Below, in pieces: positions 1-64,000 of a DNA stretch of 64,000 bases. The stretch covers positions 186,001-250,000 of the forward strand of contig NZ_JAJOIL010000037.1 in assembly GCF_021209385.1 (NCBI RefSeq), read 5' to 3'. The DNA comes from Seleniivibrio sp. GTDB taxonomy: Bacteria > Chrysiogenota > Deferribacteres > Deferribacterales > Geovibrionaceae. The notes below the pieces were generated by a model. That model saw nothing but the letters and a program-made list of their open reading frames with translations. It did not search any database and was not told where the DNA came from. Positions within the stretch are counted from its first letter, which is position 1, and every line of letters begins with the position of its first letter. The position numbers and the translations under genes were made by a program.

Positions 1-1086
1 AAGTTCTTTGGTACAGCTTTTGGATTGGGTGTTGACGTCTTCATTTTTAAATCTTTCACCCAAGGCGTTAACGTGAAGGAAACCATAGCTTCCGGCTCCT
101 GCCTCAAGGTGGATAACAGCAGCATGGGGATCATGTCTCTGCATTGCGCCGCCAGCCTGCATAGCCATAACAAGACCGTCACCTGTGTTACACTTATTAG
201 GGAAATATATCTGAGCATCTGCAAGAAGTGTGAAAGGAGCGAAACATTCTCTCATTTCCAGATTGGATGCATAGTCACCGGTAGCAATAATTACACTTTT
301 TGCGTTAAATTGAGTGTACTTACCTGCTCTTCCGGCAATAACACCGGATGCTTTACCGGACGCGTCTTTGAGAATACGCACTGCCGGAGTTTTATAGTTG
401 AAAACGACGCCTTTGGATTTTGCTTCACTCTCCAATGCAGGCACAAGAACAATATTTCCGGCTTCAGTTGCAACGCCGTTCACATATGCAGCATTACCGC
501 CTTTTTTATAAAAGAAATGCGTAACAGGATATTCGGTATAATCCGGTCCTTTGTAATATCCGTCCCACATAGCTACTTCAAGACCATGTTTAGCGGCTAT
601 ATCAACTGTCCAGTCCATACATGCGCCACTTTTCCTGCCGAATTCCCAAAGAAGACTTTCTTCAACGCGTCCCTGAGCCCAAGCGATCCAGTCACGGATT
701 ATCTGACGGTGATCGTTCTCGATACCCATTTTTTTCTGAACTTTGCTGCCAAAAGCTGTAATGTGTCCGCCTCTTGCCGCCCATGTCGCATTTTTATCAA
801 CGACCTGAACGCTGGCTCCGCATTCCGCTGCAGATAATGCCGCAACTATACCGGAAAGACCGGCTCCGATAACCAGAACATCAGTGTTAACTGTTTTTTT
901 AATATCTGACTTGGAAATAGGTTTTGCAGGTGCTTCCCAACTCCATTTTCTGGGATCATGAGGAGCTTTCGGGTAAGCCTCACTAACAGAAGGAACGGCT
1001 GCTACAGATATTGCGGCAGCAGCGCCTATCATACTCCCTCTGAGAAAGTCACGTCTGGAAATTGTACCTTTTTTCTTTTCGTCCAT
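1..1086 (-). CDS. Tat-exported FAD-dependent flavoprotein (fumarate reductase/urocanate reductase-like), 3' end beyond window
   Basis: The first 362 codons are visible; the C-terminus lies left of the window. The N-terminus carries a twin-arginine signal (S-R-R-D-F-L at residues 10-15, then an Ala-rich stretch), so it is exported folded with cofactor. A dinucleotide-binding Rossmann motif (GAGLSG, about 74-79) marks the FAD-binding-2 family of flavocytochrome c flavin subunits. No CXXCH is seen, so electrons probably come from a separate cytochrome. The start at 1086 follows AAGGAG. A perfect sigma-54 promoter lies about 60 bp upstream. The family reduces unsaturated or keto acids in the periplasm; the substrate cannot be read because the distal catalytic residues are missing here. 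Confidence 0.85.
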   Translation of the reverse strand, partial: MDEKKKGTISRRDFLRGSMIGAAAAISVAAVPSVSEAYPKAPHDPRKWSWEAPAKPISKSDIKKTVNTDVLVIGAGLSGIVAALSAAECGASVQVVDKNATWAARGGHITAFGSKVQKKMGIENDHRQIIRDWIAWAQGRVEESLLWEFGRKSGACMDWTVDIAAKHGLEVAMWDGYYKGPDYTEYPVTHFFYKKGGNAAYVNGVATEAGNIVLVPALESEAKSKGVVFNYKTPAVRILKDASGKASGVIAGRAGKYTQFNAKSVIIATGDYASNLEMRECFAPFTLLADAQIYFPNKCNTGDGLVMAMQAGGAMQRHDPHAAVIHLEAGAGSYGFLHVNALGERFKNEDVNTQSKSCTKEL

Positions 1087-1146
1087 TGCTACTTCTCCTT
1101 ATTTTGTTATCCGGATGTAACTGTCCGGATACTGTTAAAGTAAAAA

Positions 1147-1161
1147 GCAATGCTGGTGCCA
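1147..1161 (-). promoter_or_regulatory. sigma-54 (-24/-12) promoter for the flavoprotein gene
   Basis: On the minus strand the sequence is TGGCAC-CAGCA-TTGC, an exact match to the RpoN consensus with GG and GC ten bases apart. The predicted transcription start is near 1135, about 49 bp before the flavoprotein ATG at 1086. A sigma-54 promoter implies an AAA+ enhancer-binding protein. Confidence 0.8.
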
Positions 1162-1233
1162 TTTGCGATATGAGGATAAATATCTAATATATAAAGACTT
1201 ACACAAATGAACCCAACCGCTTTTTTCTAAAAA

Positions 1234-1250
1234 TTGGAATACCTTTCTAA
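1234..1250. promoter_or_regulatory. imperfect inverted repeat, candidate enhancer site
   Basis: TTGGAATACCTTTCTAA is an imperfect dyad (TTGGAA/TTCTAA) centred about 107 bp upstream of the predicted sigma-54 start at 1135. That is a usual distance for an enhancer-binding protein. It resembles the dyad at 2356-2371. Inference only. Confidence 0.3.
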
Positions 1251-1267
1251 CTTTGAGAACAATATTC

Positions 1268-1290
1268 AGAGGGGCATTTCACGCCCCTCT
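1268..1290 (-). terminator. hairpin terminator after outer-membrane protein gene
   Basis: An 8-bp stem (AGAGGGGC/GCCCCTCT) with a 7-nt loop lies just past the stop codon of the minus-strand gene ending at 1314. The U-tract is weak on the minus strand and better on the plus strand. Confidence 0.55.
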
Positions 1291-1313
1291 TTTCATCACA
1301 TGGAGGACTAAAT

Positions 1314-2222
1314 TTAAAACGCTTTAGCGAATGTAACCCACAAAGCGTTTCCTTCGGTGGTATCTTTTGCGTTAAATTCCTTATAAAATTTCACTTTTAC
1401 CTGAGATTTTATTGACGGAATTGCGTAGTTCACTTCAGGACCAATTCCCATAATGCTATCCTTATCGTTTGATGTGGCATCATCACCGTCATCCGCAGTA
1501 ATCTGCCAGTGAGCATAACCGGACACTCCGACATCAAAAAGTCCCACAACTTTACCGACACCCCAGTCAAGACTGAAGTCATCACCATAAGTGACATCAA
1601 GATCTCTGTTTTTAAGGTGCTTCTCATATCTGGTAAGAACAGACACACTCCACTTTTTAGCGGCATCCGGATAATAAGTTCCTCCGGTCGAAAGCATAAT
1701 ATCGTAGTGGTCTTTACCCGTTGAAGAAGGGTCATTTTTGTCATAGGAGCCTGTTGGGAAATACATCGAAAGCCCGAATACATAATCATACTGAGGTCCA
1801 TGCCAACCCAGAACAAAAGGTTCTAAGTTGATGTCGCCAAGCCCAAAACTGGATTCATCTACGCCAAGGTCTGACATTTCTATGTCAACATTAACAAGCG
1901 GAACTATCAGATTCATTCCGTAATCGGCTCCGAGTATCTTTTTGTCCGTGATCCAGACAAAACGGTGTACGTTGGCAACTGTGGTGAGATCAAAGCCGTT
2001 ATGAATTTCATCTCCGTCTTTGTCAGTAACTTTGTCAGCCGAATAAAGCTGGTTGTACATGACATAATAATATCCGGGACCTGGCAAGGTAGCACCCTTG
2101 ATACCTTCAGATCCGACACCATAGTTCTGCGCATGGGCAGTGTTAACTGAAAGAAGAAATACCAGAGCTGCAAAAAGAAAAAGAATTGCTCCAAGCTTTC
2201 TTACAAAAAAACAAAGATTCAT
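1314..2222 (-). CDS. outer-membrane beta-barrel protein, SphA/MetA-pathway-of-phenol-degradation-like family
   Basis: A 302-aa protein. Residues 1-31 form a Sec signal peptide with an AHA-type cleavage site. The rest is rich in alternating hydrophobic and aromatic strands with Asp/Gly-rich turns, and ends in Ala-Phe, the terminal aromatic typical of Bam substrates. Motifs such as PTGSY and a DY-I-LS-GG segment fit the family of putative outer-membrane transporters first noted in aromatic-degradation clusters (PF13557). The ATG at 2222 was chosen because GGAGG lies 6 bases upstream; the further-upstream alternative has no ribosome site. It has its own perfect sigma-54 promoter. Between two flavoprotein genes, it may pass their substrate across the outer membrane (inference). 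Confidence 0.75.
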   Translation of the reverse strand: MNLCFFVRKLGAILFLFAALVFLLSVNTAHAQNYGVGSEGIKGATLPGPGYYYVMYNQLYSADKVTDKDGDEIHNGFDLTTVANVHRFVWITDKKILGADYGMNLIVPLVNVDIEMSDLGVDESSFGLGDINLEPFVLGWHGPQYDYVFGLSMYFPTGSYDKNDPSSTGKDHYDIMLSTGGTYYPDAAKKWSVSVLTRYEKHLKNRDLDVTYGDDFSLDWGVGKVVGLFDVGVSGYAHWQITADDGDDATSNDKDSIMGIGPEVNYAIPSIKSQVKVKFYKEFNAKDTTEGNALWVTFAKAF

Positions 2223-2254
2223 ATAAACCTCCGAAAAATTGATAATAACGTTAA

Positions 2255-2269
2255 GCAACGTCGGTGCCA
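2255..2269 (-). promoter_or_regulatory. sigma-54 (-24/-12) promoter for the outer-membrane protein gene
   Basis: On the minus strand TGGCAC-CGACG-TTGC matches the RpoN consensus exactly. The predicted start is near 2243, about 21 bp before the ATG at 2222, giving a short leader that still contains the GGAGG. Confidence 0.82.
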
Positions 2270-2355
2270 CAGAACGAAAAAAGGAAATTATCTTTATTTA
2301 ACAACACCATAAAGAAAGAAACTCTTTATTCCTTTTTATGAATATCTTCCAAAAA

Positions 2356-2371
2356 ATAGAAACATTTCTAT
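2356..2371. promoter_or_regulatory. perfect 7-2-7 inverted repeat, candidate enhancer site
   Basis: ATAGAAACATTTCTAT is a perfect 7-bp dyad with a 2-bp centre, about 120 bp upstream of the predicted sigma-54 start at 2243. The position suits an activator of that promoter. The rest of the gap 2270-2460 is AT-rich with no gene seen. Confidence 0.4.
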
Positions 2372-2465
2372 TTATGAGAATGTTTAAAACAAAAGACCGA
2401 TTGGATCTGGTTATTTAAAATAAGAAAGTAAATGGTTGTAATATGATATGTTAAACAAAAAGAAA

Positions 2466-2484
2466 GGGCGTATTAAATACGCCC
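2466..2484 (-). terminator. intrinsic terminator of the tetraheme cytochrome gene
   Basis: GGGCGTATT and its exact complement AATACGCCC form a strong stem. On the minus strand it is followed by a U-rich run (TTTCTTTTTG). It sits about 40 bp past the stop of the cytochrome gene. Confidence 0.8.
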
Positions 2485-2522
2485 AAGAAGGAAAAGGACA
2501 GGTGGAATATGAAACGAGCAGA

Positions 2523-2891
2523 TTAAGGTACATCATATTTAAAAGTATGATGGCATCCGGTATTGCAATACAGATTAGATTTTCCGTGGATACTATGGCA
2601 CAACGTACAACGCAGATCGCCCGCATGGGCATCATGCGGATTGATGTTTTGTTTTTTTCCGGTCTCATCTTCAAACAAAACAACTTTGGTTAAATCTTCT
2701 TTAGAATGACAAGATTTACAAGTCGATGCCGGCGCTTTTTTATCAGGGGTACCTGTGGCATGGCAATCTTTGCAGGTCAACCCAGCATCTGAGTGTTTAG
2801 GGTTGATGGTATTCTGCGCATAGACACTAAAAGAAAAGACAATAAAGACGGCTGAGAAAATAAATACAACCCGTTTTCTCTGAAACATCAT
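2523..2891 (-). CDS. small periplasmic tetraheme cytochrome c (flavocytochrome c3 haem domain-like)
   Basis: A 122-aa precursor with a Sec signal peptide ending near Tyr-Ala-Gln. Four haem-binding motifs are visible: CKDCH, CKSCH, CTLCH and a CX3CH variant (CNTGCH), plus extra His residues for axial ligation. Spacing resembles the N-terminal tetraheme domain of Shewanella-type flavocytochrome c (FccA/IfcA/UrdA), here as a separate polypeptide. ATG 2891 was chosen for the AAGGAG 8 bases upstream. It is divergent from the flavoprotein gene at 3026, sharing a 134-bp promoter region, and is the likely electron donor to that flavoprotein or to the one at the window start (inference). Confidence 0.88.
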   Translation of the reverse strand: MMFQRKRVVFIFSAVFIVFSFSVYAQNTINPKHSDAGLTCKDCHATGTPDKKAPASTCKSCHSKEDLTKVVLFEDETGKKQNINPHDAHAGDLRCTLCHSIHGKSNLYCNTGCHHTFKYDVP

Positions 2892-2931
2892 AAAAGCTGC
2901 TCCTTCTTTCAATTTCAATTTTTTTAACAGC

Positions 2932-2963
2932 TTAACTAGTTAAAAAAACCATCATATGATGGT
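2932..2963. promoter_or_regulatory. two adjacent perfect palindromes between divergent cytochrome and flavoprotein genes
   Basis: TTAACTAGTTAA (2932-2943) and ACCATCATATGATGGT (2948-2963) are both perfect palindromes, separated by four A residues. They sit midway between the two divergent starts, where a dimeric repressor or activator could control both genes. No protein is assigned. Confidence 0.5.
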
Positions 2964-3025
2964 ATTTATTCCATTTGTTTGCTTTTATTCTGCACTCAAG
3001 GTTTTCAAATACCAGGGAGGTTAAA

Positions 3026-4537
3026 ATGAGGAAAATTGGCTTATCATTTGTCTTTACGTTTCTTTTTATCCTTGTATCCGCATATGCTTACGCGGATAAA
3101 GTTTACAACACAGACGTTGTTGTTATTGGTGCAGGCGCAGGCGGCATGACAGCCGGAGTAGCTGCTCTGGAAAAGGGGATGAAAGTTATCATTCTTGAAA
3201 AGATGCCCGGCATCGGCGGTTCAGGCAACTACATGGAGGGTACTTTCGCAGTGGGCAGTGATATGCAGATCAGAGAAAATATCGGTATCAACCCTGAGAA
3301 GCAGTTTAAAACTGTCATGAATTTTCACCACTGGCGCATTGATCCTGATGTTCTTAATGCGTGGCTTAAACAAACACCTTATACAATAAGATGGCTTGAA
3401 CAGCATGGTATTCACTTTGAAAAAGTAACGACAGCTTTTATCGACGGAAACAGAACATGGCACATGTTTGAAGGCGGACACGGTTCATCTCTGATCAAAG
3501 CTTTCGCACAGCAGATCAAAGACAACGGCGGTACAATACTGACAGAGACCCCCGCCAAACAACTCATCATAAAAAATGGCACAGTTGTCGGTGTGATTGC
3601 TGAAAACGCTGACGGCGAAAAAGTCACCGTTAACGCAAAGGCAGTTATTGTTGCCACTGGCGGATTCCCCTGCAACAAGGAAATGATCAAAAAATATCTT
3701 CCTTATGCAGGTTATCAGTATGCCGGCGCTGCCGGACGTGAAGGCGACGGTATAAGAATGATGGAGGCAGCAGGAGCCAAGCTGGTCAACATGAACGTTG
3801 TGATGCAGGCAGGTCTTTGGCTTCAAGGTGTCTCCACAGACCAGCAATTCCACAGAGGTGCCAAATATGTCAAAATGATTGCGGCTCTTAATCAGCCATA
3901 TCTTTTCACATCCCTGCAAGGTAACAGAGTTGTTGATGAAACCCAATCTCTTGAATACATTTCAAACGCTTTTGAAGGCGTAGGCGGAGAAGGTTTTGCT
4001 GTATTTGACGAAAACACCAAGAAACTCTGGGAAAATACCGGTCTGATCAGAGGTTATTTCGGCGTTGTTGAGAGAATGGAAAAAATAGAAAATTTTGATA
4101 GTATGCTGGCAGATGGTATCAAACAAGGGTGGGCGTTTAAAGCAAATTCGCTAAACGAACTTGCCAAAATGACAGGAATGGATCCTGAAGTTCTCAAAGC
4201 TACTGCTGCAAACATGAACAAAATGACCGAAGCAAAATATGACAGCCAGTTCTACAAAGACCCCAAATGGCTGCGCGCGGTGGATAAAGCGCCATATTAT
4301 GCTCTGAAAGGCAGTCTGCGCATGTATTCAACCACAGGTGGAGCAAAAGTTAATTCAAACTTTCAGGTTATAAATACTAACGGAAAAGCAATTCCCGGAC
4401 TTTTTGCTATCGGACAGGACGCCGGCGGTCTTTACAGCGATTCTTACGATATGCACATAGCCGAAGGAACAGCAAGTTCATGGGCAATCAACGGAGGCAG
4501 ATTATCCATAAGCTATATTGCAGATAACTACAAATAA
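3026..4537 (+). CDS. periplasmic FAD-dependent flavoprotein, flavocytochrome c flavin subunit family, substrate unknown
   Basis: A 503-aa protein with a Sec signal peptide (cleavage near Ala22-Asp24) and an FAD Rossmann motif GAGAGG at 35-40, followed by the second FAD motif near the C-terminus (IPGLFAIGQDAGG). It is full length for the flavin plus clamp domains of soluble fumarate reductases but has no haem domain. The usual fumarate-reductase His before the last GG (HHTMGG-like) reads Tyr-Ser-Thr-Thr-Gly-Gly, and the C-terminal substrate Arg is replaced by a Ser-Asp-Ser-Tyr-Asp stretch. It therefore probably does not reduce fumarate. ATG 3026 follows GGGAGG; the upstream in-frame start lacks one. 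It is divergent from the tetraheme cytochrome gene, its likely redox partner. Confidence 0.83.
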   Translation: MRKIGLSFVFTFLFILVSAYAYADKVYNTDVVVIGAGAGGMTAGVAALEKGMKVIILEKMPGIGGSGNYMEGTFAVGSDMQIRENIGINPEKQFKTVMNFHHWRIDPDVLNAWLKQTPYTIRWLEQHGIHFEKVTTAFIDGNRTWHMFEGGHGSSLIKAFAQQIKDNGGTILTETPAKQLIIKNGTVVGVIAENADGEKVTVNAKAVIVATGGFPCNKEMIKKYLPYAGYQYAGAAGREGDGIRMMEAAGAKLVNMNVVMQAGLWLQGVSTDQQFHRGAKYVKMIAALNQPYLFTSLQGNRVVDETQSLEYISNAFEGVGGEGFAVFDENTKKLWENTGLIRGYFGVVERMEKIENFDSMLADGIKQGWAFKANSLNELAKMTGMDPEVLKATAANMNKMTEAKYDSQFYKDPKWLRAVDKAPYYALKGSLRMYSTTGGAKVNSNFQVINTNGKAIPGLFAIGQDAGGLYSDSYDMHIAEGTASSWAINGGRLSISYIADNYK

Positions 4538-4550
4538 CCCAACATCAAAG

Positions 4551-4577
4551 AACGGAGCCGTGTAGTTCGGCTCCGTT
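4551..4577 (+). terminator. intrinsic terminator of flavoprotein gene
   Basis: A perfect 10-bp stem AACGGAGCCG/CGGCTCCGTT with a 7-nt loop starts 14 bp after the stop codon. It is followed by only a short T-tract. Confidence 0.75.
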
Positions 4578-4668
4578 TCTAAACCATGAAAATTCCAGAA
4601 AATATAAAATAATTCTCTTTTATAGAAATCATCTCAAAACAATCCTTTGCTCAACAATTATTTACAAA

Positions 4669-4683
4669 TGGCACATTAATTGC
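4669..4683 (+). promoter_or_regulatory. sigma-54 (-24/-12) promoter for the Crp/MFS operon
   Basis: TGGCAC-ATTAA-TTGC is an exact RpoN consensus. The predicted start is near 4695, 23 bp before the ATG at 4718. An ATAGAAAT half-site at 4622-4629 and TTCCAGAA at 4594-4601 lie upstream and loosely resemble the dyads near the other two sigma-54 promoters of this block. Confidence 0.82.
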
Positions 4684-4717
4684 CATGCAAAACGTCATAT
4701 AAGTAATGGAGGGTGAA

Positions 4718-5439
4718 ATGCTTATCTCTGACGCAACTAATAATTCAAGCACCAGCATATTGCCGTGGTTGTCACCCGTTTTTGAAGATTATGACTTTAT
4801 ATCATTCATTCAGAGCGAAGGAAAACCTTCAAAATATGAAAAACACGAGATCATAACGTCCGAATATGAAAGTTCCCAGAAAGTCATCTTTCTCACCTCA
4901 GGATTACTCGTAAGCCTGACAACTTACCATGAGCTGAGTAAACCGTTTTTAATATCAAACATATGCATCCCTTGCACAATATGCGGCTATGCAAGATATC
5001 TTGTTAAACACCAGCCTCCTCTGAGAACCACAGCATTATGTAATTCAGAGGCTATAGCTGTCCCATTCAAACAGCTTGATCGCTATTTCAGCAAAAATAA
5101 TAAAGCTTATAACTCTTTCATGACCTATTGCGGATATTGCATGAGATCCGAAATAACATCTATGCTGGCAATGCTGACTTTGCCTGCGGAAGACAAATTC
5201 TGGATACTCATGGGAGCTATTGCTTTGCACTTCAACATTGATATCAAAAAAAATGGTTCACCATACCTTTTAAGGTAAACCGTGAGATACTGTCCGGTCT
5301 CCTGTATGTCAGCCTGATAACAATTGATAGACTTATCAATAATTTCACTAAAAAAAATCTCATATACAAAGAATATGGTGTTTACCATTTCAGCTCCTGC
5401 GAAGTCCGTAAGGGGATAGACTGGATTCATGGGCAATGA
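4718..5439 (+). pseudogene. Crp/Fnr-family transcriptional regulator, frameshifted at an A8 run
   Basis: The first frame encodes a cNMP-binding-like domain (it includes FLTSGLLVSL and, later, a Cys-containing CGYCMRSE helix) and stops at 5278. The next frame then gives a good Crp-type HTH (REILSGLLYVS-ITIDRLINNF) that runs to TGA 5437-5439, overlapping the ATG of the following transporter. The frames join if the A8 run at 5246-5253 gains one base or loses two. ATG 4718 follows GGAGG. Disruption could be real, a phase-variable tract, a site of transcriptional slippage or a sequencing error. A sigma-54 promoter lies directly upstream. Intact length would be about 240 aa. Confidence 0.75.
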
Positions 5440-6633
5440 AAACAGTTAATTTTAAAGAATGGTTCATTGCTGTTTTTCTGATAAATTTTTGCATAAATCT
5501 CGGTTTCTGCATGTCTGATGCTTTTTTTTCCATTTACTACAGTGGCATCGGCGCAACGGCAATTCTTCTCGGTGCTTCCGCAGCATCTTATCAATTGTCT
5601 AAGATAATATTCAGTCGTTTTATAGGAATGGCAGTTGAAAGATACGGATTAAAGTCTGTTCTGTTTTTCAGTCTGGCTCTTTACAGCCTGGTAGCAGTAT
5701 TTTTTTTTATTCATGCAGGGATTGTACGTTATCATCGTATTGCGGATCATTCAGGGAATCGCATGTGCATCTTTCAGACCTGTGATATACGGAATGCTTG
5801 ATTCAAAAGTAAATTCACACAGCTTAGATAAAGGCAGGTCGTTCGGCATATTTGATATTTCATTCTATGCCGCACTTGCAGTCGGACCGTGTTTAGGCGG
5901 TCTGATAAAAGACATTCTTGGTTTCAGGTGGCTTTTTATAGCTTTATGTATTCTGTGCGCCATCGCTATTGCCATAAATAAATATTTTATAATTAACGAT
6001 AAATATAATTTCGTAAATGAGAATCCGGTCTATTCAGATGAAAGTATCTCAAAGGCGGAATATTCTCTTTATTTTTTTATAATGGGTAAATCCGTAATGC
6101 TGGCATGTATGACCATTTTCTTTCCTATTTTCCTTGTAAATGAAACACATTTGAGCTCATTAAAAGTCGGGATTATTCTCGCCATCCCTGCTACAATGAT
6201 GAGTATTTTTCTTAAACCTATGGGTGATCTTGCAGACAAAGAGACCAACGGGTTATTTGTCTTTATCGGCGGAATAATGACATCAACGGCGTATCTTCTT
6301 TTTCCGTTAATAGACTCGTTCAATGATGCAATAATTTTCACAGCTTTCTGTGGTTTTTTCAGCGCCATGTCTCAGCCTTCAAGTGTGACACTGCTTTTGA
6401 ACAATGTGTCTCCTAACACATCGGTTGAAGCCGTTGGAAGACTTAACAGCGTCATGGGTATCGGGTATGCTGTTGGCGCCTTTTTCTGTTCAATATTAAC
6501 CAAGTATGTGCCTATAAAAGATATATTTGTGAACTCAGGCATCATTGGTCTGGTTTCCATGTGCTCATTTATTCTCTTCCTTAATACCAAAACATTCTTC
6601 TTTGTAACAAAATGGTTTGTATCAAAAGAATAA
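5436..6633 (+). pseudogene. MFS transporter, frameshifted at a T9 run
   Basis: Two overlapping frames (5436-5801 and from about 5700 to 6633) together make a 12-helix major facilitator of about 398 aa. The N-terminal part has an FSRFIGMAVERYGLK loop like the MFS motif between helices 2 and 3. The C-terminal part has LRIIQGIACASFRPVIYG and GFRWLF. Removing one T from the T9 run at 5700-5708 fuses the frames cleanly in helix 4 (VAVFFLFMQGLYVI). It overlaps the Crp/Fnr gene in ATGA style, so regulator and transporter form one operon. Whether the frameshift is biological cannot be decided here. Substrate unknown. Confidence 0.78.
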
Positions 6634-6724
6634 GAACCTTTGATAATGTTATCCTCCAAACCGTTATTCCCACTTGCCAACCAAAATTCATGGTAATACA
6701 CTGACCCGAAAGGGAGGTTTCGCC

Positions 6725-7465
6725 ATGCACGATTACAACGAACGCTACAGACGCCAGATGATGATGAAGGACTTTACACCTGAAAAGCAGGAGAAGCTGA
6801 AAAATGCATCGGTCTTTGTGGGCGGCATCGGCGGGCTTGGCGGAGCGACTGCGGCGTATCTCGCCAGTGCAGGCATCGGCAGGCTCATCATATCCCACTA
6901 TGGAAACCTCACCGAAACCAACATGAACCGTCAGCTGCTCATGGATATCAACCGTGTGGGTGAACCCCGCATTGAAATAGCATATGAAAACCTGATAAAG
7001 ATAAATCCGGACATGAGACTGGAGATGCACAACGTCCGTCTGGACGAATCAAAGTCAAAGGCAAAAGAACTGATCAGAGGATGTGACATAGCAATGTCCG
7101 CCCGCCCGAACTTCCCCGAGCGTCTCGCCATGAACAAGGCATGTGTTGACCTGAACATTCCTATGGTCGAGGCGGCAATGGACGACATGTACGGATATCT
7201 TTTCACAGTGGTACCCCATAAAACAGCCTGTCTCGCATGCAACATGCCTGAAAATGACAAGGACTGGAAAGAGTTGGGATTCGGCGTCCTCGGCGCTGTT
7301 TCAGGAACGATAGGCTGTCTGGCGGCGGTTGAAATGATCAAGATACTCACAGGACACGGTGAACCGCTCAACGGGCGTATGATGCACATAGACTTCATGA
7401 AAATGCGCACAGTTATGCCAACGCTCAAGCGCAACCCTGCATGCCCCGTATGTTCACACAAATAA
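6725..7465 (+). CDS. ThiF/MoeB/HesA-family E1-like adenylyltransferase
   Basis: A 246-aa protein. N-terminal YNERYRRQMM matches the start of MoeB/ThiF proteins. The nucleotide-binding loop GGIGGLGG and the catalytic region N-x-N-R-Q (NMNRQLL) follow, then two zinc-binding CXXC pairs (CLAC about 169-172, CPVC about 240-243). Such enzymes adenylate the C-terminal Gly of ThiS/MoaD-like sulfur carriers. No thiS, moaD or other thi/moe gene lies beside it, so the partner is open. It lacks the rhodanese domain of longer MoeB homologues. ATG 6725 was chosen for the GGGAGG upstream. The 91-bp gap before it shows no clear promoter motif. Confidence 0.85.
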   Translation: MHDYNERYRRQMMMKDFTPEKQEKLKNASVFVGGIGGLGGATAAYLASAGIGRLIISHYGNLTETNMNRQLLMDINRVGEPRIEIAYENLIKINPDMRLEMHNVRLDESKSKAKELIRGCDIAMSARPNFPERLAMNKACVDLNIPMVEAAMDDMYGYLFTVVPHKTACLACNMPENDKDWKELGFGVLGAVSGTIGCLAAVEMIKILTGHGEPLNGRMMHIDFMKMRTVMPTLKRNPACPVCSHK

Positions 7466-7524
7466 GGTTGTAAATTCCTCCGTATCCATTATCCTTATGG
7501 TATGATTTATTTGGAGGAACAAAC

Positions 7525-8937
7525 GTGAGAAAAACAAAGATCGTCGCAACCATAGGACCCTCTTCCGGAGACAAGGAAACACTTTCACAGCTTATAGATG
7601 CGGGGCTTAACGTTGCCCGCCTTAACTTCTCCCACGGGACACATGAATCCCACGGTGAGATGATAGATACCATCCGCGAACTGGCGAACAAAAAAGGCAC
7701 ATCAATAACCATTTTGCAAGACCTCTGCGGCCCTAAAATACGGCTTGGCATCCTGCCCGAAGAGGGAATTGAGCTTAAATCAGGCAAGACATGTCAACTT
7801 GCATCGGAAGGACATGCGGAAGGCGAAATCATACCGGTACAATACCCCAATCTTGCCGAAGACCTGAACGTCGGCGACAGAGTTCTCCTTGCCGATGGCG
7901 CAATGGAACTTACAGTTGAGGCTATAGAAGGACATATAGTTACCTGCCGTATTATGAACGGCGGCACCGCATACACCAAAAAGGGCGTTAACATGCCTTC
8001 AACCAACCTCAGCATAGTTGCATTCACAGAAAAAGACCGTGCCGACCTGATGTTCGGACTTGAAAAAGGCGTGGACGCCGTCGCGCTGTCATTCGTTCGC
8101 GGCGCGGCAGACCTTGTTAAGATACGTTCGATACTGGCAAAGCAGAGCAGCTCTCCCCTGCTCATCGCAAAAATAGAAAAACCGCAGGCAGTGCAAAATC
8201 TGGACGAGATACTCCCAATGGTCGACGGTATAATGGTTGCCCGCGGCGACCTCGGTGTGGAAATGCCCCTTTATGAAGTGCCTGTGGTTCAGAAGCAGAT
8301 AATCAAAAAAGCCCGCAAAGAGGGTAAGATAATCATAACCGCCACACAGATGCTTAAAAGCATGGTGGACAACTTCCGCCCCACCCGCGCGGAATGTACC
8401 GACGTTGCAAACGCCATGTTCGACGGAACATGCGGCATAATGCTCTCCGAAGAGACAGCATCCGGCGCTTACCCCGTTGAAGCAGTCAACGTCATGAACA
8501 AACTGGCGGAAGCTACGGAAAGCCACATCAACTATGAAATGGGCGTAAACAGCCCGTCAGAGGACACGCACACAAAATCCGTTTCATGGGCTGTCGGGCG
8601 CTCCGCAAGCTGGCTTGCGAAAGACCTTGGCGCAAAAGCAATAGTGGCGTATACTGAATCTGGCTTCACAGTCTCTTCCGTAGCGCGTTTTCGTCCGGTA
8701 TGTCCTATCCTGGGGCTTACCCCAAACGAAAGCACATTCCGCAAGCTTAATATGTTCTGGGGCGTTATTCCCGGACATTGCGGCGGATTTTCAGATCTCG
8801 ACGAACTTTTTGCGAACGCTGCCGAATTTGCAGTGGCAAAAGGTCTTGCAAAATCCGGAGACAGAATCGTTATCACAGCCGGAACACCCCTCGGTGTACG
8901 CGGCTCAACAAATATGGTGAAGGTATTTGAAATATGA
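7525..8937 (+). CDS. pyk: pyruvate kinase
   Basis: A 470-aa protein of normal length, converting phosphoenolpyruvate and ADP to pyruvate and ATP. Visible signatures: the N-terminal RKTKIVATIGPSS, ARLNFSHG, the active-site block IAKIEKPQAVQNLDEI, MVARGDLGVEMP, TATQMLKSM with P-T-R-A-E, and the E-T-A-S-G-A-Y-P segment. The C-terminal allosteric domain is complete. The start is GTG at 7525 with GGAGG upstream. Its stop overlaps the next gene's ATG (ATGA), so pyk heads an operon with a small membrane protein and a clostripain-type protease, an unusual set of partners. Confidence 0.96.
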   Translation: MRKTKIVATIGPSSGDKETLSQLIDAGLNVARLNFSHGTHESHGEMIDTIRELANKKGTSITILQDLCGPKIRLGILPEEGIELKSGKTCQLASEGHAEGEIIPVQYPNLAEDLNVGDRVLLADGAMELTVEAIEGHIVTCRIMNGGTAYTKKGVNMPSTNLSIVAFTEKDRADLMFGLEKGVDAVALSFVRGAADLVKIRSILAKQSSSPLLIAKIEKPQAVQNLDEILPMVDGIMVARGDLGVEMPLYEVPVVQKQIIKKARKEGKIIITATQMLKSMVDNFRPTRAECTDVANAMFDGTCGIMLSEETASGAYPVEAVNVMNKLAEATESHINYEMGVNSPSEDTHTKSVSWAVGRSASWLAKDLGAKAIVAYTESGFTVSSVARFRPVCPILGLTPNESTFRKLNMFWGVIPGHCGGFSDLDELFANAAEFAVAKGLAKSGDRIVITAGTPLGVRGSTNMVKVFEI

Positions 8938-9350
8938 GAGAACTGCACGACATAACAGGTTCCCTGGCGGTCACGCTTTTAGTGTGCCTTGTGGTGATGG
9001 GCATGGCTGCCTTTCAGTATGCCCAGATAAAAGGGATCGTAAATATCAAGCGTCCATTGCTGGTAAAAATTCATTTTTACCTGACTCCGGCACTGTTCGC
9101 CGTACTTCTGGTGCATTTTTTCACAACAGATAAGCGCCCGCTGATACTTGTTGCGGGTGTTCTGATAATTGCGGCAACCGCGCTGACAGGTATTGCGCTG
9201 CGGCTTAAAAAACTGCGCGCTCATAACTTTAAACCGATGGTCTATATGAAAATATTCCTGCTTTGCGTTGCTTTGATACTCACAGCTGCAGGGCATAACG
9301 CTCTGGACGAACACAGACAGAACACGAACACGCAGGACACCGCAGATTAA
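8934..9350 (+). CDS. small four-helix membrane protein of unknown function
   Basis: A 138-aa protein with about four hydrophobic helices (residues about 10-30, 45-63, 70-90, 102-120). His residues sit in or near the helices (KIHFYL, LLVHFF, AAGHN), loosely like small cytochrome b561-type proteins, but no family can be named. The tail is hydrophilic (Asn/Thr/Asp rich). It is translationally coupled to pyk by a 4-base overlap, and its own TAA overlaps the presumed start of the protease gene. Confidence 0.75.
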   Translation: MRELHDITGSLAVTLLVCLVVMGMAAFQYAQIKGIVNIKRPLLVKIHFYLTPALFAVLLVHFFTTDKRPLILVAGVLIIAATALTGIALRLKKLRAHNFKPMVYMKIFLLCVALILTAAGHNALDEHRQNTNTQDTAD

Positions 9351-10365
9351 ACCTTTTCTGACGGTCGTTATTCTTTTTTCGTTATTCTACGCTGCCAATG
9401 CCGCTGAAAGCTGGACATTGGCTTTCTATCTTGCGGACGGGATAAATTTCTATCACGAACAGCAGGAGAACGTTCAGGAGATATGCCGGAACAGACCCAA
9501 GAACACAAAAATAATCTTTCTGCACGACCGGAAAAAGAACAGTGATGACGTTTCAAATCTCAAAGACATCACCTACGTTTCAGACTGCGACGGATTCATT
9601 GATATAAAAGGGATTTCAACAGAAACATACAGCACTGACACACTGAAAGCCTTCTTTTCTTATGTACGGAAAAACTACCAGTCAGACAGATATTTCTATT
9701 CCATAACTGCACACGGCGTACCGCCCTATATGAATGATAAAGGGTCTTTAAACGCGCTCCAGATACGCGAGGCGCTCAAAGGTATCGAACCCGACGTACT
9801 GGGTCTCGACATGTGCTATATGGGCAGTATTGAGAGCCTGCTGGTGCTTAAGGACACTGCAAAGTATATCGTTTCGGCATCCACAACGGTTCCTGCAAAG
9901 GGAAACGATTATGCCGTTTTCATAGACTATTTTGTCCGACATGCAGAGGTTCCACCAAAAAATGCAGCAAGAGCATATCTGAACGGTTACAGAAAATCAT
10001 ATGAAAACAGCGATCAGCCCCTCACAGTCTTCATTGCGGACACAGGAGAACCGCTTAACCAAACAGTCGGTCTATTCCGCGACAGAATAAGGAAACTGAG
10101 CGTGCGCCCCTACAATAATCTGCCGGAAAGTGCAGTTACTCTGTTCGGCATAAGCGGTGATTTTAACGGACTTCTCAACGCTCTGAAAGTTGAACATAAA
10201 GACCTGTTCATAGAGACTTACAGCAGAAATGCATCATTGAAAGGCGTGGGAGTTTTCTTTCCGGTCAGGCGCACTATTCTTAATCAGACACTTTACGGAT
10301 ACAGGCTTTTTCTGAAACAAAACAATCTCGGCACAGAGTGGGCTGATATCCTCAGACTTTATTAA
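9346..10365 (+). CDS. clostripain-family (peptidase C11-like) cysteine protease, secreted; probable ATT start
   Basis: The mature part contains the clan CD His-Cys dyad: His in SITAHG and Cys in LGLDMCYMGS-E, the pattern of C11/clostripain enzymes. Reading upstream in frame gives a clean signal peptide (KPFLTVVILFSLFYAANA) with no ATG, GTG or TTG in front. The only sensible start is ATT 9346, whose bases overlap the preceding TAA and which has AGGA 8 bases upstream. A TTG at 9418 would delete the signal peptide. The protein is about 339 aa. Such proteases cleave after basic residues; the target here is unknown. Confidence 0.75.
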   Translation: MKPFLTVVILFSLFYAANAAESWTLAFYLADGINFYHEQQENVQEICRNRPKNTKIIFLHDRKKNSDDVSNLKDITYVSDCDGFIDIKGISTETYSTDTLKAFFSYVRKNYQSDRYFYSITAHGVPPYMNDKGSLNALQIREALKGIEPDVLGLDMCYMGSIESLLVLKDTAKYIVSASTTVPAKGNDYAVFIDYFVRHAEVPPKNAARAYLNGYRKSYENSDQPLTVFIADTGEPLNQTVGLFRDRIRKLSVRPYNNLPESAVTLFGISGDFNGLLNALKVEHKDLFIETYSRNASLKGVGVFFPVRRTILNQTLYGYRLFLKQNNLGTEWADILRLY

Positions 10366-10427
10366 ATAAGACAGATTCAGTACAATTTATTCATTGATTT
10401 TTAACATTAAAGTCCGATATTAAGTTC

Positions 10428-10793
10428 ATGATAAACAAACACAACACAATTCAGATCGGCGGAAGTGTAATACAACATTGCGCGGATATAACTGATTCGG
10501 ATCTACAGCTTGTTTTCGATTACCTCTTCCACAAGCAGTGCCTAAAAACATGGGAGACGGGGGGCGGAACCTGTCGGCGCACGGACTATACAATCTATCC
10601 TTTGTCGTCTGACGATCCGAGATCTCTCTGGCAATTTGAATCAGTAAGAGACATGGTTTCAGTACGGATTGAAAGGACATTCAACCTCCGGGAAATGCTG
10701 AGCATAGCAACGAAAGCGCTCACTGTGGCGCTGGCTCTGAGGATGAGGTCAGCTGACATGCTCCCTGCATCCGTTGGGATGAACAGGATATAA
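10428..10793 (+). CDS. hypothetical protein
   Basis: A 121-aa reading frame 62 bp after the protease gene, same strand, with a weak ribosome site. It is mixed alpha/beta in composition, with a Cys-Gly-rich segment (WETGGGTCRR) in the middle and a hydrophobic Ala/Leu C-terminal helix. No family recognised. Coding status is uncertain; it could be the last gene of the pyk operon or a chance ORF. Confidence 0.4.
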   Translation: MINKHNTIQIGGSVIQHCADITDSDLQLVFDYLFHKQCLKTWETGGGTCRRTDYTIYPLSSDDPRSLWQFESVRDMVSVRIERTFNLREMLSIATKALTVALALRMRSADMLPASVGMNRI

Positions 10794-11401
10794 GCTTAAT
10801 TTATAAGCCTTAAAAAACAGACGGCATTATAAAAACACTGCCTTTGATTCACTGCCTTAGAATCTAAGCCGAAAACCAATGGATACTGTATACGGTATAC
10901 CATAATTTTGAGCGTCAGAACCTTTTCAGAGGATAAATATGGTAAAAATGCATGTAACGTCAAAATATCATGTATAACAAAGTTCTATTTCAAGAGACAT
11001 GTGGATTTTTAAATATTTTTTTAAACAATTTATTATGAACACATGCAATTCATACTAACATTTTAATAGTATTACTAAAAAAAATACAGCCAGAAAAACA
11101 GGAGCAAAACAGTTGTCATTAAACATATTTCAATGATTACATATTTAAAAGATATGAATTTATCTGAAAACAGAAAAAAACAAAAACTATCCCTCTGCGA
11201 TTTTTGAAAACTGTTTGAATCGGTGTTTTAAAAAAAATCAACTAAGAATCGACTATTGCATTAATTTATTTTGTATGTATTTAGATACTAACGGTCACAC
11301 ACATATATAGACCGAACTATTCATTATTTGCATACGTTTGAAGATCCCTATTATTGTTTACGTTTCACTGATCCACTAATTTTAACTTTTTGAGGTTTAA
11401 A
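10794..11401. other. 608-bp AT-rich intergenic region upstream of the hydrogenase operon
   Basis: No gene or RNA was recognised. It is markedly AT-rich with many A and T tracts, and contains a repeated GTATAC pair near 10887-10903. It must carry the hydrogenase promoter, but no sigma-54, FNR-type (TTGAT-N4-ATCAA) or clear sigma-70 box could be picked out. Confidence 0.6.
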
Positions 11402-12505
11402 ATGTCTGATAACACTCTGTTCAGCACAGGGCTCCACAGACGTGATTTCCTGCGTCTTACCGCAGGTCTGACCGCTCTGATGGGTCTTCCTTACGCTATG
11501 CACACAAAGGTTGCTGAGGCGGCCACAGCGGACAACAGACCGCCCGTAATCTGGCTTCACTTCCAGGAATGTACAGGCTGTTCCGAATCCCTCATCCGTT
11601 CAGGACATCCGGATCCGGCAGCACTCATCCTCGACCTTATCTCACTTGACTATCACGAAACACTTATGATCGGTTCCGGTCACCAGGCTGAAAAATCACT
11701 TGAAGACAGCATGAAAGCAAACTGGGGCAAATACATCCTCGTCGTTGAGGGCGCTGTGCCACTCGCCGAAGACGGAATCTACTGCAAAGTAGCAGGCAAA
11801 AAAGCGGTGGACTCACTTAAAGATGCCGCTGAAGGCGCTGCTGCTGTTATATGCATCGGTACCTGCGCTGCTTTCGGCGGTGTTCAGGCTGCTGACCCCA
11901 ACCCAACGCAGGCTGTATCGGCTTCAAGCCTTGTTAAGGACAAACCTGTAATCAACATTCCCGGATGTCCTCCCAGCCCCTACAACCTGCTTGCAACAAT
12001 CCTTTACTACCTGACATTCAACAAACTGCCCAAACTCGACAAACTCGGCAGACCCGAATTTGCATACGGCAGAAGAATACACGAACATTGCGAACGCAGA
12101 CCCCACTTTGACGCGGGCAGATTCGCAGAACAGTTCGGCGACCAAGGTCACTCTGAAGGCTGGTGTCTTTTCAAACTCGGCTGCAAAGGTCCCGTTACAT
12201 TTGCAAACTGCTCCGTACAGCGTTTCAACGACGTCGGTGTATGGCCTGTTTCTATGGGTCACCCCTGCATCGGCTGTACAGAACCCGATGTTATGTTCCA
12301 CACATCCATCTATGACAAAGCGCAGATCCATGAAATTACTCCGCCCGATTTCTACCCCAACGCCAACCCCGCACCCCGCGGCAAAGGTGCTGATCCGGTC
12401 ACAACCGGCGTTATCGGTATGGTAGCAGGCGCCGCTATCGCAGCAAGTGCGATCATGGCGAACAAGCTGCCTAAAGGAGGGGATGATGAAGAAGACAAGG
12501 CGTGA
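11402..12505 (+). CDS. hybO: [NiFe] hydrogenase small subunit, membrane-anchored, Tat-exported
   Basis: A 367-aa electron-transfer subunit. It has a Tat signal (R-R-D-F-L) and FeS ligands of the proximal cluster (ECTGCS, GTCAAFGG, GCPPSP) and of the medial and distal clusters (H-E-H-C, GWCLFKLGCKGP, C-S-V-Q-R-F, HPCIGCTEP). A hydrophobic helix near 330-350 anchors it to the membrane. The start is ATG 11402 behind TTGAGGT. It heads a five-gene hyb-type operon; the next gene overlaps its end. Gene order small-FeS-NrfD-large-protease matches E. coli hydrogenase 2 type systems that exchange electrons with quinone. The symbol follows that match. Confidence 0.93.
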   Translation: MSDNTLFSTGLHRRDFLRLTAGLTALMGLPYAMHTKVAEAATADNRPPVIWLHFQECTGCSESLIRSGHPDPAALILDLISLDYHETLMIGSGHQAEKSLEDSMKANWGKYILVVEGAVPLAEDGIYCKVAGKKAVDSLKDAAEGAAAVICIGTCAAFGGVQAADPNPTQAVSASSLVKDKPVINIPGCPPSPYNLLATILYYLTFNKLPKLDKLGRPEFAYGRRIHEHCERRPHFDAGRFAEQFGDQGHSEGWCLFKLGCKGPVTFANCSVQRFNDVGVWPVSMGHPCIGCTEPDVMFHTSIYDKAQIHEITPPDFYPNANPAPRGKGADPVTTGVIGMVAGAAIAASAIMANKLPKGGDDEEDKA

Positions 12506-13457
12506 TTTCCTGAAAACTGCCGCAGTGGGCGGAGCGCTGATGATTGCGCCCCTTTCTGCATCCGCGCAGCAAGAAATCAAAGCCGATGACGAAGCCGTAG
12601 GCATGTTCTATGACTCAACACTTTGCGTCGGCTGTAAGGCGTGCGTTTCAAAGTGCAAGCAGGTCAACGACATGGCGGCAGCACCTATGCCCGGCGACAG
12701 CGACAGGGTATGGGATGCTCCCGAGGATCTTGACTACCGCACAAGAAACATCATCAAACTTTATAAAGATGAAAAAGACCCGGAAAAGCACGCTTATGTA
12801 AAATACCAGTGCATGCACTGCATCAAACCGTCATGCGTTTCCGCATGTCCCGTTTCTGCAATGCAGAAAGAAAAAGGCACAGGTATCGTTTTCTATGACA
12901 AAAATATCTGCATAGGCTGCCGTTACTGTCAGGTTGCCTGTCCGTTCAACATACCCAAATTTGAATGGCCGGAGACATTCCCGAAAATAGTAAAATGCGA
13001 CCTTTGCAAATTTACCAACCTTAAACTGAAAAATATCCCCGCATGCTGCGAGGTCTGCCCCACGAACGCTGTTATCTACGGCAAACGCAAAGACCTTCTG
13101 GCGGAAGCAAAACGTCGTCAGGCTGAAAACCCCGGTAAATATGAAAAACATATCTACGGCGAGTTTGAAGTCGGCGGAACAAACGTTATCTACCTTGCGG
13201 GAACAGATTTCAGCAACCTCGGATTCCCTGAGCTCGAATCAGAATCTGCGGCTCTTATGTCCGAACACGTACAGCACACAGTCTACAAAGGCTTTATAGC
13301 CCCCGTTGCACTGTACGGTTTCCTTGCTTTCGTCGCCCTGCGCAACAGGAAATCTGCTGAAGAAGTGGCACACGAACACGAGACAGAACACGAGCTTGCA
13401 GTTGAAATCGAACAAGAGCTTAAGAAGGAGAAAGAAGAGAAGGAGGGCAAACACTAA
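12486..13457 (+). CDS. hybA: hydrogenase FeS electron-transfer subunit (HybA-like)
   Basis: A 323-aa periplasmic ferredoxin with a Tat signal (T-R-R-D-F-L-K). Four cysteine sets suit four [4Fe-4S] clusters: CVGCKACVSKC, CMHCIKPSCVSACP, CIGCRYCQVACP, and CDLC with CCEVCP. A single membrane helix near 270-290 is followed by a highly charged Glu/Lys tail. Two adjacent ATGs occur; the second (12486) has the better spacing from AAGGAGG. It overlaps the small-subunit gene by 20 bp and the next gene by one base. It should carry electrons between the small subunit and the NrfD-like quinone subunit. Confidence 0.92.
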   Translation: MKKTRRDFLKTAAVGGALMIAPLSASAQQEIKADDEAVGMFYDSTLCVGCKACVSKCKQVNDMAAAPMPGDSDRVWDAPEDLDYRTRNIIKLYKDEKDPEKHAYVKYQCMHCIKPSCVSACPVSAMQKEKGTGIVFYDKNICIGCRYCQVACPFNIPKFEWPETFPKIVKCDLCKFTNLKLKNIPACCEVCPTNAVIYGKRKDLLAEAKRRQAENPGKYEKHIYGEFEVGGTNVIYLAGTDFSNLGFPELESESAALMSEHVQHTVYKGFIAPVALYGFLAFVALRNRKSAEEVAHEHETEHELAVEIEQELKKEKEEKEGKH

Positions 13458-14668
13458 TGGCCGGACATCACGACGAATATCAGGTACATAGGGCGAAGAT
13501 CCTTACTCCTGCCTTCTATGTGCTTCTTTTCTTTACAGTTCTCGGTTTCCTGCTCATCGCATACAGATTTGTGATGGGTATCGGCGCCGTTTCAAACCTT
13601 TCAGACGGCTACCCATGGGGTATCTGGATCGCTTATGACGTTGCAACCAGTACGGCTTTTGCGTGCGGCGGCTACGCCATGGCGCTTGTCATTTACATCA
13701 TGAACAGGATGAAATATCACCCCCTTATCCGTTCGGCTCTGGTTACAAGTATGTTCGGTTACATGCTTGCCGGTATGTCCGTTATGGTTGACGTGGGGCG
13801 TTACTGGAACGCTTACAGTTTCTTCATCCCTTCGCGCTGGCAGCCGAACTCGGTAATGTTTGAAGTTGCGGTCTGTATCATGGCATACAACGTGGTTCTT
13901 ATCATCGAAGTTCTGCCTGCGATACTTGAGCGCTTCATTCATATGAAAAACGACAAGTTCCCGAAAATCAAACACTATGCAATGATCATCTACCCTAAAC
14001 TTGACAAGGTACTGATCTTCATAGTTGTTCTTGGTATCACCCTGCCATCTATGCACCAGTCTTCACTCGGCTCGATGCTTATCATAGCCAAGTCTAAACT
14101 GAATCCCATATGGCACACAGAGATGCTTCCCCTGCTGTTCATCATCAACGCCCTTTACATAGGCTATGCAACAGTAATTTTTGAATCCTTCGCTTCATCG
14201 ATGGCATTCAGAAGACCTTTTGAAAAAGAAGTTCAGCAGCTTTCAAAAATCATTCCTTATGTAACAGGGATATGGCTGGCAGTACGTTTCATAGATCTTT
14301 ATATCAGAGGACAGCTCAGCGCGGCTTTCGCCGGAGACTTCTATTCATGGATGTTTATGGCTGAAATGCTTCTGATACTCACAGGTACATACATACTGAT
14401 GTGGAACCAATACAGAAGATCCCCCAGAATGGTTTTCATCGCTGCGATGTTCCTTCTGATAGGCGGCGGCTGGTTCCGTTTCAATGTTTACCTTATCGGA
14501 TTTAAGCCTCACGGCAACTGGAGCTATTTCCCTTCACTGCCTGAGTTCTTTATCACCGTGGGTCTCGTTGCATTCGAGATACTCGGATACATGTTACTCG
14601 TAAAACTGTTCCCCATCATGCCCAAAGTTCACGGCGAGCATGGCGCGGAAGCAGCGAAGGCTCATTAA
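13457..14668 (+). CDS. hybB: NrfD/PsrC-like integral membrane hydrogenase subunit (HybB-like)
   Basis: A 403-aa polytopic protein with about ten hydrophobic helices, the size and pattern of HybB/NrfD quinone-interacting subunits. Visible features include DGYPWGIWIAYDVATSTAFACGGYA near 50-75 and a conserved GGGWFRFNVYLIGF segment. It starts at the ATG sharing a base with the previous stop (TAATG). It is expected to pass electrons between the HybA-like protein and (mena)quinone. A short His/Glu-rich C-terminus ends 20 bp before the large subunit. Confidence 0.92.
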   Translation: MAGHHDEYQVHRAKILTPAFYVLLFFTVLGFLLIAYRFVMGIGAVSNLSDGYPWGIWIAYDVATSTAFACGGYAMALVIYIMNRMKYHPLIRSALVTSMFGYMLAGMSVMVDVGRYWNAYSFFIPSRWQPNSVMFEVAVCIMAYNVVLIIEVLPAILERFIHMKNDKFPKIKHYAMIIYPKLDKVLIFIVVLGITLPSMHQSSLGSMLIIAKSKLNPIWHTEMLPLLFIINALYIGYATVIFESFASSMAFRRPFEKEVQQLSKIIPYVTGIWLAVRFIDLYIRGQLSAAFAGDFYSWMFMAEMLLILTGTYILMWNQYRRSPRMVFIAAMFLLIGGGWFRFNVYLIGFKPHGNWSYFPSLPEFFITVGLVAFEILGYMLLVKLFPIMPKVHGEHGAEAAKAH

Positions 14669-14688
14669 TTTTTTAGGAGAAAACGAAG

Positions 14689-16371
14689 ATGTCCAATAGA
14701 ATCACAATTGACCCTATTACACGAATTGAAGGACACCTCCGCATTGACTTTGAAGTGGAGGGAGGCAAGGTTTCCAAAGCATGGTCTTCCGCACAGATGT
14801 GGAGAGGTATCGAAAAAATCCTTCAGGGACGCGACCCCAGAGACGCGTGGGTTTTCGCACAGAGATTCTGCGGCGTTTGTACCACAGTACACGCTATCAG
14901 CTCTATCCGCTCACTTGAAAATGCTCTGAACGTTGAAGTTCCGCTTAACGCGCAGCTCGTGCGTAACATTATCATCGCACAGCACTCCGTTCAGGATCAC
15001 ATAGTTCACTTCTATCACCTGTCAGCACTTGACTGGGTTGATATCGTTTCCGCTCTTTCCGCAGACCCCAAAAAGACTGCACAGCTTGCTCAGTCTATAT
15101 CAAACTGGCCCGGAAACAGCGAAACTGAATTCAGAGCCGTTAAAGAAAAACTGACTGCTTTCGTACAGACAGGCAGACTCGGTATCTTCGGTTCCGGATA
15201 CTGGGGACACCCCGCAATGAAACTTCCGCCAGAAGCTAACCTTATGGCTGCCGCTCACTATCTGAAAGCCCTTGACTATCAGAAAAAGGCTGCTGCCGCT
15301 GTTGCTATCCTCGGCGGTAAGAACCCCCACATACAAAACCTCTGCCTCGGCGGTGTTGCTACGGCTATTAACATGGATAACGAAGCAGCAATCAACATGG
15401 AGCGCATCGCACTGCTCAGAAGCCTTATGACAGAGACAAGAGACTTCGTTAAAGAAGTTCTTTTCAACGACGTTGTGGCTATCGGTTCAATGTACAAAGA
15501 CTGGTTTACATACGGACGCGGCGTAGACAACTACCTCGCTGTTCCCGAGTTCCCCCTTGACAGCAAAATGACCAAATTCGACATGTCAGGCGGTATCATC
15601 CACGGAGGAGACCTTAAAAACTTCCGTAAACTTACCACTCACACTGACGAAGCGCTCATCAAAGGAATCACTGAATCAACTGCTCACGCATGGTACAGAG
15701 ACGACAAACCGAAACACCCCTTTGAAGGCGTTACAGAACCTGAATACACAGATTTCAACCCCGACGGCAAATACACATGGTGCAAGGCGCCCAGACTTGA
15801 CGGCAGACCCGTTCAGGTCGGACCGGTTGCTCAGATCCTCGCTTCCTATGCCGCAGGCGACAAAGAAGTTAAAGCTCTTGTCGACAGCGTATGCAGCAGA
15901 CTGGGAATCAGCGTTAACGCGCTTCAGTCCACCATGGGTCGCCACGTTACACGTGCAATCCGCTCCGTCATCATGGCTGAAAAATCACTTAAATACCTCG
16001 ATATGCTTATCGAAAACTACGCCAAAGGCGACACAGTGTACGCTAACCACACTGAAATGCCTAAAGGCGAATACCAAGGCGTTGGTTTCCACGAAGCACC
16101 CAGAGGCACACTGTCACACTGGATGGTTATCGAGGACAAAAAACTTAAAAACTATCAGGCTGTTGTTCCCTCAACATGGAACGCAGGCCCCAGAGACGAA
16201 AACGGCGCAGCAGGTCCCTATGAAGCAAGTATCAAAGGAAACCCCGTTGCAGACGCACACAAACCTCTGGAAGTTATCAGAACTGTTCACTCTTTCGACC
16301 CCTGTATAGCTTGTGCAGTGCACTCTATCGACCCTGAGGGCAAAGAGATTACAAACGTGAGGGTTAGATAA
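14689..16371 (+). CDS. hybC: [NiFe] hydrogenase large (catalytic) subunit
   Basis: A 560-aa catalytic subunit. The N-terminal nickel motif RFCGVCTTVHA and the C-terminal DPCIACAVH supply the four Cys ligands of the NiFe site; RIEGHLR near the start is also diagnostic. A 15-residue extension after the His would be cut off by the protease encoded next door. No signal peptide: it is co-exported with the Tat-bearing small subunit. The ribosome site is TTAGGAG. The accessory hyp genes for the Fe(CN)2CO centre are not in this window. Confidence 0.95.
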   Translation: MSNRITIDPITRIEGHLRIDFEVEGGKVSKAWSSAQMWRGIEKILQGRDPRDAWVFAQRFCGVCTTVHAISSIRSLENALNVEVPLNAQLVRNIIIAQHSVQDHIVHFYHLSALDWVDIVSALSADPKKTAQLAQSISNWPGNSETEFRAVKEKLTAFVQTGRLGIFGSGYWGHPAMKLPPEANLMAAAHYLKALDYQKKAAAAVAILGGKNPHIQNLCLGGVATAINMDNEAAINMERIALLRSLMTETRDFVKEVLFNDVVAIGSMYKDWFTYGRGVDNYLAVPEFPLDSKMTKFDMSGGIIHGGDLKNFRKLTTHTDEALIKGITESTAHAWYRDDKPKHPFEGVTEPEYTDFNPDGKYTWCKAPRLDGRPVQVGPVAQILASYAAGDKEVKALVDSVCSRLGISVNALQSTMGRHVTRAIRSVIMAEKSLKYLDMLIENYAKGDTVYANHTEMPKGEYQGVGFHEAPRGTLSHWMVIEDKKLKNYQAVVPSTWNAGPRDENGAAGPYEASIKGNPVADAHKPLEVIRTVHSFDPCIACAVHSIDPEGKEITNVRVR

Positions 16372-16372
16372 T

Positions 16373-16861
16373 ATGCAGGTGGTGGTCTTCGGAGCAGGAA
16401 ATATGCTCCTCAGCGACGAAGGGCTTGGCGTTCACCTTGTAAAAAGGATGAATGAGAAATATGAACCTTCAGATGATGTCGAGTTCTATGACGGCGGGAC
16501 TATGGGTATTCTTGCCACCCATAAACTTGAGGAGACCGCCCACGTCATTATCGTAGACAGCCTCGACGCAAAGGGTGTTCCCGGTGAACTGAGGGTCTAC
16601 AAAAAAGAAGATATCATGCTGGAAAAAATTCCCGCAAAGATGTCTCCTCACCAGATAGGACTTCAGGAAGTGCTTACCCTCAGCGAGCTGAGAGAAAAAG
16701 CACCAGAAACGATAACATTTTACGGTGTTATCCCCGCAAGCCTCGACAGCTCGGTGGAACTCAGCCCCGAAGTTGACCGGAGACTTGACGAGATAGAAGC
16801 TCTTATCATTGACGAACTTAAAAGGATGGATATTGTTCTGTCGCCCGTTATAGCGGCATAA
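16373..16861 (+). CDS. hybD: hydrogenase maturation protease (HybD/HyaD family)
   Basis: A 162-aa endopeptidase that trims the large-subunit C-terminus after nickel insertion. Visible: the N-terminal GAGNMLLSDEG-G with the nickel-sensing Glu/Asp, YDGGTMG, the I-I-V-D-S-L-D strand, and SPHQIGL containing the conserved His. It starts one base after the large-subunit stop, consistent with coupling, and is last in the operon before a strong terminator. Confidence 0.92.
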   Translation: MQVVVFGAGNMLLSDEGLGVHLVKRMNEKYEPSDDVEFYDGGTMGILATHKLEETAHVIIVDSLDAKGVPGELRVYKKEDIMLEKIPAKMSPHQIGLQEVLTLSELREKAPETITFYGVIPASLDSSVELSPEVDRRLDEIEALIIDELKRMDIVLSPVIAA

Positions 16862-16880
16862 TTTCCCATACCTCTTCTTT

Positions 16881-16913
16881 GGGAGTGATGGAATAACCCC
16901 CTTCATCACTCCC
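16881..16913 (+). terminator. intrinsic terminator of the hydrogenase operon
   Basis: A perfect 10-bp stem GGGAGTGATG/CATCACTCCC with a 13-nt loop, followed by TTTT, 20 bp past the last stop codon. Confidence 0.88.
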
Positions 16914-16925
16914 TTTTATTCTTTT

Positions 16926-16961
16926 CTGTCTCTGCGAGCGTAAGCGCGGCAGTCTGATACT
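16926..16961. repeat. REP-like intergenic palindrome fragment
   Basis: The segment has TCTCTGCGAG...GGCAGTCTGAT. It resembles the sequence at 22644-22699 (TCTCTGCGAA...AGCAGTCTCAT) and the common bacterial intergenic repeat of the type CATTGCGAG...GCAATCTC. Two diverged copies are seen in the window. Confidence 0.4.
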
Positions 16962-17021
16962 TATTCTTTTGTATTTTCCTCTGTTTTCCTGTATATTCCC
17001 ACATCACACAAAGGAGCAAAC

Positions 17022-18218
17022 ATGCCGCCCATAGCACCCGCAGTCTCGGTTCAGGTGACGCCTGCCGCAGAGAAGAGCATAAAGAAAGGTCATCCATGGG
17101 TCTATGCTGATGCAGTGCTTAAAACCGCAAGAGAGGCGGACGCAGGCGACATAGCGGCTATATTCAGCTCCAAAAGGGATTTCATCGGTCTGGGACTTTA
17201 TGACCCCACCTCTCCCATAAGAATCAGGATACTCACAACGAAGCCAAAAACCACCATTGACAATGAATGGCTGAAAACGGCCATACAATATTCAATTTCT
17301 GCCAGACAATCACTCATAAACGATAAATCCACCGACGGATTCCGTCTCATCCACGGAGAAAACGACGGCATCCCCGGGCTGGTGGCGGATATCTACTGTC
17401 ATGTTCTGGTGATAAAACTGGATACATCAGCATGGATGCCCCATCTGGAGCTTATCTGCGATATATTTAAAGAGCTGGTGCGCCCGCAGACAATAGTTTT
17501 GCGCCTGTCCCGTACTGTCGCCCCTAAAGGGTCATATTCAGACGGATGCATCCTCTACGGAAAACCTGTCGATGGAGCCGTTGTCTTCTCTGAAAACGGG
17601 ATACTCTTTGAAGCCGATCCTGTGAACGGGCAGAAGACCGGATTCTTTCTCGACCAGCGGGAAAACAGAGCAAGATCAGGAAAGCTGGCAAAAGACAGAG
17701 ACGTGCTTAATATATTCGCCTATAACGGTGGATTTTCGCTTTACACGGCAAAAGGCGGCGCAAGGTCTGTCATAAGCCTTGATATCGCTCCGCAGGCGCT
17801 GGAGGCGGCAAAACGCAACTTTGCGCTGAACCCCGAAATTATCTGTCCTCACGAAACGCTCTGCGCTGATGCTTTTGAGGCAATGAAGGAACTCGCAGAC
17901 AAAGGCAGACGGTTCGGCATGGTGATTGTCGATCCCCCTTCTTTCGCACGAAAACAGGCGGACATACCAAACGCACTGGCGGCATATGAAAAGCTCACAA
18001 AACTGGCTGTGAATCTGACTGCAAAGGACGGAATACTCATATGCGCGTCCTGTTCCGCAAGGGTCAGCGCTGATGATTTCTTCACTACTGTGCTGAAAAC
18101 CATGAAACGTTCGGGAAGAAAATTTACTGAAATTGAAAGAACACTGAACGCCCCCGACCATCCCGTGGGATTCGCCGAGGGCGCATATCTGAAATGTATT
18201 TATATGAAAGTCAGTTAA
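17022..18218 (+). CDS. class I SAM-dependent rRNA (cytosine) methyltransferase, RlmI/RlmK-like
   Basis: A 398-aa protein with an N-terminal PUA-like domain (KKGHPWVYADAV), a central domain (DGFRLIHGENDGIPGLVADIY) and a C-terminal Rossmann methyltransferase (GQKTGFFLDQRENR; FAYNGGFSLYTAKGGA as SAM loop; IVDPPSFAR as catalytic-region motif; ICASCSARVS). This architecture is that of YccW/RlmI, which makes m5C in 23S rRNA. It starts 108 bp after the hydrogenase terminator with an AAAGGAG site. A shorter-diverged paralogue lies at 48394-49572, so the two may modify different sites. Confidence 0.87.
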   Translation: MPPIAPAVSVQVTPAAEKSIKKGHPWVYADAVLKTAREADAGDIAAIFSSKRDFIGLGLYDPTSPIRIRILTTKPKTTIDNEWLKTAIQYSISARQSLINDKSTDGFRLIHGENDGIPGLVADIYCHVLVIKLDTSAWMPHLELICDIFKELVRPQTIVLRLSRTVAPKGSYSDGCILYGKPVDGAVVFSENGILFEADPVNGQKTGFFLDQRENRARSGKLAKDRDVLNIFAYNGGFSLYTAKGGARSVISLDIAPQALEAAKRNFALNPEIICPHETLCADAFEAMKELADKGRRFGMVIVDPPSFARKQADIPNALAAYEKLTKLAVNLTAKDGILICASCSARVSADDFFTTVLKTMKRSGRKFTEIERTLNAPDHPVGFAEGAYLKCIYMKVS

Positions 18219-18428
18219 GCATTACCTATTATTCATGCGTATTTTTATCCATCCATGGAAAAAATACGTCAACGCTCTATTCGACAATTGTCAATATTTG
18301 GACTCATTCAGCCTTCGGCTAGTAGTCGGCAGAAGCCTCCTTTCGCTCACGCTATGTTCGTTTCGTCTGCTGAAGCAGCCTCAACAAACTCCGCGAATCT
18401 CATACTGAGATTCAGTTAAGCATTACCT
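18211..18428. repeat. 17-bp direct repeats bracketing a 184-bp structured segment
   Basis: The 17-mer TCAGTTAAGCATTACCT occurs at 18211-18227 (end of the methyltransferase gene) and again at 18412-18428 (end of the opposing thioredoxin-like gene). Between them lie a terminator-like hairpin (18238-18268), a palindrome GACAATTGTC, a CT/CG-rich stretch (18330-18385) and a short dyad (18397-18411). The layout resembles a duplication or an inserted non-coding element. Confidence 0.6.
18238..18268 (+). terminator. terminator-like hairpin after methyltransferase gene
   Basis: CGTATTTTT pairs with AAAAATACG (9 bp) around a 13-nt loop, 20 bp after the stop codon. The stem is AT-rich and there is no following T-tract, so activity is uncertain. 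Confidence 0.4.
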
Positions 18429-18852
18429 CTATGTCTTCGAGTGTCTGGGAGCCGTATTCCTCATCGCTCACTTCACCTTTACTGTTATATACCTTAGTGA
18501 AAGGAACAGCGTCTATCTTCATAAGCTCCTTGTGCAGAGCAATCGATCCTGTGAAAAATTTAAAAGGAAATTTTTCCTCTTTAATAGTGGATTCGGCATA
18601 TCTTTCGTCAGCAGGTTTTGTTATTCCGATAATCTGAATGTTGTTCTTTTTGATAAATTCAGGACTGTTTCTGAGCATGCGCATCTCACGCATACAGTGC
18701 GGACACCAGGGAGCCCAGAAAACGACAACAGTCTTTCCGTTAAAGGATTTTGACATTCTGACTATGTCTTCGGCTTCAACAGTTTTTAAAGGTGCGGCAA
18801 AAAGCTGAGCCGTAAGAAGTACCAGAAGTGTAATAAAAAATATTTTGCGCAT
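18412..18852 (-). CDS. periplasmic thioredoxin-like protein (TlpA/ResA type)
   Basis: A 146-aa protein with a Sec signal (cleavage after Phe-Ala-Ala near 20) and a thioredoxin fold. The active site WCPHC sits in VVFWAPWCPHC, and a cis-Pro region (DAVPFTKVYN) follows. Such proteins reduce disulfides in the periplasm, often cytochrome c apoproteins or other redox proteins; the client here is unknown. The ribosome site is GAGGG. It converges on the methyltransferase gene across the repeat-flanked segment. Confidence 0.88.
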   Translation of the reverse strand: MRKIFFITLLVLLTAQLFAAPLKTVEAEDIVRMSKSFNGKTVVVFWAPWCPHCMREMRMLRNSPEFIKKNNIQIIGITKPADERYAESTIKEEKFPFKFFTGSIALHKELMKIDAVPFTKVYNSKGEVSDEEYGSQTLEDIEVMLN

Positions 18853-18914
18853 ATTTCCCTCAACAATAAAATATACGCAAACATACCTCCGACGGGGAAT
18901 TAAATCAATATAAA

Positions 18915-19916
18915 CTATTTTCTATATACTGAATATCCTACATACGCCAATATCAGCACCCAGATCACCGCGATAGGTATAAGCACTTTAAGATAGAACG
19001 GCCATTCGGAAAAGCCCATAAACGATTTTTTCTCATAAAGCCCTATATTCAGCGAACGCATCAGTTCGTATATGCTGATATAGCTGACCGGCATTATCCA
19101 TCCTGCATAATTGCTGTCTTTAAGCACGGGTGCGTCATGGGGAATGTTTGTCATGATGTTCTGAATATCCGTAACAACCTGATCAGGAACGTCCTTTCCC
19201 GCCATAAACGCCCATTCAGGATAAAGCTTTGTGCTGTGCAGAAGAGGCAGTCCGTCTGAAACACTGTTCAGCACTTTCACATTTTTCAGGTCTATTTTTC
19301 CTTTCTTTGCCATGTTCTCAAGTATGCCGGAACGGACACTTCCGACGTCCGCCTTGCCCGAAAGGACATAATCCACCACCTTATCCTGAGTTCCGGTGAA
19401 CACAACGCGGAAGTCTCTGCCCTCTTTAAGTCCAGCGTCTCGCACCTCTTTCAGCCCCATCCAGTAAGCCCCGAACCCTTCCGGATCTATACCGGCAAAC
19501 ACTTTTCCTTTTATATCCCTGAACGAGTTTATGTCGTTTCTGTCTGCGCGGGTGAACACAGCAGAAGAAAAATATGAAACTGTTTTTCCGTTGTATTCCT
19601 TAAGTTCTGTCAGTATTATACGCGCACCGTACTTCTCTTTCAGAATAACCGCTTCGGCGGGCTGTGTTATGACAACATCAATCTGCCCCGTTTCCATCAG
19701 TTTGCGCATCTGTTCAAAGCCGAAAACAGGCATCAGATAAAAAGAGTATTTGCTCTGCTGCTGTTCAAGATATGCAAGTGTGGGAGACCACATTTGATAG
19801 GCTTCCTGAATACCGTTATACGCCCTGACACCAACAGTGAATACTTTTTCCCTGTCAGCGTGAGCTGATCCGGCAAAAAGCAGTGCGAAGACAGCCAGAA
19901 GAATCATTTTACGCAT
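18915..19916 (-). CDS. PhnD-like periplasmic solute-binding protein with C-terminal membrane anchor
   Basis: A 333-aa protein. Signal peptide (cleavage near Ala-His-Ala), then a type 2 periplasmic-binding fold of the phosphate/phosphonate PhnD family: FTVGVRAYNGIQEAYQMWSPTLAYL start, DVVITQPAEAVIL, KGKVFAGIDPEGFGAYW, and GKADVGSVRSGILE. Unlike ABC-type PhnD it ends in a hydrophobic helix (about 306-330) and a basic tail, so it is membrane-tethered. No permease or ATPase genes are present. It sits 12 bp downstream of a sensor-kinase gene, so it probably presents a ligand to that kinase rather than to a transporter (inference). Ribosome site GAGGAA. Confidence 0.82.
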   Translation of the reverse strand: MRKMILLAVFALLFAGSAHADREKVFTVGVRAYNGIQEAYQMWSPTLAYLEQQQSKYSFYLMPVFGFEQMRKLMETGQIDVVITQPAEAVILKEKYGARIILTELKEYNGKTVSYFSSAVFTRADRNDINSFRDIKGKVFAGIDPEGFGAYWMGLKEVRDAGLKEGRDFRVVFTGTQDKVVDYVLSGKADVGSVRSGILENMAKKGKIDLKNVKVLNSVSDGLPLLHSTKLYPEWAFMAGKDVPDQVVTDIQNIMTNIPHDAPVLKDSNYAGWIMPVSYISIYELMRSLNIGLYEKKSFMGFSEWPFYLKVLIPIAVIWVLILAYVGYSVYRK

Positions 19917-19928
19917 AAAATTCCTCGC

Positions 19929-21887
19929 CTAGGCAGTGAATTTCGGCAGTATCACAGTGAACATAGCGCCATCTTTTGTGTTGGATGCGGTGATGCTGCC
20001 CTTCATGTGGTTTTCAATGATGGCTCTGGTCATATACAGACCAATGCCCGTACCTTCCTCGTTCTGTTTTGTGGTAAAATACGGCTCGAACATCCTTTCC
20101 ATTACGGTATCGTCTATCCCGCCGCCATTATCGGATATATAGAAGGTGATCTGGTTCCCATCCGCTTCAAGTATTATATCAATTATACCTTCATTTATTT
20201 TTCCGGCGCGGATTTCTTTGAGTATGGCGTCCTTTGAATTCTGAATTATGTTCAGAACCGCCTGTTTCATTTCGCCCGGAAATCCGCTCACGATAGCGGT
20301 TTCAGCCATTTTTCCCGGATTTTCGTTAATACCTTCGGCATAAACGAATATATCGCCGCCGCTTCTGCATGTATAGTTCAGTGTGATACCGTTGTATTTC
20401 ATCTGAGCGCTTATAAGCCTTATAACCTCTATCATACTGTTAATGATGGAGAATTGTTTTTCTGTCTTGTCCGCGCGGAAGAAGTTTCTGAAATCATCTA
20501 TCGTGGTGGACATATGCTGAAGCATTGTCATTATCTTCTCTTCAAAATCGGCCGCCTCTTCCACATCAAACCGCCCGTCCCGCTGGGTTATCAGATAACT
20601 CTGAACGGCAAGTCCTATAATGTTAAGCGGCTGACGCCACTGGTGCGCAATTGCGTTAACCATGCGTCCCATATCCACAAACTTCTGCTGTTCAAAGAGA
20701 AGCTGTTCGTTCTTCTGCCTGAGTCCGGTCTCAAGTTCAACCATGTTCTTAAGTCTGCCGTTGATATCCTGAAGCTCTGTCTCGCGCTGTTTTATCCGCT
20801 TGATAAGCTCGTTGTATGCGGAAACAAGCTCACCGATATCATCGCTTCTCTTTATGGGCAAGAACTGGTCATAATCCAGAGACTCGGCTTTGCGCACCGC
20901 TGTCTGAAGCTCTTTCAAAGGCTTTGTCACTGCTAAATTCAGCAAAAACAGACTTACAGGCACCACAAGAACCAGAACAAAAAATGATATCATTATAAAT
21001 CCCATGAGGATGCTCTGGCGGATGTCACGCACGGCATAGTCGTGGGCGGAAAATCCGAAATCCACCGACGTATCGCCGTCTATCACCCATCTCTGGAAAT
21101 ATATGTTCATACCGTCCGCACGCTGCATACGTTCAGCAGTGGTGAAGCTTTCAGGGAAAAGTGTCGTGTACTTATTATCAGGTCTTATTGTATCGTCAAA
21201 AACCGTCCAGCCATTGATATAATAAGTAAATCCCATTCCGGTGGCGGCCTCAACCTGACGCACAAAAGTGCTGTCCAGAAAATCAGCTGACATAACGGTC
21301 ATACGGCTGCCGTTTCTTACAGCCTCCGCCGAATACTGAACCGTAAGAATTCCCGAAATATCGCTGAAACTGTAGCCTCTGCGGATGTGTTTTGAGTTTG
21401 AAAGAAAATCTTTTACGAAAGCCACATTCCCGAAATCAGGAAGTATCTCACCGTTTCTGATAATGACAGGTTTTCCGCCTGTATCAATATAACCGCCGTA
21501 ATAGTCTCCGTTTTCACGAAAAGCAAACACCCGCAGTTTCATCTGTCCGTCATAAACGGCAAGCGCTCCGACGTTGCCCAGATTCGCCATCTCAGACAGC
21601 TTCGACGCTTCTTTAAAGAGTCCGGTCTCAGAAGAAAAATCCATTATCCCGAAATAATCCGAACTCGATATAACGTCTGTGTATTTAAGAAGGTCTACCT
21701 GAAGACTTTTGATCTTTTCGTTGAGAACTGCGAAGGAGGTTCTGAAGGAAGAGGCGGTGCGCCAGTTTATATTTGACACGGTCATAGTGTACAGAGTGAC
21801 TGCAAAAACGGCACACATAAGCAGTATTGTGAGCATCACAAAAATAAAAAGCTTTGTTCTGACGCTCTTAATTTCAGGGATAATCAT
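19929..21887 (-). CDS. membrane sensor histidine kinase with periplasmic sensor domain
   Basis: A 652-aa protein. Transmembrane helix about 11-32, an extracytoplasmic domain of about 240 residues, second helix about 282-310, a HAMP segment (NLAVTKPLKELQTAVRK), a coiled coil (to about 400), then the kinase core: H-box MVNAIAHQWRQPLNIIG, N-box IQNSKDAI, G1 ISDNGGGIDD, and GTGIGLYMTRAIIE. The H-box type is frequent in epsilon- and deltaproteobacteria-like kinases. No receiver domain or dedicated regulator is adjacent; the nearest is the NtrC-type gene across the 850-bp gap. The start follows GGAGAAAG. Co-transcription with the PhnD-like gene is likely. Confidence 0.9.
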   Translation of the reverse strand: MIIPEIKSVRTKLFIFVMLTILLMCAVFAVTLYTMTVSNINWRTASSFRTSFAVLNEKIKSLQVDLLKYTDVISSSDYFGIMDFSSETGLFKEASKLSEMANLGNVGALAVYDGQMKLRVFAFRENGDYYGGYIDTGGKPVIIRNGEILPDFGNVAFVKDFLSNSKHIRRGYSFSDISGILTVQYSAEAVRNGSRMTVMSADFLDSTFVRQVEAATGMGFTYYINGWTVFDDTIRPDNKYTTLFPESFTTAERMQRADGMNIYFQRWVIDGDTSVDFGFSAHDYAVRDIRQSILMGFIMISFFVLVLVVPVSLFLLNLAVTKPLKELQTAVRKAESLDYDQFLPIKRSDDIGELVSAYNELIKRIKQRETELQDINGRLKNMVELETGLRQKNEQLLFEQQKFVDMGRMVNAIAHQWRQPLNIIGLAVQSYLITQRDGRFDVEEAADFEEKIMTMLQHMSTTIDDFRNFFRADKTEKQFSIINSMIEVIRLISAQMKYNGITLNYTCRSGGDIFVYAEGINENPGKMAETAIVSGFPGEMKQAVLNIIQNSKDAILKEIRAGKINEGIIDIILEADGNQITFYISDNGGGIDDTVMERMFEPYFTTKQNEEGTGIGLYMTRAIIENHMKGSITASNTKDGAMFTVILPKFTA

Positions 21888-22132
21888 ACAGCTTTCTCCG
21901 GGCCAACCGCATTACAAAGCGGTACGGAAAGTAGTAAAAAGCCAGCCTTGTCTGTGTATTCTATAGTTGAATCTTATATCATTTTGAGGATATTCACAAT
22001 AGATTTAGAAATAATTCCATAAGTAAATACAATACACTTAACTTCAATTAATCACTGATTCATAAAATACACTCTGAATTATCAAAAATATTCTTCAATA
22101 GCAATAGCATATATAACTATTACGATGCTTGC
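21888..22132. other. AT-rich spacer upstream of sensor kinase and enhancer sites
   Basis: About 245 bp with no recognisable gene. It presumably holds the minus-strand promoter of the kinase-PhnD operon. Nothing more specific was seen. Confidence 0.5.
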
Positions 22133-22148
22133 TGGCGAAAAACAGCCA
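22133..22148 (+). promoter_or_regulatory. candidate enhancer site 1 (NtrC-like dyad)
   Basis: TGGCGAAAAACAGCCA has TGGC-N8-GCCA symmetry and is centred about 174 bp upstream of the predicted sigma-54 start at 22315. It matches the site at 24174-24189 in 15 of 16 positions, read on the opposite strand. Confidence 0.6.
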
Positions 22149-22173
22149 ACATAAAAACGAATAAAAGACTTAT

Positions 22174-22189
22174 TGGCAGATTTTCGCCA
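22174..22189 (+). promoter_or_regulatory. candidate enhancer site 2 (NtrC-like dyad)
   Basis: TGGCAGATTTTCGCCA; its reverse complement matches site 1 in 14 of 16 positions. It is centred at about -133. The centre-to-centre distance from site 1 is 41 bp, close to four helical turns, as expected for cooperative binding on one DNA face. Confidence 0.6.
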
Positions 22190-22288
22190 CACCGGCACTG
22201 TAGTAAAAGTGTGGAAAGGGAACCAAATAAAAAAACTATTCATTATCTTTCAAATACTTAGAGACGCTAAATATAAATATTACATTTT

Positions 22289-22304
22289 TGGCACACGCAT
22301 TGCT
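22289..22304 (+). promoter_or_regulatory. sigma-54 (-24/-12) promoter driving a putative small RNA
   Basis: TGGCAC-ACGCA-TTGCT is an exact RpoN consensus with GG-N10-GC spacing. The predicted start is 22315. Downstream is not a gene but a series of stem-loops closed by a terminator. Confidence 0.85.
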
Positions 22305-22314
22305 CTAATAAGTA

Positions 22315-22506
22315 CTGAAACGTACGCAATAGGTATCAGATTTAAACATGGGTTCGGCGTAAGCCGAGGGGGAGTGTCTTTTCGGCGGGCGGATTGCCCG
22401 CTGACAGGACAGTAAAAAAGCAAATAGCCACAAATCAATAGATGCATAGGCGGTATCAACCGCTTTTCGCCCTGCTGAGGTCTCCAATACCGGCAGGGCT
22501 TTTTTA
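22315..22506 (+). ncRNA. putative sigma-54-dependent structured small RNA, about 190 nt
   Basis: From the predicted start: hairpin 1 (22315-22321 with 22333-22339, one mismatch), hairpin 2 (22353-22368, GTAA tetraloop), hairpin 3 (22385-22401, six GC pairs with a GGATT loop), an A-rich single-stranded stretch (22411-22440), hairpin 4 (22450-22463) and an intrinsic terminator (22469-22499 plus T6). No ORF with a convincing ribosome site fits; the only candidates are a 4-codon ATG frame and a 13-codon GTG frame near 22373. The RNA lies between a sensor kinase and an NtrC-type gene, recalling the CbrB-CrcZ arrangement of Pseudomonas. GGA triplets at 22391 and 22407 (the first in a hairpin loop) would also suit CsrA binding. 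No known RNA family was recognised. Confidence 0.65.
22469..22506 (+). terminator. intrinsic terminator of the putative small RNA
   Basis: GCCCTGC/GCAGGGC stem (7 bp plus a T-G pair) with a 13- to 15-nt loop, followed immediately by six T residues. Confidence 0.85.
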
Positions 22507-22510
22507 TCTC

Positions 22511-22633
22511 TTTTCCTTGCACTTAGCTGCTGCGTTCTGCTTCGTCAGTTTCCGCTCGCTCGCAACGCGTACATTCGAGTACGCTCTTGCTCGTCTCACA
22601 GAAGCCTTCCTTGCATAACCCGCATCTAAGCAC
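22511..22633. repeat. structured intergenic element rich in GCTCG motifs
   Basis: A roughly 120-bp element with a perfect central stem GCGTAC/GTACGC (22567-22584), repeated GCTCG motifs on both sides, a TTCCTTGCA direct repeat (22513-22521 and 22607-22615) and outer CTTAG/CTAAG arms. It has a loose resemblance to the CT-rich part of 18330-18385. No coding potential recognised; possibly a REP- or MITE-like sequence. Confidence 0.4.
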
Positions 22634-22643
22634 AAAAAACAAT

Positions 22644-22693
22644 GATTGCTTCTCTCACCTCGTCTCTGCGAACCCTGCAGGGGTGAAGCAGTC
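22644..22693. repeat. REP-like imperfect palindrome
   Basis: GATTGCTTC (22644-22652) and GAAGCAGTC (22685-22693) are inverted with one mismatch around a CTGCAGG-containing centre. It is similar to the fragment at 16926-16961. Confidence 0.45.
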
Positions 22694-22738
22694 TCATCTT
22701 ATAATATGCGACTCATGTAGAGATATGCTCCGGACTTT

Positions 22739-24103
22739 TTACACCAGTCCGTATTTTTCCAGTTTATACCTTAAAGTGCCTCTGGGGATGTTCAGAAGTT
22801 TGGAGGTGCGCAGAACGTTTGCACCTGTGAGAACAAGAGCTTCCGAAAGAAGCTGTTTTTCGATGTTTTCCATAGCGGCTTCAAAATCCATTCCTTCGTG
22901 GGGTATATGCAAATTATTCTGAACCCCGTTCTTAGGTTTTTCACCGGAAATTTCGCGAGGCAGCATATCAGGGGTGATGATCTCCTTGCTGTACATGATA
23001 CAGATGCGTTCCACAATGTTCTTCATCTCACGGATATTACCCGGCCATTGATACGCCTTGAAAAGCTCCAGAGCCTCTTTTGAAACCTCTTTAATATTCT
23101 TTTTGAACTCAGTGTTGTAACGTTTGATAAAATGATCAAGGAGCGGTGCTATATCCTCTGTACGCTCCCGCAGCGGCGGCAGAGACAGAGGAAACACATT
23201 GAGTCTGTAAAACAGATCCTCTCTGAACTCCTTATCGTTTATGGCGGCGCGCAGGTCTTTATTTGTTGCCGCAATAATGCGGACATCTATGTCAATATTC
23301 CGGGTGCTGCCCAGCCTGCGTATCTTTCTCTCTTCCAGAACCCGCAGAAACTTCACCTGAAGGTTCATATCCATCTCGCCTATCTCATCCAGAAATACAG
23401 TTCCTCCGGCTGCATCCTCCAAAAGACCTATCTTTCTTGTTTTGGCATCAGTAAACGCACCCTTTTCATGTCCGAAAAGCTCGGACTCAAGCAGGTTGAA
23501 CGGAAGTGACCCGCAGTTTATATCGACGAACGGCTTGCCCTTGCGCGGCGAAAGGTTATGTATCGCTCTGGATACAACCTCTTTCCCCGTGCCGCTTTCA
23601 CCCGTAATAAGCACTGTAGCTGTCTCGTGTTTGGCAACCTCGCGGATTTTCATGAAAACGTCAGTCATAGCCGGGCTGACACCGACAACTTCCGGCAGAA
23701 CCGAGCCGTCACGTTTATATGATTTGAGTTCACGCTTGAGGCTTCTGGTCTCAAGAGCCAGCCGCACGATAAGGTGAAGAGCATCAGCCTTGAAAGGTTT
23801 TTTGATATAGTCGTAGGCACCCATCTTAAGAGCTTCAACAGCACTTTCAACGGTTCCATAACCTGTTATGATTATTACAAGAATTTCAGGATCCACCTCT
23901 TTCATCTCCCGCAGGATATCAAGTCCGCTGTCCCTGCCAAGATTCAGATCGAGAAGAACAAGGTCAATATCCCCTTCAGTGAGCATATGAATTGACTCAT
24001 GCCTGTTCTGGGCAACAGCAACGTCATATCCTTTTAATGTGAGAGTTCTTTCGAGGTTTTCGCGAATAAATATTTCATCATCGACAACGAGTATTTTTTC
24101 CAT
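22739..24103 (-). CDS. NtrC-family sigma-54-dependent response regulator
   Basis: A 455-aa protein with three domains. Receiver at about 1-120 (KILVVDDE; phospho-Asp in LVLLDLNLG; DYIKKPF). AAA+ domain at about 140-375 with Walker A GESGTGKE, the sigma-54 contact loop GAFTDA, Walker B GTVFLDEIGEM and the arginine-finger region PPLRERTEDI. Fis-type HTH at the end (NVLRTSKLLNIPRGTLRYKLEKYG). It is the only complete sigma-54 activator in the window, so it is a good candidate for driving the small-RNA promoter and perhaps the flavoprotein promoters (inference). ATG 24103 was preferred over an upstream TTG. It follows the NtrB-like kinase gene on the same strand. Confidence 0.95.
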   Translation of the reverse strand: MEKILVVDDEIFIRENLERTLTLKGYDVAVAQNRHESIHMLTEGDIDLVLLDLNLGRDSGLDILREMKEVDPEILVIIITGYGTVESAVEALKMGAYDYIKKPFKADALHLIVRLALETRSLKRELKSYKRDGSVLPEVVGVSPAMTDVFMKIREVAKHETATVLITGESGTGKEVVSRAIHNLSPRKGKPFVDINCGSLPFNLLESELFGHEKGAFTDAKTRKIGLLEDAAGGTVFLDEIGEMDMNLQVKFLRVLEERKIRRLGSTRNIDIDVRIIAATNKDLRAAINDKEFREDLFYRLNVFPLSLPPLRERTEDIAPLLDHFIKRYNTEFKKNIKEVSKEALELFKAYQWPGNIREMKNIVERICIMYSKEIITPDMLPREISGEKPKNGVQNNLHIPHEGMDFEAAMENIEKQLLSEALVLTGANVLRTSKLLNIPRGTLRYKLEKYGLV

Positions 24104-24137
24104 ATCCGATCCATGCAAATAAATGTGTATAAAAAGC

Positions 24138-24165
24138 AGTATAGGGTATTATGAAAATATAGCAA
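24138..24165 (-). promoter_or_regulatory. candidate sigma-70 promoter for the NtrC-type gene
   Basis: On the minus strand TTGCTA (-35) and TATACT (-10) are 16 bp apart, with a start near 24131, about 28 bp before the ATG. The dyad at 24174-24189 abuts its upstream side. Confidence 0.45.
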
Positions 24166-24172
24166 GAAAAAC

Positions 24173-24190
24173 ATGGCGGTTTTTCGCCAT
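24173..24190 (-). promoter_or_regulatory. third TGGCGAAAAACCGCCA dyad; regulator site or terminator hairpin
   Basis: On the minus strand ATGGCG-AAAAAC-CGCCAT is a perfect 6-6-6 dyad, 15/16 identical to enhancer site 1 over its core. It lies just upstream of the candidate promoter of the NtrC-type gene, so autoregulation is possible. It is also 3 bp past the kinase stop and followed by GTTTTTC, so it could equally be an intrinsic terminator of the chemoreceptor-kinase transcript. Confidence 0.5.
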
Positions 24191-24192
24191 CA

Positions 24193-25104
24193 CTATAAAT
24201 TAAATCTGATACAAAAATCCGTACCCTTACCGGACTCGCTCTCAACGGTGATTTCGCCTCCGTGCCTGCGTACTATGTCGCGAACAACGGAAAGTCCTAT
24301 TCCTGTTCCGTCTTTTTTATCGGTAAAGAAAGGTTCAAAGATCATATGTTGCTTTTCCGTGGAGATTCCTGAGCCTGTGTCCTTAAAGTGAATACAAATG
24401 CAGCCGTCTGCCGCCTTTGCGGTCACTGTCAGATTTCCGCCACCTGCCATAGCCTGAACCGCATTGATAATGAGATTGTGAAATGCCTGGCGCAGTTTGC
24501 TGCCGTCGGCGAGTATGTGCGGGATATCCGGTTCGATATCGGTCTGGACGTTAACTCTGTTGATAACGCAAAGCTTGCTGTTGAGCATCAGCACTTCGGA
24601 AAGCACAGCCGCAATATCCTCTTCGCCCATGGCGCGGAGATCGCCGCCGGAATATGTCAGCACGTCGGTAAGCATCCTTTCCAGACGATCAAATTCAGAT
24701 ATTGCCATACGGAGAAGATGTCTTTCATTCTCCGCACAGGTCATTCTGTCGTGGATGTCATCAAGAAGAACCCCTATGCCTGCAAGAGGATTGCGTATCT
24801 CATGCGCCAGAGAGGGCATTATCTCACCAAGCGACAAAAGTTTGGATGCTCTTTCGCGTTCACTGACATTCTCAAGGATGATCAGACTGTAACCGCTGCC
24901 TCCGACCTTTTCAGAAGCAACTGAATAATCCGAAGCAACGGAATTCTTCACTATGCTTATAACGGTTCCGTCACCGGCATCTTTAAGTTTTAATGCGGCG
25001 TCGCTCTCGTTTAAAAGCAGTTTGCCGACTTCATCCGCATAGACAGTGTCTCCGTTATCGTCAATAATAATGATCGCTCTGTAAAACTTAAGAAATCTGC
25101 TCAT
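24193..25104 (-). CDS. NtrB-like soluble sensor histidine kinase
   Basis: A 303-aa cytoplasmic kinase with no membrane helix. Residues about 1-85 form a small PAS-like sensor (IIIIDDNGDTVYADEVGKLLL). The core follows: H-box SLAHEIRNPLAGIG, N-box HNLIINAVQAM, G1 FKDTGSGIS, and DGTGIGLSVVRDIVRRHGG. It is the probable cognate kinase of the NtrC-type regulator encoded next. Its start overlaps the chemoreceptor stop by one base (TAATG), giving an operon order chemoreceptor-kinase-regulator. Confidence 0.92.
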   Translation of the reverse strand: MSRFLKFYRAIIIIDDNGDTVYADEVGKLLLNESDAALKLKDAGDGTVISIVKNSVASDYSVASEKVGGSGYSLIILENVSERERASKLLSLGEIMPSLAHEIRNPLAGIGVLLDDIHDRMTCAENERHLLRMAISEFDRLERMLTDVLTYSGGDLRAMGEEDIAAVLSEVLMLNSKLCVINRVNVQTDIEPDIPHILADGSKLRQAFHNLIINAVQAMAGGGNLTVTAKAADGCICIHFKDTGSGISTEKQHMIFEPFFTDKKDGTGIGLSVVRDIVRRHGGEITVESESGKGTDFCIRFNL

Positions 25105-26723
25105 TACACCCTGAATTTATCCACCATAGCATTAAGATGTGTCGCCTGCTGCGCAAGCTGGTCTATGGTGCTGTTCACTTCTGTCATAGTGTTTACGTTC
25201 TGTTCCAGTCCCTGCGACATCTGCACGGCGTTCTCATTAACATTCTGAATACCTTCGCTCTGTTCGCCGATGGCAAGGCGCACAGCGCTGTTGCTGAGAT
25301 TCACTTCATTAATAGCATCAACTATCTTTTTAAAGGAAGAGTCTGTCTCTTCAATAAGTTTATTACCTGTATTTATGTTCTTTTCTGCGGTTCCCATTTC
25401 GGTTGATGCCGATTTAGTATCCGCAATAAAGGTTCTTATAATAGAATCTATTTCAGATGTGGCGGACTGGGTTCTCTCCGCAAGTTTACGAACCTCGTCG
25501 GCAACAACTGCAAAACCTCTGCCCGCTTCCCCCGCCCTTGCCGCTTCGATGGCAGCGTTGAGAGCCAGAAGATTCGTCTGATCTGCGATATCGCTGATTA
25601 CGTTCAGTATCTCTCCTATCTGCCCAGACGAAGTCGTAAGGCTTTCTATGGTTTCAGCAAGTTTCGCAGTTGAATGAGTAATGCTTTCCATGCCGGACTT
25701 CACCATCTCAAGCTTTTCAGCTCCGTCATTTGTACTTGAAACCGCTTCGTTAAGAGGCACGGACGCCTGCTGAATGTTATCAACCATGACATCGCTGGTA
25801 GCACTTATCTGACTTATGGCAGACGCTATCGACTCAACCTGACGGGAGCGATCCATAAACGCGTCTGTCATATTTCTCATTGTGGAGTTCAGCTCTTCCG
25901 CGCTGACGCTGAGTCCGGATGCGTTCTCCTTAACGTCGGAGACTATCTCCTGAATACTGCCGACAAAACTGTCGAAATAACCTGACATTTCGCCTATCTC
26001 GTCTTTGGTATTTATATTGATGCGGCGCGTAAGGTCTCCCTTGCCGCCTGTAAAATCCTTAAGGATATGAATAAAACCATATAATCTTTTAATTACTGAC
26101 GTATAAACGAAAAGATATATCAGACCGGAAAGGACTGTTATCAGTACCGAAGTTGTGTATACCCAGAATGCTGCAGAACTCACAGCCTCTCTGTTTATAT
26201 CTGATGCCATCTCATATTCGTTTGTAATGGATGATACCAGCAGGTCAATTTCAGAGCTGTTCTCGCTCGCAATACCATCTATTTTGTCATCCAGAGCGGC
26301 AAAAACTTCATCTCCGCCACCGTTTTTTACAGCCGGAAAGAGTTCGCCTTCAATGATTTCTTTCTGTTTCGCAAACAGAGCAAGTATCTTTTCGATAGCC
26401 TCTTTTTCCTCTTCCGTATCTGCATAGTCGCGGAAACCGGAGGTCATTGCATCAATATCTTTGTAGTGAGCGCTGATCTCATCTATGAGTTCAGGGGCAA
26501 TTTGCATTGAATCTTTGTCGACAATAATATCCATTGCCGCAAGAGCAATGCCGCTGTTGTAAGTTTTCAGGAGGTTAACATCAAGAATCTCACGGGTTCT
26601 GGAATCCTGCATCTCAGAAGCGGATTTCGCCCCCGAAAGTTTGACGCCGAGATATACGGCGGTAAATACGGAAACAGCGAACAGTACAGAGAAAAATAAA
26701 TTCAGCTTTGCCCTTATGGTCAT
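25104..26723 (-). CDS. methyl-accepting chemotaxis protein (four-helix-bundle sensor)
   Basis: A 539-aa chemoreceptor. Helix about 7-27, a helical periplasmic domain of about 150 residues, second helix about 178-205, HAMP, and a signalling coiled coil with the hairpin-tip motif ([34 protein letters not shown]). The ATG at 26723 was chosen for the GAGGTG upstream; a TTG four codons earlier lacks one. Translationally coupled to the NtrB-like kinase, an unusual pairing that suggests shared input or adjacent signalling. Confidence 0.94.
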
Positions 26724-26801
26724 AACGCACCTCAAAATAAAAACTTATTAGCTAATAGAATATACCGATTCCGTCTTAATTTAACAAGTGAATGTTCTGT
26801 G

Positions 26802-27996
26802 CTATATTCTTCCCTTTTTTCTGAGCCACATAAAGAGAAATGGCCATATGATAAGCACAGCCAGCGAAATAGACATTATCATATAACCGTAATAGCGCAG
26901 AGGATCAGGGTGAGGCAGTGTAACGAGCCACATACAGAGAGCGCCCGCCATGAACTGATAAAAAACCATGAAGGATGATGCAGAGCCTATGTCTGTACGA
27001 ACCTGCTCAAGGACAAGACTTGAACTGACAGGTCTGTTGAAACCCATAAAAAAAAGCAAATATGAACATACCGGCTGCAAAAAATTCATAACCGAGGTGG
27101 TTGAAGAGCAGCACAAAAAGTCCGCCGACAAACGTACCGATAAAACCTGTGGTGAGCATTCTGGACTGTTTGAGCTTTATGGAAAGTTTAGCGCTGGCAA
27201 ATGACCCAGCCATGGCGCAAACTGCGTTAAGCCCGAAAAGAAGGCTGAAAAGCTGACCGGAAAGCCCGTATACCTTAATGTAGGCAATAGGAGAGAACGC
27301 TATGAAGCCGTAAAACGGGGAGATGGAAAGCCCCATAACGGTTGTTGCCACAGCATATTCTCTATTGAACAATAACGATTTATAGCGCAGAAAAAGAGAA
27401 ATGATACTCCCCTTAATAAACTCTTTTGATGTCTCTTCATATCCCAAAGCTATCATCGAAGTGATAAGCACCATGGTACCCTGTGCAAAAAATATAAGCC
27501 TCCACGATCCAAGTCCGAGAAGCATTGTGCCTATGGAGGGCGCAACCATCGGCGCAACTGCAAGAATAACACCTATATATGCCAGCGCCTTCTGGCGTTC
27601 TGCTCCTTCATATCTGTCCCTGCATATTGCCATAACCATGGCGGACGGCGCGGCGGCTCCCATTCCCTGTATAATGCGGAAAAGGATAAGCATTTGCGGG
27701 TTCGTTGCAAATCCGCACAGAAAACTGGAAATAACGAAAAGCCAAAGACCGAAAAGCAGTACCGGTCTGCGTCCGAACTTATCTGAAAGTGGTCCGAATA
27801 TCAAAAGAGACGAACTGAAAGAGGCAAACCAGAGAACCAGAGAAAGATTGACCACGGAAACGTGAACGTTCCAGTCTGCCGCTATAGTGGGAATAGCCGA
27901 AAGATACATATCAGTTGCCAGAGGCGGGGTTGCTCCGATCAGTGAAAGAAATATAATATAAATTGACGGGTTTTTGATTTTGAATGAACTCAACAT
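26802..27996 (-). pseudogene. Bcr/CflA-type MFS drug transporter, frameshifted at a T8 run
   Basis: The N-terminal frame (27996 to about 27050) has the DHA1 hallmarks ATDMYLSAIPTIA, GPLSDKFGRRPVLL and a FRIIQGMGAAAPSAM helix. The frame then runs into a stop at 27007. The next frame carries on from the same helix (FFMGFNRPVSSSLVLEQ) to 26802. Deleting one T (A on the plus strand) from the run at 27048-27055 restores a full 12-helix protein of about 397 aa. As with the two genes at 4.7-6.6 kb the break is in a homopolymer, so sequencing error, slippage or true inactivation are all possible. Confidence 0.8.
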
Positions 27997-28068
27997 TAAA
28001 GTCTTCTCTCCAAATAATAATAGAACGCTTCGATTATATCAGGTATACTCTTTTTGAGGTAATATTCA

Positions 28069-29049
28069 ATGGATAAGTCATATATCACATATAGTTTTAT
28101 ACTATCGGACACAAACGGATGGATTGACACTGACCGCACTCATCCTTCAGTGAATATAAAAAGAAAACTCTCATGGGTACACATGGAAGCGGACAGTGAA
28201 CGAACGCTGAGCTGGCTGAACGAACAGGAGAACATAGACTCTCTGGCCATCGACAGCCTTCTGGAAGAGGACACACGTCCGCGTACGGCTTTCTATCAGA
28301 ACGGATATATGGTCAACCTGCGCGCCGTTAACCTGAACTCTGAACGGGATCCCCACGACATGGTCTCCATCCGCATGTTTGTTCAGCCCGACAGGATAAT
28401 CTCAACATCAAAACGCCAGTGCCATGCTGTTGAAGACCTCGCAGCCGCACTTAAAACAGAAGAAGCCCCGCGCACCACAGGCGAATTTGTCACTCTTCTG
28501 CTGGAACTTCTCACCGAGCGGGCGGAAAGCTACATCACCGATCTGAAAGACAGTACATATGAGCTTGAATACAAAATTATAGATGAATCCGATATAAACC
28601 AGCGCAGGCAGATATCTGAAATACGGCGTGCAGTCATAACTTTCACCCGCTATTTCTCACCGCAAAAGGATGCTGCGGCAAAACTGGCAGCGGCGAAAGG
28701 TAGCCTGTTCAATGCTTCGGAAGAACAGAGGATTCAGGAATGTATAAACAAGATCAGTAAATTCATAGAGGATCTGGACGCACTTGACAACAGGTGCTAT
28801 GTCCTTCAGGACGAAGTGGCGGCAATCACCAACGACAGAATAAACAAAAACATGTATTTCATATCAATGCTGGCGGCAGTGTTTCTTCCGGTAACTTTCC
28901 TGACCGGTCTCTTCGGGGTCAACCTTGGAGGGATTCCCGGGGGTAAAAGTGAAAAAGGCTTTGCAACATTTATCATAGTGCTGGTGCTTGTAATCTTAAT
29001 ACAGATAGTTGCGTTCAAAAGACTGGAACGTTTCAACAGGAAACAGTAA
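28069..29049 (+). CDS. CorA-family divalent cation transporter, ZntB-like
   Basis: A 326-aa protein. A large soluble N-terminal alpha/beta domain and long stalk helices are followed by two C-terminal membrane helices. The signature between them reads GLFGVNLGGIPG, the ZntB form of the CorA GxN motif (GVN with the GGIPG extension), pointing to zinc rather than magnesium. It ends with a short basic cytoplasmic tail (KRLERFNRK). The ribosome site is TTGAGG. Its 3' end overlaps the opposing small gene by 17 bp. Confidence 0.87.
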   Translation: MDKSYITYSFILSDTNGWIDTDRTHPSVNIKRKLSWVHMEADSERTLSWLNEQENIDSLAIDSLLEEDTRPRTAFYQNGYMVNLRAVNLNSERDPHDMVSIRMFVQPDRIISTSKRQCHAVEDLAAALKTEEAPRTTGEFVTLLLELLTERAESYITDLKDSTYELEYKIIDESDINQRRQISEIRRAVITFTRYFSPQKDAAAKLAAAKGSLFNASEEQRIQECINKISKFIEDLDALDNRCYVLQDEVAAITNDRINKNMYFISMLAAVFLPVTFLTGLFGVNLGGIPGGKSEKGFATFIIVLVLVILIQIVAFKRLERFNRKQ

Positions 29050-29296
29050 GAGAAACCATACGGAAATCTTTGCCAAGCCGGAGACCGGCTTTTTCAAGTG
29101 CTTCCGCAGTTCTTTTTTCCGTCTTTTTATGCCCGCATTCAGATGTGACATAAAAAAGCTTCTCCGTTATGACAAAACTGACATCTTCAATCCCTTCCTG
29201 CTTTTTCATTTCATCCATGAAGGCAAACACACACGGAACGCAAACCGTCCCGTATTCAAACCCCATGCCTTCAACATTCACTTTATAGTTTTGCAT
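29033..29296 (-). CDS. small heavy-metal-associated-like protein
   Basis: About 87 aa from the ATG at 29296; an upstream TTG at 29335 is possible, and neither has a good ribosome site. The pattern YKVNVEGM...CVPC...GIEDVSFVITEKLFYVT matches an HMA ferredoxin-like fold, but seven residues separate GM from CVPC instead of the usual one. A C-terminal helix follows an ECGHKK segment. It is antisense-overlapping with zntB's 3' end; a link to metal handling is only suggested by position. Confidence 0.5.
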   Translation of the reverse strand: MQNYKVNVEGMGFEYGTVCVPCVFAFMDEMKKQEGIEDVSFVITEKLFYVTSECGHKKTEKRTAEALEKAGLRLGKDFRMVSLTVSC

Positions 29297-29495
29297 ATAA
29301 AACACCATTGGTTCAATATATAGCATTTTGAACAAAACGCAAACAGGACTTTATTACTCTCTTTTAATTAAATGCTGCTGACAAGAGTATTCACGTCAAT
29401 CACTACCATTTTCAAGGATGGTTTTAAAACAAGTTTATGCGGACAAATGTAAAGATTCTTGTTATTATCAAATCAACACAATATGAGGTTTTCTT

Positions 29496-31094
29496 ATGAA
29501 ATTAAGCATTATGAAAAAGCTCTTTATTCCTACCGCTGTAGTTTTTCTTATTGTTATCATATCTTTTATAGCGAATTGGATAGTTATAGAAGGTCAGGAG
29601 AAAGATGCACTGATCGTCAATATCGCCGGTCGCCAGCGCATGATATCTCAAAAAATGACGAAAGAGATACTGACATATGAGCTGAGCAGAGGTGAAGCAA
29701 AAGACGAAGTGAAAAAAAATATCGCAGGTTCAGTTAAAAATTTCGATCTAACCCTGAAAGGACTTCTGAATTCAGGCAAAGTCCCGCTCTCCAACGACCC
29801 TGAGGGTGAAATGGTTTTCATCTATGCCGTGGGCGATCCGGCACATGCACAGCTTGAAAAAGTGAAACTGATGTGGGATACGTTTGCCGCTAATCTTACA
29901 AAATATCTTGAAACAGGCGACAAGCAGGATCTCGAATACATAATGCAGAACAACATGCCGCTCATGGCAGAAATGAACAAAGCTGTCACCATGCTTCAGG
30001 AAAGCTCCGAGGCAAAAATCATGAACATGCTGAGACTCCAGCTATTCTTCACCGCAATCATAATTTTATCCGTAATGCTTCTGATGTTTGCATCAAAGGT
30101 GATGATAGGATTCATAAACACGTTCAAAACCAAAATGAGGGATATATCCGAGGGCAACGGAGACCTCAGACTGAGACTCAACGTTAAAAGTCACGACGAG
30201 ATCGGCACTGCCGCAACCCATGTGGATCATTTTATAGATACGGTACACAAAGTGGTATCGTCGACAATGCGCAACGCTGATGAAACATACGAATCAAGTA
30301 TAAAGCTTTCAACAACTGCAGAATCCCTTTCCAACAACATCCATGAACAGATGGAACTTGTTTCAAAAAGCGGCGAGCTTACATCCGAAGTTGGACAGGA
30401 GCTTGATATAACCGAAGAGATGGCTGTAACCACCACGGAAGTCATAGAAAAAGGTAACAAGCAGCTTGAGGAATTCACCGTTCATCTCAACACTTTTTCC
30501 GCTTCAATAGTTCAGGACAGCAAAAGACAGTCGGAACTTTCAGAGCGCATCAAAGCTCTCAACGAGCAGATGGCGCAGATATCGTCTGTTCTGGGTATGA
30601 TAGCGGACATTGCAGACCAGACAAACCTGCTGGCGCTGAACGCCTCCATTGAGGCGGCAAGAGCCGGTGAACACGGGCGCGGTTTTGCAGTTGTCGCAGA
30701 CGAGGTTCGTAAACTGGCAGAACGCACACAGGCTTCACTGGGCAATATAAACACTACCACAAGCGAACTGGTCAACAGTGTTGAGTCAATCAGCAGAGAA
30801 ACCGATAAACTGTCCAAAAAAATACTCGGTGTCGCTGACCAGTCCAACGACCTGATAAATCTGGCGACCAGCACAAAAGACGAACTCAGCGTTTCACTGA
30901 ACACCTCCGCCACACTTGTCGGCAAGACAACACTAATTGCCACCAGAACAAAAGAATTGATACTCATAATGCAGAAACTTTACAAACTCTCCGAGCAGAA
31001 TACTCACGCAGGGGACGATGTAAGCCAGATCGCCGCGTCGCTGAACGCAAAGGCGATGGAGCTTTCGTCCATGCTTAAACACTTTACGGTATAA
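29496..31094 (+). CDS. methyl-accepting chemotaxis protein with PilJ-type sensor
   Basis: A 532-aa chemoreceptor. Membrane helix about 10-30, then the type IV pili/NarX-like motif [20 protein letters not shown], a helical periplasmic domain, a second helix about 186-206, HAMP and the MCP tip ([35 protein letters not shown]). PilJ/NarX-type domains often sense nitrate-like anions in some proteins, but the ligand here is not inferable. The ribosome site is GAGG. A bidirectional terminator follows. Confidence 0.93.
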
Positions 31095-31097
31095 AGC

Positions 31098-31128
31098 AAA
31101 GGCGGTGTAATCACACACCGCCTTTTTT
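31098..31128. terminator. bidirectional intrinsic terminator
   Basis: GGCGGTGT/ACACCGCC stem flanked by AAA and TTTTTTT serves the plus-strand chemoreceptor. It also overlaps the stop of the minus-strand photolyase gene. Confidence 0.85.
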
Positions 31129-32460
31129 TATGTTTTCAATCTTTCTTATATACCCGTCCACATCAAATTTTGAACGGCATCCGTTGCGGTTCATATAGCG
31201 TATTTTGCCGTAAACCGGACGCTCTGTCCATGCCCTGTCATGCACACCGGCAACACTCCACGCCACACCCACATAGCCGTTCGGATCACGCCCGTCAAGC
31301 GCATAGGTATCGTTCAGCAGCAGAGCATATCTGAAAGCGTCTTCGGGGCTTTCAGTCCATTCCAGAATCTTTTTCGCCCAGTACATCCGCATATAGCCGT
31401 GCATCCTTCCGGTCAGCCTCATCTGCATCTGCGCCGCGTTCCAAAGCGTGTCGTGTGTCTGGGCAGTTTCAAACGCTTCATAGGGATAGATATATTCCCG
31501 TCTGTCGTTTCTGTGCTCGTCAAGGGTCTTCAATGCCCACTTGTCGGCACCATCTATGCTGTCATATTCAGGATTGTACAGGCAATAATTATCTGAAAGT
31601 TCTCGGCGGATGATCAGTTCTTCAATATAGGCATCCTTATCCTCATCAGGCGCATCAGCTTTCATAACATCAAGCGCCGCCCTTTGTGGAGCAACCTGTC
31701 CGAAATGAAAATAAGGAGACATCATTGACTGAGCATCAAAGTTTGGATTGTTGCGTTTTTCGTCATAACAAGATAGCTTTTCGTCGGCAAATTCTCTCAG
31801 GGTTTCCATAGCCGCTTTAGCGCCCGAAACAATCGGGAAAGCACCGCTGTATGAATAAAGCGCTTCCGCCCTCGCCCAGTCAGGTTTTTGAATGTTTTCA
31901 GAAAAAACGGTCGTCTGCTTTTGCATCTTAGGAAATTCCGTCAGAAAATCCCCAAGAACCCGATGTATTTTCGGTCTGATGGTTCTCGCGGCATATTCCT
32001 GTTTTTGCGATACGAAACGGCAGGGGACAACGTTGTGAGCATCCACCTCAATGACGGGTATATCAAGAGCCGCAGCAACGTCCGCACGCCATGCCATAGG
32101 CACTTTCAGCGGCATAAAATCGCATATCAGCGTGTCCGCTTTGTGCTGTCTGACAAATTCCGGTATTTTTTCATGGGGTCTGCCGATTAGCAGATAGAAC
32201 GGTATATTGAGGGCTTCAAGCTCCTGCGCGGTCTCTTTCAGCCCGTTTATCATGAATCTGTAATGAAATGAATTGCCGTTTGGAAAATCAGGTGACAGGC
32301 AGAAGAGTACAGCAAAAGCGCTGTCCGCCGCCATAGCCAGTTCTGCGGCATAGATAAGCGCCCAGTTGTCTTTTGCGCGCTGGTCTCTGGACATCCAGTA
32401 GATTGTTTTGCCAGCCTTTGCTGGTCTGCCGTTGAGTGAAAAAGTACGCCTTATATCCAT
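31111..32460 (-). CDS. class II deoxyribodipyrimidine photolyase
   Basis: A 449-aa light-driven repair enzyme for cyclobutane pyrimidine dimers. The N-terminal Rossmann domain (TIYWMSRDQRAKDNWAL) is typical of class II enzymes. FAD-binding and catalytic region motifs follow: SPYFHFGQVAPQRAA, RRELSDNYCLY, LTGRMHGYMRMYWAKKILEW and LNDTYALDGRDPNGY. ATG 32460 starts at the natural N-terminus (MDIRRTF) 11 bp after the argO-like stop; the ribosome site is weak. An ArgO-like gene lies just upstream on the same strand. Implies at least occasional light exposure. Confidence 0.92.
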   Translation of the reverse strand: MDIRRTFSLNGRPAKAGKTIYWMSRDQRAKDNWALIYAAELAMAADSAFAVLFCLSPDFPNGNSFHYRFMINGLKETAQELEALNIPFYLLIGRPHEKIPEFVRQHKADTLICDFMPLKVPMAWRADVAAALDIPVIEVDAHNVVPCRFVSQKQEYAARTIRPKIHRVLGDFLTEFPKMQKQTTVFSENIQKPDWARAEALYSYSGAFPIVSGAKAAMETLREFADEKLSCYDEKRNNPNFDAQSMMSPYFHFGQVAPQRAALDVMKADAPDEDKDAYIEELIIRRELSDNYCLYNPEYDSIDGADKWALKTLDEHRNDRREYIYPYEAFETAQTHDTLWNAAQMQMRLTGRMHGYMRMYWAKKILEWTESPEDAFRYALLLNDTYALDGRDPNGYVGVAWSVAGVHDRAWTERPVYGKIRYMNRNGCRSKFDVDGYIRKIENIKKGGV

Positions 32461-32471
32461 AAGGCATTGTA

Positions 32472-33068
32472 CTATATTATGAGCGAAGTTGCCACTCCCC
32501 ACATTGTACAGCAGACAAGTCCGTCAAGAATACGCCATACGATGGGTCTGGCAAACACTCTTGCCAGAGCGGAACCGAAAAGAACAAGCGCAAAAAACCA
32601 CACGATGGATGCAGTTGACGCGCCAAGCCCGAAAACATAGCGTCCGCTTCCGATGAATCCGGCGCTGATGCTTCCAACAAGAAGCACTGTGTCAAGGTAG
32701 ACGTGAGGATTAAGCACTGTGACAGCCAGAGTAGCGAGGAGAGTTTTTTTTACGCTGGAATCGGTCTTTTCGTTCAGTTCCATCCTGCGGGCGGAAAAAG
32801 CAGACCGGAGGGACAGAAAACCGTACCAGAAAAGAAAAGCCGCTCCGCCCCAAGTTGCTATCTTCATAAGGGTCGGGTTTGACGCAACAAAAGTTCCTAC
32901 ACCTGCAACGCCTGTCATGATGAACAGTACGTCGAATATGGCGCACACCAGAGCCACCTTAAAATGGTGATTTCTCTTTACGCTCTGGGTCAGAACAAAC
33001 GCGTTCTGCGCTCCTATCGCTACTATCAGTCCGGCTCCTGTTGAAAATCCGCTAACAAATGCAGTCAT
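32472..33068 (-). CDS. argO: LysE/ArgO-family amino-acid exporter
   Basis: A 198-aa inner-membrane protein with about six helices. LysE/ArgO hallmarks: GAGLIVAIGAQNAFVL at the start, the Asp/Asn-rich loop before AVTVLNPHVYLDTVLL, and basic residues in the middle loop. It likely exports arginine and/or lysine. ATG 33068 follows AAGGAG. It is divergent from the ArgP-like regulator gene (93 bp between starts), the E. coli-type regulatory pairing, so ArgP control is probable. Confidence 0.88.
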   Translation of the reverse strand: MTAFVSGFSTGAGLIVAIGAQNAFVLTQSVKRNHHFKVALVCAIFDVLFIMTGVAGVGTFVASNPTLMKIATWGGAAFLFWYGFLSLRSAFSARRMELNEKTDSSVKKTLLATLAVTVLNPHVYLDTVLLVGSISAGFIGSGRYVFGLGASTASIVWFFALVLFGSALARVFARPIVWRILDGLVCCTMWGVATSLII

Positions 33069-33161
33069 TTCGCTCTCCTTTCGTAAGAGAACATATGACA
33101 TAGCTCATAAAAAGTAAAATTAATTGTTTTCATAATACATAAGTTTTGCTAATATTAATCT

Positions 33162-34043
33162 ATGTATGATTACAAACTTCTGGAAGCCTTCTGCGCTGTC
33201 GTCGAGTGCGGCGGATTTGAAAAGGCGGCTGAAAAACTTTTTATAACCCAGTCGGCAGTTTCGCAGCGTGTGCGTCAGCTTGAGGACGCGGCGAAATCCG
33301 TTCTCCTTGTGCGTTCAAATCCTCCCATGCCAACAGATACTGGCAAAGCGTTCATGGCGCACTTCAATAAAGTGCGTTCCCTTGAGGATGAACTTGAAAA
33401 AGCGCTCAGTCACGATGAGGACTGCGGCTTCACAAGCGTCAGCATAGGTCTGAACGCCGATACCCTCGCCACATGGTTCTTTGATGCCATAGAAGAAACG
33501 GTGAAGCGTGAAAGGATACTTTTAAAACTTCGTGTGGACGATCAGGAAGTTACCCATTCAATGCTGAAAAACGGCGTAGTGTCCGGCTGTATCAGCACCA
33601 GAAGCACCCCAATGCAGGGATGCAGTGTGCATTATCTCGGCAAAACAACCTACCGGATGTACGTTTCCCCCGAAAAACATGAAGAATGGTTTCCGAAAGG
33701 CTTTACTCAGGAAGCATTACAGAATGTTCCTGTGATAATCTATAACGAGCGGGACACACTTCACACCCAGATGTTCCGCAAGGCGCTGGGCAAGGAGAAC
33801 GTTGCCCATCCGGAACTGTTCATCCCGTCCGTTGAAAAATATCTGGATGCCGTTATGCGTGGATTCGGCATCGGCATGATGCCCGACCAGCAGTGCAAAG
33901 CGTATCTCGAACAGGGAATGATAGCCGATGCGGCGGCTCCGCACACTGTCGAAGCACATCTTTACTGGCACAGATGGAACATAGATTCAAAGCCTCTGGA
34001 CGCACTTACAAAAGCACTGATTCGCTATTGTAAAGATGCATAA
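33162..34043 (+). CDS. argP: LysR-family regulator, ArgP (IciA)-like
   Basis: A 293-aa protein. The N-terminal winged HTH reads YKLLEAFCAVVECGGFEKAAEKLFITQSAVSQRVRQLE, close to ArgP/IciA. A two-lobed co-inducer domain follows. ArgP activates argO in response to arginine or lysine. The divergent arrangement with the exporter supports the call. No strong ribosome site is seen near the ATG. Confidence 0.88.
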   Translation: MYDYKLLEAFCAVVECGGFEKAAEKLFITQSAVSQRVRQLEDAAKSVLLVRSNPPMPTDTGKAFMAHFNKVRSLEDELEKALSHDEDCGFTSVSIGLNADTLATWFFDAIEETVKRERILLKLRVDDQEVTHSMLKNGVVSGCISTRSTPMQGCSVHYLGKTTYRMYVSPEKHEEWFPKGFTQEALQNVPVIIYNERDTLHTQMFRKALGKENVAHPELFIPSVEKYLDAVMRGFGIGMMPDQQCKAYLEQGMIADAAAPHTVEAHLYWHRWNIDSKPLDALTKALIRYCKDA

Positions 34044-34085
34044 TGTAATATATTCTGGAAATTATTTGTTTGTTTGGAGGCATAT

Positions 34086-35108
34086 ATGAACGTTCACGAT
34101 ATAATCAGGAAAGTTCGTGACAAAGAAGCGTTTACACACGCAGAAGTTGTTTCGATGCTTGAAATAGACCCTAAATCCAGAGAAGCTCACCTGCTGATGG
34201 GTGAGGGAGCCAGAATCTCCCGTGAACTGACAGACAACACAGCGGAGGTACACGGACAGTTCGCACTGAACCTTGCGCCCTGCCCTGTAAACTGCCGCTT
34301 CTGCGCATTTGCTGCAAAATACGGCATCTTCAAGGAACCAAAGGAACTCACCGTTCAGGAATCAATAGATTACGCAAAAGGCTTTGACAACGCACCGGAA
34401 AACGCCGCAGTTTTCCTTATGACAACAGCAAACTACGATTTCGGAAAATTCATGGAGATTTCGCAGGAAGTCCGTAAAATGCTTCGTCCTGAAACCCTCA
34501 TGATAGCCAACGTTGGCGACATGTCCCCCGAACAGGCTGTCAAAATGAAAAATGCAGGATTCAACGGCACATACCACGCAATCCGCATGGGCGAAGGGGA
34601 CAAAACCAACGCACCCGTTAAACAGCGGCTGAAATCCATACGCGCGTTTCAGGATGCGGGTCTTGTTGTCGGCACCTGCGTGGAACCCATCGGACCTGAA
34701 CACACCAACGACGAAATAGCCGAAAAAATACTCCTTGCGGCATCATTCGACCCCGCGTTCAGCGGTGCAATGCGCAGGATAACCATACCCGGTTCCGACC
34801 TTGAACAATACGGAATGATCTCCGAACTGCGTCTGGCGCAGATTGTTGCCATCACACGCATCGCCACCCCCATGAGCGTTCTGGGCAACTGTACCCACGA
34901 ACCGAACATATTGGGTGCTTCGTCAGGTGCAACCCTTTTCTGGGCAGAGGTCGGCGCAAATCCGAGGGATACAAACGAAAAAACGGAAGAGAACAGAGGA
35001 ATGTCCGTTGCCGACTGCTCAAAACTTTTCGCAGAAGCAGACTGGCAGGTTGGCAAACGCCCTTCCATATACTATAACAAAAAGCACAACGTTCTAGCGG
35101 AGGCATAA
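34086..35108 (+). CDS. biotin-synthase-like radical SAM enzyme, function unknown
   Basis: A 340-aa protein. The cluster motif CPVNCRFCAF gives CX3CX2C for the [4Fe-4S]-SAM centre. The layout (N-terminal helices, TIM barrel, MRRITIPGSDLEQYGMISELR) follows BioB/HmdB-like proteins. No bio genes are nearby, so the substrate is unlikely to be dethiobiotin. ATG 34086 follows GGAGG. It lies 3 bp before an RhtB-type exporter gene and then AzlCD, hinting at an amino-acid-like product that is exported (inference). Confidence 0.8.
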   Translation: MNVHDIIRKVRDKEAFTHAEVVSMLEIDPKSREAHLLMGEGARISRELTDNTAEVHGQFALNLAPCPVNCRFCAFAAKYGIFKEPKELTVQESIDYAKGFDNAPENAAVFLMTTANYDFGKFMEISQEVRKMLRPETLMIANVGDMSPEQAVKMKNAGFNGTYHAIRMGEGDKTNAPVKQRLKSIRAFQDAGLVVGTCVEPIGPEHTNDEIAEKILLAASFDPAFSGAMRRITIPGSDLEQYGMISELRLAQIVAITRIATPMSVLGNCTHEPNILGASSGATLFWAEVGANPRDTNEKTEENRGMSVADCSKLFAEADWQVGKRPSIYYNKKHNVLAEA

Positions 35109-35111
35109 AAC

Positions 35112-35738
35112 ATGCTCGACAGCACACAGATCATCCTTTTCTGCTCCACATCACTCCTGCTCGCCATCACACCGGGACCTGACATCATTTATGTCATCAC
35201 CCGCGGCATAACCCAGGGACACAAAAGCGGCATGGCGGCGGCGGCGGGATTTTCCCTCGGCAACATAGCACACACCACCTTTGCCATTGTGGGTCTGTCG
35301 GCAATAATCCGTTCCAGCGCTCTGGCGTTCACCGCCATAAAGATAGCGGGCGCGATATACCTTATCTACATCGGATGGAAGACCTTCACCAGCAAAGGCG
35401 GGGCAACCGCCGAAAAGGACACGAAGATATTAAGCCCCAAAGCTGTTTTCATACAGAGCATCACCGCAAACATTCTGAACCCCAAAGTTGCGCTCTTTTT
35501 CATTGCCTTCTTTCCGCAGTTCATAAAACCGCAGAACGGACACCCTGCAATCCAGATGGCGCTTCTGGGACTGCTCTTCATCATATGCACCTTCATAGTG
35601 TTTTCAGCCTGCGCTCTTTTCAGCGGACAGATAGGCGAAAAACTCAAAAACTCCAAAGGTGCCGGTTATCTTAACAAGGCGGCAGGTGCAGTGCTGATGG
35701 GACTGGGCGTTGCGCTGGCTTTTTCAAAAAGATCATAA
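35112..35738 (+). CDS. RhtB/LysE-family amino-acid exporter
   Basis: A 208-aa protein with about six membrane helices. The N-terminal signature ITPGPDIIYVITRGITQG and the later ANILNPKVALFFIAFFPQF identify the RhtB (homoserine/threonine) branch. It begins 3 bp after the radical SAM gene, so they are one operon. Substrate specificity inside the family cannot be read from sequence. Confidence 0.9.
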   Translation: MLDSTQIILFCSTSLLLAITPGPDIIYVITRGITQGHKSGMAAAAGFSLGNIAHTTFAIVGLSAIIRSSALAFTAIKIAGAIYLIYIGWKTFTSKGGATAEKDTKILSPKAVFIQSITANILNPKVALFFIAFFPQFIKPQNGHPAIQMALLGLLFIICTFIVFSACALFSGQIGEKLKNSKGAGYLNKAAGAVLMGLGVALAFSKRS

Positions 35739-35782
35739 AAACTTGATGTAATTTTCATTACAAAACGGTATAATCCTTTCCG

Positions 35783-36463
35783 ATGAATACGAATTATCAG
35801 GCGTTCAAACTCGGAATCAAAGAGGGACTGCCCGTTGCACTGGGCGTTGCGGCATACGGGGTTGTGTACGGCATGCTCACACAGGGCGTCCTGACAACAT
35901 GGGAAACCGTCATGTCCTGCATGGTGGTTTTTGCCGGAGTATCACAGATAATGGCGCTTGAAATGTGGAACTCTCCACTCCCTGTTTTCGCTCTGATCCT
36001 TTCAACGTTCATAGTCAATATCCGCCACATACTCATGGGCGCATCAATATATCCCTATGCGGAAAAAGAGAAAAAATGGGTGAGCTACATCAGCCTGTTC
36101 TTCATGGTGGACGAAGGCTGGGCGCTGACCATGGGCAAAATGGCACGCACTGCCGAACGCATAGGTTACCTTGCAGGTACAGGATTCATCCTCTATTTTC
36201 TCTGGCTGGCTTCCGCCATGATAGGCAGACAGGCAGGAGCTTTCATCCCTTCTCCTGAAAAGCTGGGTATAGATTTCGCTCTGTCGGCTGTGTTCATAAC
36301 AATGGCTATATCCGGTTTCCGCGGAAGAAAGGACATACCCGTCATAGTTGTGGCAGTCATAGTTTCCTGTCTTTTCGAGCATTATGTGGGCGGGAAATGG
36401 TACATACTGGCGGGCGGCATCGCCGGCGGATTTACAGCATGGATAAGTTATGGACAAGACTAG
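35783..36463 (+). CDS. azlC: AzlC-family branched-chain amino-acid exporter, large subunit
   Basis: A 226-aa polytopic protein with AzlC motifs: FKLGIKEGLPVALGVAAYGVVYG, FAGVSQIMALEMW and VNIRHILMGASI. It pairs with the small AzlD subunit, whose start overlaps its end. AzlCD (BrnFE) pumps export branched-chain amino acids. It lies 44 bp after the RhtB gene, probably same operon. Confidence 0.9.
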   Translation: MNTNYQAFKLGIKEGLPVALGVAAYGVVYGMLTQGVLTTWETVMSCMVVFAGVSQIMALEMWNSPLPVFALILSTFIVNIRHILMGASIYPYAEKEKKWVSYISLFFMVDEGWALTMGKMARTAERIGYLAGTGFILYFLWLASAMIGRQAGAFIPSPEKLGIDFALSAVFITMAISGFRGRKDIPVIVVAVIVSCLFEHYVGGKWYILAGGIAGGFTAWISYGQD

Positions 36464-36746
36464 TTTTCTGACCATTCTCGGAATGGGGATAGCAACATAT
36501 ATCACCCGTGTTCTCGGGTTCTATATAGCGGGAAAAGTCAAACTCACGCCCAGATTCCGCTACGCACTGCAAAGCATCCCGATAGCAATACTGGTATCGA
36601 TTGTTGCTCCGACGATAATAAAAGGTTCAATTCCTGAAATACTTTCGGCGATGGTGGTTATAGGCACTGCGATAACCGGACGCGGACTTCTTTTCTGTCT
36701 CGCTGTGGGCATCATGGCTATCAATTTCTTCAGATATATCTTTTAA
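36450..36746 (+). CDS. azlD: AzlD-family branched-chain amino-acid exporter, small subunit
   Basis: A 98-aa protein with four hydrophobic helices and AzlD features (ITRVLGFYIAG, FRYALQSIPIAILVSIVAP). It overlaps azlC by 14 bp. The stop overlaps the opposing gene's end by 4 bp. Confidence 0.88.
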   Translation: MDKTSFLTILGMGIATYITRVLGFYIAGKVKLTPRFRYALQSIPIAILVSIVAPTIIKGSIPEILSAMVVIGTAITGRGLLFCLAVGIMAINFFRYIF

Positions 36747-37564
36747 AAAGGGAGTGTTTCCAGAAGTTTTCCTATCTTTTCAACGGATTTTTTCACTTTC
36801 GCATCTGTCATAAGGTCGCGTTTGTCTTTCAGAATTTCAGACAGTTCCTTGCCCAGTGTGTTGCGCAGGCTTTTGCCCGCCTCCGAAACGGATTGAGGCA
36901 GAGCGTTCTTTGCAGAAAGCAGGCGCATGGTGTCCGCCACTGCTGTCATTCTGGGAACAAGTTTTTTCACCGCATCCACGAAAAGCTCGTTGGCATTTAC
37001 GAATTTACGCACGGTCTCTGCCTTTTGAAGAGCCGCCGCATAGCGTTTCGCCAGCGAATCGAATTCTTTCAGCACAGCCTCAAGCTCTGCCACCTGCTCC
37101 TCTGATGCTTCGGAGGTTTCGGCGTTCAGCTTTTCAGCCATGGCGTTCACAGAACCTGCAAAGGACTTTGCAACTTCATCAAAGTTTCCGTCCTGTTCCA
37201 TAGCGCCCATGAAAAGCGGATTTTCAGTAAGCACCTGATAGAGCTCCTGTTCGGCTTTTTTAAACTCAGCGTCGGTAAAAAACATGGCTGTTTTTGAGTA
37301 AATATTTGATATCCTCTTCCCGAAACAGTCGCCTGTTTTCTCCGCCATTTCGCGCAGTTCCGCACTTGCAGTGCCCAGCGTCATAAGTTCCGCGTATTTC
37401 GTACTGACGGCTTCAAGGTCTTCATACTGCGCCCTGACCTCCTGTGCGCATATCTTCATAGCAGAGATGAATTCCTGTTTTTCCCTAGCAGCTTCCATCG
37501 CCGCGGCATACTTTTCCGCAGTCTCATGGTGACGTTTCATAACCTCGGTAACATTCGCGCTCAT
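36743..37564 (-). CDS. alpha-helical coiled-coil protein of unknown function
   Basis: A 273-aa, almost wholly helical, Ala/Glu/Lys-rich protein with heptad-like patterns throughout and no signal peptide or membrane helix. The N-terminal third (HHETAEKYAAAMEAAREKQEF) and a middle part (KEFDSLAKRYAAALQKAETVRKF) look like internal repeats of a helical unit. The ribosome site is GCGGAGGTG. It is downstream of ctaB on the same strand across 60 bp. No family recognised. Confidence 0.7.
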   Translation of the reverse strand: MSANVTEVMKRHHETAEKYAAAMEAAREKQEFISAMKICAQEVRAQYEDLEAVSTKYAELMTLGTASAELREMAEKTGDCFGKRISNIYSKTAMFFTDAEFKKAEQELYQVLTENPLFMGAMEQDGNFDEVAKSFAGSVNAMAEKLNAETSEASEEQVAELEAVLKEFDSLAKRYAAALQKAETVRKFVNANELFVDAVKKLVPRMTAVADTMRLLSAKNALPQSVSEAGKSLRNTLGKELSEILKDKRDLMTDAKVKKSVEKIGKLLETLPF

Positions 37565-37624
37565 AACGCACCTCCGCTGTTTCAGAAATGAGATGATACC
37601 GTGTTATGCTTTATACTGCAAGGA

Positions 37625-38461
37625 TTAATGAATCAGAACTCTGTCGCCGATGAGAAGAAGAAAAAACAGCACAGCAGAAAGGTTAAGTGAGTTGAAACGG
37701 AGCATAGGTTTTTTTGCATAGCCAAAGATGAAGAATACAACAGGTATCACAGCTGCGATATTCAGCACGGCAGTAAATCTGCTGTTATACACTTCGGAAA
37801 AAGAGATGAAAAGAAGTGCCGTAAGATACCCGACAGCCCAGACCAGAACAAACAGCCTGCTCTTGTCCGCGCCGTATGAAAACGTCAGCGTCTTAAAACC
37901 TGCGCGTCTGTAGTCGTCTGCATAGATGTCAGCCAGAACGGCAAAATGCGGCGTCTGCCAGAGGTAAAGCACGGCTGTGACAAGCAATATCTCTCTGTCG
38001 AAAGGGTTGCCGCCTGCCATGCTGTAGCCGAGCATTGGCGGCATAGCGCCTGTCAGCGCACCGAGCATTACGGAAAAAGGAGATATCCTTTTGAAAGGCG
38101 TATATATGAAGTTATACCCCAGAACCACCAGCAAACCTATGACCAGAGCTGCGACGCTACCGCTTATGGCTATGAAACAGAACCCTATGAGTATCAGCAC
38201 AACTGAAAACATCAGCGCCTCTTTTGGCATTATGAAGCCCCTTGGCAAAGGACGCTTCATTGTGCGCGTCATCATCGCGTCCATCTCCCGCTCCTGATAC
38301 TGGTTCAGTGCGGAACAGCCGAAAGAAAGAAAACATGCCGCGCATACAGCCAAAAGATGCGTAACACCAATATGGCGAAAAGAAAGGCAGGCCCCCGCAA
38401 AAGCGGAAAGGCCTACCATTGATGATAATCGTAATCTGACAAGATGCTTTATGCTTCGCAT
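37625..38461 (-). CDS. ctaB: protohaem IX farnesyltransferase (haem O synthase)
   Basis: A 278-aa UbiA-family prenyltransferase with about eight to nine helices. The prenyl-diphosphate motif reads NQYQEREMDAMMTRTMKRPLP; a second acidic loop (DIYADDYRRAGFKT) follows. It makes haem O for the oxidase encoded upstream. It starts directly after the stop of the subunit II gene. No haem A synthase (ctaA) is present in this window, so whether the oxidase uses haem A or O is open. Confidence 0.92.
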   Translation of the reverse strand: MRSIKHLVRLRLSSMVGLSAFAGACLSFRHIGVTHLLAVCAACFLSFGCSALNQYQEREMDAMMTRTMKRPLPRGFIMPKEALMFSVVLILIGFCFIAISGSVAALVIGLLVVLGYNFIYTPFKRISPFSVMLGALTGAMPPMLGYSMAGGNPFDREILLVTAVLYLWQTPHFAVLADIYADDYRRAGFKTLTFSYGADKSRLFVLVWAVGYLTALLFISFSEVYNSRFTAVLNIAAVIPVVFFIFGYAKKPMLRFNSLNLSAVLFFLLLIGDRVLIH

Positions 38462-39673
38462 CTATTTCAGTGTGCTGATGTACTCTATCAGCGCTTTCAT
38501 GTCGTCGTCGCTGAGGCTTTCGTATTCCGGCATTGAAGGTTCAAAACCGTCAACAACGTACTCAGACGGATGTTTGATGGAGCTTATTATATACTCCACG
38601 TTTGCAGTGACCTCCATCTTTTTGCCGTCTTTCAGAACAGTTGTCTTTCTGTCCATCAGCCCCTTAAAGCTAGGTCCGACCATCTCGCTTCCGTCAACGG
38701 AGTGACATCCGGTACAGCCTTCGCGCTCGGCTACCTCGGCACCCTTAGCCCCTGCCCTAACAGCAGGTTTGCCGCCGCCCTTGAAGTATTCAAGCATTTT
38801 TGCAAGTTCCTCTTTGGAAACCTCGGTCGGAGGCATCATATCCTCGTAACCTTTTACAATGTCGGCTCCGGGCTCAAGAATAGATTTTTCAATATAAGCG
38901 TCGTCGGCTTTAACTGTTTTCTCTTTGCCGTTTTCCATAACAACCGTGTCGCGTCCGTATATATCTTTAAAGCTGGGTCCCACAAGCTCTGTTCCGTCTG
39001 TAGTGTGACAGTCGAAGCAGCCGTGTTTCTTCATCACCTCTTCGCCTTCGTTGGGAGCTTCCGTGGCGGAGGATGAAGCGTTCAGCCATTTGTCAAATTC
39101 TTCCTTCGGAACTACAACGACCTTGGAAAGCATGTAGGAGTGACGCACGCCGCAGTATTCGGCACACTGTATCTCATATTCGGCTGGTTCGCCGCTGTTA
39201 AACCACACATATGTGTGCATACCCGGCACTGTGTCCATTTTTACACGGAACGCAGCGACATAAAAGCTGTGGATAACGTCAACCGAAGTCAGGTCAACTT
39301 TTATCGGTGTATCCGCAGGAACGTACAGCTTGTCGCTGGTCTTTCCGTTGGGATATTCAAATTTCCACGACCACATGCGGGCGGTACACTTGACCTCATA
39401 ACTGTCGGCTGGGGCTTCGCGAAGAGCCTTGTAGCCTACCCAGCCGTACCAGAACATTGCGCCGACTATGATGCACGGCACGATGGTCCAGATGAGTTCC
39501 GCAACAAGATTGCCCTCTATCTGCGACGGTTCGGGGTTTCTTTTTCTGCTGTATCTGTAAAGGAAATACAGAGTTACCGCCGTTATCAGAAACAGGATGA
39601 TAAAAGATATCCCGAATATAAATTTAAATGCCGTGTCAACTTTGCTTACGGCATCTATCAGTGTCGTATCCAT
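38462..39673 (-). CDS. ctaC: cytochrome c oxidase subunit II with two fused cytochrome c domains
   Basis: A 403-aa protein. Two N-terminal membrane helices (about 14-37 and 56-78) precede the cupredoxin CuA domain with its ligands (H in DVIHSFYV, then CAEYCGVRHSYM giving C-X3-C-X3-H-X2-M). The C-terminal half holds two tandem class I cytochrome c domains (CFDCH and CTGCH), which are clearly related to each other (DGTELVGPSFKDIYGR and DGSEMVGPSFKGLMDR). This makes a caa3-type subunit with two haems instead of the usual one. Ribosome site GGGGAGG. Confidence 0.93.
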   Translation of the reverse strand: MDTTLIDAVSKVDTAFKFIFGISFIILFLITAVTLYFLYRYSRKRNPEPSQIEGNLVAELIWTIVPCIIVGAMFWYGWVGYKALREAPADSYEVKCTARMWSWKFEYPNGKTSDKLYVPADTPIKVDLTSVDVIHSFYVAAFRVKMDTVPGMHTYVWFNSGEPAEYEIQCAEYCGVRHSYMLSKVVVVPKEEFDKWLNASSSATEAPNEGEEVMKKHGCFDCHTTDGTELVGPSFKDIYGRDTVVMENGKEKTVKADDAYIEKSILEPGADIVKGYEDMMPPTEVSKEELAKMLEYFKGGGKPAVRAGAKGAEVAEREGCTGCHSVDGSEMVGPSFKGLMDRKTTVLKDGKKMEVTANVEYIISSIKHPSEYVVDGFEPSMPEYESLSDDDMKALIEYISTLK

Positions 39674-39674
39674 A

Positions 39675-39974
39675 TCAGCCTCCCCTGTATGCCAGATCGA
39701 AGAACGTCATGCCTATGAAAATGGCGAGCAGCAGGAAACACAGAAAAACTATCATCTGCATAAACCTGTTCTCATATTTCATGTGCATGAAGAACAATAT
39801 GACCAGCAGAGCCTTTGTAACAGCCAGCGTAAGCGCAACAGCAACGTTCAGAAAGCCGAGGTCAATGCGCGACACTGCAACTGTTGTACCGGTCAGCAGA
39901 AGCAGCAGGACAAGGATTATCCCTGCCGTCTTTATACTGAGTATATGATGTTGATGTTCATGATTTTCACTCAT
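39675..39974 (-). CDS. cytochrome c oxidase subunit IV (prokaryotic type)
   Basis: A 99-aa protein with about three helices, a His-rich N-terminus (ENHEHQHH) and the conserved ALTLAVTKALLVILFFMHMKYE stretch of bacterial oxidase subunit IV. ATG 39974 follows GAGG; the GTG at 39986 would overlap the subunit III stop. It stabilises the complex and has no redox centre. Confidence 0.85.
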   Translation of the reverse strand: MSENHEHQHHILSIKTAGIILVLLLLLTGTTVAVSRIDLGFLNVAVALTLAVTKALLVILFFMHMKYENRFMQMIVFLCFLLLAIFIGMTFFDLAYRGG

Positions 39975-39982
39975 AACAGACC

Positions 39983-40582
39983 TCACAACACAAGATAGAA
40001 CAGGGGAAACAGGAATATCCAGATGAGGTCAACTATGTGCCAGTAAAGACCTGCATTTTCCAGTTTCACAAAATCCTGCTGATTGATAACGTCCTTCTTC
40101 ATGAACCACACCATAACCGAAAGCAGAATTGCTCCGATTACGACGTGAACGGCGTGAAGCCCTGTCATGAGGAAATACAGCCCGAAGAAGATATTCTCAC
40201 CGTGGGACATCTCGCGAAGGTGCGGAGAGTCCGGCCAGATGCCGTGGTGGAATTTTGCGCGCCATTCTATCGTCTTGTTTATCACGAAAATGCCCGCACA
40301 GGCTATCGTCAGATATGTAAAGTTAACGGCAAGCTTCTTTTTTCCCTGCTGGATAAAAGTGATCGCCGCCGCTATGGCAAAGCTGGAGAACAGCAGTACC
40401 ACAGTGTTAAGTGTTCCTATGAACACGTCCAGCTGTTTTCCGCCCACATGGAAATCCGCTCTGTATTCATGCAGATATGCTGCATAAAGCACGAACATAC
40501 CGCCGAAAAGCAGCACTTCCGTAAACAAAAACAACCACATGCCGAGCTTTGCGCCGGCGTAATCCTTATGTGTATTACTCAT
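39983..40582 (-). CDS. ctaE: cytochrome c oxidase subunit III
   Basis: A 199-aa protein with about five helices, shorter than the seven-helix form, as in caa3/bo3-type subunit III. Motifs include GMWLFLFTEVLLFGGMFVLYA, TGLHAVHVVIGAILL and GLYWHIVDLIWIFLFPLFYL. It overlaps the 3' end of the subunit I gene by 8 bp. Confidence 0.92.
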   Translation of the reverse strand: MSNTHKDYAGAKLGMWLFLFTEVLLFGGMFVLYAAYLHEYRADFHVGGKQLDVFIGTLNTVVLLFSSFAIAAAITFIQQGKKKLAVNFTYLTIACAGIFVINKTIEWRAKFHHGIWPDSPHLREMSHGENIFFGLYFLMTGLHAVHVVIGAILLSVMVWFMKKDVINQQDFVKLENAGLYWHIVDLIWIFLFPLFYLVL

Positions 40583-42191
40583 CAGGCGTTATCCCCCTGA
40601 AATCGTATGGTTTACGGGATGCGTCCGGTTCCTCGTCAAAGTTCAGAAGGGGCGGAGGCGTGGGGGTAGCCCATTCCAGTGTGGCGGCACCCCAAGGGTT
40701 GCGCCCGACCTTTTCGCCTTTCGTAAAACCTCTCCAGAGGTTGACAAGCATTATAATTATGCCGACGGCAAGAATCCATGATCCCACTGTGGAGATAACA
40801 TGACCCTCCTGATACTGCGGCAGGTAGTCGTAGTAACGTCTGGGCATACCCTCAAGCCCGATGATGAACAGCGGGAAATAGAGCAGGTTAAAGCCCACGA
40901 ACAGGATATAAAAAGCGATTTTAGCTATTTTTTTGTTATACATTCTGCCGTAATACTTCGGAAGCCAGAAATGAGCCGCGGCAAACATGCCGAATCCGGT
41001 GCCGCCGAAGATAACGTAGTGGAAGTGGCTTACGACAAAATAGGTATCGTGAACGTGCACATCCGTTCCGGCAGAACCAAGGATCAGCCCCGTAAGACCG
41101 CCGACTGAGAACAGGAAGATGAATCCCAGTGCGTAAAGCAGAGGGGGTTCAACGGATATGGAACCTTTGTAAAGGGTTGCCGTCCAGTTGAATACTTTTA
41201 TAGCCGACGGAATGGCGACCACGAATGTCAGAAGCGAGAAGATGAGAACCGCCGTGTCGCTCATGCCCGATGTGAACATGTGATGCGCCCAGACCAGCGA
41301 ACCTGCGAAGGCTATCATAAGGCTGGAAAAGGCTATCGCCTTATACCCGAAAATCGGTTTGCGGGCAAAGACGGGGATAATATCCGAAACAACACCCATG
41401 GCGGGAAGTATCATAATGTACACCGCAGGGTGAGAGTATATCCAGAAAAGGTGCTGATAAAGAATGGGGTCGCCACCCTTATTCGGGTCGAAAAGACCTA
41501 CACCCAGAACCCGTTCGGCAAAAATCAGAAGCACCGTAATACCAAGCACAGGGGTTGCAAGAACCTGAATCCAGCCTGTGGCATAGAGCGACCATGTAAA
41601 AAGAGGTATCTTCGTCCATGTCATGCCAGGCGCGCGGAGCCTGTGAATGGTTGTTATGAAGTTAAGTCCTGTAAGTATTGATGAAAAGCCAAGAATGAAC
41701 ACCGCTATGACGGCAACTGATACGTTTGTTGTGGTGAACTCCGAAAACGGAACGTAAAACGTCCAGCCTGTGTCCGGTGCGCCGCCGCCTGTAAAAAGGG
41801 ATACGAGAGCGAGTAACGTTCCGCCTACATAAAGGTACCATGAAAACAGGTTAAGTCTCGGAAACGCCACGTCTTCCGCCCCAAGCTGTATAGGCAGTAC
41901 AAGGTTGCCTATTGCGGCGGGTATGCTGGGGATCACCACGATAAATATCATTATCACCCCGTGGAGAGTGAAAACCGTATTATATGTCTGTGCATCCATT
42001 ATTGTTCTGCCCGGCGCGATAAGCTCAAGCCGGATCGCGAGTCCGAGACACAGTCCGGCAATGAACATCGCCAGAATGATATACATATACATAAGCCCGA
42101 TGCGCTTATGGTCGGTGGTGGTCAGCCATGCCATGATACCGGAACGGCTGCTTCCCGAATCCTCCCAGAACGAAAGAGAGTTATTGCTCAT
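40575..42191 (-). CDS. ctaD: cytochrome c oxidase subunit I, A2-type haem-copper oxidase
   Basis: A 538-aa, 12-helix catalytic subunit. Haem and CuB ligands are visible in TLHGVIMIF, WIYSHPAVYIMILP, WAHHMFTSGM and VVSHFHYVIFGG. Helix VI reads Y-S-H-P-A-V instead of H-P-E-V, so the D-channel Glu of A1 oxidases is absent and the YS pair marks the A2 subfamily. It reduces O2 to water with proton pumping. ATG 42191 follows GAGG; the gene overlaps the sco 3' end by 11 bp. Confidence 0.95.
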   Translation of the reverse strand: MSNNSLSFWEDSGSSRSGIMAWLTTTDHKRIGLMYMYIILAMFIAGLCLGLAIRLELIAPGRTIMDAQTYNTVFTLHGVIMIFIVVIPSIPAAIGNLVLPIQLGAEDVAFPRLNLFSWYLYVGGTLLALVSLFTGGGAPDTGWTFYVPFSEFTTTNVSVAVIAVFILGFSSILTGLNFITTIHRLRAPGMTWTKIPLFTWSLYATGWIQVLATPVLGITVLLIFAERVLGVGLFDPNKGGDPILYQHLFWIYSHPAVYIMILPAMGVVSDIIPVFARKPIFGYKAIAFSSLMIAFAGSLVWAHHMFTSGMSDTAVLIFSLLTFVVAIPSAIKVFNWTATLYKGSISVEPPLLYALGFIFLFSVGGLTGLILGSAGTDVHVHDTYFVVSHFHYVIFGGTGFGMFAAAHFWLPKYYGRMYNKKIAKIAFYILFVGFNLLYFPLFIIGLEGMPRRYYDYLPQYQEGHVISTVGSWILAVGIIIMLVNLWRGFTKGEKVGRNPWGAATLEWATPTPPPLLNFDEEPDASRKPYDFRGITPDE

Positions 42192-43089
42192 GCGAACCTC
42201 GTTTTTTTCTCTTTTTTCCGCCAAAAAACAGATATGAAGCAAAAACGGCTATCACCAGAAGAACGACGATGCCTGAAACCTTCATAACGTCAAAAACATA
42301 TTTCTTACCCTGCGGGTCGTAGCTGAAACAGTAAGCAACCAGCTTTTTAACTGAAAGTCCGGGAGTTTCTTTTTCTGCCTCAACAACCGACATGGTCATT
42401 TCAAACGGAAGAATGTCCGTTCCGTATAAGTACCTTACTATCTTTCCGCTTCTGGAAACCGCCATTACTGAAACAGGGTGAAGAAAATCCCTGTCCTTTC
42501 TCTGGAACCTGAAACCCAGAGCGTTCATAAGCTTGTCTATATTCTCTTTGGAACCGGTCAGAAATATCCAGCCGTTATCAGGAATGGCGCCGTTTGCCGC
42601 CTTCATGTAATTGACCTTTTTTTCTGCCGCTGTTTTAGGTGTGTCATATTCGTCGAAGCTGACTGAAACCACCTGAAACGTCTCTCCGACCTTCATTTTC
42701 ATCTGCGGGATGATATCCGCAAGCCTTGACTGGAGGAAATTGCACACGTTCGGACAGCTGTAGTAAACAGGGGCGAACAGCGTAGGTTTATCCACTATCT
42801 CTTTCAGAGTGACGGTGCGTCCGTCGGAAGTCTGAAACTCAAGGTCAAGGGGTATTATGGAACCAAGATGCTCCGTTACGCCGACGTTCGACTGTTCCTG
42901 AGGCGTGGGTTCCTTGTGGACATGCTCTTTCGCCATATCGCCATGATCCATATTTTGCATGTCTTCATGGTTCATATGTTCCGCAGGGGCGTCACCATCC
43001 GCCGCATAAGCGGAGCGGGTGGTAAACGAACCTGTCAGACATAATACTGTCAGAAAAATGCCGGCAAATTTTAATGTCTGCTTTATCAT
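42181..43089 (-). CDS. Sco1/SenC-family copper chaperone for oxidase CuA site
   Basis: A 302-aa membrane protein. Signal/anchor at the N-terminus and a second hydrophobic helix near 275-293 followed by a basic tail. The thioredoxin-like Sco core has the copper motif SCPNVC and the conserved His in FLHPVSV. Between signal and core lies a His/Met/Asp-rich stretch (about 37-60, with repeated HEDM and DHGDM units), likely an extra copper-binding segment. First or second gene of the oxidase operon. Confidence 0.9.
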   Translation of the reverse strand: MIKQTLKFAGIFLTVLCLTGSFTTRSAYAADGDAPAEHMNHEDMQNMDHGDMAKEHVHKEPTPQEQSNVGVTEHLGSIIPLDLEFQTSDGRTVTLKEIVDKPTLFAPVYYSCPNVCNFLQSRLADIIPQMKMKVGETFQVVSVSFDEYDTPKTAAEKKVNYMKAANGAIPDNGWIFLTGSKENIDKLMNALGFRFQRKDRDFLHPVSVMAVSRSGKIVRYLYGTDILPFEMTMSVVEAEKETPGLSVKKLVAYCFSYDPQGKKYVFDVMKVSGIVVLLVIAVFASYLFFGGKKRKKRGSHEQ

Positions 43090-43093
43090 AGGC

Positions 43094-43393
43094 TTATTTC
43101 AGTTTTGAAATATAGTCTGCAAGAGCCTTGATCTCCTCGGGAGTCAGTTTGGCAACCTGAGACTGCATAATTGCTTTTTTAGCTCCGCCTTCGCCCGCCT
43201 GATAACCTTTCAGATCGGCTTCGATATCTTTGGCAGGCTGTCCCTTAATAACTCCGCTTACGCCGAGAGCCTTCTTTGACCCGTCGGCGCCGTGGCAGCC
43301 TTTGCACTTTGCATAAAGTGCGGCGCCGTCGGCAGCGGCAAACGCTGTTGAAACTGCAGTGAGAAACACAATAAATCCGATAGTCTTTTTCAT
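43094..43393 (-). CDS. small monohaem cytochrome c (class I)
   Basis: A 99-aa precursor with a Sec signal peptide (cleavage near Ala-Phe-Ala-Ala), one haem motif CKGCH and a Met region (KKAIMQSQVAKLT) that supplies the axial ligand. It matches c553-type electron carriers. ATG 43393 follows GAGG. It heads the oxidase operon, 4 bp before sco, and is likely a donor to the subunit II haems. Confidence 0.9.
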   Translation of the reverse strand: MKKTIGFIVFLTAVSTAFAAADGAALYAKCKGCHGADGSKKALGVSGVIKGQPAKDIEADLKGYQAGEGGAKKAIMQSQVAKLTPEEIKALADYISKLK

Positions 43394-43478
43394 GGTTATT
43401 ACCTCGCTAACAAAAATAGGAGACATTCTTAATTTTATATTTTATAACGCCTTTCGTCAAATAAACATTGTAAAGGTA

Positions 43479-44114
43479 TTAAACAATACGTTTACCGAGT
43501 CTTTGAAGCACCGCTTCCGTTATCTCAAAACTGCGGCAGTCTATACCCATATCCTTCATAGCATCTGCAAGCCCGATGAAAGCGGAATCGTGTATACTTT
43601 TATGTAAAATATTCATTGGTATGAATGCGTTCTCCTCGCAGATTGACATTGTCATCGCCCTTCTGCAGGCGTCCGCATCGGCACTCGTGACAGAACGGCA
43701 TACAAGCGGACGCACCGGATGTATCGTACATTCGCCCTCGCTGCCGAGAAACCCGCAGGGGATGTTAGCAATGATGCGTTCCTGTTCGTCATATCCTGCG
43801 ATATGCACTTTGATGTAATGAAGTTTTCTCTTAAGCTCTTCAATATCGTCTGCTGAAAGGGATGATAAAAGATATTCCGCGATGGTGTCAGCCTCAAGGC
43901 ACAGAACGGGAACGTGGACACGACAGCAATGGCTACAGCCTCTGCGGCACTTAATGTGGGACGCTTCCTCATCGGAAATATCCTCCGCCGCCCTCTGCTG
44001 TGTCAATTGATGTATCCTGTCCATGATTTCGGCGGGGCTTTCGCCGGCTTTCACCGAATCAGTGACGGATGAATAAACTGTTTCGTGGAAGTCATATATC
44101 TTTATGCCTGCCAT
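43479..44114 (-). CDS. YkgJ-family cysteine-cluster protein
   Basis: A 211-aa protein. Cys motifs CRRGCSHCCR near 55-65 and PCGFLGSEGECTIHPVRPLVCRS near 115-137 match the YkgJ (Zn/Fe chelating) family; function in the cell is not known. There is no Shine-Dalgarno before ATG 44114, but TATAAT stands 6 bases upstream, which would place the transcript start at or near the ATG (leaderless). Alternative starts upstream look worse. Confidence 0.78.
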   Translation of the reverse strand: MAGIKIYDFHETVYSSVTDSVKAGESPAEIMDRIHQLTQQRAAEDISDEEASHIKCRRGCSHCCRVHVPVLCLEADTIAEYLLSSLSADDIEELKRKLHYIKVHIAGYDEQERIIANIPCGFLGSEGECTIHPVRPLVCRSVTSADADACRRAMTMSICEENAFIPMNILHKSIHDSAFIGLADAMKDMGIDCRSFEITEAVLQRLGKRIV

Positions 44115-44220
44115 GAAATAATTATAACACGGACAGCTCTTTGTGTACAGCACTGATAATAATGAATTTTAGTTCACTTAAATTAATAAACAGATAATAA
44201 ATAAATTAATTATTTATTAA

Positions 44221-45786
44221 CTATAGTTCATCGTGTTCTACAGATTCCTCGTCCGCAATGCTCTTTGAGACATACACACGGAACAGTGAGCCTTTGCCCT
44301 GCTCGGATTCTATTTCCAGTCTGCCTCTGTGCCCTTCAACTATGCGCGAGATAATTGACAGTCCCAGACCGGTACCTGAAAATTCACGTTTAACATTTGT
44401 AGCCCTGTAAAAACGTTTGGTAATCTTTTCTATCTCATCAGAAGGGATACCGACGCCCGAATCTTCAACCTCTATGATGCTGTATTCTTCACTGTCTTTC
44501 AGCCTGACCTTTATAAAGCCGCCGCCGCGTGAAAATTTCACAGCATTTGATATCAGGTTTGCAAACACATGACGGAAAGATTCCGCATCAGCACACACCA
44601 TTGCATCTTCGGGAATCTCTATTTCAAAGCTGATATTCTTGTCAGTTATCTCTTTTTCGTGTTCAGCGGCAACCTCTGAAACCAGCCTGCTGATTTTCAG
44701 CGGCATAAAGTGGTAAGGATACTGATTACTGTCCAGTCTGGACAACGTTATTATCTCGCTGAAAAGAGTGTTAAGAAGTCTTGCGCTTTTCGCGATTGTA
44801 GCAAGGGACTTTTCCTTAACTTCCGGCGAACAGTCAAGTCCTTGTGTAATAAGCACTTCGGAATAAGATATTATCTTTGTCAAAGGAGTGCGCAGTTCGT
44901 GAGCCAGCGAATCAAGTATATCTGATTTAAATGAATTTATGGTTTTCAGTTCGTCGTTTCTGGTCTGCAGAACCTCAAGAACGGTCTTGTACTGTTCTGT
45001 TACTCTGGCGAGCTGTTCTTTCAGCCTGTCCTCGTTCTCAAGTATACTGTGGCGCATCATCTCAAAAGCTTCTGAAAGCTCCTGAATTTCGTCGCCGGTT
45101 TTTATATTGACCTTTTTGGTGAAGTCGCCGGTTTTATAGGAAACAGCGGCACCGGTGAGCGTTGAAAGGTTTTTAAGCACCATCATGCGCAGCAGAAGCG
45201 TAAGGGTAAAAACTATTCCGAGGAATGCGGCAAAGCCTGTTATCAGGTAGTTCCGGTTATTCACCGCCATTGCCTTTTCAAGAGACTTCATGGGTATGGT
45301 AACGGATATCCCGCCCCTCAGGTCGCCTATTTTGTATCCCTGATAATCGTGACACTCAAGACACGCCTTATTGACGTACAAGGGAGCCATATAACGGTAA
45401 AATCTGTCCTTGCCGACGGTGATTATCTCCTGATGCTCTTTCGCACCCTCCGCAAACAGTCCCAGTGCCTTTATCTCGTATTCATCCGGTGCATTCTCCG
45501 GATTGATAAGCTGCATACTGGTTATGTGAAACCTGAAATCGGTCATGCGTTCCGCGTATTTTGAAAGTTCCTTAGTTGCAACGGCGGGAACAGGCTTTAT
45601 CTGGTCTCTGTTCTCCGCAACCCACTGGCGTGTAACCACTATCATGTCGAACATGGTTTTCGCCTGAGTGTGTGCCTGCTGTAAAAGAATCTTCTTCTGA
45701 TTCTCAATGAAGACGTTAGTCATGGCAAGAATAATAACGATTGTCACCAGCGTTATGCTGATGATCAGCTTTACGGTAAGTTTCAT
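44221..45786 (-). CDS. sensor histidine kinase with c-type-haem Tll0287-like (DUF3365) sensor
   Basis: A 521-aa protein. Helix about 7-27, then a periplasmic domain of about 150 residues containing ACLECHDYQGYKIGDLRGGISVTIPM, a CXXCH haem site in the DUF3365 pattern. Second helix about 178-200, HAMP, coiled coil, then HisKA (LDSLAHELRTPLTKIISYSE) and HATPase (SNAVKFSRGGG, VEDSGVGIPSDEI, GTGLGLSIISRIVEGHRG). A covalently bound haem suggests sensing of redox state or a diatomic gas. It overlaps its response-regulator gene in ATGA style. Confidence 0.92.
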   Translation of the reverse strand: MKLTVKLIISITLVTIVIILAMTNVFIENQKKILLQQAHTQAKTMFDMIVVTRQWVAENRDQIKPVPAVATKELSKYAERMTDFRFHITSMQLINPENAPDEYEIKALGLFAEGAKEHQEIITVGKDRFYRYMAPLYVNKACLECHDYQGYKIGDLRGGISVTIPMKSLEKAMAVNNRNYLITGFAAFLGIVFTLTLLLRMMVLKNLSTLTGAAVSYKTGDFTKKVNIKTGDEIQELSEAFEMMRHSILENEDRLKEQLARVTEQYKTVLEVLQTRNDELKTINSFKSDILDSLAHELRTPLTKIISYSEVLITQGLDCSPEVKEKSLATIAKSARLLNTLFSEIITLSRLDSNQYPYHFMPLKISRLVSEVAAEHEKEITDKNISFEIEIPEDAMVCADAESFRHVFANLISNAVKFSRGGGFIKVRLKDSEEYSIIEVEDSGVGIPSDEIEKITKRFYRATNVKREFSGTGLGLSIISRIVEGHRGRLEIESEQGKGSLFRVYVSKSIADEESVEHDEL

Positions 45787-46481
45787 TTTCTGATCTTATA
45801 ACCCACACCGGAAACCGTTTTAATGATATCCGGATTCTTCGGATTAATCTCAACCTTCTGGCGCAGATTTTTGATATGCACATCAAGGCTTCTTGACCAT
45901 GAATAGATAGAATTTTTGCCCCATATATCGTTAACAATAGTATCGCGGGAAAGAACCTGTCCCGCTTTTTCTATGAAATAGAGCAGAATATCATATTCCT
46001 TCGGAGTAAGGTTCACCTTGTCACCCTTGATGAATACCTGTCTGTTCGACCTGTCGATATTCATGTGATGAAAAACGGTGTTTTCGCCGTTCTCATCCTC
46101 ATAAGCTGGGACAGTTTTCTCGGCGCGGCGCAGAATCGCCTTAACACGGGCAATCAGTTCTATGTTCTCAAACGGTTTTGTCATGTAATCGTCGGCACCG
46201 TACTCAAGACAGACCACTTTGTCGGATACGTTATCGCGGGCTGAAAGGATAAGTATCGGCACATCCAGTTCGCTCCTGATTATCTTGCATATCTGCTGAC
46301 CGTCAATATCCGGGAGATTGAGGTCTAAAATGATCATGGCAGGATTGTTCTCCCTTGCCAGAGAGAGTCCGGTCATACCATTGGGAGCCGTAAGTACGTT
46401 ATACTTTTCGAGATTTAAAAGGAGTTTAAGAATATCAAGGATTTCCTGATCGTCGTCAATCACCAGAATAGTCGTACTCAT
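45783..46481 (-). CDS. OmpR/PhoB-family response regulator
   Basis: A 232-aa protein. Receiver about 1-120 with acidic pocket VIDDDQE, phospho-Asp in IILDLNLPDIDG, and the Lys in DYMTKPFE. A C-terminal winged helix follows (VNLTPKEYDILLYFIEKAGQVLSRDTIVNDIWG, RSLDVHIKNLRQKVE, TVSGVGYKI). Cognate of the haem-binding kinase with which it shares 4 bp. Targets unknown; the oxidase operon directly downstream is a candidate by position. Confidence 0.93.
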   Translation of the reverse strand: MSTTILVIDDDQEILDILKLLLNLEKYNVLTAPNGMTGLSLARENNPAMIILDLNLPDIDGQQICKIIRSELDVPILILSARDNVSDKVVCLEYGADDYMTKPFENIELIARVKAILRRAEKTVPAYEDENGENTVFHHMNIDRSNRQVFIKGDKVNLTPKEYDILLYFIEKAGQVLSRDTIVNDIWGKNSIYSWSRSLDVHIKNLRQKVEINPKNPDIIKTVSGVGYKIRK

Positions 46482-46543
46482 CTGCCACCTTATTTATTAA
46501 GCTATGGATAAGTTTAACATTATTTTCACTGAAAAGCAAAATT

Positions 46544-46578
46544 CTCCGCATGAGCCTGTATTCACAACCCATGCGGAG
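46544..46578 (-). terminator. intrinsic terminator of the Cache chemoreceptor gene
   Basis: CTCCGCATG/CATGCGGAG (9 bp) around a 17-nt loop, followed on the minus strand by AATTTTGCTTTT, a few bases past the stop codon. Confidence 0.75.
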
Positions 46579-46583
46579 ATGTA

Positions 46584-48269
46584 TTAACCTCTGGTCTTGA
46601 ATCTGCTGACCATTGAATGAAGGTCATCCGCCTGCTTCTGGAGATCGGCAACTGTTGTAGTCACCTGTGCCAGAGCGTTTGAGCTTTCGTCAATGCCTGA
46701 CGATATCACCTGTGCATTATCGTTAATGTTGGCAATGGCTGTGACCTGTTCCTGAATGGAGCTGTTGATGGTCTGGTTGGTCGCGTTGATATTTCCGACA
46801 GAATCCACTATCTGCTCGAAAACCGTTTCCGTGCTTTCTATGGCTTTTGCACCGGAAACAACTTTGTTCGTTGCTTCCTCCATGTCTTTAGTAGCCGTTT
46901 TGGTTTCGTTCTGCAGACTTATGATAATGTTTTCAATCTCTTTCGTAGCGCTCTGAGTGCGTTCGGCAAGCTTACGAACCTCGTCGGCAACAACAGCGAA
47001 ACCGCGTCCGTGTTCACCTGCCCTTGCCGCTTCAATGGCAGCGTTGAGGGCAAGCAGGTTTGTCTGGTCTGCAATATCGTTGATAACGTTTGTAATATTA
47101 CCTATTTCAGAGGATGAATTCGCAAGGCTGTCAATTGTCTTGCCGAGTTTTTCAACCTTTTCTTTGATGCCCATGACCTCGGAAACGGAGGTTAAAAGCT
47201 GTTCTTTTCCGCTTTTGGTGAGGTGTTCTGCATTGGCTGCCTGATCGTTCGCCTCACTTATGGATTGCATAACCTGCTGAGAAGTGACGCTTATCTCTTC
47301 TGTTGCGCTGGCAACAGAGGTAACCTGACTTGCCTGATCCTGAAACGTAACAGTAAGTTCCTCGGTTGTGCTGGCAAGCTCGGTGCTTGCGGAAGCGACA
47401 TTTTCTGAGCCGTCTTTAACTATTGAAATTATTTCGTTAAGCTTTCCTATAAATTTGTTAAAGTGTTGCGCCATCTCACCCATTTCATCATTGGAAAGAA
47501 CGGGCAGATCGCGGGTGAGGTCGCCCTCACCGTCTGAAACTTCTTTAAGGAACTGATTTATAGCTTTAATACTCTTTGTAAGTACGCTTGAAAGCACGAA
47601 TGCCACTATCACTATGCCGAAAGTTATAAGAATGGACATACCGACAATTATCATAATAGTTTTGGCGATAACCTTTTTAAGTCTCGCCTCTTTTGCGTTA
47701 ACGGCATCCTGTATGTCGTCAATATAGAAGCCGGTTCCCATTACCCAGTTCCACTTTTTAAGTGCAACCGCATAGCTGAGTTTTTCGACTTCGGTACCCT
47801 TTGACGCCTTAAACCATTGATAGCTGACGTAACCGCCGCCTTTTTCCGCAGCCGCTATAAGCTCTTTGAAAAGATATACGCCGTTCTTATCCTGCATATC
47901 TATCAGGTTTTGACCGATAAGCTCCGGTTTGGCTCTGTTCGCAAGCGCAATACCGTCAGCATCATTGAGAAATACATAGCCGTCTTTGCCGTAATAAAGA
48001 GACTGTATCTTAGCCGCCACTTTGGCCTTCGCCTCTTCGTCGTCGGCGGATGCGTTGTCATAAATATCTTTGATGGAAGAAAGAGCCATGTCAATATACT
48101 GTTTAAGTTCCTGCTCTTTCGCAAAGCGCATACTCTCACTGAAATCCGCAATTTCAGATTCTCCAATTTTCTTAAGCTGATAATAAGTAAAAATACTGAG
48201 GAACAATGCTGTCAGAAGAACTGGAACCACTGCCATCAAAGCAATTTTGTATCTTATGGAAAGATTCAT
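46584..48269 (-). CDS. methyl-accepting chemotaxis protein with single Cache domain
   Basis: A 561-aa chemoreceptor. Helix about 10-31, an sCache_2 periplasmic domain ([54 protein letters not shown]), second helix about 190-215, HAMP, and the MCP coiled coil with tip motif ([19 protein letters not shown]). Cache domains of this type often bind small organic acids. ATG 48269 follows GGAGG. Confidence 0.94.
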
Positions 48270-48393
48270 CGTGCCTCCGGAAAACAAATAATTATGTGTA
48301 TTTATTCTGACAATTGTTACTTTTTATTTAATAAATTTCAAGTAAATATTACTATGACCTTGAAATAATCATCCAATTATGGTGAATAGAAGA

Positions 48394-49572
48394 ATGAAAA
48401 CTGTAACACTCAAAAAACTCAAAGACAAACTGGCAAAGAACAAAAATCCATGGATATTTTCCGGCGCAATACACTCCGCAGACAAGGGAATCATAAACGG
48501 CGAAACAGTAAAAGTACTCGATTCTGAAAAACGGTTCATCGCATACGGATTTTACAGCGAATTCAGCGCGATAACCCTAAGGCTGTTCTCCTGGAACGAA
48601 GACGAAACCTTCGGCGCGGGAGTTTTCAAACAAAGACTCACATCAGCTCTCGCTGCCAGAAAAAGGCTCATAAACAGCGAAAATACAGACAGCTACCGCC
48701 TGCTATACGGCGAGGCGGACGGACTGCCCGGCTACATCGCCGATATATACAGCGGACACGTCGGACTGCAGGTAAACACCGCTTCAGCGGTTTACTATCT
48801 GCCGATGATGAAAGAAGCACTGACAGAGATAATAAGCCCGCTATCTATATATGTCCGCCCGGCAGACGAACTGGCAAAGAAAGAGATGATACGTTATCCT
48901 GAGCAGTGTATATACGGGAATACACCAGAAAGTATTATTATAAAGGAGAACGGACTTAAGATATCCGCAAGCCTTATAAGCGGACAGAAAACAGGATATT
49001 ACTTTGACCAGCGCGAAAACAGACGCATTGCGGCGGCTTATGCCAGGGGTCAGGATGTTCTTGACTGTTTCTGTTATACCGGAGGCTTTTCTTTGAACGC
49101 CTCGGCAAACGGCGCGAAATCCATCACCAGCGTGGACTCCTCGGCTGATGCCCTTTCCAACCTTAAGGAGAACTTCGCCCTAAACGGTCTTGAGGCTCCT
49201 GATACGGTAAAAGCTGACATTTTTGAGTATCTTCGCGAAAGAAACGCAGATTCACAAAAACACGACATCATAATTCTCGACCCGCCCAAGCTCGCCAAGT
49301 CCCAATCCTCTGTGGAACAGGCTTTGCGCGCTTATAAAGACCTGAATATGCTCGGAATGAAAAAAATGAAAAATAACGGAATATTCATTTCTTTCTCTTG
49401 TTCAGGCAGGGTTTCCAGAGAAGATTTCATAAAATCTGTGGCATGGGCGGCAAAAGATGCAGGCAGAACCTTAAGAATAACAGGTTTTCTCTCCCAGAGC
49501 TGCGATCATCCGATAAACCCGTTTTTCCCTGAATCAGAATACCTTAAAGGAATTGTCGGCATAGTTGAATAA
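48394..49572 (+). CDS. class I SAM-dependent rRNA methyltransferase, RlmI-like (second paralogue)
   Basis: About 392 aa with the same architecture as the gene at 17022: N-terminal PUA-like (NKNPWIFSGAI), DSYRLLYGEADGLPGYIADIY, GQKTGYYFDQRENR, SAM loop FCYTGGFSLNASANGA, ILDPPKLAKS and the late Ser-Cys-Ser-Gly motif. Start 48394 aligns with RlmI N-termini; ATG 48379, five codons earlier, is possible. It reads away from the chemoreceptor gene and is followed by potA after 104 bp. Confidence 0.85.
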   Translation: MKTVTLKKLKDKLAKNKNPWIFSGAIHSADKGIINGETVKVLDSEKRFIAYGFYSEFSAITLRLFSWNEDETFGAGVFKQRLTSALAARKRLINSENTDSYRLLYGEADGLPGYIADIYSGHVGLQVNTASAVYYLPMMKEALTEIISPLSIYVRPADELAKKEMIRYPEQCIYGNTPESIIIKENGLKISASLISGQKTGYYFDQRENRRIAAAYARGQDVLDCFCYTGGFSLNASANGAKSITSVDSSADALSNLKENFALNGLEAPDTVKADIFEYLRERNADSQKHDIIILDPPKLAKSQSSVEQALRAYKDLNMLGMKKMKNNGIFISFSCSGRVSREDFIKSVAWAAKDAGRTLRITGFLSQSCDHPINPFFPESEYLKGIVGIVE

Positions 49573-49676
49573 TGCTTTTGTTATAATTTTGTGATTTCTT
49601 GCTTTTCGGGTCAGTTTTTTATAGACTGCTGCACATTGTTTGTATTATAAGTACAGATTCTTTTACTCGGTGGATA

Positions 49677-50771
49677 ATGAGCAGCGAAAACGACATAGTA
49701 AAACTGGAAAGCATCTCTAAATCATTCGGCGGACACGGCGTTGTCTATAACCTTGACCTGTGCATAAAGGACGGGGAGTTCGTGACGCTTCTCGGTCCCT
49801 CAGGATGCGGAAAGACAACACTTCTGCGCATCATAGCGGGACTTGAAACACAGGACTTCGGAAAAGTATTCATCGGCGGCAAGGATGTCAGCATCATCCC
49901 CCCGAACAAGCGTGAAGTGAATACCGTTTTCCAGAGCTACGCACTCTTCCCCCATATGACAGTATTCGATAACGTCGCTTTCGGACTTAAAATGAGCAAA
50001 GTTCCGAAAGCTGAGATAAAAGAGCGCGTCAAAGAAGCGCTTGATACCGTAATGCTTTCAAACTTCGCGGATCGCATGCCGCAGAACCTTTCCGGCGGTC
50101 AGCAACAGAGGGTGGCAATAGCAAGGGCTATCGTAAAGCGCCCGAAGGTGCTTCTTCTGGACGAACCCCTCTCAGCTCTGGATTATAAACTGCGCAAGCA
50201 AATGCAGACCGAGCTGAAACATATTCAGCGCAAACTGGGCATAACATTCGTCTTTGTCACACACGATCAGGAGGAGGCTCTCTCCATGTCCGACCGCGTG
50301 GTTGTTATGAACGAAGGCGTTATCCAGCAGGACGGCAGCCCCAAAGAGGTCTATGAAAACCCGAAGAATATGTTCGTGGCAAAGTTCGTCGGCGAAATAA
50401 ACGTTCTTCAGGCGGTCATTGAAAAAACAGTTAACGGCAAGCTCCGCGCAAACGTCGAAGGCAGGCAGTGCCGGCTTACCAAAAAACATACATATGTCGA
50501 AGGCGACAAAGTGAAACTCCTTCTGCGCCCTGAAGATATCAGACTTGAACACATCAAGGATGCCGACAGCGACTATCCGCTTCAGGGTATCATAGAAGAA
50601 ACGACTTACAAGGGCGCTACGCTTGATTCCACAGTCCGGCTGGACAGCGGAACACAGATAATGGCGAGCGAGTTCTTTGACGAGGACGACCCCGAATTTG
50701 AATATAAGACAGGTGAAAAGGTTGCCGTTAAATGGGTTGACGGCTGGGAGGTACTGCTTCCCGATGACTGA
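49677..50771 (+). CDS. potA: spermidine/putrescine ABC transporter ATP-binding protein
   Basis: A 364-aa ATPase. Walker [11 protein letters not shown]-loop [21 protein letters not shown], signature [14 protein letters not shown], Walker [14 protein letters not shown]-loop [10 protein letters not shown], then a C-terminal TOBE domain ([11 protein letters not shown]). ATG 49677 follows GGTGG; the longer upstream frame has an atypical N-terminus. First gene of a compact potABCD operon for polyamine import. Confidence 0.94.
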
Positions 50772-51615
50772 GAAGAACCGTTTTAAAACTTTTTCCGTAA
50801 CACTCATCTCCGTCTGGCTTATCCTTCTGGTGCTTGTGCCGACGCTGATGGTCATAGCGGTCAGCTTCATGACCAGCAATACTCCGGGTGAAATATCTCC
50901 TGTCTTCACTCTAAGCAATTATAAGGCTATCAGAGACCCTCTGTTTTTACAGGTTCTGGCGGATTCGTTCGAGATGGCATTCATAACGACGGCTCTCTGC
51001 CTTCTGGTAGGCTATCCGTTTGCGTATAATCTTTCAAAATATAAAGGAAAATTCAAAAGCCTTCTGCTGGTGCTTATCATCATTCCGTTCTGGACAAGTT
51101 CACTGATACGCACCTATGCCATAATCATCATAATCAAGACCAACGGCGTGCTTAACAATATACTGATGGCTGTGGGCATCATAGACGAACCGCTCCGGCT
51201 AATGTACACGGAAACGGCCGTTCTTGTGGGTATGGTCTATTCACTTTTGCCATTCATGATACTTCCGCTGTATGCAGTGCTTGAAAAGCTGGACGGCAAA
51301 CTTATTGAGGCGGCAAAAGACCTCGGCGCGGGACGTATGCGCACCTTCTGGCATGTGGTGATTCCGCTCTCAATGCCCGGCGTGATAGCAGGCAGCATGC
51401 TTGTTTTCCTGCCGACACTCTGTCTGTTCTACATTTCAGACGTTCTGGGCGGCGCAAAATCTCTGCTGATAGGCAACTTCATACGCAACCAGTTCCTGCT
51501 CACCCGCAACTGGCCCATGGGCGCGGCGGCAAGTATGATACTCACCGTACTGATGTTCATCGTCATATACATTTACTATAGAAGCACCAAGAAAACAGGC
51601 AGGGAAGCCATATGA
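50764..51615 (+). CDS. potB: spermidine/putrescine ABC transporter permease PotB
   Basis: A 283-aa permease with six helices and the EAA loop ([29 protein letters not shown]) that contacts PotA. Starts inside the potA 3' end (8-bp overlap) and overlaps potC by 4 bp. The segment [12 protein letters not shown] is characteristic of PotB. Confidence 0.93.
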
Positions 51616-52379
51616 TGCGTTCGCTGAAAATAGGATATTCAACTCTGGTCTACGCTTTCCTGTATGTGCCGATATTCGTACTTATCGTCTATTCATTCAA
51701 CGCTTCAAAATTCGGTACATCGTGGCAGGGATTCACATTCAAATGGTATCAGAGCCTGCTTGACAACTCGTCACTTATGACGGCGGCGGGCAATTCCGTT
51801 CTTGTGGCAACACTCTCCGCAACCTGCGCAACGATAATAGGCTCGCTGGCGGCTGTTGCTTTTTACAGATACACGTTCAGGGGTAAAAAAGTGATAATGT
51901 CGCTGGTGTACATCCTTATGATGGCGCCAGACATAGTCATGGGTATCAGCCTTCTGATACTTTTCATAACAATACATATGGAGCCGGGATTCATAACCCT
52001 TCTGCTTTCACATATAACGTTCAACATCCCCTTTGTGGCAGTTACTGTCATGTCGCGCATGAAGGGGTTTGACAAGAACCTTTTCGATGCGGCGGGGGAT
52101 CTTGGCGCGACAGAATTTCAGACAGTGCGCCATGTTCTGTTTCCCATGATGCTTCCCGCCGTTGCCGCGGGCTGGCTGTTGGCATTTACACTTTCTATGG
52201 ATGATGTTATCATAAGCTTCTTTGTAACGGGTCCCGACTTTGAGATACTGCCTCTGCGCATATACTCAATGGTCAGGCTGGGAGTTAAGCCGGAAGTGAA
52301 CGCCCTCTGTACAGTGATGTTCACTCTTTCGCTTGTGATAGTTATGATATCTCAAATACTTAACAGGGAGAGAAAATGA
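51612..52379 (+). CDS. potC: spermidine/putrescine ABC transporter permease PotC
   Basis: A 255-aa permease with six helices, the PotC-like YSFNASKFGTSWQGFTFKWY segment and an EAA-type loop (DAAGDLGATEFQTVRHVLFPMMLPAVAAG). ATGA overlaps on both sides couple it to potB and potD. SMDDVIISFFVTGP near the C-terminus is typical of the family. Confidence 0.93.
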   Translation: MMRSLKIGYSTLVYAFLYVPIFVLIVYSFNASKFGTSWQGFTFKWYQSLLDNSSLMTAAGNSVLVATLSATCATIIGSLAAVAFYRYTFRGKKVIMSLVYILMMAPDIVMGISLLILFITIHMEPGFITLLLSHITFNIPFVAVTVMSRMKGFDKNLFDAAGDLGATEFQTVRHVLFPMMLPAVAAGWLLAFTLSMDDVIISFFVTGPDFEILPLRIYSMVRLGVKPEVNALCTVMFTLSLVIVMISQILNRERK

Positions 52380-53404
52380 AAAGACTGATCTTTGCTATTC
52401 TTCTTTGCCTTTTGGCATCTTCAGCTTTCGCCAAAGAGGTGGTCTACGTCTACAACTGGTCGGAATATATCCCCGAACAGGTTCTCAGCAATTTTGAAAA
52501 AGAGACGGGAATCAAGGTGATATACACCACCTACGACAGCAACGAGGTGATGTATTCAAAAGTGAAAGTGCTTGGCGGCAAAGGATATGATGTTATCTTC
52601 CCCTCCACCTACTATGTGAACAGGATGCAGAAGGAAGGACTTCTTACCCCGCTGAACAAAAAGCTTCTGCCAAATATCAAAAACATGGAACCCTCGCTTA
52701 TGAACAAACCTTACGACGAGGGCAACAAATACAGCGTTCCCTATCTCTGGGGTTCAACGTCTCTTGCAATTAACTCTGACTTCGTTGACGAAAAGAAAGC
52801 GAACACTTACCGCATCCTCTGGGATTCCAAATATAAAGGCAAGGTGATACTCACCGACGACCTGCGCGAAGTTTTTCATATTGCGCTTAGAATCCTCGGA
52901 TATTCCGGAAACGAAACCGATCCGGAGAAAATTAAGAAGGCATACGAGCTTCTGCGCAAACTGCGTCCCAACGTGCGCGTTTACAACTCTGACTCGCCCA
53001 AAGTGCCTTTCATCAACGGCGAAGTAACTCTGGGACTTACATTCAACGGTGAAATGTATGCTGCCGCACAGGAAAACCCTGCAATCAAATACATCTACCC
53101 CAAAGAGGGAGCAATCTTCTGGGTGGACAGCATGTGCATACCCAAAGGTTCAAAGAACGTTGCGAACGCCCATAAGTTCATCAACTATATAATGAAACCG
53201 GAAGTCGCCAAACTGATAAGCGAAGAAGTAGGTTACCCCAGCCCCAACAAGGCGGGCGTTGCCCTGCTGGACAAATCAGTCCGTACCAACGCGACAATCT
53301 ATCCCCCTCTCAGCATCATAAAACAGGGCGAATTTCAGCTTGATGTCGGCGACGCCATCAAAGTTTACGAGAAATACTGGAACCTGCTGAAATCAGGAAA
53401 ATAA
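52376..53404 (+). CDS. potD: spermidine/putrescine-binding periplasmic protein PotD
   Basis: A 342-aa protein. Signal peptide ends at Ser-Ala-Phe-Ala (about 19). The PotD start VVYVYNWSEYIPEQVLSNFEKETGIKV, the YDVIFPSTYYVNRM segment and EGAIFWVDSMCIPKG with ligand-binding Trp/Asp/Glu residues are visible. Last gene of the operon, before a strong terminator. Confidence 0.94.
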   Translation: MKRLIFAILLCLLASSAFAKEVVYVYNWSEYIPEQVLSNFEKETGIKVIYTTYDSNEVMYSKVKVLGGKGYDVIFPSTYYVNRMQKEGLLTPLNKKLLPNIKNMEPSLMNKPYDEGNKYSVPYLWGSTSLAINSDFVDEKKANTYRILWDSKYKGKVILTDDLREVFHIALRILGYSGNETDPEKIKKAYELLRKLRPNVRVYNSDSPKVPFINGEVTLGLTFNGEMYAAAQENPAIKYIYPKEGAIFWVDSMCIPKGSKNVANAHKFINYIMKPEVAKLISEEVGYPSPNKAGVALLDKSVRTNATIYPPLSIIKQGEFQLDVGDAIKVYEKYWNLLKSGK

Positions 53405-53410
53405 TTAAAC

Positions 53411-53437
53411 AAAGCGGAGGTTTTTAACCTCCGCTTT
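53411..53437 (+). terminator. intrinsic terminator of potABCD
   Basis: AAAGCGGAGGTT/AACCTCCGCTTT, a 12-bp perfect stem with a short T-rich loop, 6 bp after the stop codon. A second smaller hairpin (ACCTAC/GTAGGT) follows at about 53440-53460. Confidence 0.85.
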
Positions 53438-53539
53438 CCACCTACTCTTTCAGGTAGGTTACAAATATCTGACACCGCTTCTATTGAGATTTTCTTCATT
53501 TTGGAGGATAATCGATCATCTTTCTCACTACGGTGCAAT

Positions 53540-56533
53540 ATGCGTTATTTTAAACTGATCACTATCGTATTTATTACCGCTCTTCTCGCTTCATGCGGAG
53601 GCGGGACAACAACATCAAAAACAAAAACAAGCATAGCAATTAAACTACAGCTTCCCAGCGATACAAAGAAACGCACAAAAAGTTCTCCAAGGTTTACCAT
53701 CGGCAACACAAGCATATCAAAAGTTCAGATAGGATATGGGCTTACAGGTGGAAACATGACCTCTCTGGACGTTACCACTGAGGCGGAAAACCAGTCTTCC
53801 GTAACCATTTCGCAGCTTGAGGCGGGCAAAGAATACAGCTTCACCGTAGCGGCTTACAGCGGTGCAGACACACTTGTCTGTCAGGGCGGCGATACGCTGA
53901 CAATAGTCCCCAACACAGAATCAGACTTAACACTGACATGCAGTTTTCAGGACAAGTATGCTATTGAAAATTTCGTTTTCAACATTGAAACCGGAATGAT
54001 AAACGAAACCATGACGGAATCCGATCTGGAAGACTACGTAGCCGACAGTTCCGATTTCGGCGTTTACAACGGTCTGGACAGAGACGCTTTTATTTCAGAC
54101 TTCATTGCGGAACGTATAGAAATGAAGGATAACGGACTCAGCCTTATTTCCGTTCAGATGCTTGATCCTAAAGCAAAATCATCAAAAACCTCTGAAAGCA
54201 CGGCAACGGCAAAGGTTAAATATATTTACAGCGACGGCTCATACCGGTTTAAAGAACTTTGGGCGGCAAAGATAGACGATGAATGGAAGCTGGTGGGCAA
54301 CGGACACAGTTACGACCTTTCCATAAAGAATCAGGCGGCACAGCTTTTCAGCACTGCCAGCCAGACGGATCCTGATAAGTTTGCAGGCATTACAGTGGGT
54401 GCCGGAAGTGTATCTAAAGACAGTATCGCATCCTTCGCAATGTCCGGAGACGGCATAAGCAGTGCAAACTATTCAATAGTCACGGATTCCGACCCGATAT
54501 ATGCAAAACTGACCTCTCCATCGTCATCTTATTATTTCAAAGAGATAAACGAAAACATGACAATGTACGGCAATGCCTCAGCCGTTAATGACGGCGACCC
54601 ATACGTTTTCGCGATAACCACTGTCAACAGCGAATCCAAAACCGACACACAGTATATAGACGGAGACGGCATAACCGCTGCCGAAATGGAACAGGATGTT
54701 TTCCCCACCGCAACCGTTGTGCAGGACAACTACTGCACAAAAACTGTAAACCTCACTATGCCGACAGCATACACACCGAGCTGGGCTCAGATAGATATTT
54801 TAGTTTTAGACAGTCATTCAACGGCTGTAACAGGTTCTGTGAAAGTTCCTATCAACGCAACAACAGCCTCTGTAGATATGACTGACATACTCGGCAGCTC
54901 TCCGCAATATTCAGAAATTAAGTTAACAACATACGATCCGACAGGAAGAGCCTTTTCAACATATTACTCATTTGAAAATCTCGGCATATCCGCCGACAAC
55001 GGATGTACACCCGGCGGCGGATCAGGCGGAAGCGACGACGATATTGTTGTTGACGGATACTACAATCTGGCAAGCCTCTCTACAGACGGAATGAATTACT
55101 CCGTAAAATTCAACGGGATAAGAGTCAATTCGGATAATTCTTTCTACGGAGTGCTCAGTACAGAATTATTTTCAGATATATACTCAGATGGCTATTATGA
55201 ACCGGTGGTAGCGTCCTTTAACAGCGACGGCACACCGGCAAGCGCATATTCTGTTCAGCATACGGATGCAAACTCTGAAAACACCATGTTCAGGGTGAAG
55301 GTGTTTAAAACATCCGACGGTTCACAGTTCATCGCAGCAGGAAACTACGACAACGACAATTTCGTAAGTGTTATGAAGATAAATGCCGCAGGCGACGATA
55401 TCGACTGGATAAAAAAATATCAAAGCAGCGACACAGCCAATAACGAATATCACAAATTCATCGACGCGTCGCTGATATCGGATTCCGTTGACGACACCGA
55501 CAGCGCGGAAGAGATTCTGCTGCTTATCAAAGGTCAGAACGAGGATGCACAATTCAACTCGACCGTCATGATGCTCAAAGTATCTTCAGAGGATGGAAGC
55601 ATTCTCAACAGCAGTATAACAACCGTAACAAACACCAACGGCGGTATAGTTCCCATAAAAATGGCAGTAATTAAACCTTACGATGCAGTTGCCGTTCTGG
55701 CGTATACATGTGCGGACGACGGAACAGCTTATTCTTCCCTGTCGATTCTGGCTCTGGATTCAGAGCTTACACTGCAGAACTCAAAAGAGTTCTACCAAGG
55801 TTTTGACAGTGTTATGAACTCAATCAGCGACAATAATGCGGATGAAACATTACTTGATAATATTGATATGGCGGCAGGCATCAACGGAAAGCTATATGTA
55901 ATTTTCTCAGAAAACTATTCAGACCTGTCTGTTGCGGAAATATCCACCGATCTTAATGAATACAATTCCGCATATGAAATACAATCCGTATCGTTCATAA
56001 GTATGGATAACGCTAACATCGGCTATGAAAACTTCACTCCAAGAATAGCTGTAGTAACTGCACCTTCAGGAACAGAAAACCTTATATACTGCTATGCAAT
56101 GTCAATAGGTTCAGCTGGCGGCGACATAGTTATAACTGTCTATTTGCCTGTACTCGCCCAGCTGACAGAAGCGGCTTTTGACGGATCCAGCCTTGCAAAC
56201 GGCACCGGATATAACTGGGCGATAATAATTCCGAATATGCAAATGCCCGGCGGACAGCTTTCAGGAGGAGCGGCATCGTCTGTTTTCCTGACAAATTTCA
56301 ACAGCTCTGTCAGCGTTAACGTTGACGGAGAAGTCGGAGATATCCCTATAGACAGTGCGACCAACGCATTTTCATTCTCAAGTTATTCCACGGGAGACCC
56401 TTTGAACGACCTGAACACAATAGGACTCAGTAACGCAGTGATAACCAATATGAATGTTGAGGATATCGCCGTTAGTTCCTTCAGCTTAACCCAAAGAGAA
56501 CTTTCTATTATGGATCTGGCTGACATGCCCTGA
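53540..56533 (+). CDS. large lipoprotein of unknown function, paralogue of the gene at 61673-64000
   Basis: A 997-aa protein with a lipoprotein signal (lipobox LLASC, Cys about 19). A Thr/Ser/Lys linker is followed by an FN3-like beta domain (about 45-135), an NTF2/SnoaL-like domain (about 140-265; NGLDRDAFISDF, YIYSDGSYRFKELWAAKIDDEWKLVGNGH), another Ig-like domain (about 280-380), a Gly-Ser-Asp hinge near 500, and a long beta-rich C-terminal half that reads like a propeller. It is therefore a surface or periplasmic lipoprotein; function unknown. ATG 53540 was chosen by the lipobox; the GGAGG at 53503 is too far upstream to serve it. Confidence 0.78.
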   Translation: MRYFKLITIVFITALLASCGGGTTTSKTKTSIAIKLQLPSDTKKRTKSSPRFTIGNTSISKVQIGYGLTGGNMTSLDVTTEAENQSSVTISQLEAGKEYSFTVAAYSGADTLVCQGGDTLTIVPNTESDLTLTCSFQDKYAIENFVFNIETGMINETMTESDLEDYVADSSDFGVYNGLDRDAFISDFIAERIEMKDNGLSLISVQMLDPKAKSSKTSESTATAKVKYIYSDGSYRFKELWAAKIDDEWKLVGNGHSYDLSIKNQAAQLFSTASQTDPDKFAGITVGAGSVSKDSIASFAMSGDGISSANYSIVTDSDPIYAKLTSPSSSYYFKEINENMTMYGNASAVNDGDPYVFAITTVNSESKTDTQYIDGDGITAAEMEQDVFPTATVVQDNYCTKTVNLTMPTAYTPSWAQIDILVLDSHSTAVTGSVKVPINATTASVDMTDILGSSPQYSEIKLTTYDPTGRAFSTYYSFENLGISADNGCTPGGGSGGSDDDIVVDGYYNLASLSTDGMNYSVKFNGIRVNSDNSFYGVLSTELFSDIYSDGYYEPVVASFNSDGTPASAYSVQHTDANSENTMFRVKVFKTSDGSQFIAAGNYDNDNFVSVMKINAAGDDIDWIKKYQSSDTANNEYHKFIDASLISDSVDDTDSAEEILLLIKGQNEDAQFNSTVMMLKVSSEDGSILNSSITTVTNTNGGIVPIKMAVIKPYDAVAVLAYTCADDGTAYSSLSILALDSELTLQNSKEFYQGFDSVMNSISDNNADETLLDNIDMAAGINGKLYVIFSENYSDLSVAEISTDLNEYNSAYEIQSVSFISMDNANIGYENFTPRIAVVTAPSGTENLIYCYAMSIGSAGGDIVITVYLPVLAQLTEAAFDGSSLANGTGYNWAIIIPNMQMPGGQLSGGAASSVFLTNFNSSVSVNVDGEVGDIPIDSATNAFSFSSYSTGDPLNDLNTIGLSNAVITNMNVEDIAVSSFSLTQRELSIMDLADMP

Positions 56534-56556
56534 CAATAAAGAATCAGGTAGAATAA

Positions 56557-56588
56557 AAAAGGCGGAAAGCATAAGCTCTCCGCCTTTT
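56557..56588. terminator. bidirectional intrinsic terminator between lipoprotein and glnS
   Basis: AAAAGGCGGA/TCCGCCTTTT stem with inner AGC/GCT pairs, flanked by A6 and T-rich tails, between two convergent genes. Confidence 0.85.
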
Positions 56589-56608
56589 ATTTTATGATTA
56601 AAAAAATT

Positions 56609-58288
56609 CTAACCGTTGCTCTGTGCTTTCGCCCAACTATCCTTTAAACCAACAGTCTTGTTAAACACAGGCTTACCCGATTTGGAGTCCTTGTCGCTTG
56701 TGAAATATCCGACGCGGAGGAACTGATACTTCTGCATCGGTTCGACATCTTTCAGCGAGGGTTCCGCAAGGCATGTGGTGACTTTCAGCGAATCGGGATT
56801 GATATTCGCGGTGAAATCCAGCCCTTCCGGTGCTTTATCGGGGTTCGGAGTATTAAAGAGGTGTTCGTACATGCGTACTTCCGCCTCTACGCAATGTCTG
56901 GCACTTACCCAGTGGGCAGTTCCCTTGACCTTACGTCCGTCCTCCGTCCAGCCGCCGCGGCTTGCGGGGTCATACGTACAGCGAAGCTCAATGATATTGC
57001 CGTCGGCATCCTTAATGACCTCTTCGCATTTGATGTAATATGCGTGTTTAAGTCTCATCTCCTGTCCGGGAGAGAGCCTGAAATACTTTTTAGGCGGGTT
57101 TTCCATAAAGTCGTCCCGCTCTATGTATACCTCACGGCAGAAAGGCACCTGTCTTGAACCGTCCGCCTCGTTTTCGGGGTTGTTCTCCGCCTCAAACCAT
57201 TCCTCTTTGTCCTCAGGATAGTTGGTTATGACCACTTTAAGCGGGTCTGTTACAACCATAACCCTTTGGGCTATTTTATTAAGGTCTTCGCGAAGGCAGT
57301 ATTCAAGCTGACCGTAATCGACAGTACTGTTGCTTTTGGCAACGCCTATCATCTCGGCAAAGTTCCTTATGGATTCCGGCGTAAAACCCCTGCGGCGAAG
57401 TCCCGCTATTGTAGGCATACGCGGGTCGTCCCAGCCGTTCACGAAATTTTTCTGAACCAGAGTAAGGAGTTTCCTTTTGCTCATAACGGTATATGTGAGG
57501 TTCAGTCTCGCGAACTCTATCTGTTGGGGATGAAAAACGCCCAGTTCGTCAAGGAACCAGTCGTAAAGGGGTCTGTGGTCTTCAAATTCCAGCGTACAGA
57601 TGGAGTGGGTTATCTTTTCCATGGAGTCTTCAAGCCCGTGGGCAAAGTCGTACATTGGATAGATGCACCATTTGTCCCCTGTGCGGTGGTGGTGCGCATG
57701 TGCGATGCGATAGATAACGGGGTCGCGCATGTTCATATTGGGAGACGCCATATCTATCTTTGCGCGGAGGACTTTTTCGCCGTCAGGAAACTCGCCTTTT
57801 CTCATGCGTTCAAACAGGTCGAGGTTCTCCTCAATGCTTCTGTTTCTGTAGGGGCTTTCCACGCCCGCCTCTTTCAGCGTGCCGCGGGTCTTGCGCATCT
57901 CTTCCGCGTTCAGTTCGCAGACGTATGCCTTGCCCTTTTTGATGAGGTTGACCGCGCACTCGTAGAAAAATTCAAAATAGTCGGATGCATAGAACTCTCT
58001 GTCGTCCCAGTCGAACCCAAGCCAGCGCACGTCCTCGCGGATTGAATCGACGTACTCCACATCCTCTTTAACAGGGTTGGTGTCGTCGTAGCGCAGGTTG
58101 CACTTGCCGCCGAACTCTTTCGCCAGCCCGAAGTTGATGCAGATGGACTTTGCATGTCCTATATGCAGATATCCGTTGGGTTCCGGCGGGAAACGGGTAT
58201 GCACGCGGCTTTCGTTCTTGCCCTCTTCCAGATCCTTACGGATTATGGTTTTTATAAAATTGGACGGTTTGGATACTTCTTCTTCCAT
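56609..58288 (-). CDS. glnS: glutaminyl-tRNA synthetase
   Basis: A 559-aa class I synthetase charging tRNA-Gln. [15 protein letters not shown] holds the HIGH motif; [10 protein letters not shown] is the KMSKS-type loop; the C-terminal beta-barrel anticodon domain is complete. Bacteria without glnS use GatCAB, so the gene is often horizontally acquired; here it lies 11 bp behind gltX. Ribosome site AAGGATTG. Confidence 0.96.
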
Positions 58289-58299
58289 GTATCAATCCT

Positions 58300-59766
58300 T
58301 TATACGTTTTTTTCTATCCATGCGGACGCCGCCGCAACTCTGCGTTTAACGCAATCCTTGCCAAGCAGTTCCAGCATGTCGAACAGGTCTGGACCGCCGC
58401 CCACGCCTGTTACAGCGAGCCTTACGGCAGGGTTTATCTTTCCGGCTGACATGCCAAGTTCATCGGCTATGCCGTGGAAAAGTTCTTCCAGAGCCGCTCT
58501 GTTCCAGTCGGCAACACTGTCAGTCTTTTCAACTATCTTATCAAGAGCAGGTTTAACAGCCGCAGTGAACTGTTTGCCCGCCTGTTTTGCATCATATTCT
58601 TCGGGATCTTTGAAGAAATAGCCGCCATTCTCGCCGAATTCTGTCACTTTCTTGCAGCGGGTCTTGAACAGCGATACAACGCGTTCTTTGTATTCTGCGC
58701 TGAAATCAGCAACGGGAAGTCCCTTCTCTGCCCACATTGGTTCTATGTCCGCCAGCAGTTTGGCGGAATCGTAATGCTCCATATACTGACCGTTCATCCA
58801 CTCAAGCTTCTGCTCGTCGAAAACAGAGGGTTTTGCGGATATGCGGTGCATATCGAAAGCTTCCATTATCTCGTTAACGGACATTATCTCCCTGTCGTCA
58901 CCGGGGTTCCAGCCCAGCAGTGAAAGGAAGTTCAGAAGAGCTTCCGGCAGAAAACCTGCGCGTTTGTAATCCATTACGGATGCGGCACCCTTGCGTTTAG
59001 AGAGCTTTCCGCCGTCGGGCGAAAGGATAACGGGAAGGTGCGCTATGACGGGCGGCTGCCATCCGAACGCTTTATAAAGCAGGATGTGACGGGGTGTGCT
59101 GGCTATCCATTCGTCGCCGCGCAGAACGTGTGAAATCTCCATCAGGTGATCGTCAACAACGCTTGCAAGGTGATAAGTCGGGTAACCGTCTGTTTTCATA
59201 AGCACGGTATCGTCAACCATAGTGACGGGAGTTTCTATCTCCCCGCGGATACCGTCTATGAATGATATGCTGCCCTCCAGCGGCGCTTTCAGCCTGAGAA
59301 CGTAGGGTTCCCCCACCTCAATGCGTTTCATAGCCTCTTCTTTGGAAATATCGCGGCATCTTCTGTCGTATCCGCCGTGTATCTCTTTGCGAAGTTCCTT
59401 CTCCTTGCGCATCTTTTCCAGACGCTCCGGCGTGCAGAAACAGGGGTAGACCTGTCCTCTGTCCCAGAGTATCTGTGCGTATTTCTTATATATGTCAAGC
59501 CTTTCAGACTGGATATAAGGACCGAAGTCTCCGCCTTTTTCAGGACCCTCCGTCCACTCTATTCCCATCCATTTAAGGCTCTCGAATATCTCTTTAAGAG
59601 AATCTTCCTGAAAACGTGTCCTGTCCGTATCCTCAATACGAAGAAGAAACGTTCCGCCTGTTTTCTTAGCAAACAGGTAATTGAAAAGGGCTGTTCTTGC
59701 GCCGCCGACATGCAGATAGCCTGTGGGCGAGGGAGCAAAGCGCACCCTGATACGATTTTCGCTCAT
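58300..59766 (-). CDS. gltX: glutamyl-tRNA synthetase
   Basis: A 488-aa class I synthetase. FAPSPTGYLHVGGARTALFNYLFA holds the HVGG (HIGH) motif, and GGKLSKRKGAASVMDY the KLSKR motif. A Cys-X-Cys pair (YPCFCTPERLE) and a normal anticodon domain are present. First gene of a gltX-glnS pair on the minus strand. The start lies beside the divergent HD-GYP gene. Confidence 0.96.
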   Translation of the reverse strand: MSENRIRVRFAPSPTGYLHVGGARTALFNYLFAKKTGGTFLLRIEDTDRTRFQEDSLKEIFESLKWMGIEWTEGPEKGGDFGPYIQSERLDIYKKYAQILWDRGQVYPCFCTPERLEKMRKEKELRKEIHGGYDRRCRDISKEEAMKRIEVGEPYVLRLKAPLEGSISFIDGIRGEIETPVTMVDDTVLMKTDGYPTYHLASVVDDHLMEISHVLRGDEWIASTPRHILLYKAFGWQPPVIAHLPVILSPDGGKLSKRKGAASVMDYKRAGFLPEALLNFLSLLGWNPGDDREIMSVNEIMEAFDMHRISAKPSVFDEQKLEWMNGQYMEHYDSAKLLADIEPMWAEKGLPVADFSAEYKERVVSLFKTRCKKVTEFGENGGYFFKDPEEYDAKQAGKQFTAAVKPALDKIVEKTDSVADWNRAALEELFHGIADELGMSAGKINPAVRLAVTGVGGGPDLFDMLELLGKDCVKRRVAAASAWIEKNV

Positions 59767-59906
59767 TTTGACTCCTGAAAAAGAAAAAACTAATTCACAA
59801 TACCGATTAACCTGTTATACTAGCGTATTCCAAGTTTATTTTCAACATCGGAAGCATTTTATTATTTTTATCTGCGGAACATGTTTTATTGCACGTTGGA
59901 GAAGAA

Positions 59907-61259
59907 ATGAACCAAAAGCTTGATTCAGATCCTTTTGATATATACGTCACTACTTCATTCGACATAGCCTACGCCCTTTCAAGGGCGCTTGACCTTGTCA
60001 ACCCCATGATAAACAACCATCATCAGCGTGTTGCCTTCATAGCGGGGAGCATTGCGTCCGAAGCCGGACTTCCTTCAAAAGAAATAGAAAACATCGTACT
60101 GGCATCACTCATACATGACATAGGCGTTGTTATGGAGAACGAATTCCTTGAGCTGGCGGACACCAGTGACAAAAAAGGTGATTCGGAATTCTGTCACGCA
60201 ATTGTAGGTTCGCACCTGCTCACCTGCCTTAAACTGTTTCCTGAACTTCCGGCTCTGGTAAAATACCATCATTCGCCATATGGCGGAGAAATAAACCACC
60301 TTGCTGAAACCTGCGACGAGGTTATCCCGGATGGCGCCATGGTGATACATCTGGCAGACCGCATAGACGTTCTTCTGAGCCGCACAGAGCCTTCACTCGA
60401 CCAGAAGAACGGAATAATAGAAAACGTGAACCGTTTCGGCGGAACAAAATTCAATCCCGACCACCTTGCGGCATTTAACAGACTGTCAGAGAGGGAATCA
60501 TTCTGGTTCGACATTGAGGAGCAGGAAAAATATAAACTTCTTAAACATAGATTCCATTTTTCTCATATCAACATGGACATTGACAGTATTCTGGAAACTG
60601 CAAAACTATTGAGCCGGATCATAGATTTCCGATGTGTGTTTACTGCAAACCACTCCGCAGGCGTTGCGGCTGTGGCAAAGCTCATAACTGAAAAACTCGG
60701 ATTTCCTGAACGCGACTGCAAATCCATGATGATAGCTGGATATCTGCACGATATAGGCAAGCTCGCCATCCCGTCGTCTATCCTTTATAAGCAGAGCGCT
60801 CTTAATGATGATGAAATACTTATTCTGCGCAAGCACCCTTATTACACCTATTCGATACTTAACACCTTCCAGATATTTGACAAAATAAAAAACTGGGCGG
60901 CTTTTCACCACGAATGTCTCGACGGAAGCGGATACCCGTTCCATCTCACAGACGACAAGCTTGATCTCGGATGCAGAATACTGGGACTGGCGGATATTGT
61001 CACGGCACTCACAGAGGAACGTCCATACAGGTCTTCCATGCCTAAAGACAAGGTGGCGCAGATAATACAGGAGATGGTTCAGACCGGCAAACTCGACAAA
61101 CTTGTCGCTTCAACCGTACTTGATAATTTTGAAGACATAAACAGTGTCAGACAGTTAAGTCAGGCAGATGAAATGAAAACATTTGAACTGTTCAAAAACG
61201 CAATAATGAATAATAAAATATGTAAAAAGAACATTAGGTTCATCACGGCACTGCAGTGA
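59907..61259 (+). CDS. HD-GYP protein with tandem HD-type domains
   Basis: A 450-aa soluble protein. The first HD-like half has HHQRVAFIAG, SLIHDIGVV, HAIVGSHLL and KYHHSPYGG. The second half has the complete HD-GYP signature: GYLHDIGKLAIP, LRKHPYYTYSIL, HHECLDGSGYP and ILGLADIVTALTEERPYR. HD-GYP enzymes hydrolyse cyclic di-GMP; other cyclic dinucleotides are possible. No receiver or PAS input is seen. ATG 59907 follows TTGGAG. Confidence 0.9.
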   Translation: MNQKLDSDPFDIYVTTSFDIAYALSRALDLVNPMINNHHQRVAFIAGSIASEAGLPSKEIENIVLASLIHDIGVVMENEFLELADTSDKKGDSEFCHAIVGSHLLTCLKLFPELPALVKYHHSPYGGEINHLAETCDEVIPDGAMVIHLADRIDVLLSRTEPSLDQKNGIIENVNRFGGTKFNPDHLAAFNRLSERESFWFDIEEQEKYKLLKHRFHFSHINMDIDSILETAKLLSRIIDFRCVFTANHSAGVAAVAKLITEKLGFPERDCKSMMIAGYLHDIGKLAIPSSILYKQSALNDDEILILRKHPYYTYSILNTFQIFDKIKNWAAFHHECLDGSGYPFHLTDDKLDLGCRILGLADIVTALTEERPYRSSMPKDKVAQIIQEMVQTGKLDKLVASTVLDNFEDINSVRQLSQADEMKTFELFKNAIMNNKICKKNIRFITALQ

Positions 61260-61280
61260 TGAACCGTGATATTCCTTTCC

Positions 61281-61490
61281 TCAGGCGGTCTTGTCGTCGA
61301 AGAAATGAAGCATTGATGTCTGCTTCTCTTCCTGAGCCACCTGCTTGGGGATCACTTTCTTTTTGGATTCTTTTTTGATCTCAAAGTAGCATTTGTAAAT
61401 TGCTCCGCAGGTTTCGCAACGTACAGCGCCGGCCTGTTTAACAGTTATCTTTGTGCCACAGTCTTTACATTCAAAGGACTTTTTAGCCAT
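61281..61490 (-). CDS. small zinc-ribbon protein
   Basis: A 69-aa protein with two CXXC knuckles (CKDCG near 8-12 and CETCG near 25-29) forming a zinc ribbon, then a Lys-rich and Gln-rich tail ending LHFFDDK. No family name fits securely. ATG 61490 follows GGAGTTGAGAAG. It is convergent with the HD-GYP gene. Confidence 0.7.
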   Translation of the reverse strand: MAKKSFECKDCGTKITVKQAGAVRCETCGAIYKCYFEIKKESKKKVIPKQVAQEEKQTSMLHFFDDKTA

Positions 61491-61625
61491 CTTCTCAACT
61501 CCGCATTGATCAGAATACATGTTTTTTGACGATATTCGTCACTTGATATCGCACAATATCACATCCGTTCCAAAATTAATGTCAAATTAATGCAATATTT
61601 GTTAAACCTGTTAAACAATAGAAAA

Positions 61626-61654
61626 ATGGGACATATGCTAAGCATATGCCCCAT
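61626..61654 (-). terminator. intrinsic terminator of the partial lipoprotein gene
   Basis: A stem AATGGGACATATGC/GCATATGCCCCATT (one mismatch) lies about 20 bp past the stop, followed on the minus strand by TTTTTCTATTG. Confidence 0.8.
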
Positions 61655-61672
61655 TCTGAAGATATATAACGT

Positions 61673-64000
61673 TCAGAAAACCAATATCAGATTTGATTTG
61701 ACGGTGACTGACTGGACTGCCTCCATCTCGGTATCAGACGAGGTTGCATTAACAGTCGGTACAAAAGCGGATGCATTTATATTTGCAGCGGAGACAGGAG
61801 TCACCAAGGTTGTCGTAAAATGCAGATCAGTGCTGACATCGTGGATACTGTAGCCTTTAACTTCGCCGTCAGAATTAAAGTTGAACAGTTGAGTTCCCGC
61901 CGTCATAAGGAGCGAATCACCGGACGCATCTGACATAGCAGTCACACCCATAATATCCGGTAAGCTCATTATCCACGGAACATCTCCGCTTGCCATATCC
62001 ACAGCCGCAACTGCATTATACAGTGCAGGATTCTGAGAATCATCATCACCGCCCGAAACAAACATATAAAGCCTGTCACCGCTATCCTGAAGCTTAGTGT
62101 AATAAGATTCGAGAGTAAGCTGTGCATTTGCGGGTGTCAGCACATTGTGAGACACAAAGCTGAAACCGTAGGTTCCGTTATTGGTGCTGAGATTATGTTC
62201 AAGCTCATCCAGAACAGGCTGATAAAGTATCTGGTTTTCATGCTTTTCAGAGTATGAAAGATATATTTTGTCGTTAGAACCTGCCACCACCAGATTGAGG
62301 TCTTTGACAGCTCTGTTTTCTATAACAGTGCTGTTGCCTATGAGGTTCAGGTCGGAATCGAACACAAGCATATTACATGTGCTGTTTTCTCCGGTTGTCG
62401 CCTTCTGTGTAAGAAGCACCACTCTGTTTTTGCTTTTTACAACACCCATAGCCACAGGAGTTATATCTGCTCCGGTATTATCCGCCAGATGTACGGCAGA
62501 AAGTACGGCTCCGTTTGCCGCGGATATCTTGATCATATTCGCGGTCTTAACTCCGCTCTCGTAACCTTTCATAAGAACGGCAACTTCTGTTGAATCCTTT
62601 ACGAGTGCCATGGAAACAAATCCCGGGAAGGATGAAGTTCCGTCGTTGCCGTTTGAATAGGTGTTAACCCATTTTATACTTGAAAGGTCGGAAGACAGAC
62701 GCATAACAACAACCTTGTTGGTATCTTTAATGCCTGCCGCAAGCAGTACCTCATTTCCGAGAACCCCTTCAACCTGCGCGTTGTAAAGCTCCATATTATG
62801 CTGGGACATCTTGATAAGCCCTGCTTTAATACTGTGTCCCCTGGCTGTGAAACTGCCTTTCATAACTATGGGGTTATAGTTTACATTGTCAGACGTGGTG
62901 AAGACGGAATAACCGACTGCGAAAACAGCTGAAGAAGAACTGTAGAAAATGTCGTTCAGGGTGACACCTGACTGACCCGTCGCTACAACCTGTGAAAGAC
63001 TGCCGGAGAAACCGCCGCCAAGAGCGGGAAAGGAATCATCGGTGAGCTCGCCGTTAACGGCGTTATTCGTAAAATAGCTGTATGGCATATAAACGGTATA
63101 GACACTGTCATTGCTGTCATAAAAATTGAAAGTGAACGCACCGTCCGATATACCTGAAATTGTCAGGGATGTTGTATCAATATAGAATGAAGGTTTCTGC
63201 ATCGAAAGCCAGCTTTCGCCCTCGTCGCTCTGCCCCTGCCCGTCATCAAGTTTGTAATGCACGTCTGCACGGATAACCCACGAAGGAATCTGAACCAGAA
63301 ACGACATCTTGTCGGCGCTGGTCAGGGGAGATATGGTCGGTATTTCGGAATATGCGGGGGAATCGTAATCGTGACCACCGCGTATATGATACGTTTCGCT
63401 GTCGGTATCGGAACCTTCCGTTATGCCGAACGCAACAGAAGCGCCGTTCGCAACGTCTCCTGTGTAGGGTATAAGTCCGTAATTTATATCATCAGGTATG
63501 GAAAGGTTTTCGTCAAAAGCCGTGTCCTGACGCATTTCGTAATCGCCGGTATCGGGATTAAGCGTTTTCGTATAACCTGTTGTCGTTATCCCGTCGCCTG
63601 AAACCGAAAGGCTGTCTATGTTGTCCGAACCGTCGTCATAGTTTTTATAAACTTCAAGACCGTATATTGTAGTGTGAGGGTAGTCAACAAACTCCACGGC
63701 GGCATGGCGTATTTTCATGCCGTACTGCAGACCGTTTCCTGCTATTTTCCATTCGCCGCCCTCAATGACCATATCTATATCGTCATAATCCACCGAACCG
63801 TCGGAATATATCAGTTTAATAAGATGGCTGTTCTGTGAAAGTGTTCCGTCGTCCTCGGCTGTTGTTTTGGCTGTTGCGCTTCTTGTCCATTGAACAAGTT
63901 CAACACGGGAAAGGCTTATACCGGAATCGAAAGCAAACTTATTCGCTTCTTCCTGCCTCAGATCGGCTATGAAAGCGTCCCTGTCCATTCCGTCCTTAAC
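61673..64000 (-). CDS. large beta-rich (lipo)protein, paralogue of 53540-56533, 5' end beyond window
   Basis: 776 codons are visible and the frame is open at the window edge. The visible N-terminal end (KDGMDRDAFIADL, LIYSDGSVDYDDIDMVIEGGEWKIAGNGL) matches the NTF2-like domain of the other protein (NGLDRDAFISDF, YIYSDGSYRFKELWAAKIDDEWKLVGNGH). The later parts share the same layout: Ig-like domain, hinge, then beta-rich propeller-like half with GSFTARGHSIKAGLIKMSQ-type repeats. The lipobox is expected to lie outside. Function unknown. Confidence 0.8.
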   Translation of the reverse strand, partial: VKDGMDRDAFIADLRQEEANKFAFDSGISLSRVELVQWTRSATAKTTAEDDGTLSQNSHLIKLIYSDGSVDYDDIDMVIEGGEWKIAGNGLQYGMKIRHAAVEFVDYPHTTIYGLEVYKNYDDGSDNIDSLSVSGDGITTTGYTKTLNPDTGDYEMRQDTAFDENLSIPDDINYGLIPYTGDVANGASVAFGITEGSDTDSETYHIRGGHDYDSPAYSEIPTISPLTSADKMSFLVQIPSWVIRADVHYKLDDGQGQSDEGESWLSMQKPSFYIDTTSLTISGISDGAFTFNFYDSNDSVYTVYMPYSYFTNNAVNGELTDDSFPALGGGFSGSLSQVVATGQSGVTLNDIFYSSSSAVFAVGYSVFTTSDNVNYNPIVMKGSFTARGHSIKAGLIKMSQHNMELYNAQVEGVLGNEVLLAAGIKDTNKVVVMRLSSDLSSIKWVNTYSNGNDGTSSFPGFVSMALVKDSTEVAVLMKGYESGVKTANMIKISAANGAVLSAVHLADNTGADITPVAMGVVKSKNRVVLLTQKATTGENSTCNMLVFDSDLNLIGNSTVIENRAVKDLNLVVAGSNDKIYLSYSEKHENQILYQPVLDELEHNLSTNNGTYGFSFVSHNVLTPANAQLTLESYYTKLQDSGDRLYMFVSGGDDDSQNPALYNAVAAVDMASGDVPWIMSLPDIMGVTAMSDASGDSLLMTAGTQLFNFNSDGEVKGYSIHDVSTDLHFTTTLVTPVSAANINASAFVPTVNATSSDTEMEAVQSVTVKSNLILVF

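Follow-up and report, generated by a model that had tools for sequence, protein, structure and literature searches.

A candidate small RNA occupies the promoter slot of a transporter gene and is the predicted output of an AtoC-class two-component system in Seleniivibrio

The stretch of DNA analyzed here, a 64-kb window of a 2.9-Mb Seleniivibrio genome (G000), carries on its minus strand a gene for a sigma-54-activating response regulator (22739-24118) with Pfam receiver, AAA+, and Fis-type HTH domains. The protein is assigned to the AtoC class on the basis of its best NCBIfam match, which at 466 bits lies under the model cut-off of 714. A short soluble histidine kinase of 303 amino acids, the probable partner of the regulator, is encoded next to it (24193-25104, minus strand); its counterpart in G008, the most distant of the Seleniivibrio genomes compared, has about 216 amino acids. 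Beyond the 3' end of the regulator gene lie two dyads and, on the plus strand, a sigma-54 promoter and a predicted small RNA of ~191 nt (22315-22505), whose start is placed from the promoter and its end from a T tract. In the window and in three close species, the shortened kinase gene is immediately preceded by a chemoreceptor gene (25104-26735), which is absent from the G008 locus sequence examined. Farther away, positions 18915-21887 encode a periplasmic protein of the phosphonate-binding type, similar to the sensor portion of the tetrathionate kinase TtrS, and next to it a histidine kinase that lacks a nearby response regulator of its own. These two genes point away from the RNA and do not occur at this locus in G008; their products might also feed the AtoC-class regulator.

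The promoter (22289-22304, plus strand; TGGCACACGCATTGCT) fits the -24/-12 consensus TGGCAC-N5-TTGCW without mismatch, as a sequence-only reading of this DNA had already recognized. With one mismatch allowed, this pattern occurs four times in the window versus 2.6 expected; it is thus not rare by itself, and its support comes from conservation in all five members of the genus. The same reading held that the promoter drives no gene, which agrees with the convergent orientation of the next downstream gene, that of the regulator. The genome encodes rpoN, together with hfq and csrA. Two further exact matches in the window lie on the minus strand at 2254-2269 and 1146-1161, the former directly preceding an outer-membrane-type protein gene (1314-2270) that may also be controlled by sigma-54.

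Upstream of the promoter, two 16-bp dyads, to which no strand is assigned, are centered at about -174 and -133 relative to a start near 22315: a distal one at 22133-22148 (TGGCGAAAAACAGCCA) and a proximal one at 22174-22189 (TGGCAGATTTTCGCCA), together a conserved pair of GGC-N8-GCC sites. A third, likewise unstranded copy at 24174-24189 (TGGCGAAAAACCGCCA), between the kinase and regulator genes, points to likely autoregulation of the regulator gene. The window contains seven dyad matches with up to two mismatches versus 0.5 expected, a number reached in none of 100 shuffles, and its three exact matches all fall at the RNA/regulator locus. Genome-wide, TGGC-N8-GCCA with the right inner sequence is found in three places, namely at the two dyads ahead of the RNA and at 24174 ahead of the regulator gene, and two-mismatch matches elsewhere are scattered at about control level. 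Among the part of these matches examined, none was found to recur beside another conserved sigma-54 promoter. Since strong sites occur only before the RNA and the regulator gene, the RNA seems to be the principal output of the AtoC-class regulator, in addition to autoregulation. The sequence-only reading had described tandem NtrC-like dyads beside an NtrC-type regulator. The two dyads, their 41-bp spacing, and their positions stand, as does a predicted sigma-54-controlled RNA beside its own regulator, whose sites cluster at the locus; "NtrC-like" holds for the protein class of the regulator, more exactly AtoC-class, and not for the sites, which are predicted from their conservation to be bound by the neighboring AtoC-class protein rather than by NtrC.

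The 193-nt segment that includes the RNA folds at -69.5 kcal/mol (z = -4.05), and none of 200 shuffles folds as well. Its weak 5' hairpin (22315-22339) has no support from conservation. All further elements are on the plus strand. Hairpin 1 (22353-22368), with a CGGC stem, carries a tetraloop (GUAA or GAAA) in three of the four close species and is absent in G008, and the essentially single-stranded GGGGGAG that follows (22368-22374) is invariant in all five species. Hairpin 2 (22375-22411) consists of an outer GUCUU...AGGAC stem and an inner GCGGGC-N5-GCCCGC stem, both paired in five of five species around a variable loop. An A-rich linker of variable length (22412-22439) leads to the unpaired AGATGCATA (22440-22448), a candidate pairing or protein-binding segment identical in all five. 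Hairpin 3 (22449-22464; GGCGGU-AUCA-ACCGCU), whose closing U-A pair is replaced by C-G in G008, is followed by an intrinsic terminator (22469-22505) with a 9-bp stem (22469-22499) and a T6 tract; in G008 this element shows four compensatory pairs and none broken. Our local scan missed the terminator because its loop has 13 nt and the scan admits loops of at most 8 nt. The hairpin series of about 190 nt with A-rich linker and terminator that had been read from the letters is therefore present as a unit at 22315-22505, and folds better than 200 of 200 shuffles.

We compared five Seleniivibrio genomes (G000, G008, G009, G010, and G011) with 46 further genomes from the phylum. DNA searches recovered the RNA as a single copy in all five. 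A covariance search across related genomes, which the sequence-only reading had named as a check on its proposal, matched five of five genomes of the genus and none of the 46 others, so that, among the phylum genomes searched, the predicted RNA appears restricted to Seleniivibrio. No Rfam family matched at the gathering score or at E values up to 5, and our literature search found no report of a regulatory RNA in Seleniivibrio or Deferribacteres. The description of this element as an undescribed structured RNA is borne out by the lack of an Rfam match and by its occurrence in five species with compensatory changes. Among the four close species, the RNA is 95-97% identical, with differences mainly in loop and linker and near-invariance extending to the stems. 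For comparison, identity to the window is 37-45% at fourfold-degenerate sites of the regulator gene; the stretch of 85 nt from site 2 to the promoter is 67% identical, and the 117 nt 3' of the terminator are 59-65% identical. In the fifth, distant species, G008, the 5' domain differs, and hairpin 2, AGATGCATA, hairpin 3, and the terminator are kept; all 26 pairs checked there in four helix segments are maintained, five of them through compensatory double changes. These counts leave out L103, a false match from a sister genus discussed below. Transcription is predicted from the DNA, and conservation together with compensatory change is strong evidence that the product would be a functional RNA.

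Orthologs of the regulator (64-68% identity) occur in three other genera of the family, in six genomes altogether. In all six, the GGC-N8-GCC site pair and a -24/-12 promoter are located just 3' of the regulator gene, and the coding start of a DASS-type transporter gene (Na_sulph_symp; NCBIfam DASS) comes within about 90 nt downstream of the promoter. One of these genera has a tandem duplicate of the transporter, and sites and promoter precede both copies. Across the four genera, paired sites and promoter thus accompany the orthologous regulator in 11 of 11 genomes, the GGC-N8-GCC pair being exact in 10 and the distal copy of G010 having one mismatch. The two dyads are 41 bp apart in the window, 40 bp in G010, 71 bp in G008, and 80-84 bp in the sister genera. 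The Seleniivibrio RNA therefore appears to occupy the promoter slot that would drive the DASS transporter gene in its relatives. Four of the five Seleniivibrio genomes encode a transporter 72-73% identical at another locus, which lacks such regulator sites and a sigma-54 promoter; G011 gave no transporter match, though the RNA is kept there. In several species, the relocated transporter gene is followed by tRNA-Pro (TGG), preceded by a degenerate tRNA-Pro-like copy (L053:3340-3560, L050:405-613). The kinases differ as well. The sister-genus homologue, of ~820 amino acids, carries HAMP and PAS domains and a Cache-like sensor whose Pfam score is just at or below the cut-off, and the Seleniivibrio kinase appears to have lost this sensor.

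The simplest account of these comparisons is that Seleniivibrio changed both the input and the output of the two-component system. We tentatively propose, as a possibility at nearly even chances, that within one family the output changed from a protein gene to a newly arisen RNA, with sites and promoter kept and the extracellular sensor of the kinase lost. As the regulator tree gives no root for the four genera, only parsimony speaks for a direction of the exchange. An origin of the RNA from the 3' end of the transporter gene was considered and rejected. Searches of the sister-genus loci found no trace of the RNA; the single weak match (L103, E = 0.0037) is the ordinary terminator of the transporter gene itself.

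As to function, we consider it rather probable that this ~191-nt noncoding RNA is a dedicated output of the two-component system, most likely acting in trans through Hfq-assisted pairing. The phosphorylated AtoC-class regulator (22739-24118) would bind the two dyads and loop to sigma-54 polymerase at 22289-22304, switching on the RNA, which would then pair with mRNAs with the assistance of Hfq and alter the translation or stability of its targets. Features expected of an Hfq-dependent sRNA are found in the genomic hfq gene, the terminator with its U tract, and a conserved unpaired candidate seed, and Hfq-type A-rich motifs in the RNA are weak. GGGGGAG, AGATGCATA, and, in the four close species, the 5' 38 nt are the candidate pairing segments. 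Against pairing stands that no conserved target emerged among those searched: across the genus, the exact 11-nt complement to the invariant segment turned up in the RNA itself and at one site in G009, and neither the transporter gene nor genes neighboring the RNA share complementarity to it. Elsewhere in the genome (L063:1198-1722; G000 contig 18, about 27480-28004), we noted a gene for a 174-amino-acid protein with two tandem Hfq domains and, immediately after it, a gene for a single-domain response regulator; the normal hfq gene lies at a separate position.

The main rival of mRNA pairing, which we regard as the less likely though a serious reading, is that the RNA sequesters an RNA-binding protein, be it CsrA, Hfq, or another. 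The near-total invariance among four species, stems included, would suit such a role, as would the presence of csrA and hfq and the precedents of CrcZ (PMC4063720) and of GlmY as a RapZ decoy (PMC7073468). Motifs of the CsrA and CrcZ kinds are, however, missing, and any protein sequestered may be a different one. A single GGA is kept in five of five species, unpaired within GGGGGAG between hairpins 1 and 2; the GGA in the hairpin 2 loop is missing from all relatives, and ANGGA is absent from the five sequences. A CsrA-binding role, suggested earlier from the GGA motifs in loops, is thus unsupported because neither repeated loop GGA nor ANGGA is found. RsmZ and CsrB resemble the Seleniivibrio RNA in having hairpins with some GGA in genomes encoding CsrA, but differ in their repeated loop motifs. 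Likewise, none of the five sequences contains AAYAAYAA, which leaves the CrcZ-type Hfq/Crc decoy equally without support.

Explanations other than a trans-acting or protein-binding RNA fare worse. A small protein encoded by the RNA, or a conserved double-stranded DNA element behind the conservation, is highly improbable. ATG-led frames do exist, e.g., MGSAKAEGECLVFGGRNAR in G009, but this frame has only four codons before its stop in G000 and G011 (MGSA*), is longer in two other species, and is absent in G008, and the ATGCATAGG frame runs without a stop before the terminator in four species. A coding transcript was rejected since the frames are not conserved across the five species, and the confinement of indels to loop and linker with pairing kept argues against both a coding and a DNA element. 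It is just as hard to credit that the RNA keeps the old regulon by controlling the mRNA of the relocated transporter. In the sister genera the orthologous regulator does have that transporter as its output, but the transporter gene has no complementarity to the RNA common to four species, and G011 keeps the RNA with no transporter match found. Duplex energies with the transporter mRNA, a measure that is crude for long sequences, were no better than those of shuffles, and this mRNA was set aside as a target. Least credible of all is a functionless leader left behind when the transporter gene moved away, for although sister genera have that gene exactly at the promoter and the Seleniivibrio copy stands elsewhere without sites or sigma-54 promoter, a decaying relic is excluded by the high identity of the RNA amid scrambled neutral neighbors and by its compensatory changes, and the sister-genus loci hold no RNA-like sequence apart from the one terminator match.

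Small RNAs driven by sigma-54 response regulators are known from other bacteria; what is new here is a predicted RNA without a match to any described family. In Vibrio, the sigma-54 response regulator LuxO has the Qrr small RNAs as its main outputs. The Seleniivibrio system shares this kind of output, but its RNA is a single copy of unrelated sequence, and no quorum-sensing partners were seen at the locus. Known pairs also include CbrB, which drives CrcZ (PMC4063720, PMC6292655), and QseF, which drives GlmY (PMC6075780). With regulator sites, promoter, and RNA at one locus, the layout is like that of CbrB-CrcZ or QseF-GlmY, and the earlier comparison with the former holds for this arrangement of regulator, sigma-54 promoter, and adjoining RNA. 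As with CrcZ, CrcY, and CrcX under CbrA-CbrB in Pseudomonas and Azotobacter, an AtoC/NtrC-type regulator and sigma-54 would drive a nearby small RNA gene; in contrast to CrcZ, the Seleniivibrio RNA belongs to another phylum and lacks both the Hfq/Crc motifs and an Rfam family. The enterobacterial GlmY system under QseE-QseF/GlrK-GlrR likewise combines a two-component sigma-54 activator, upstream activating sequences, and a structured RNA of ~200 nt, whereas the Seleniivibrio RNA is genus-specific, without an Rfam match, and the promoter slot of its relatives holds a transporter gene. The sister genera themselves resemble DctB-DctD and AtoS-AtoC, with a Cache-type kinase, an AtoC-class regulator, paired sites, a sigma-54 promoter, and a DASS transporter; Seleniivibrio differs from these in its predicted RNA output and in a kinase without the Cache sensor.

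The more unusual part of this system is that a protein gene and an RNA have been exchanged under a single conserved enhancer-promoter. Outside the well-studied phyla only a small number of regulatory RNAs have been described, and this one is directly testable since it comes with its putative regulator, sites, and promoter. The comparison with the sister genera would provide an unusually clear case of an RNA replacing a protein as the output of a signaling system and, if true, this output replacement would make the birth of an sRNA regulon traceable.
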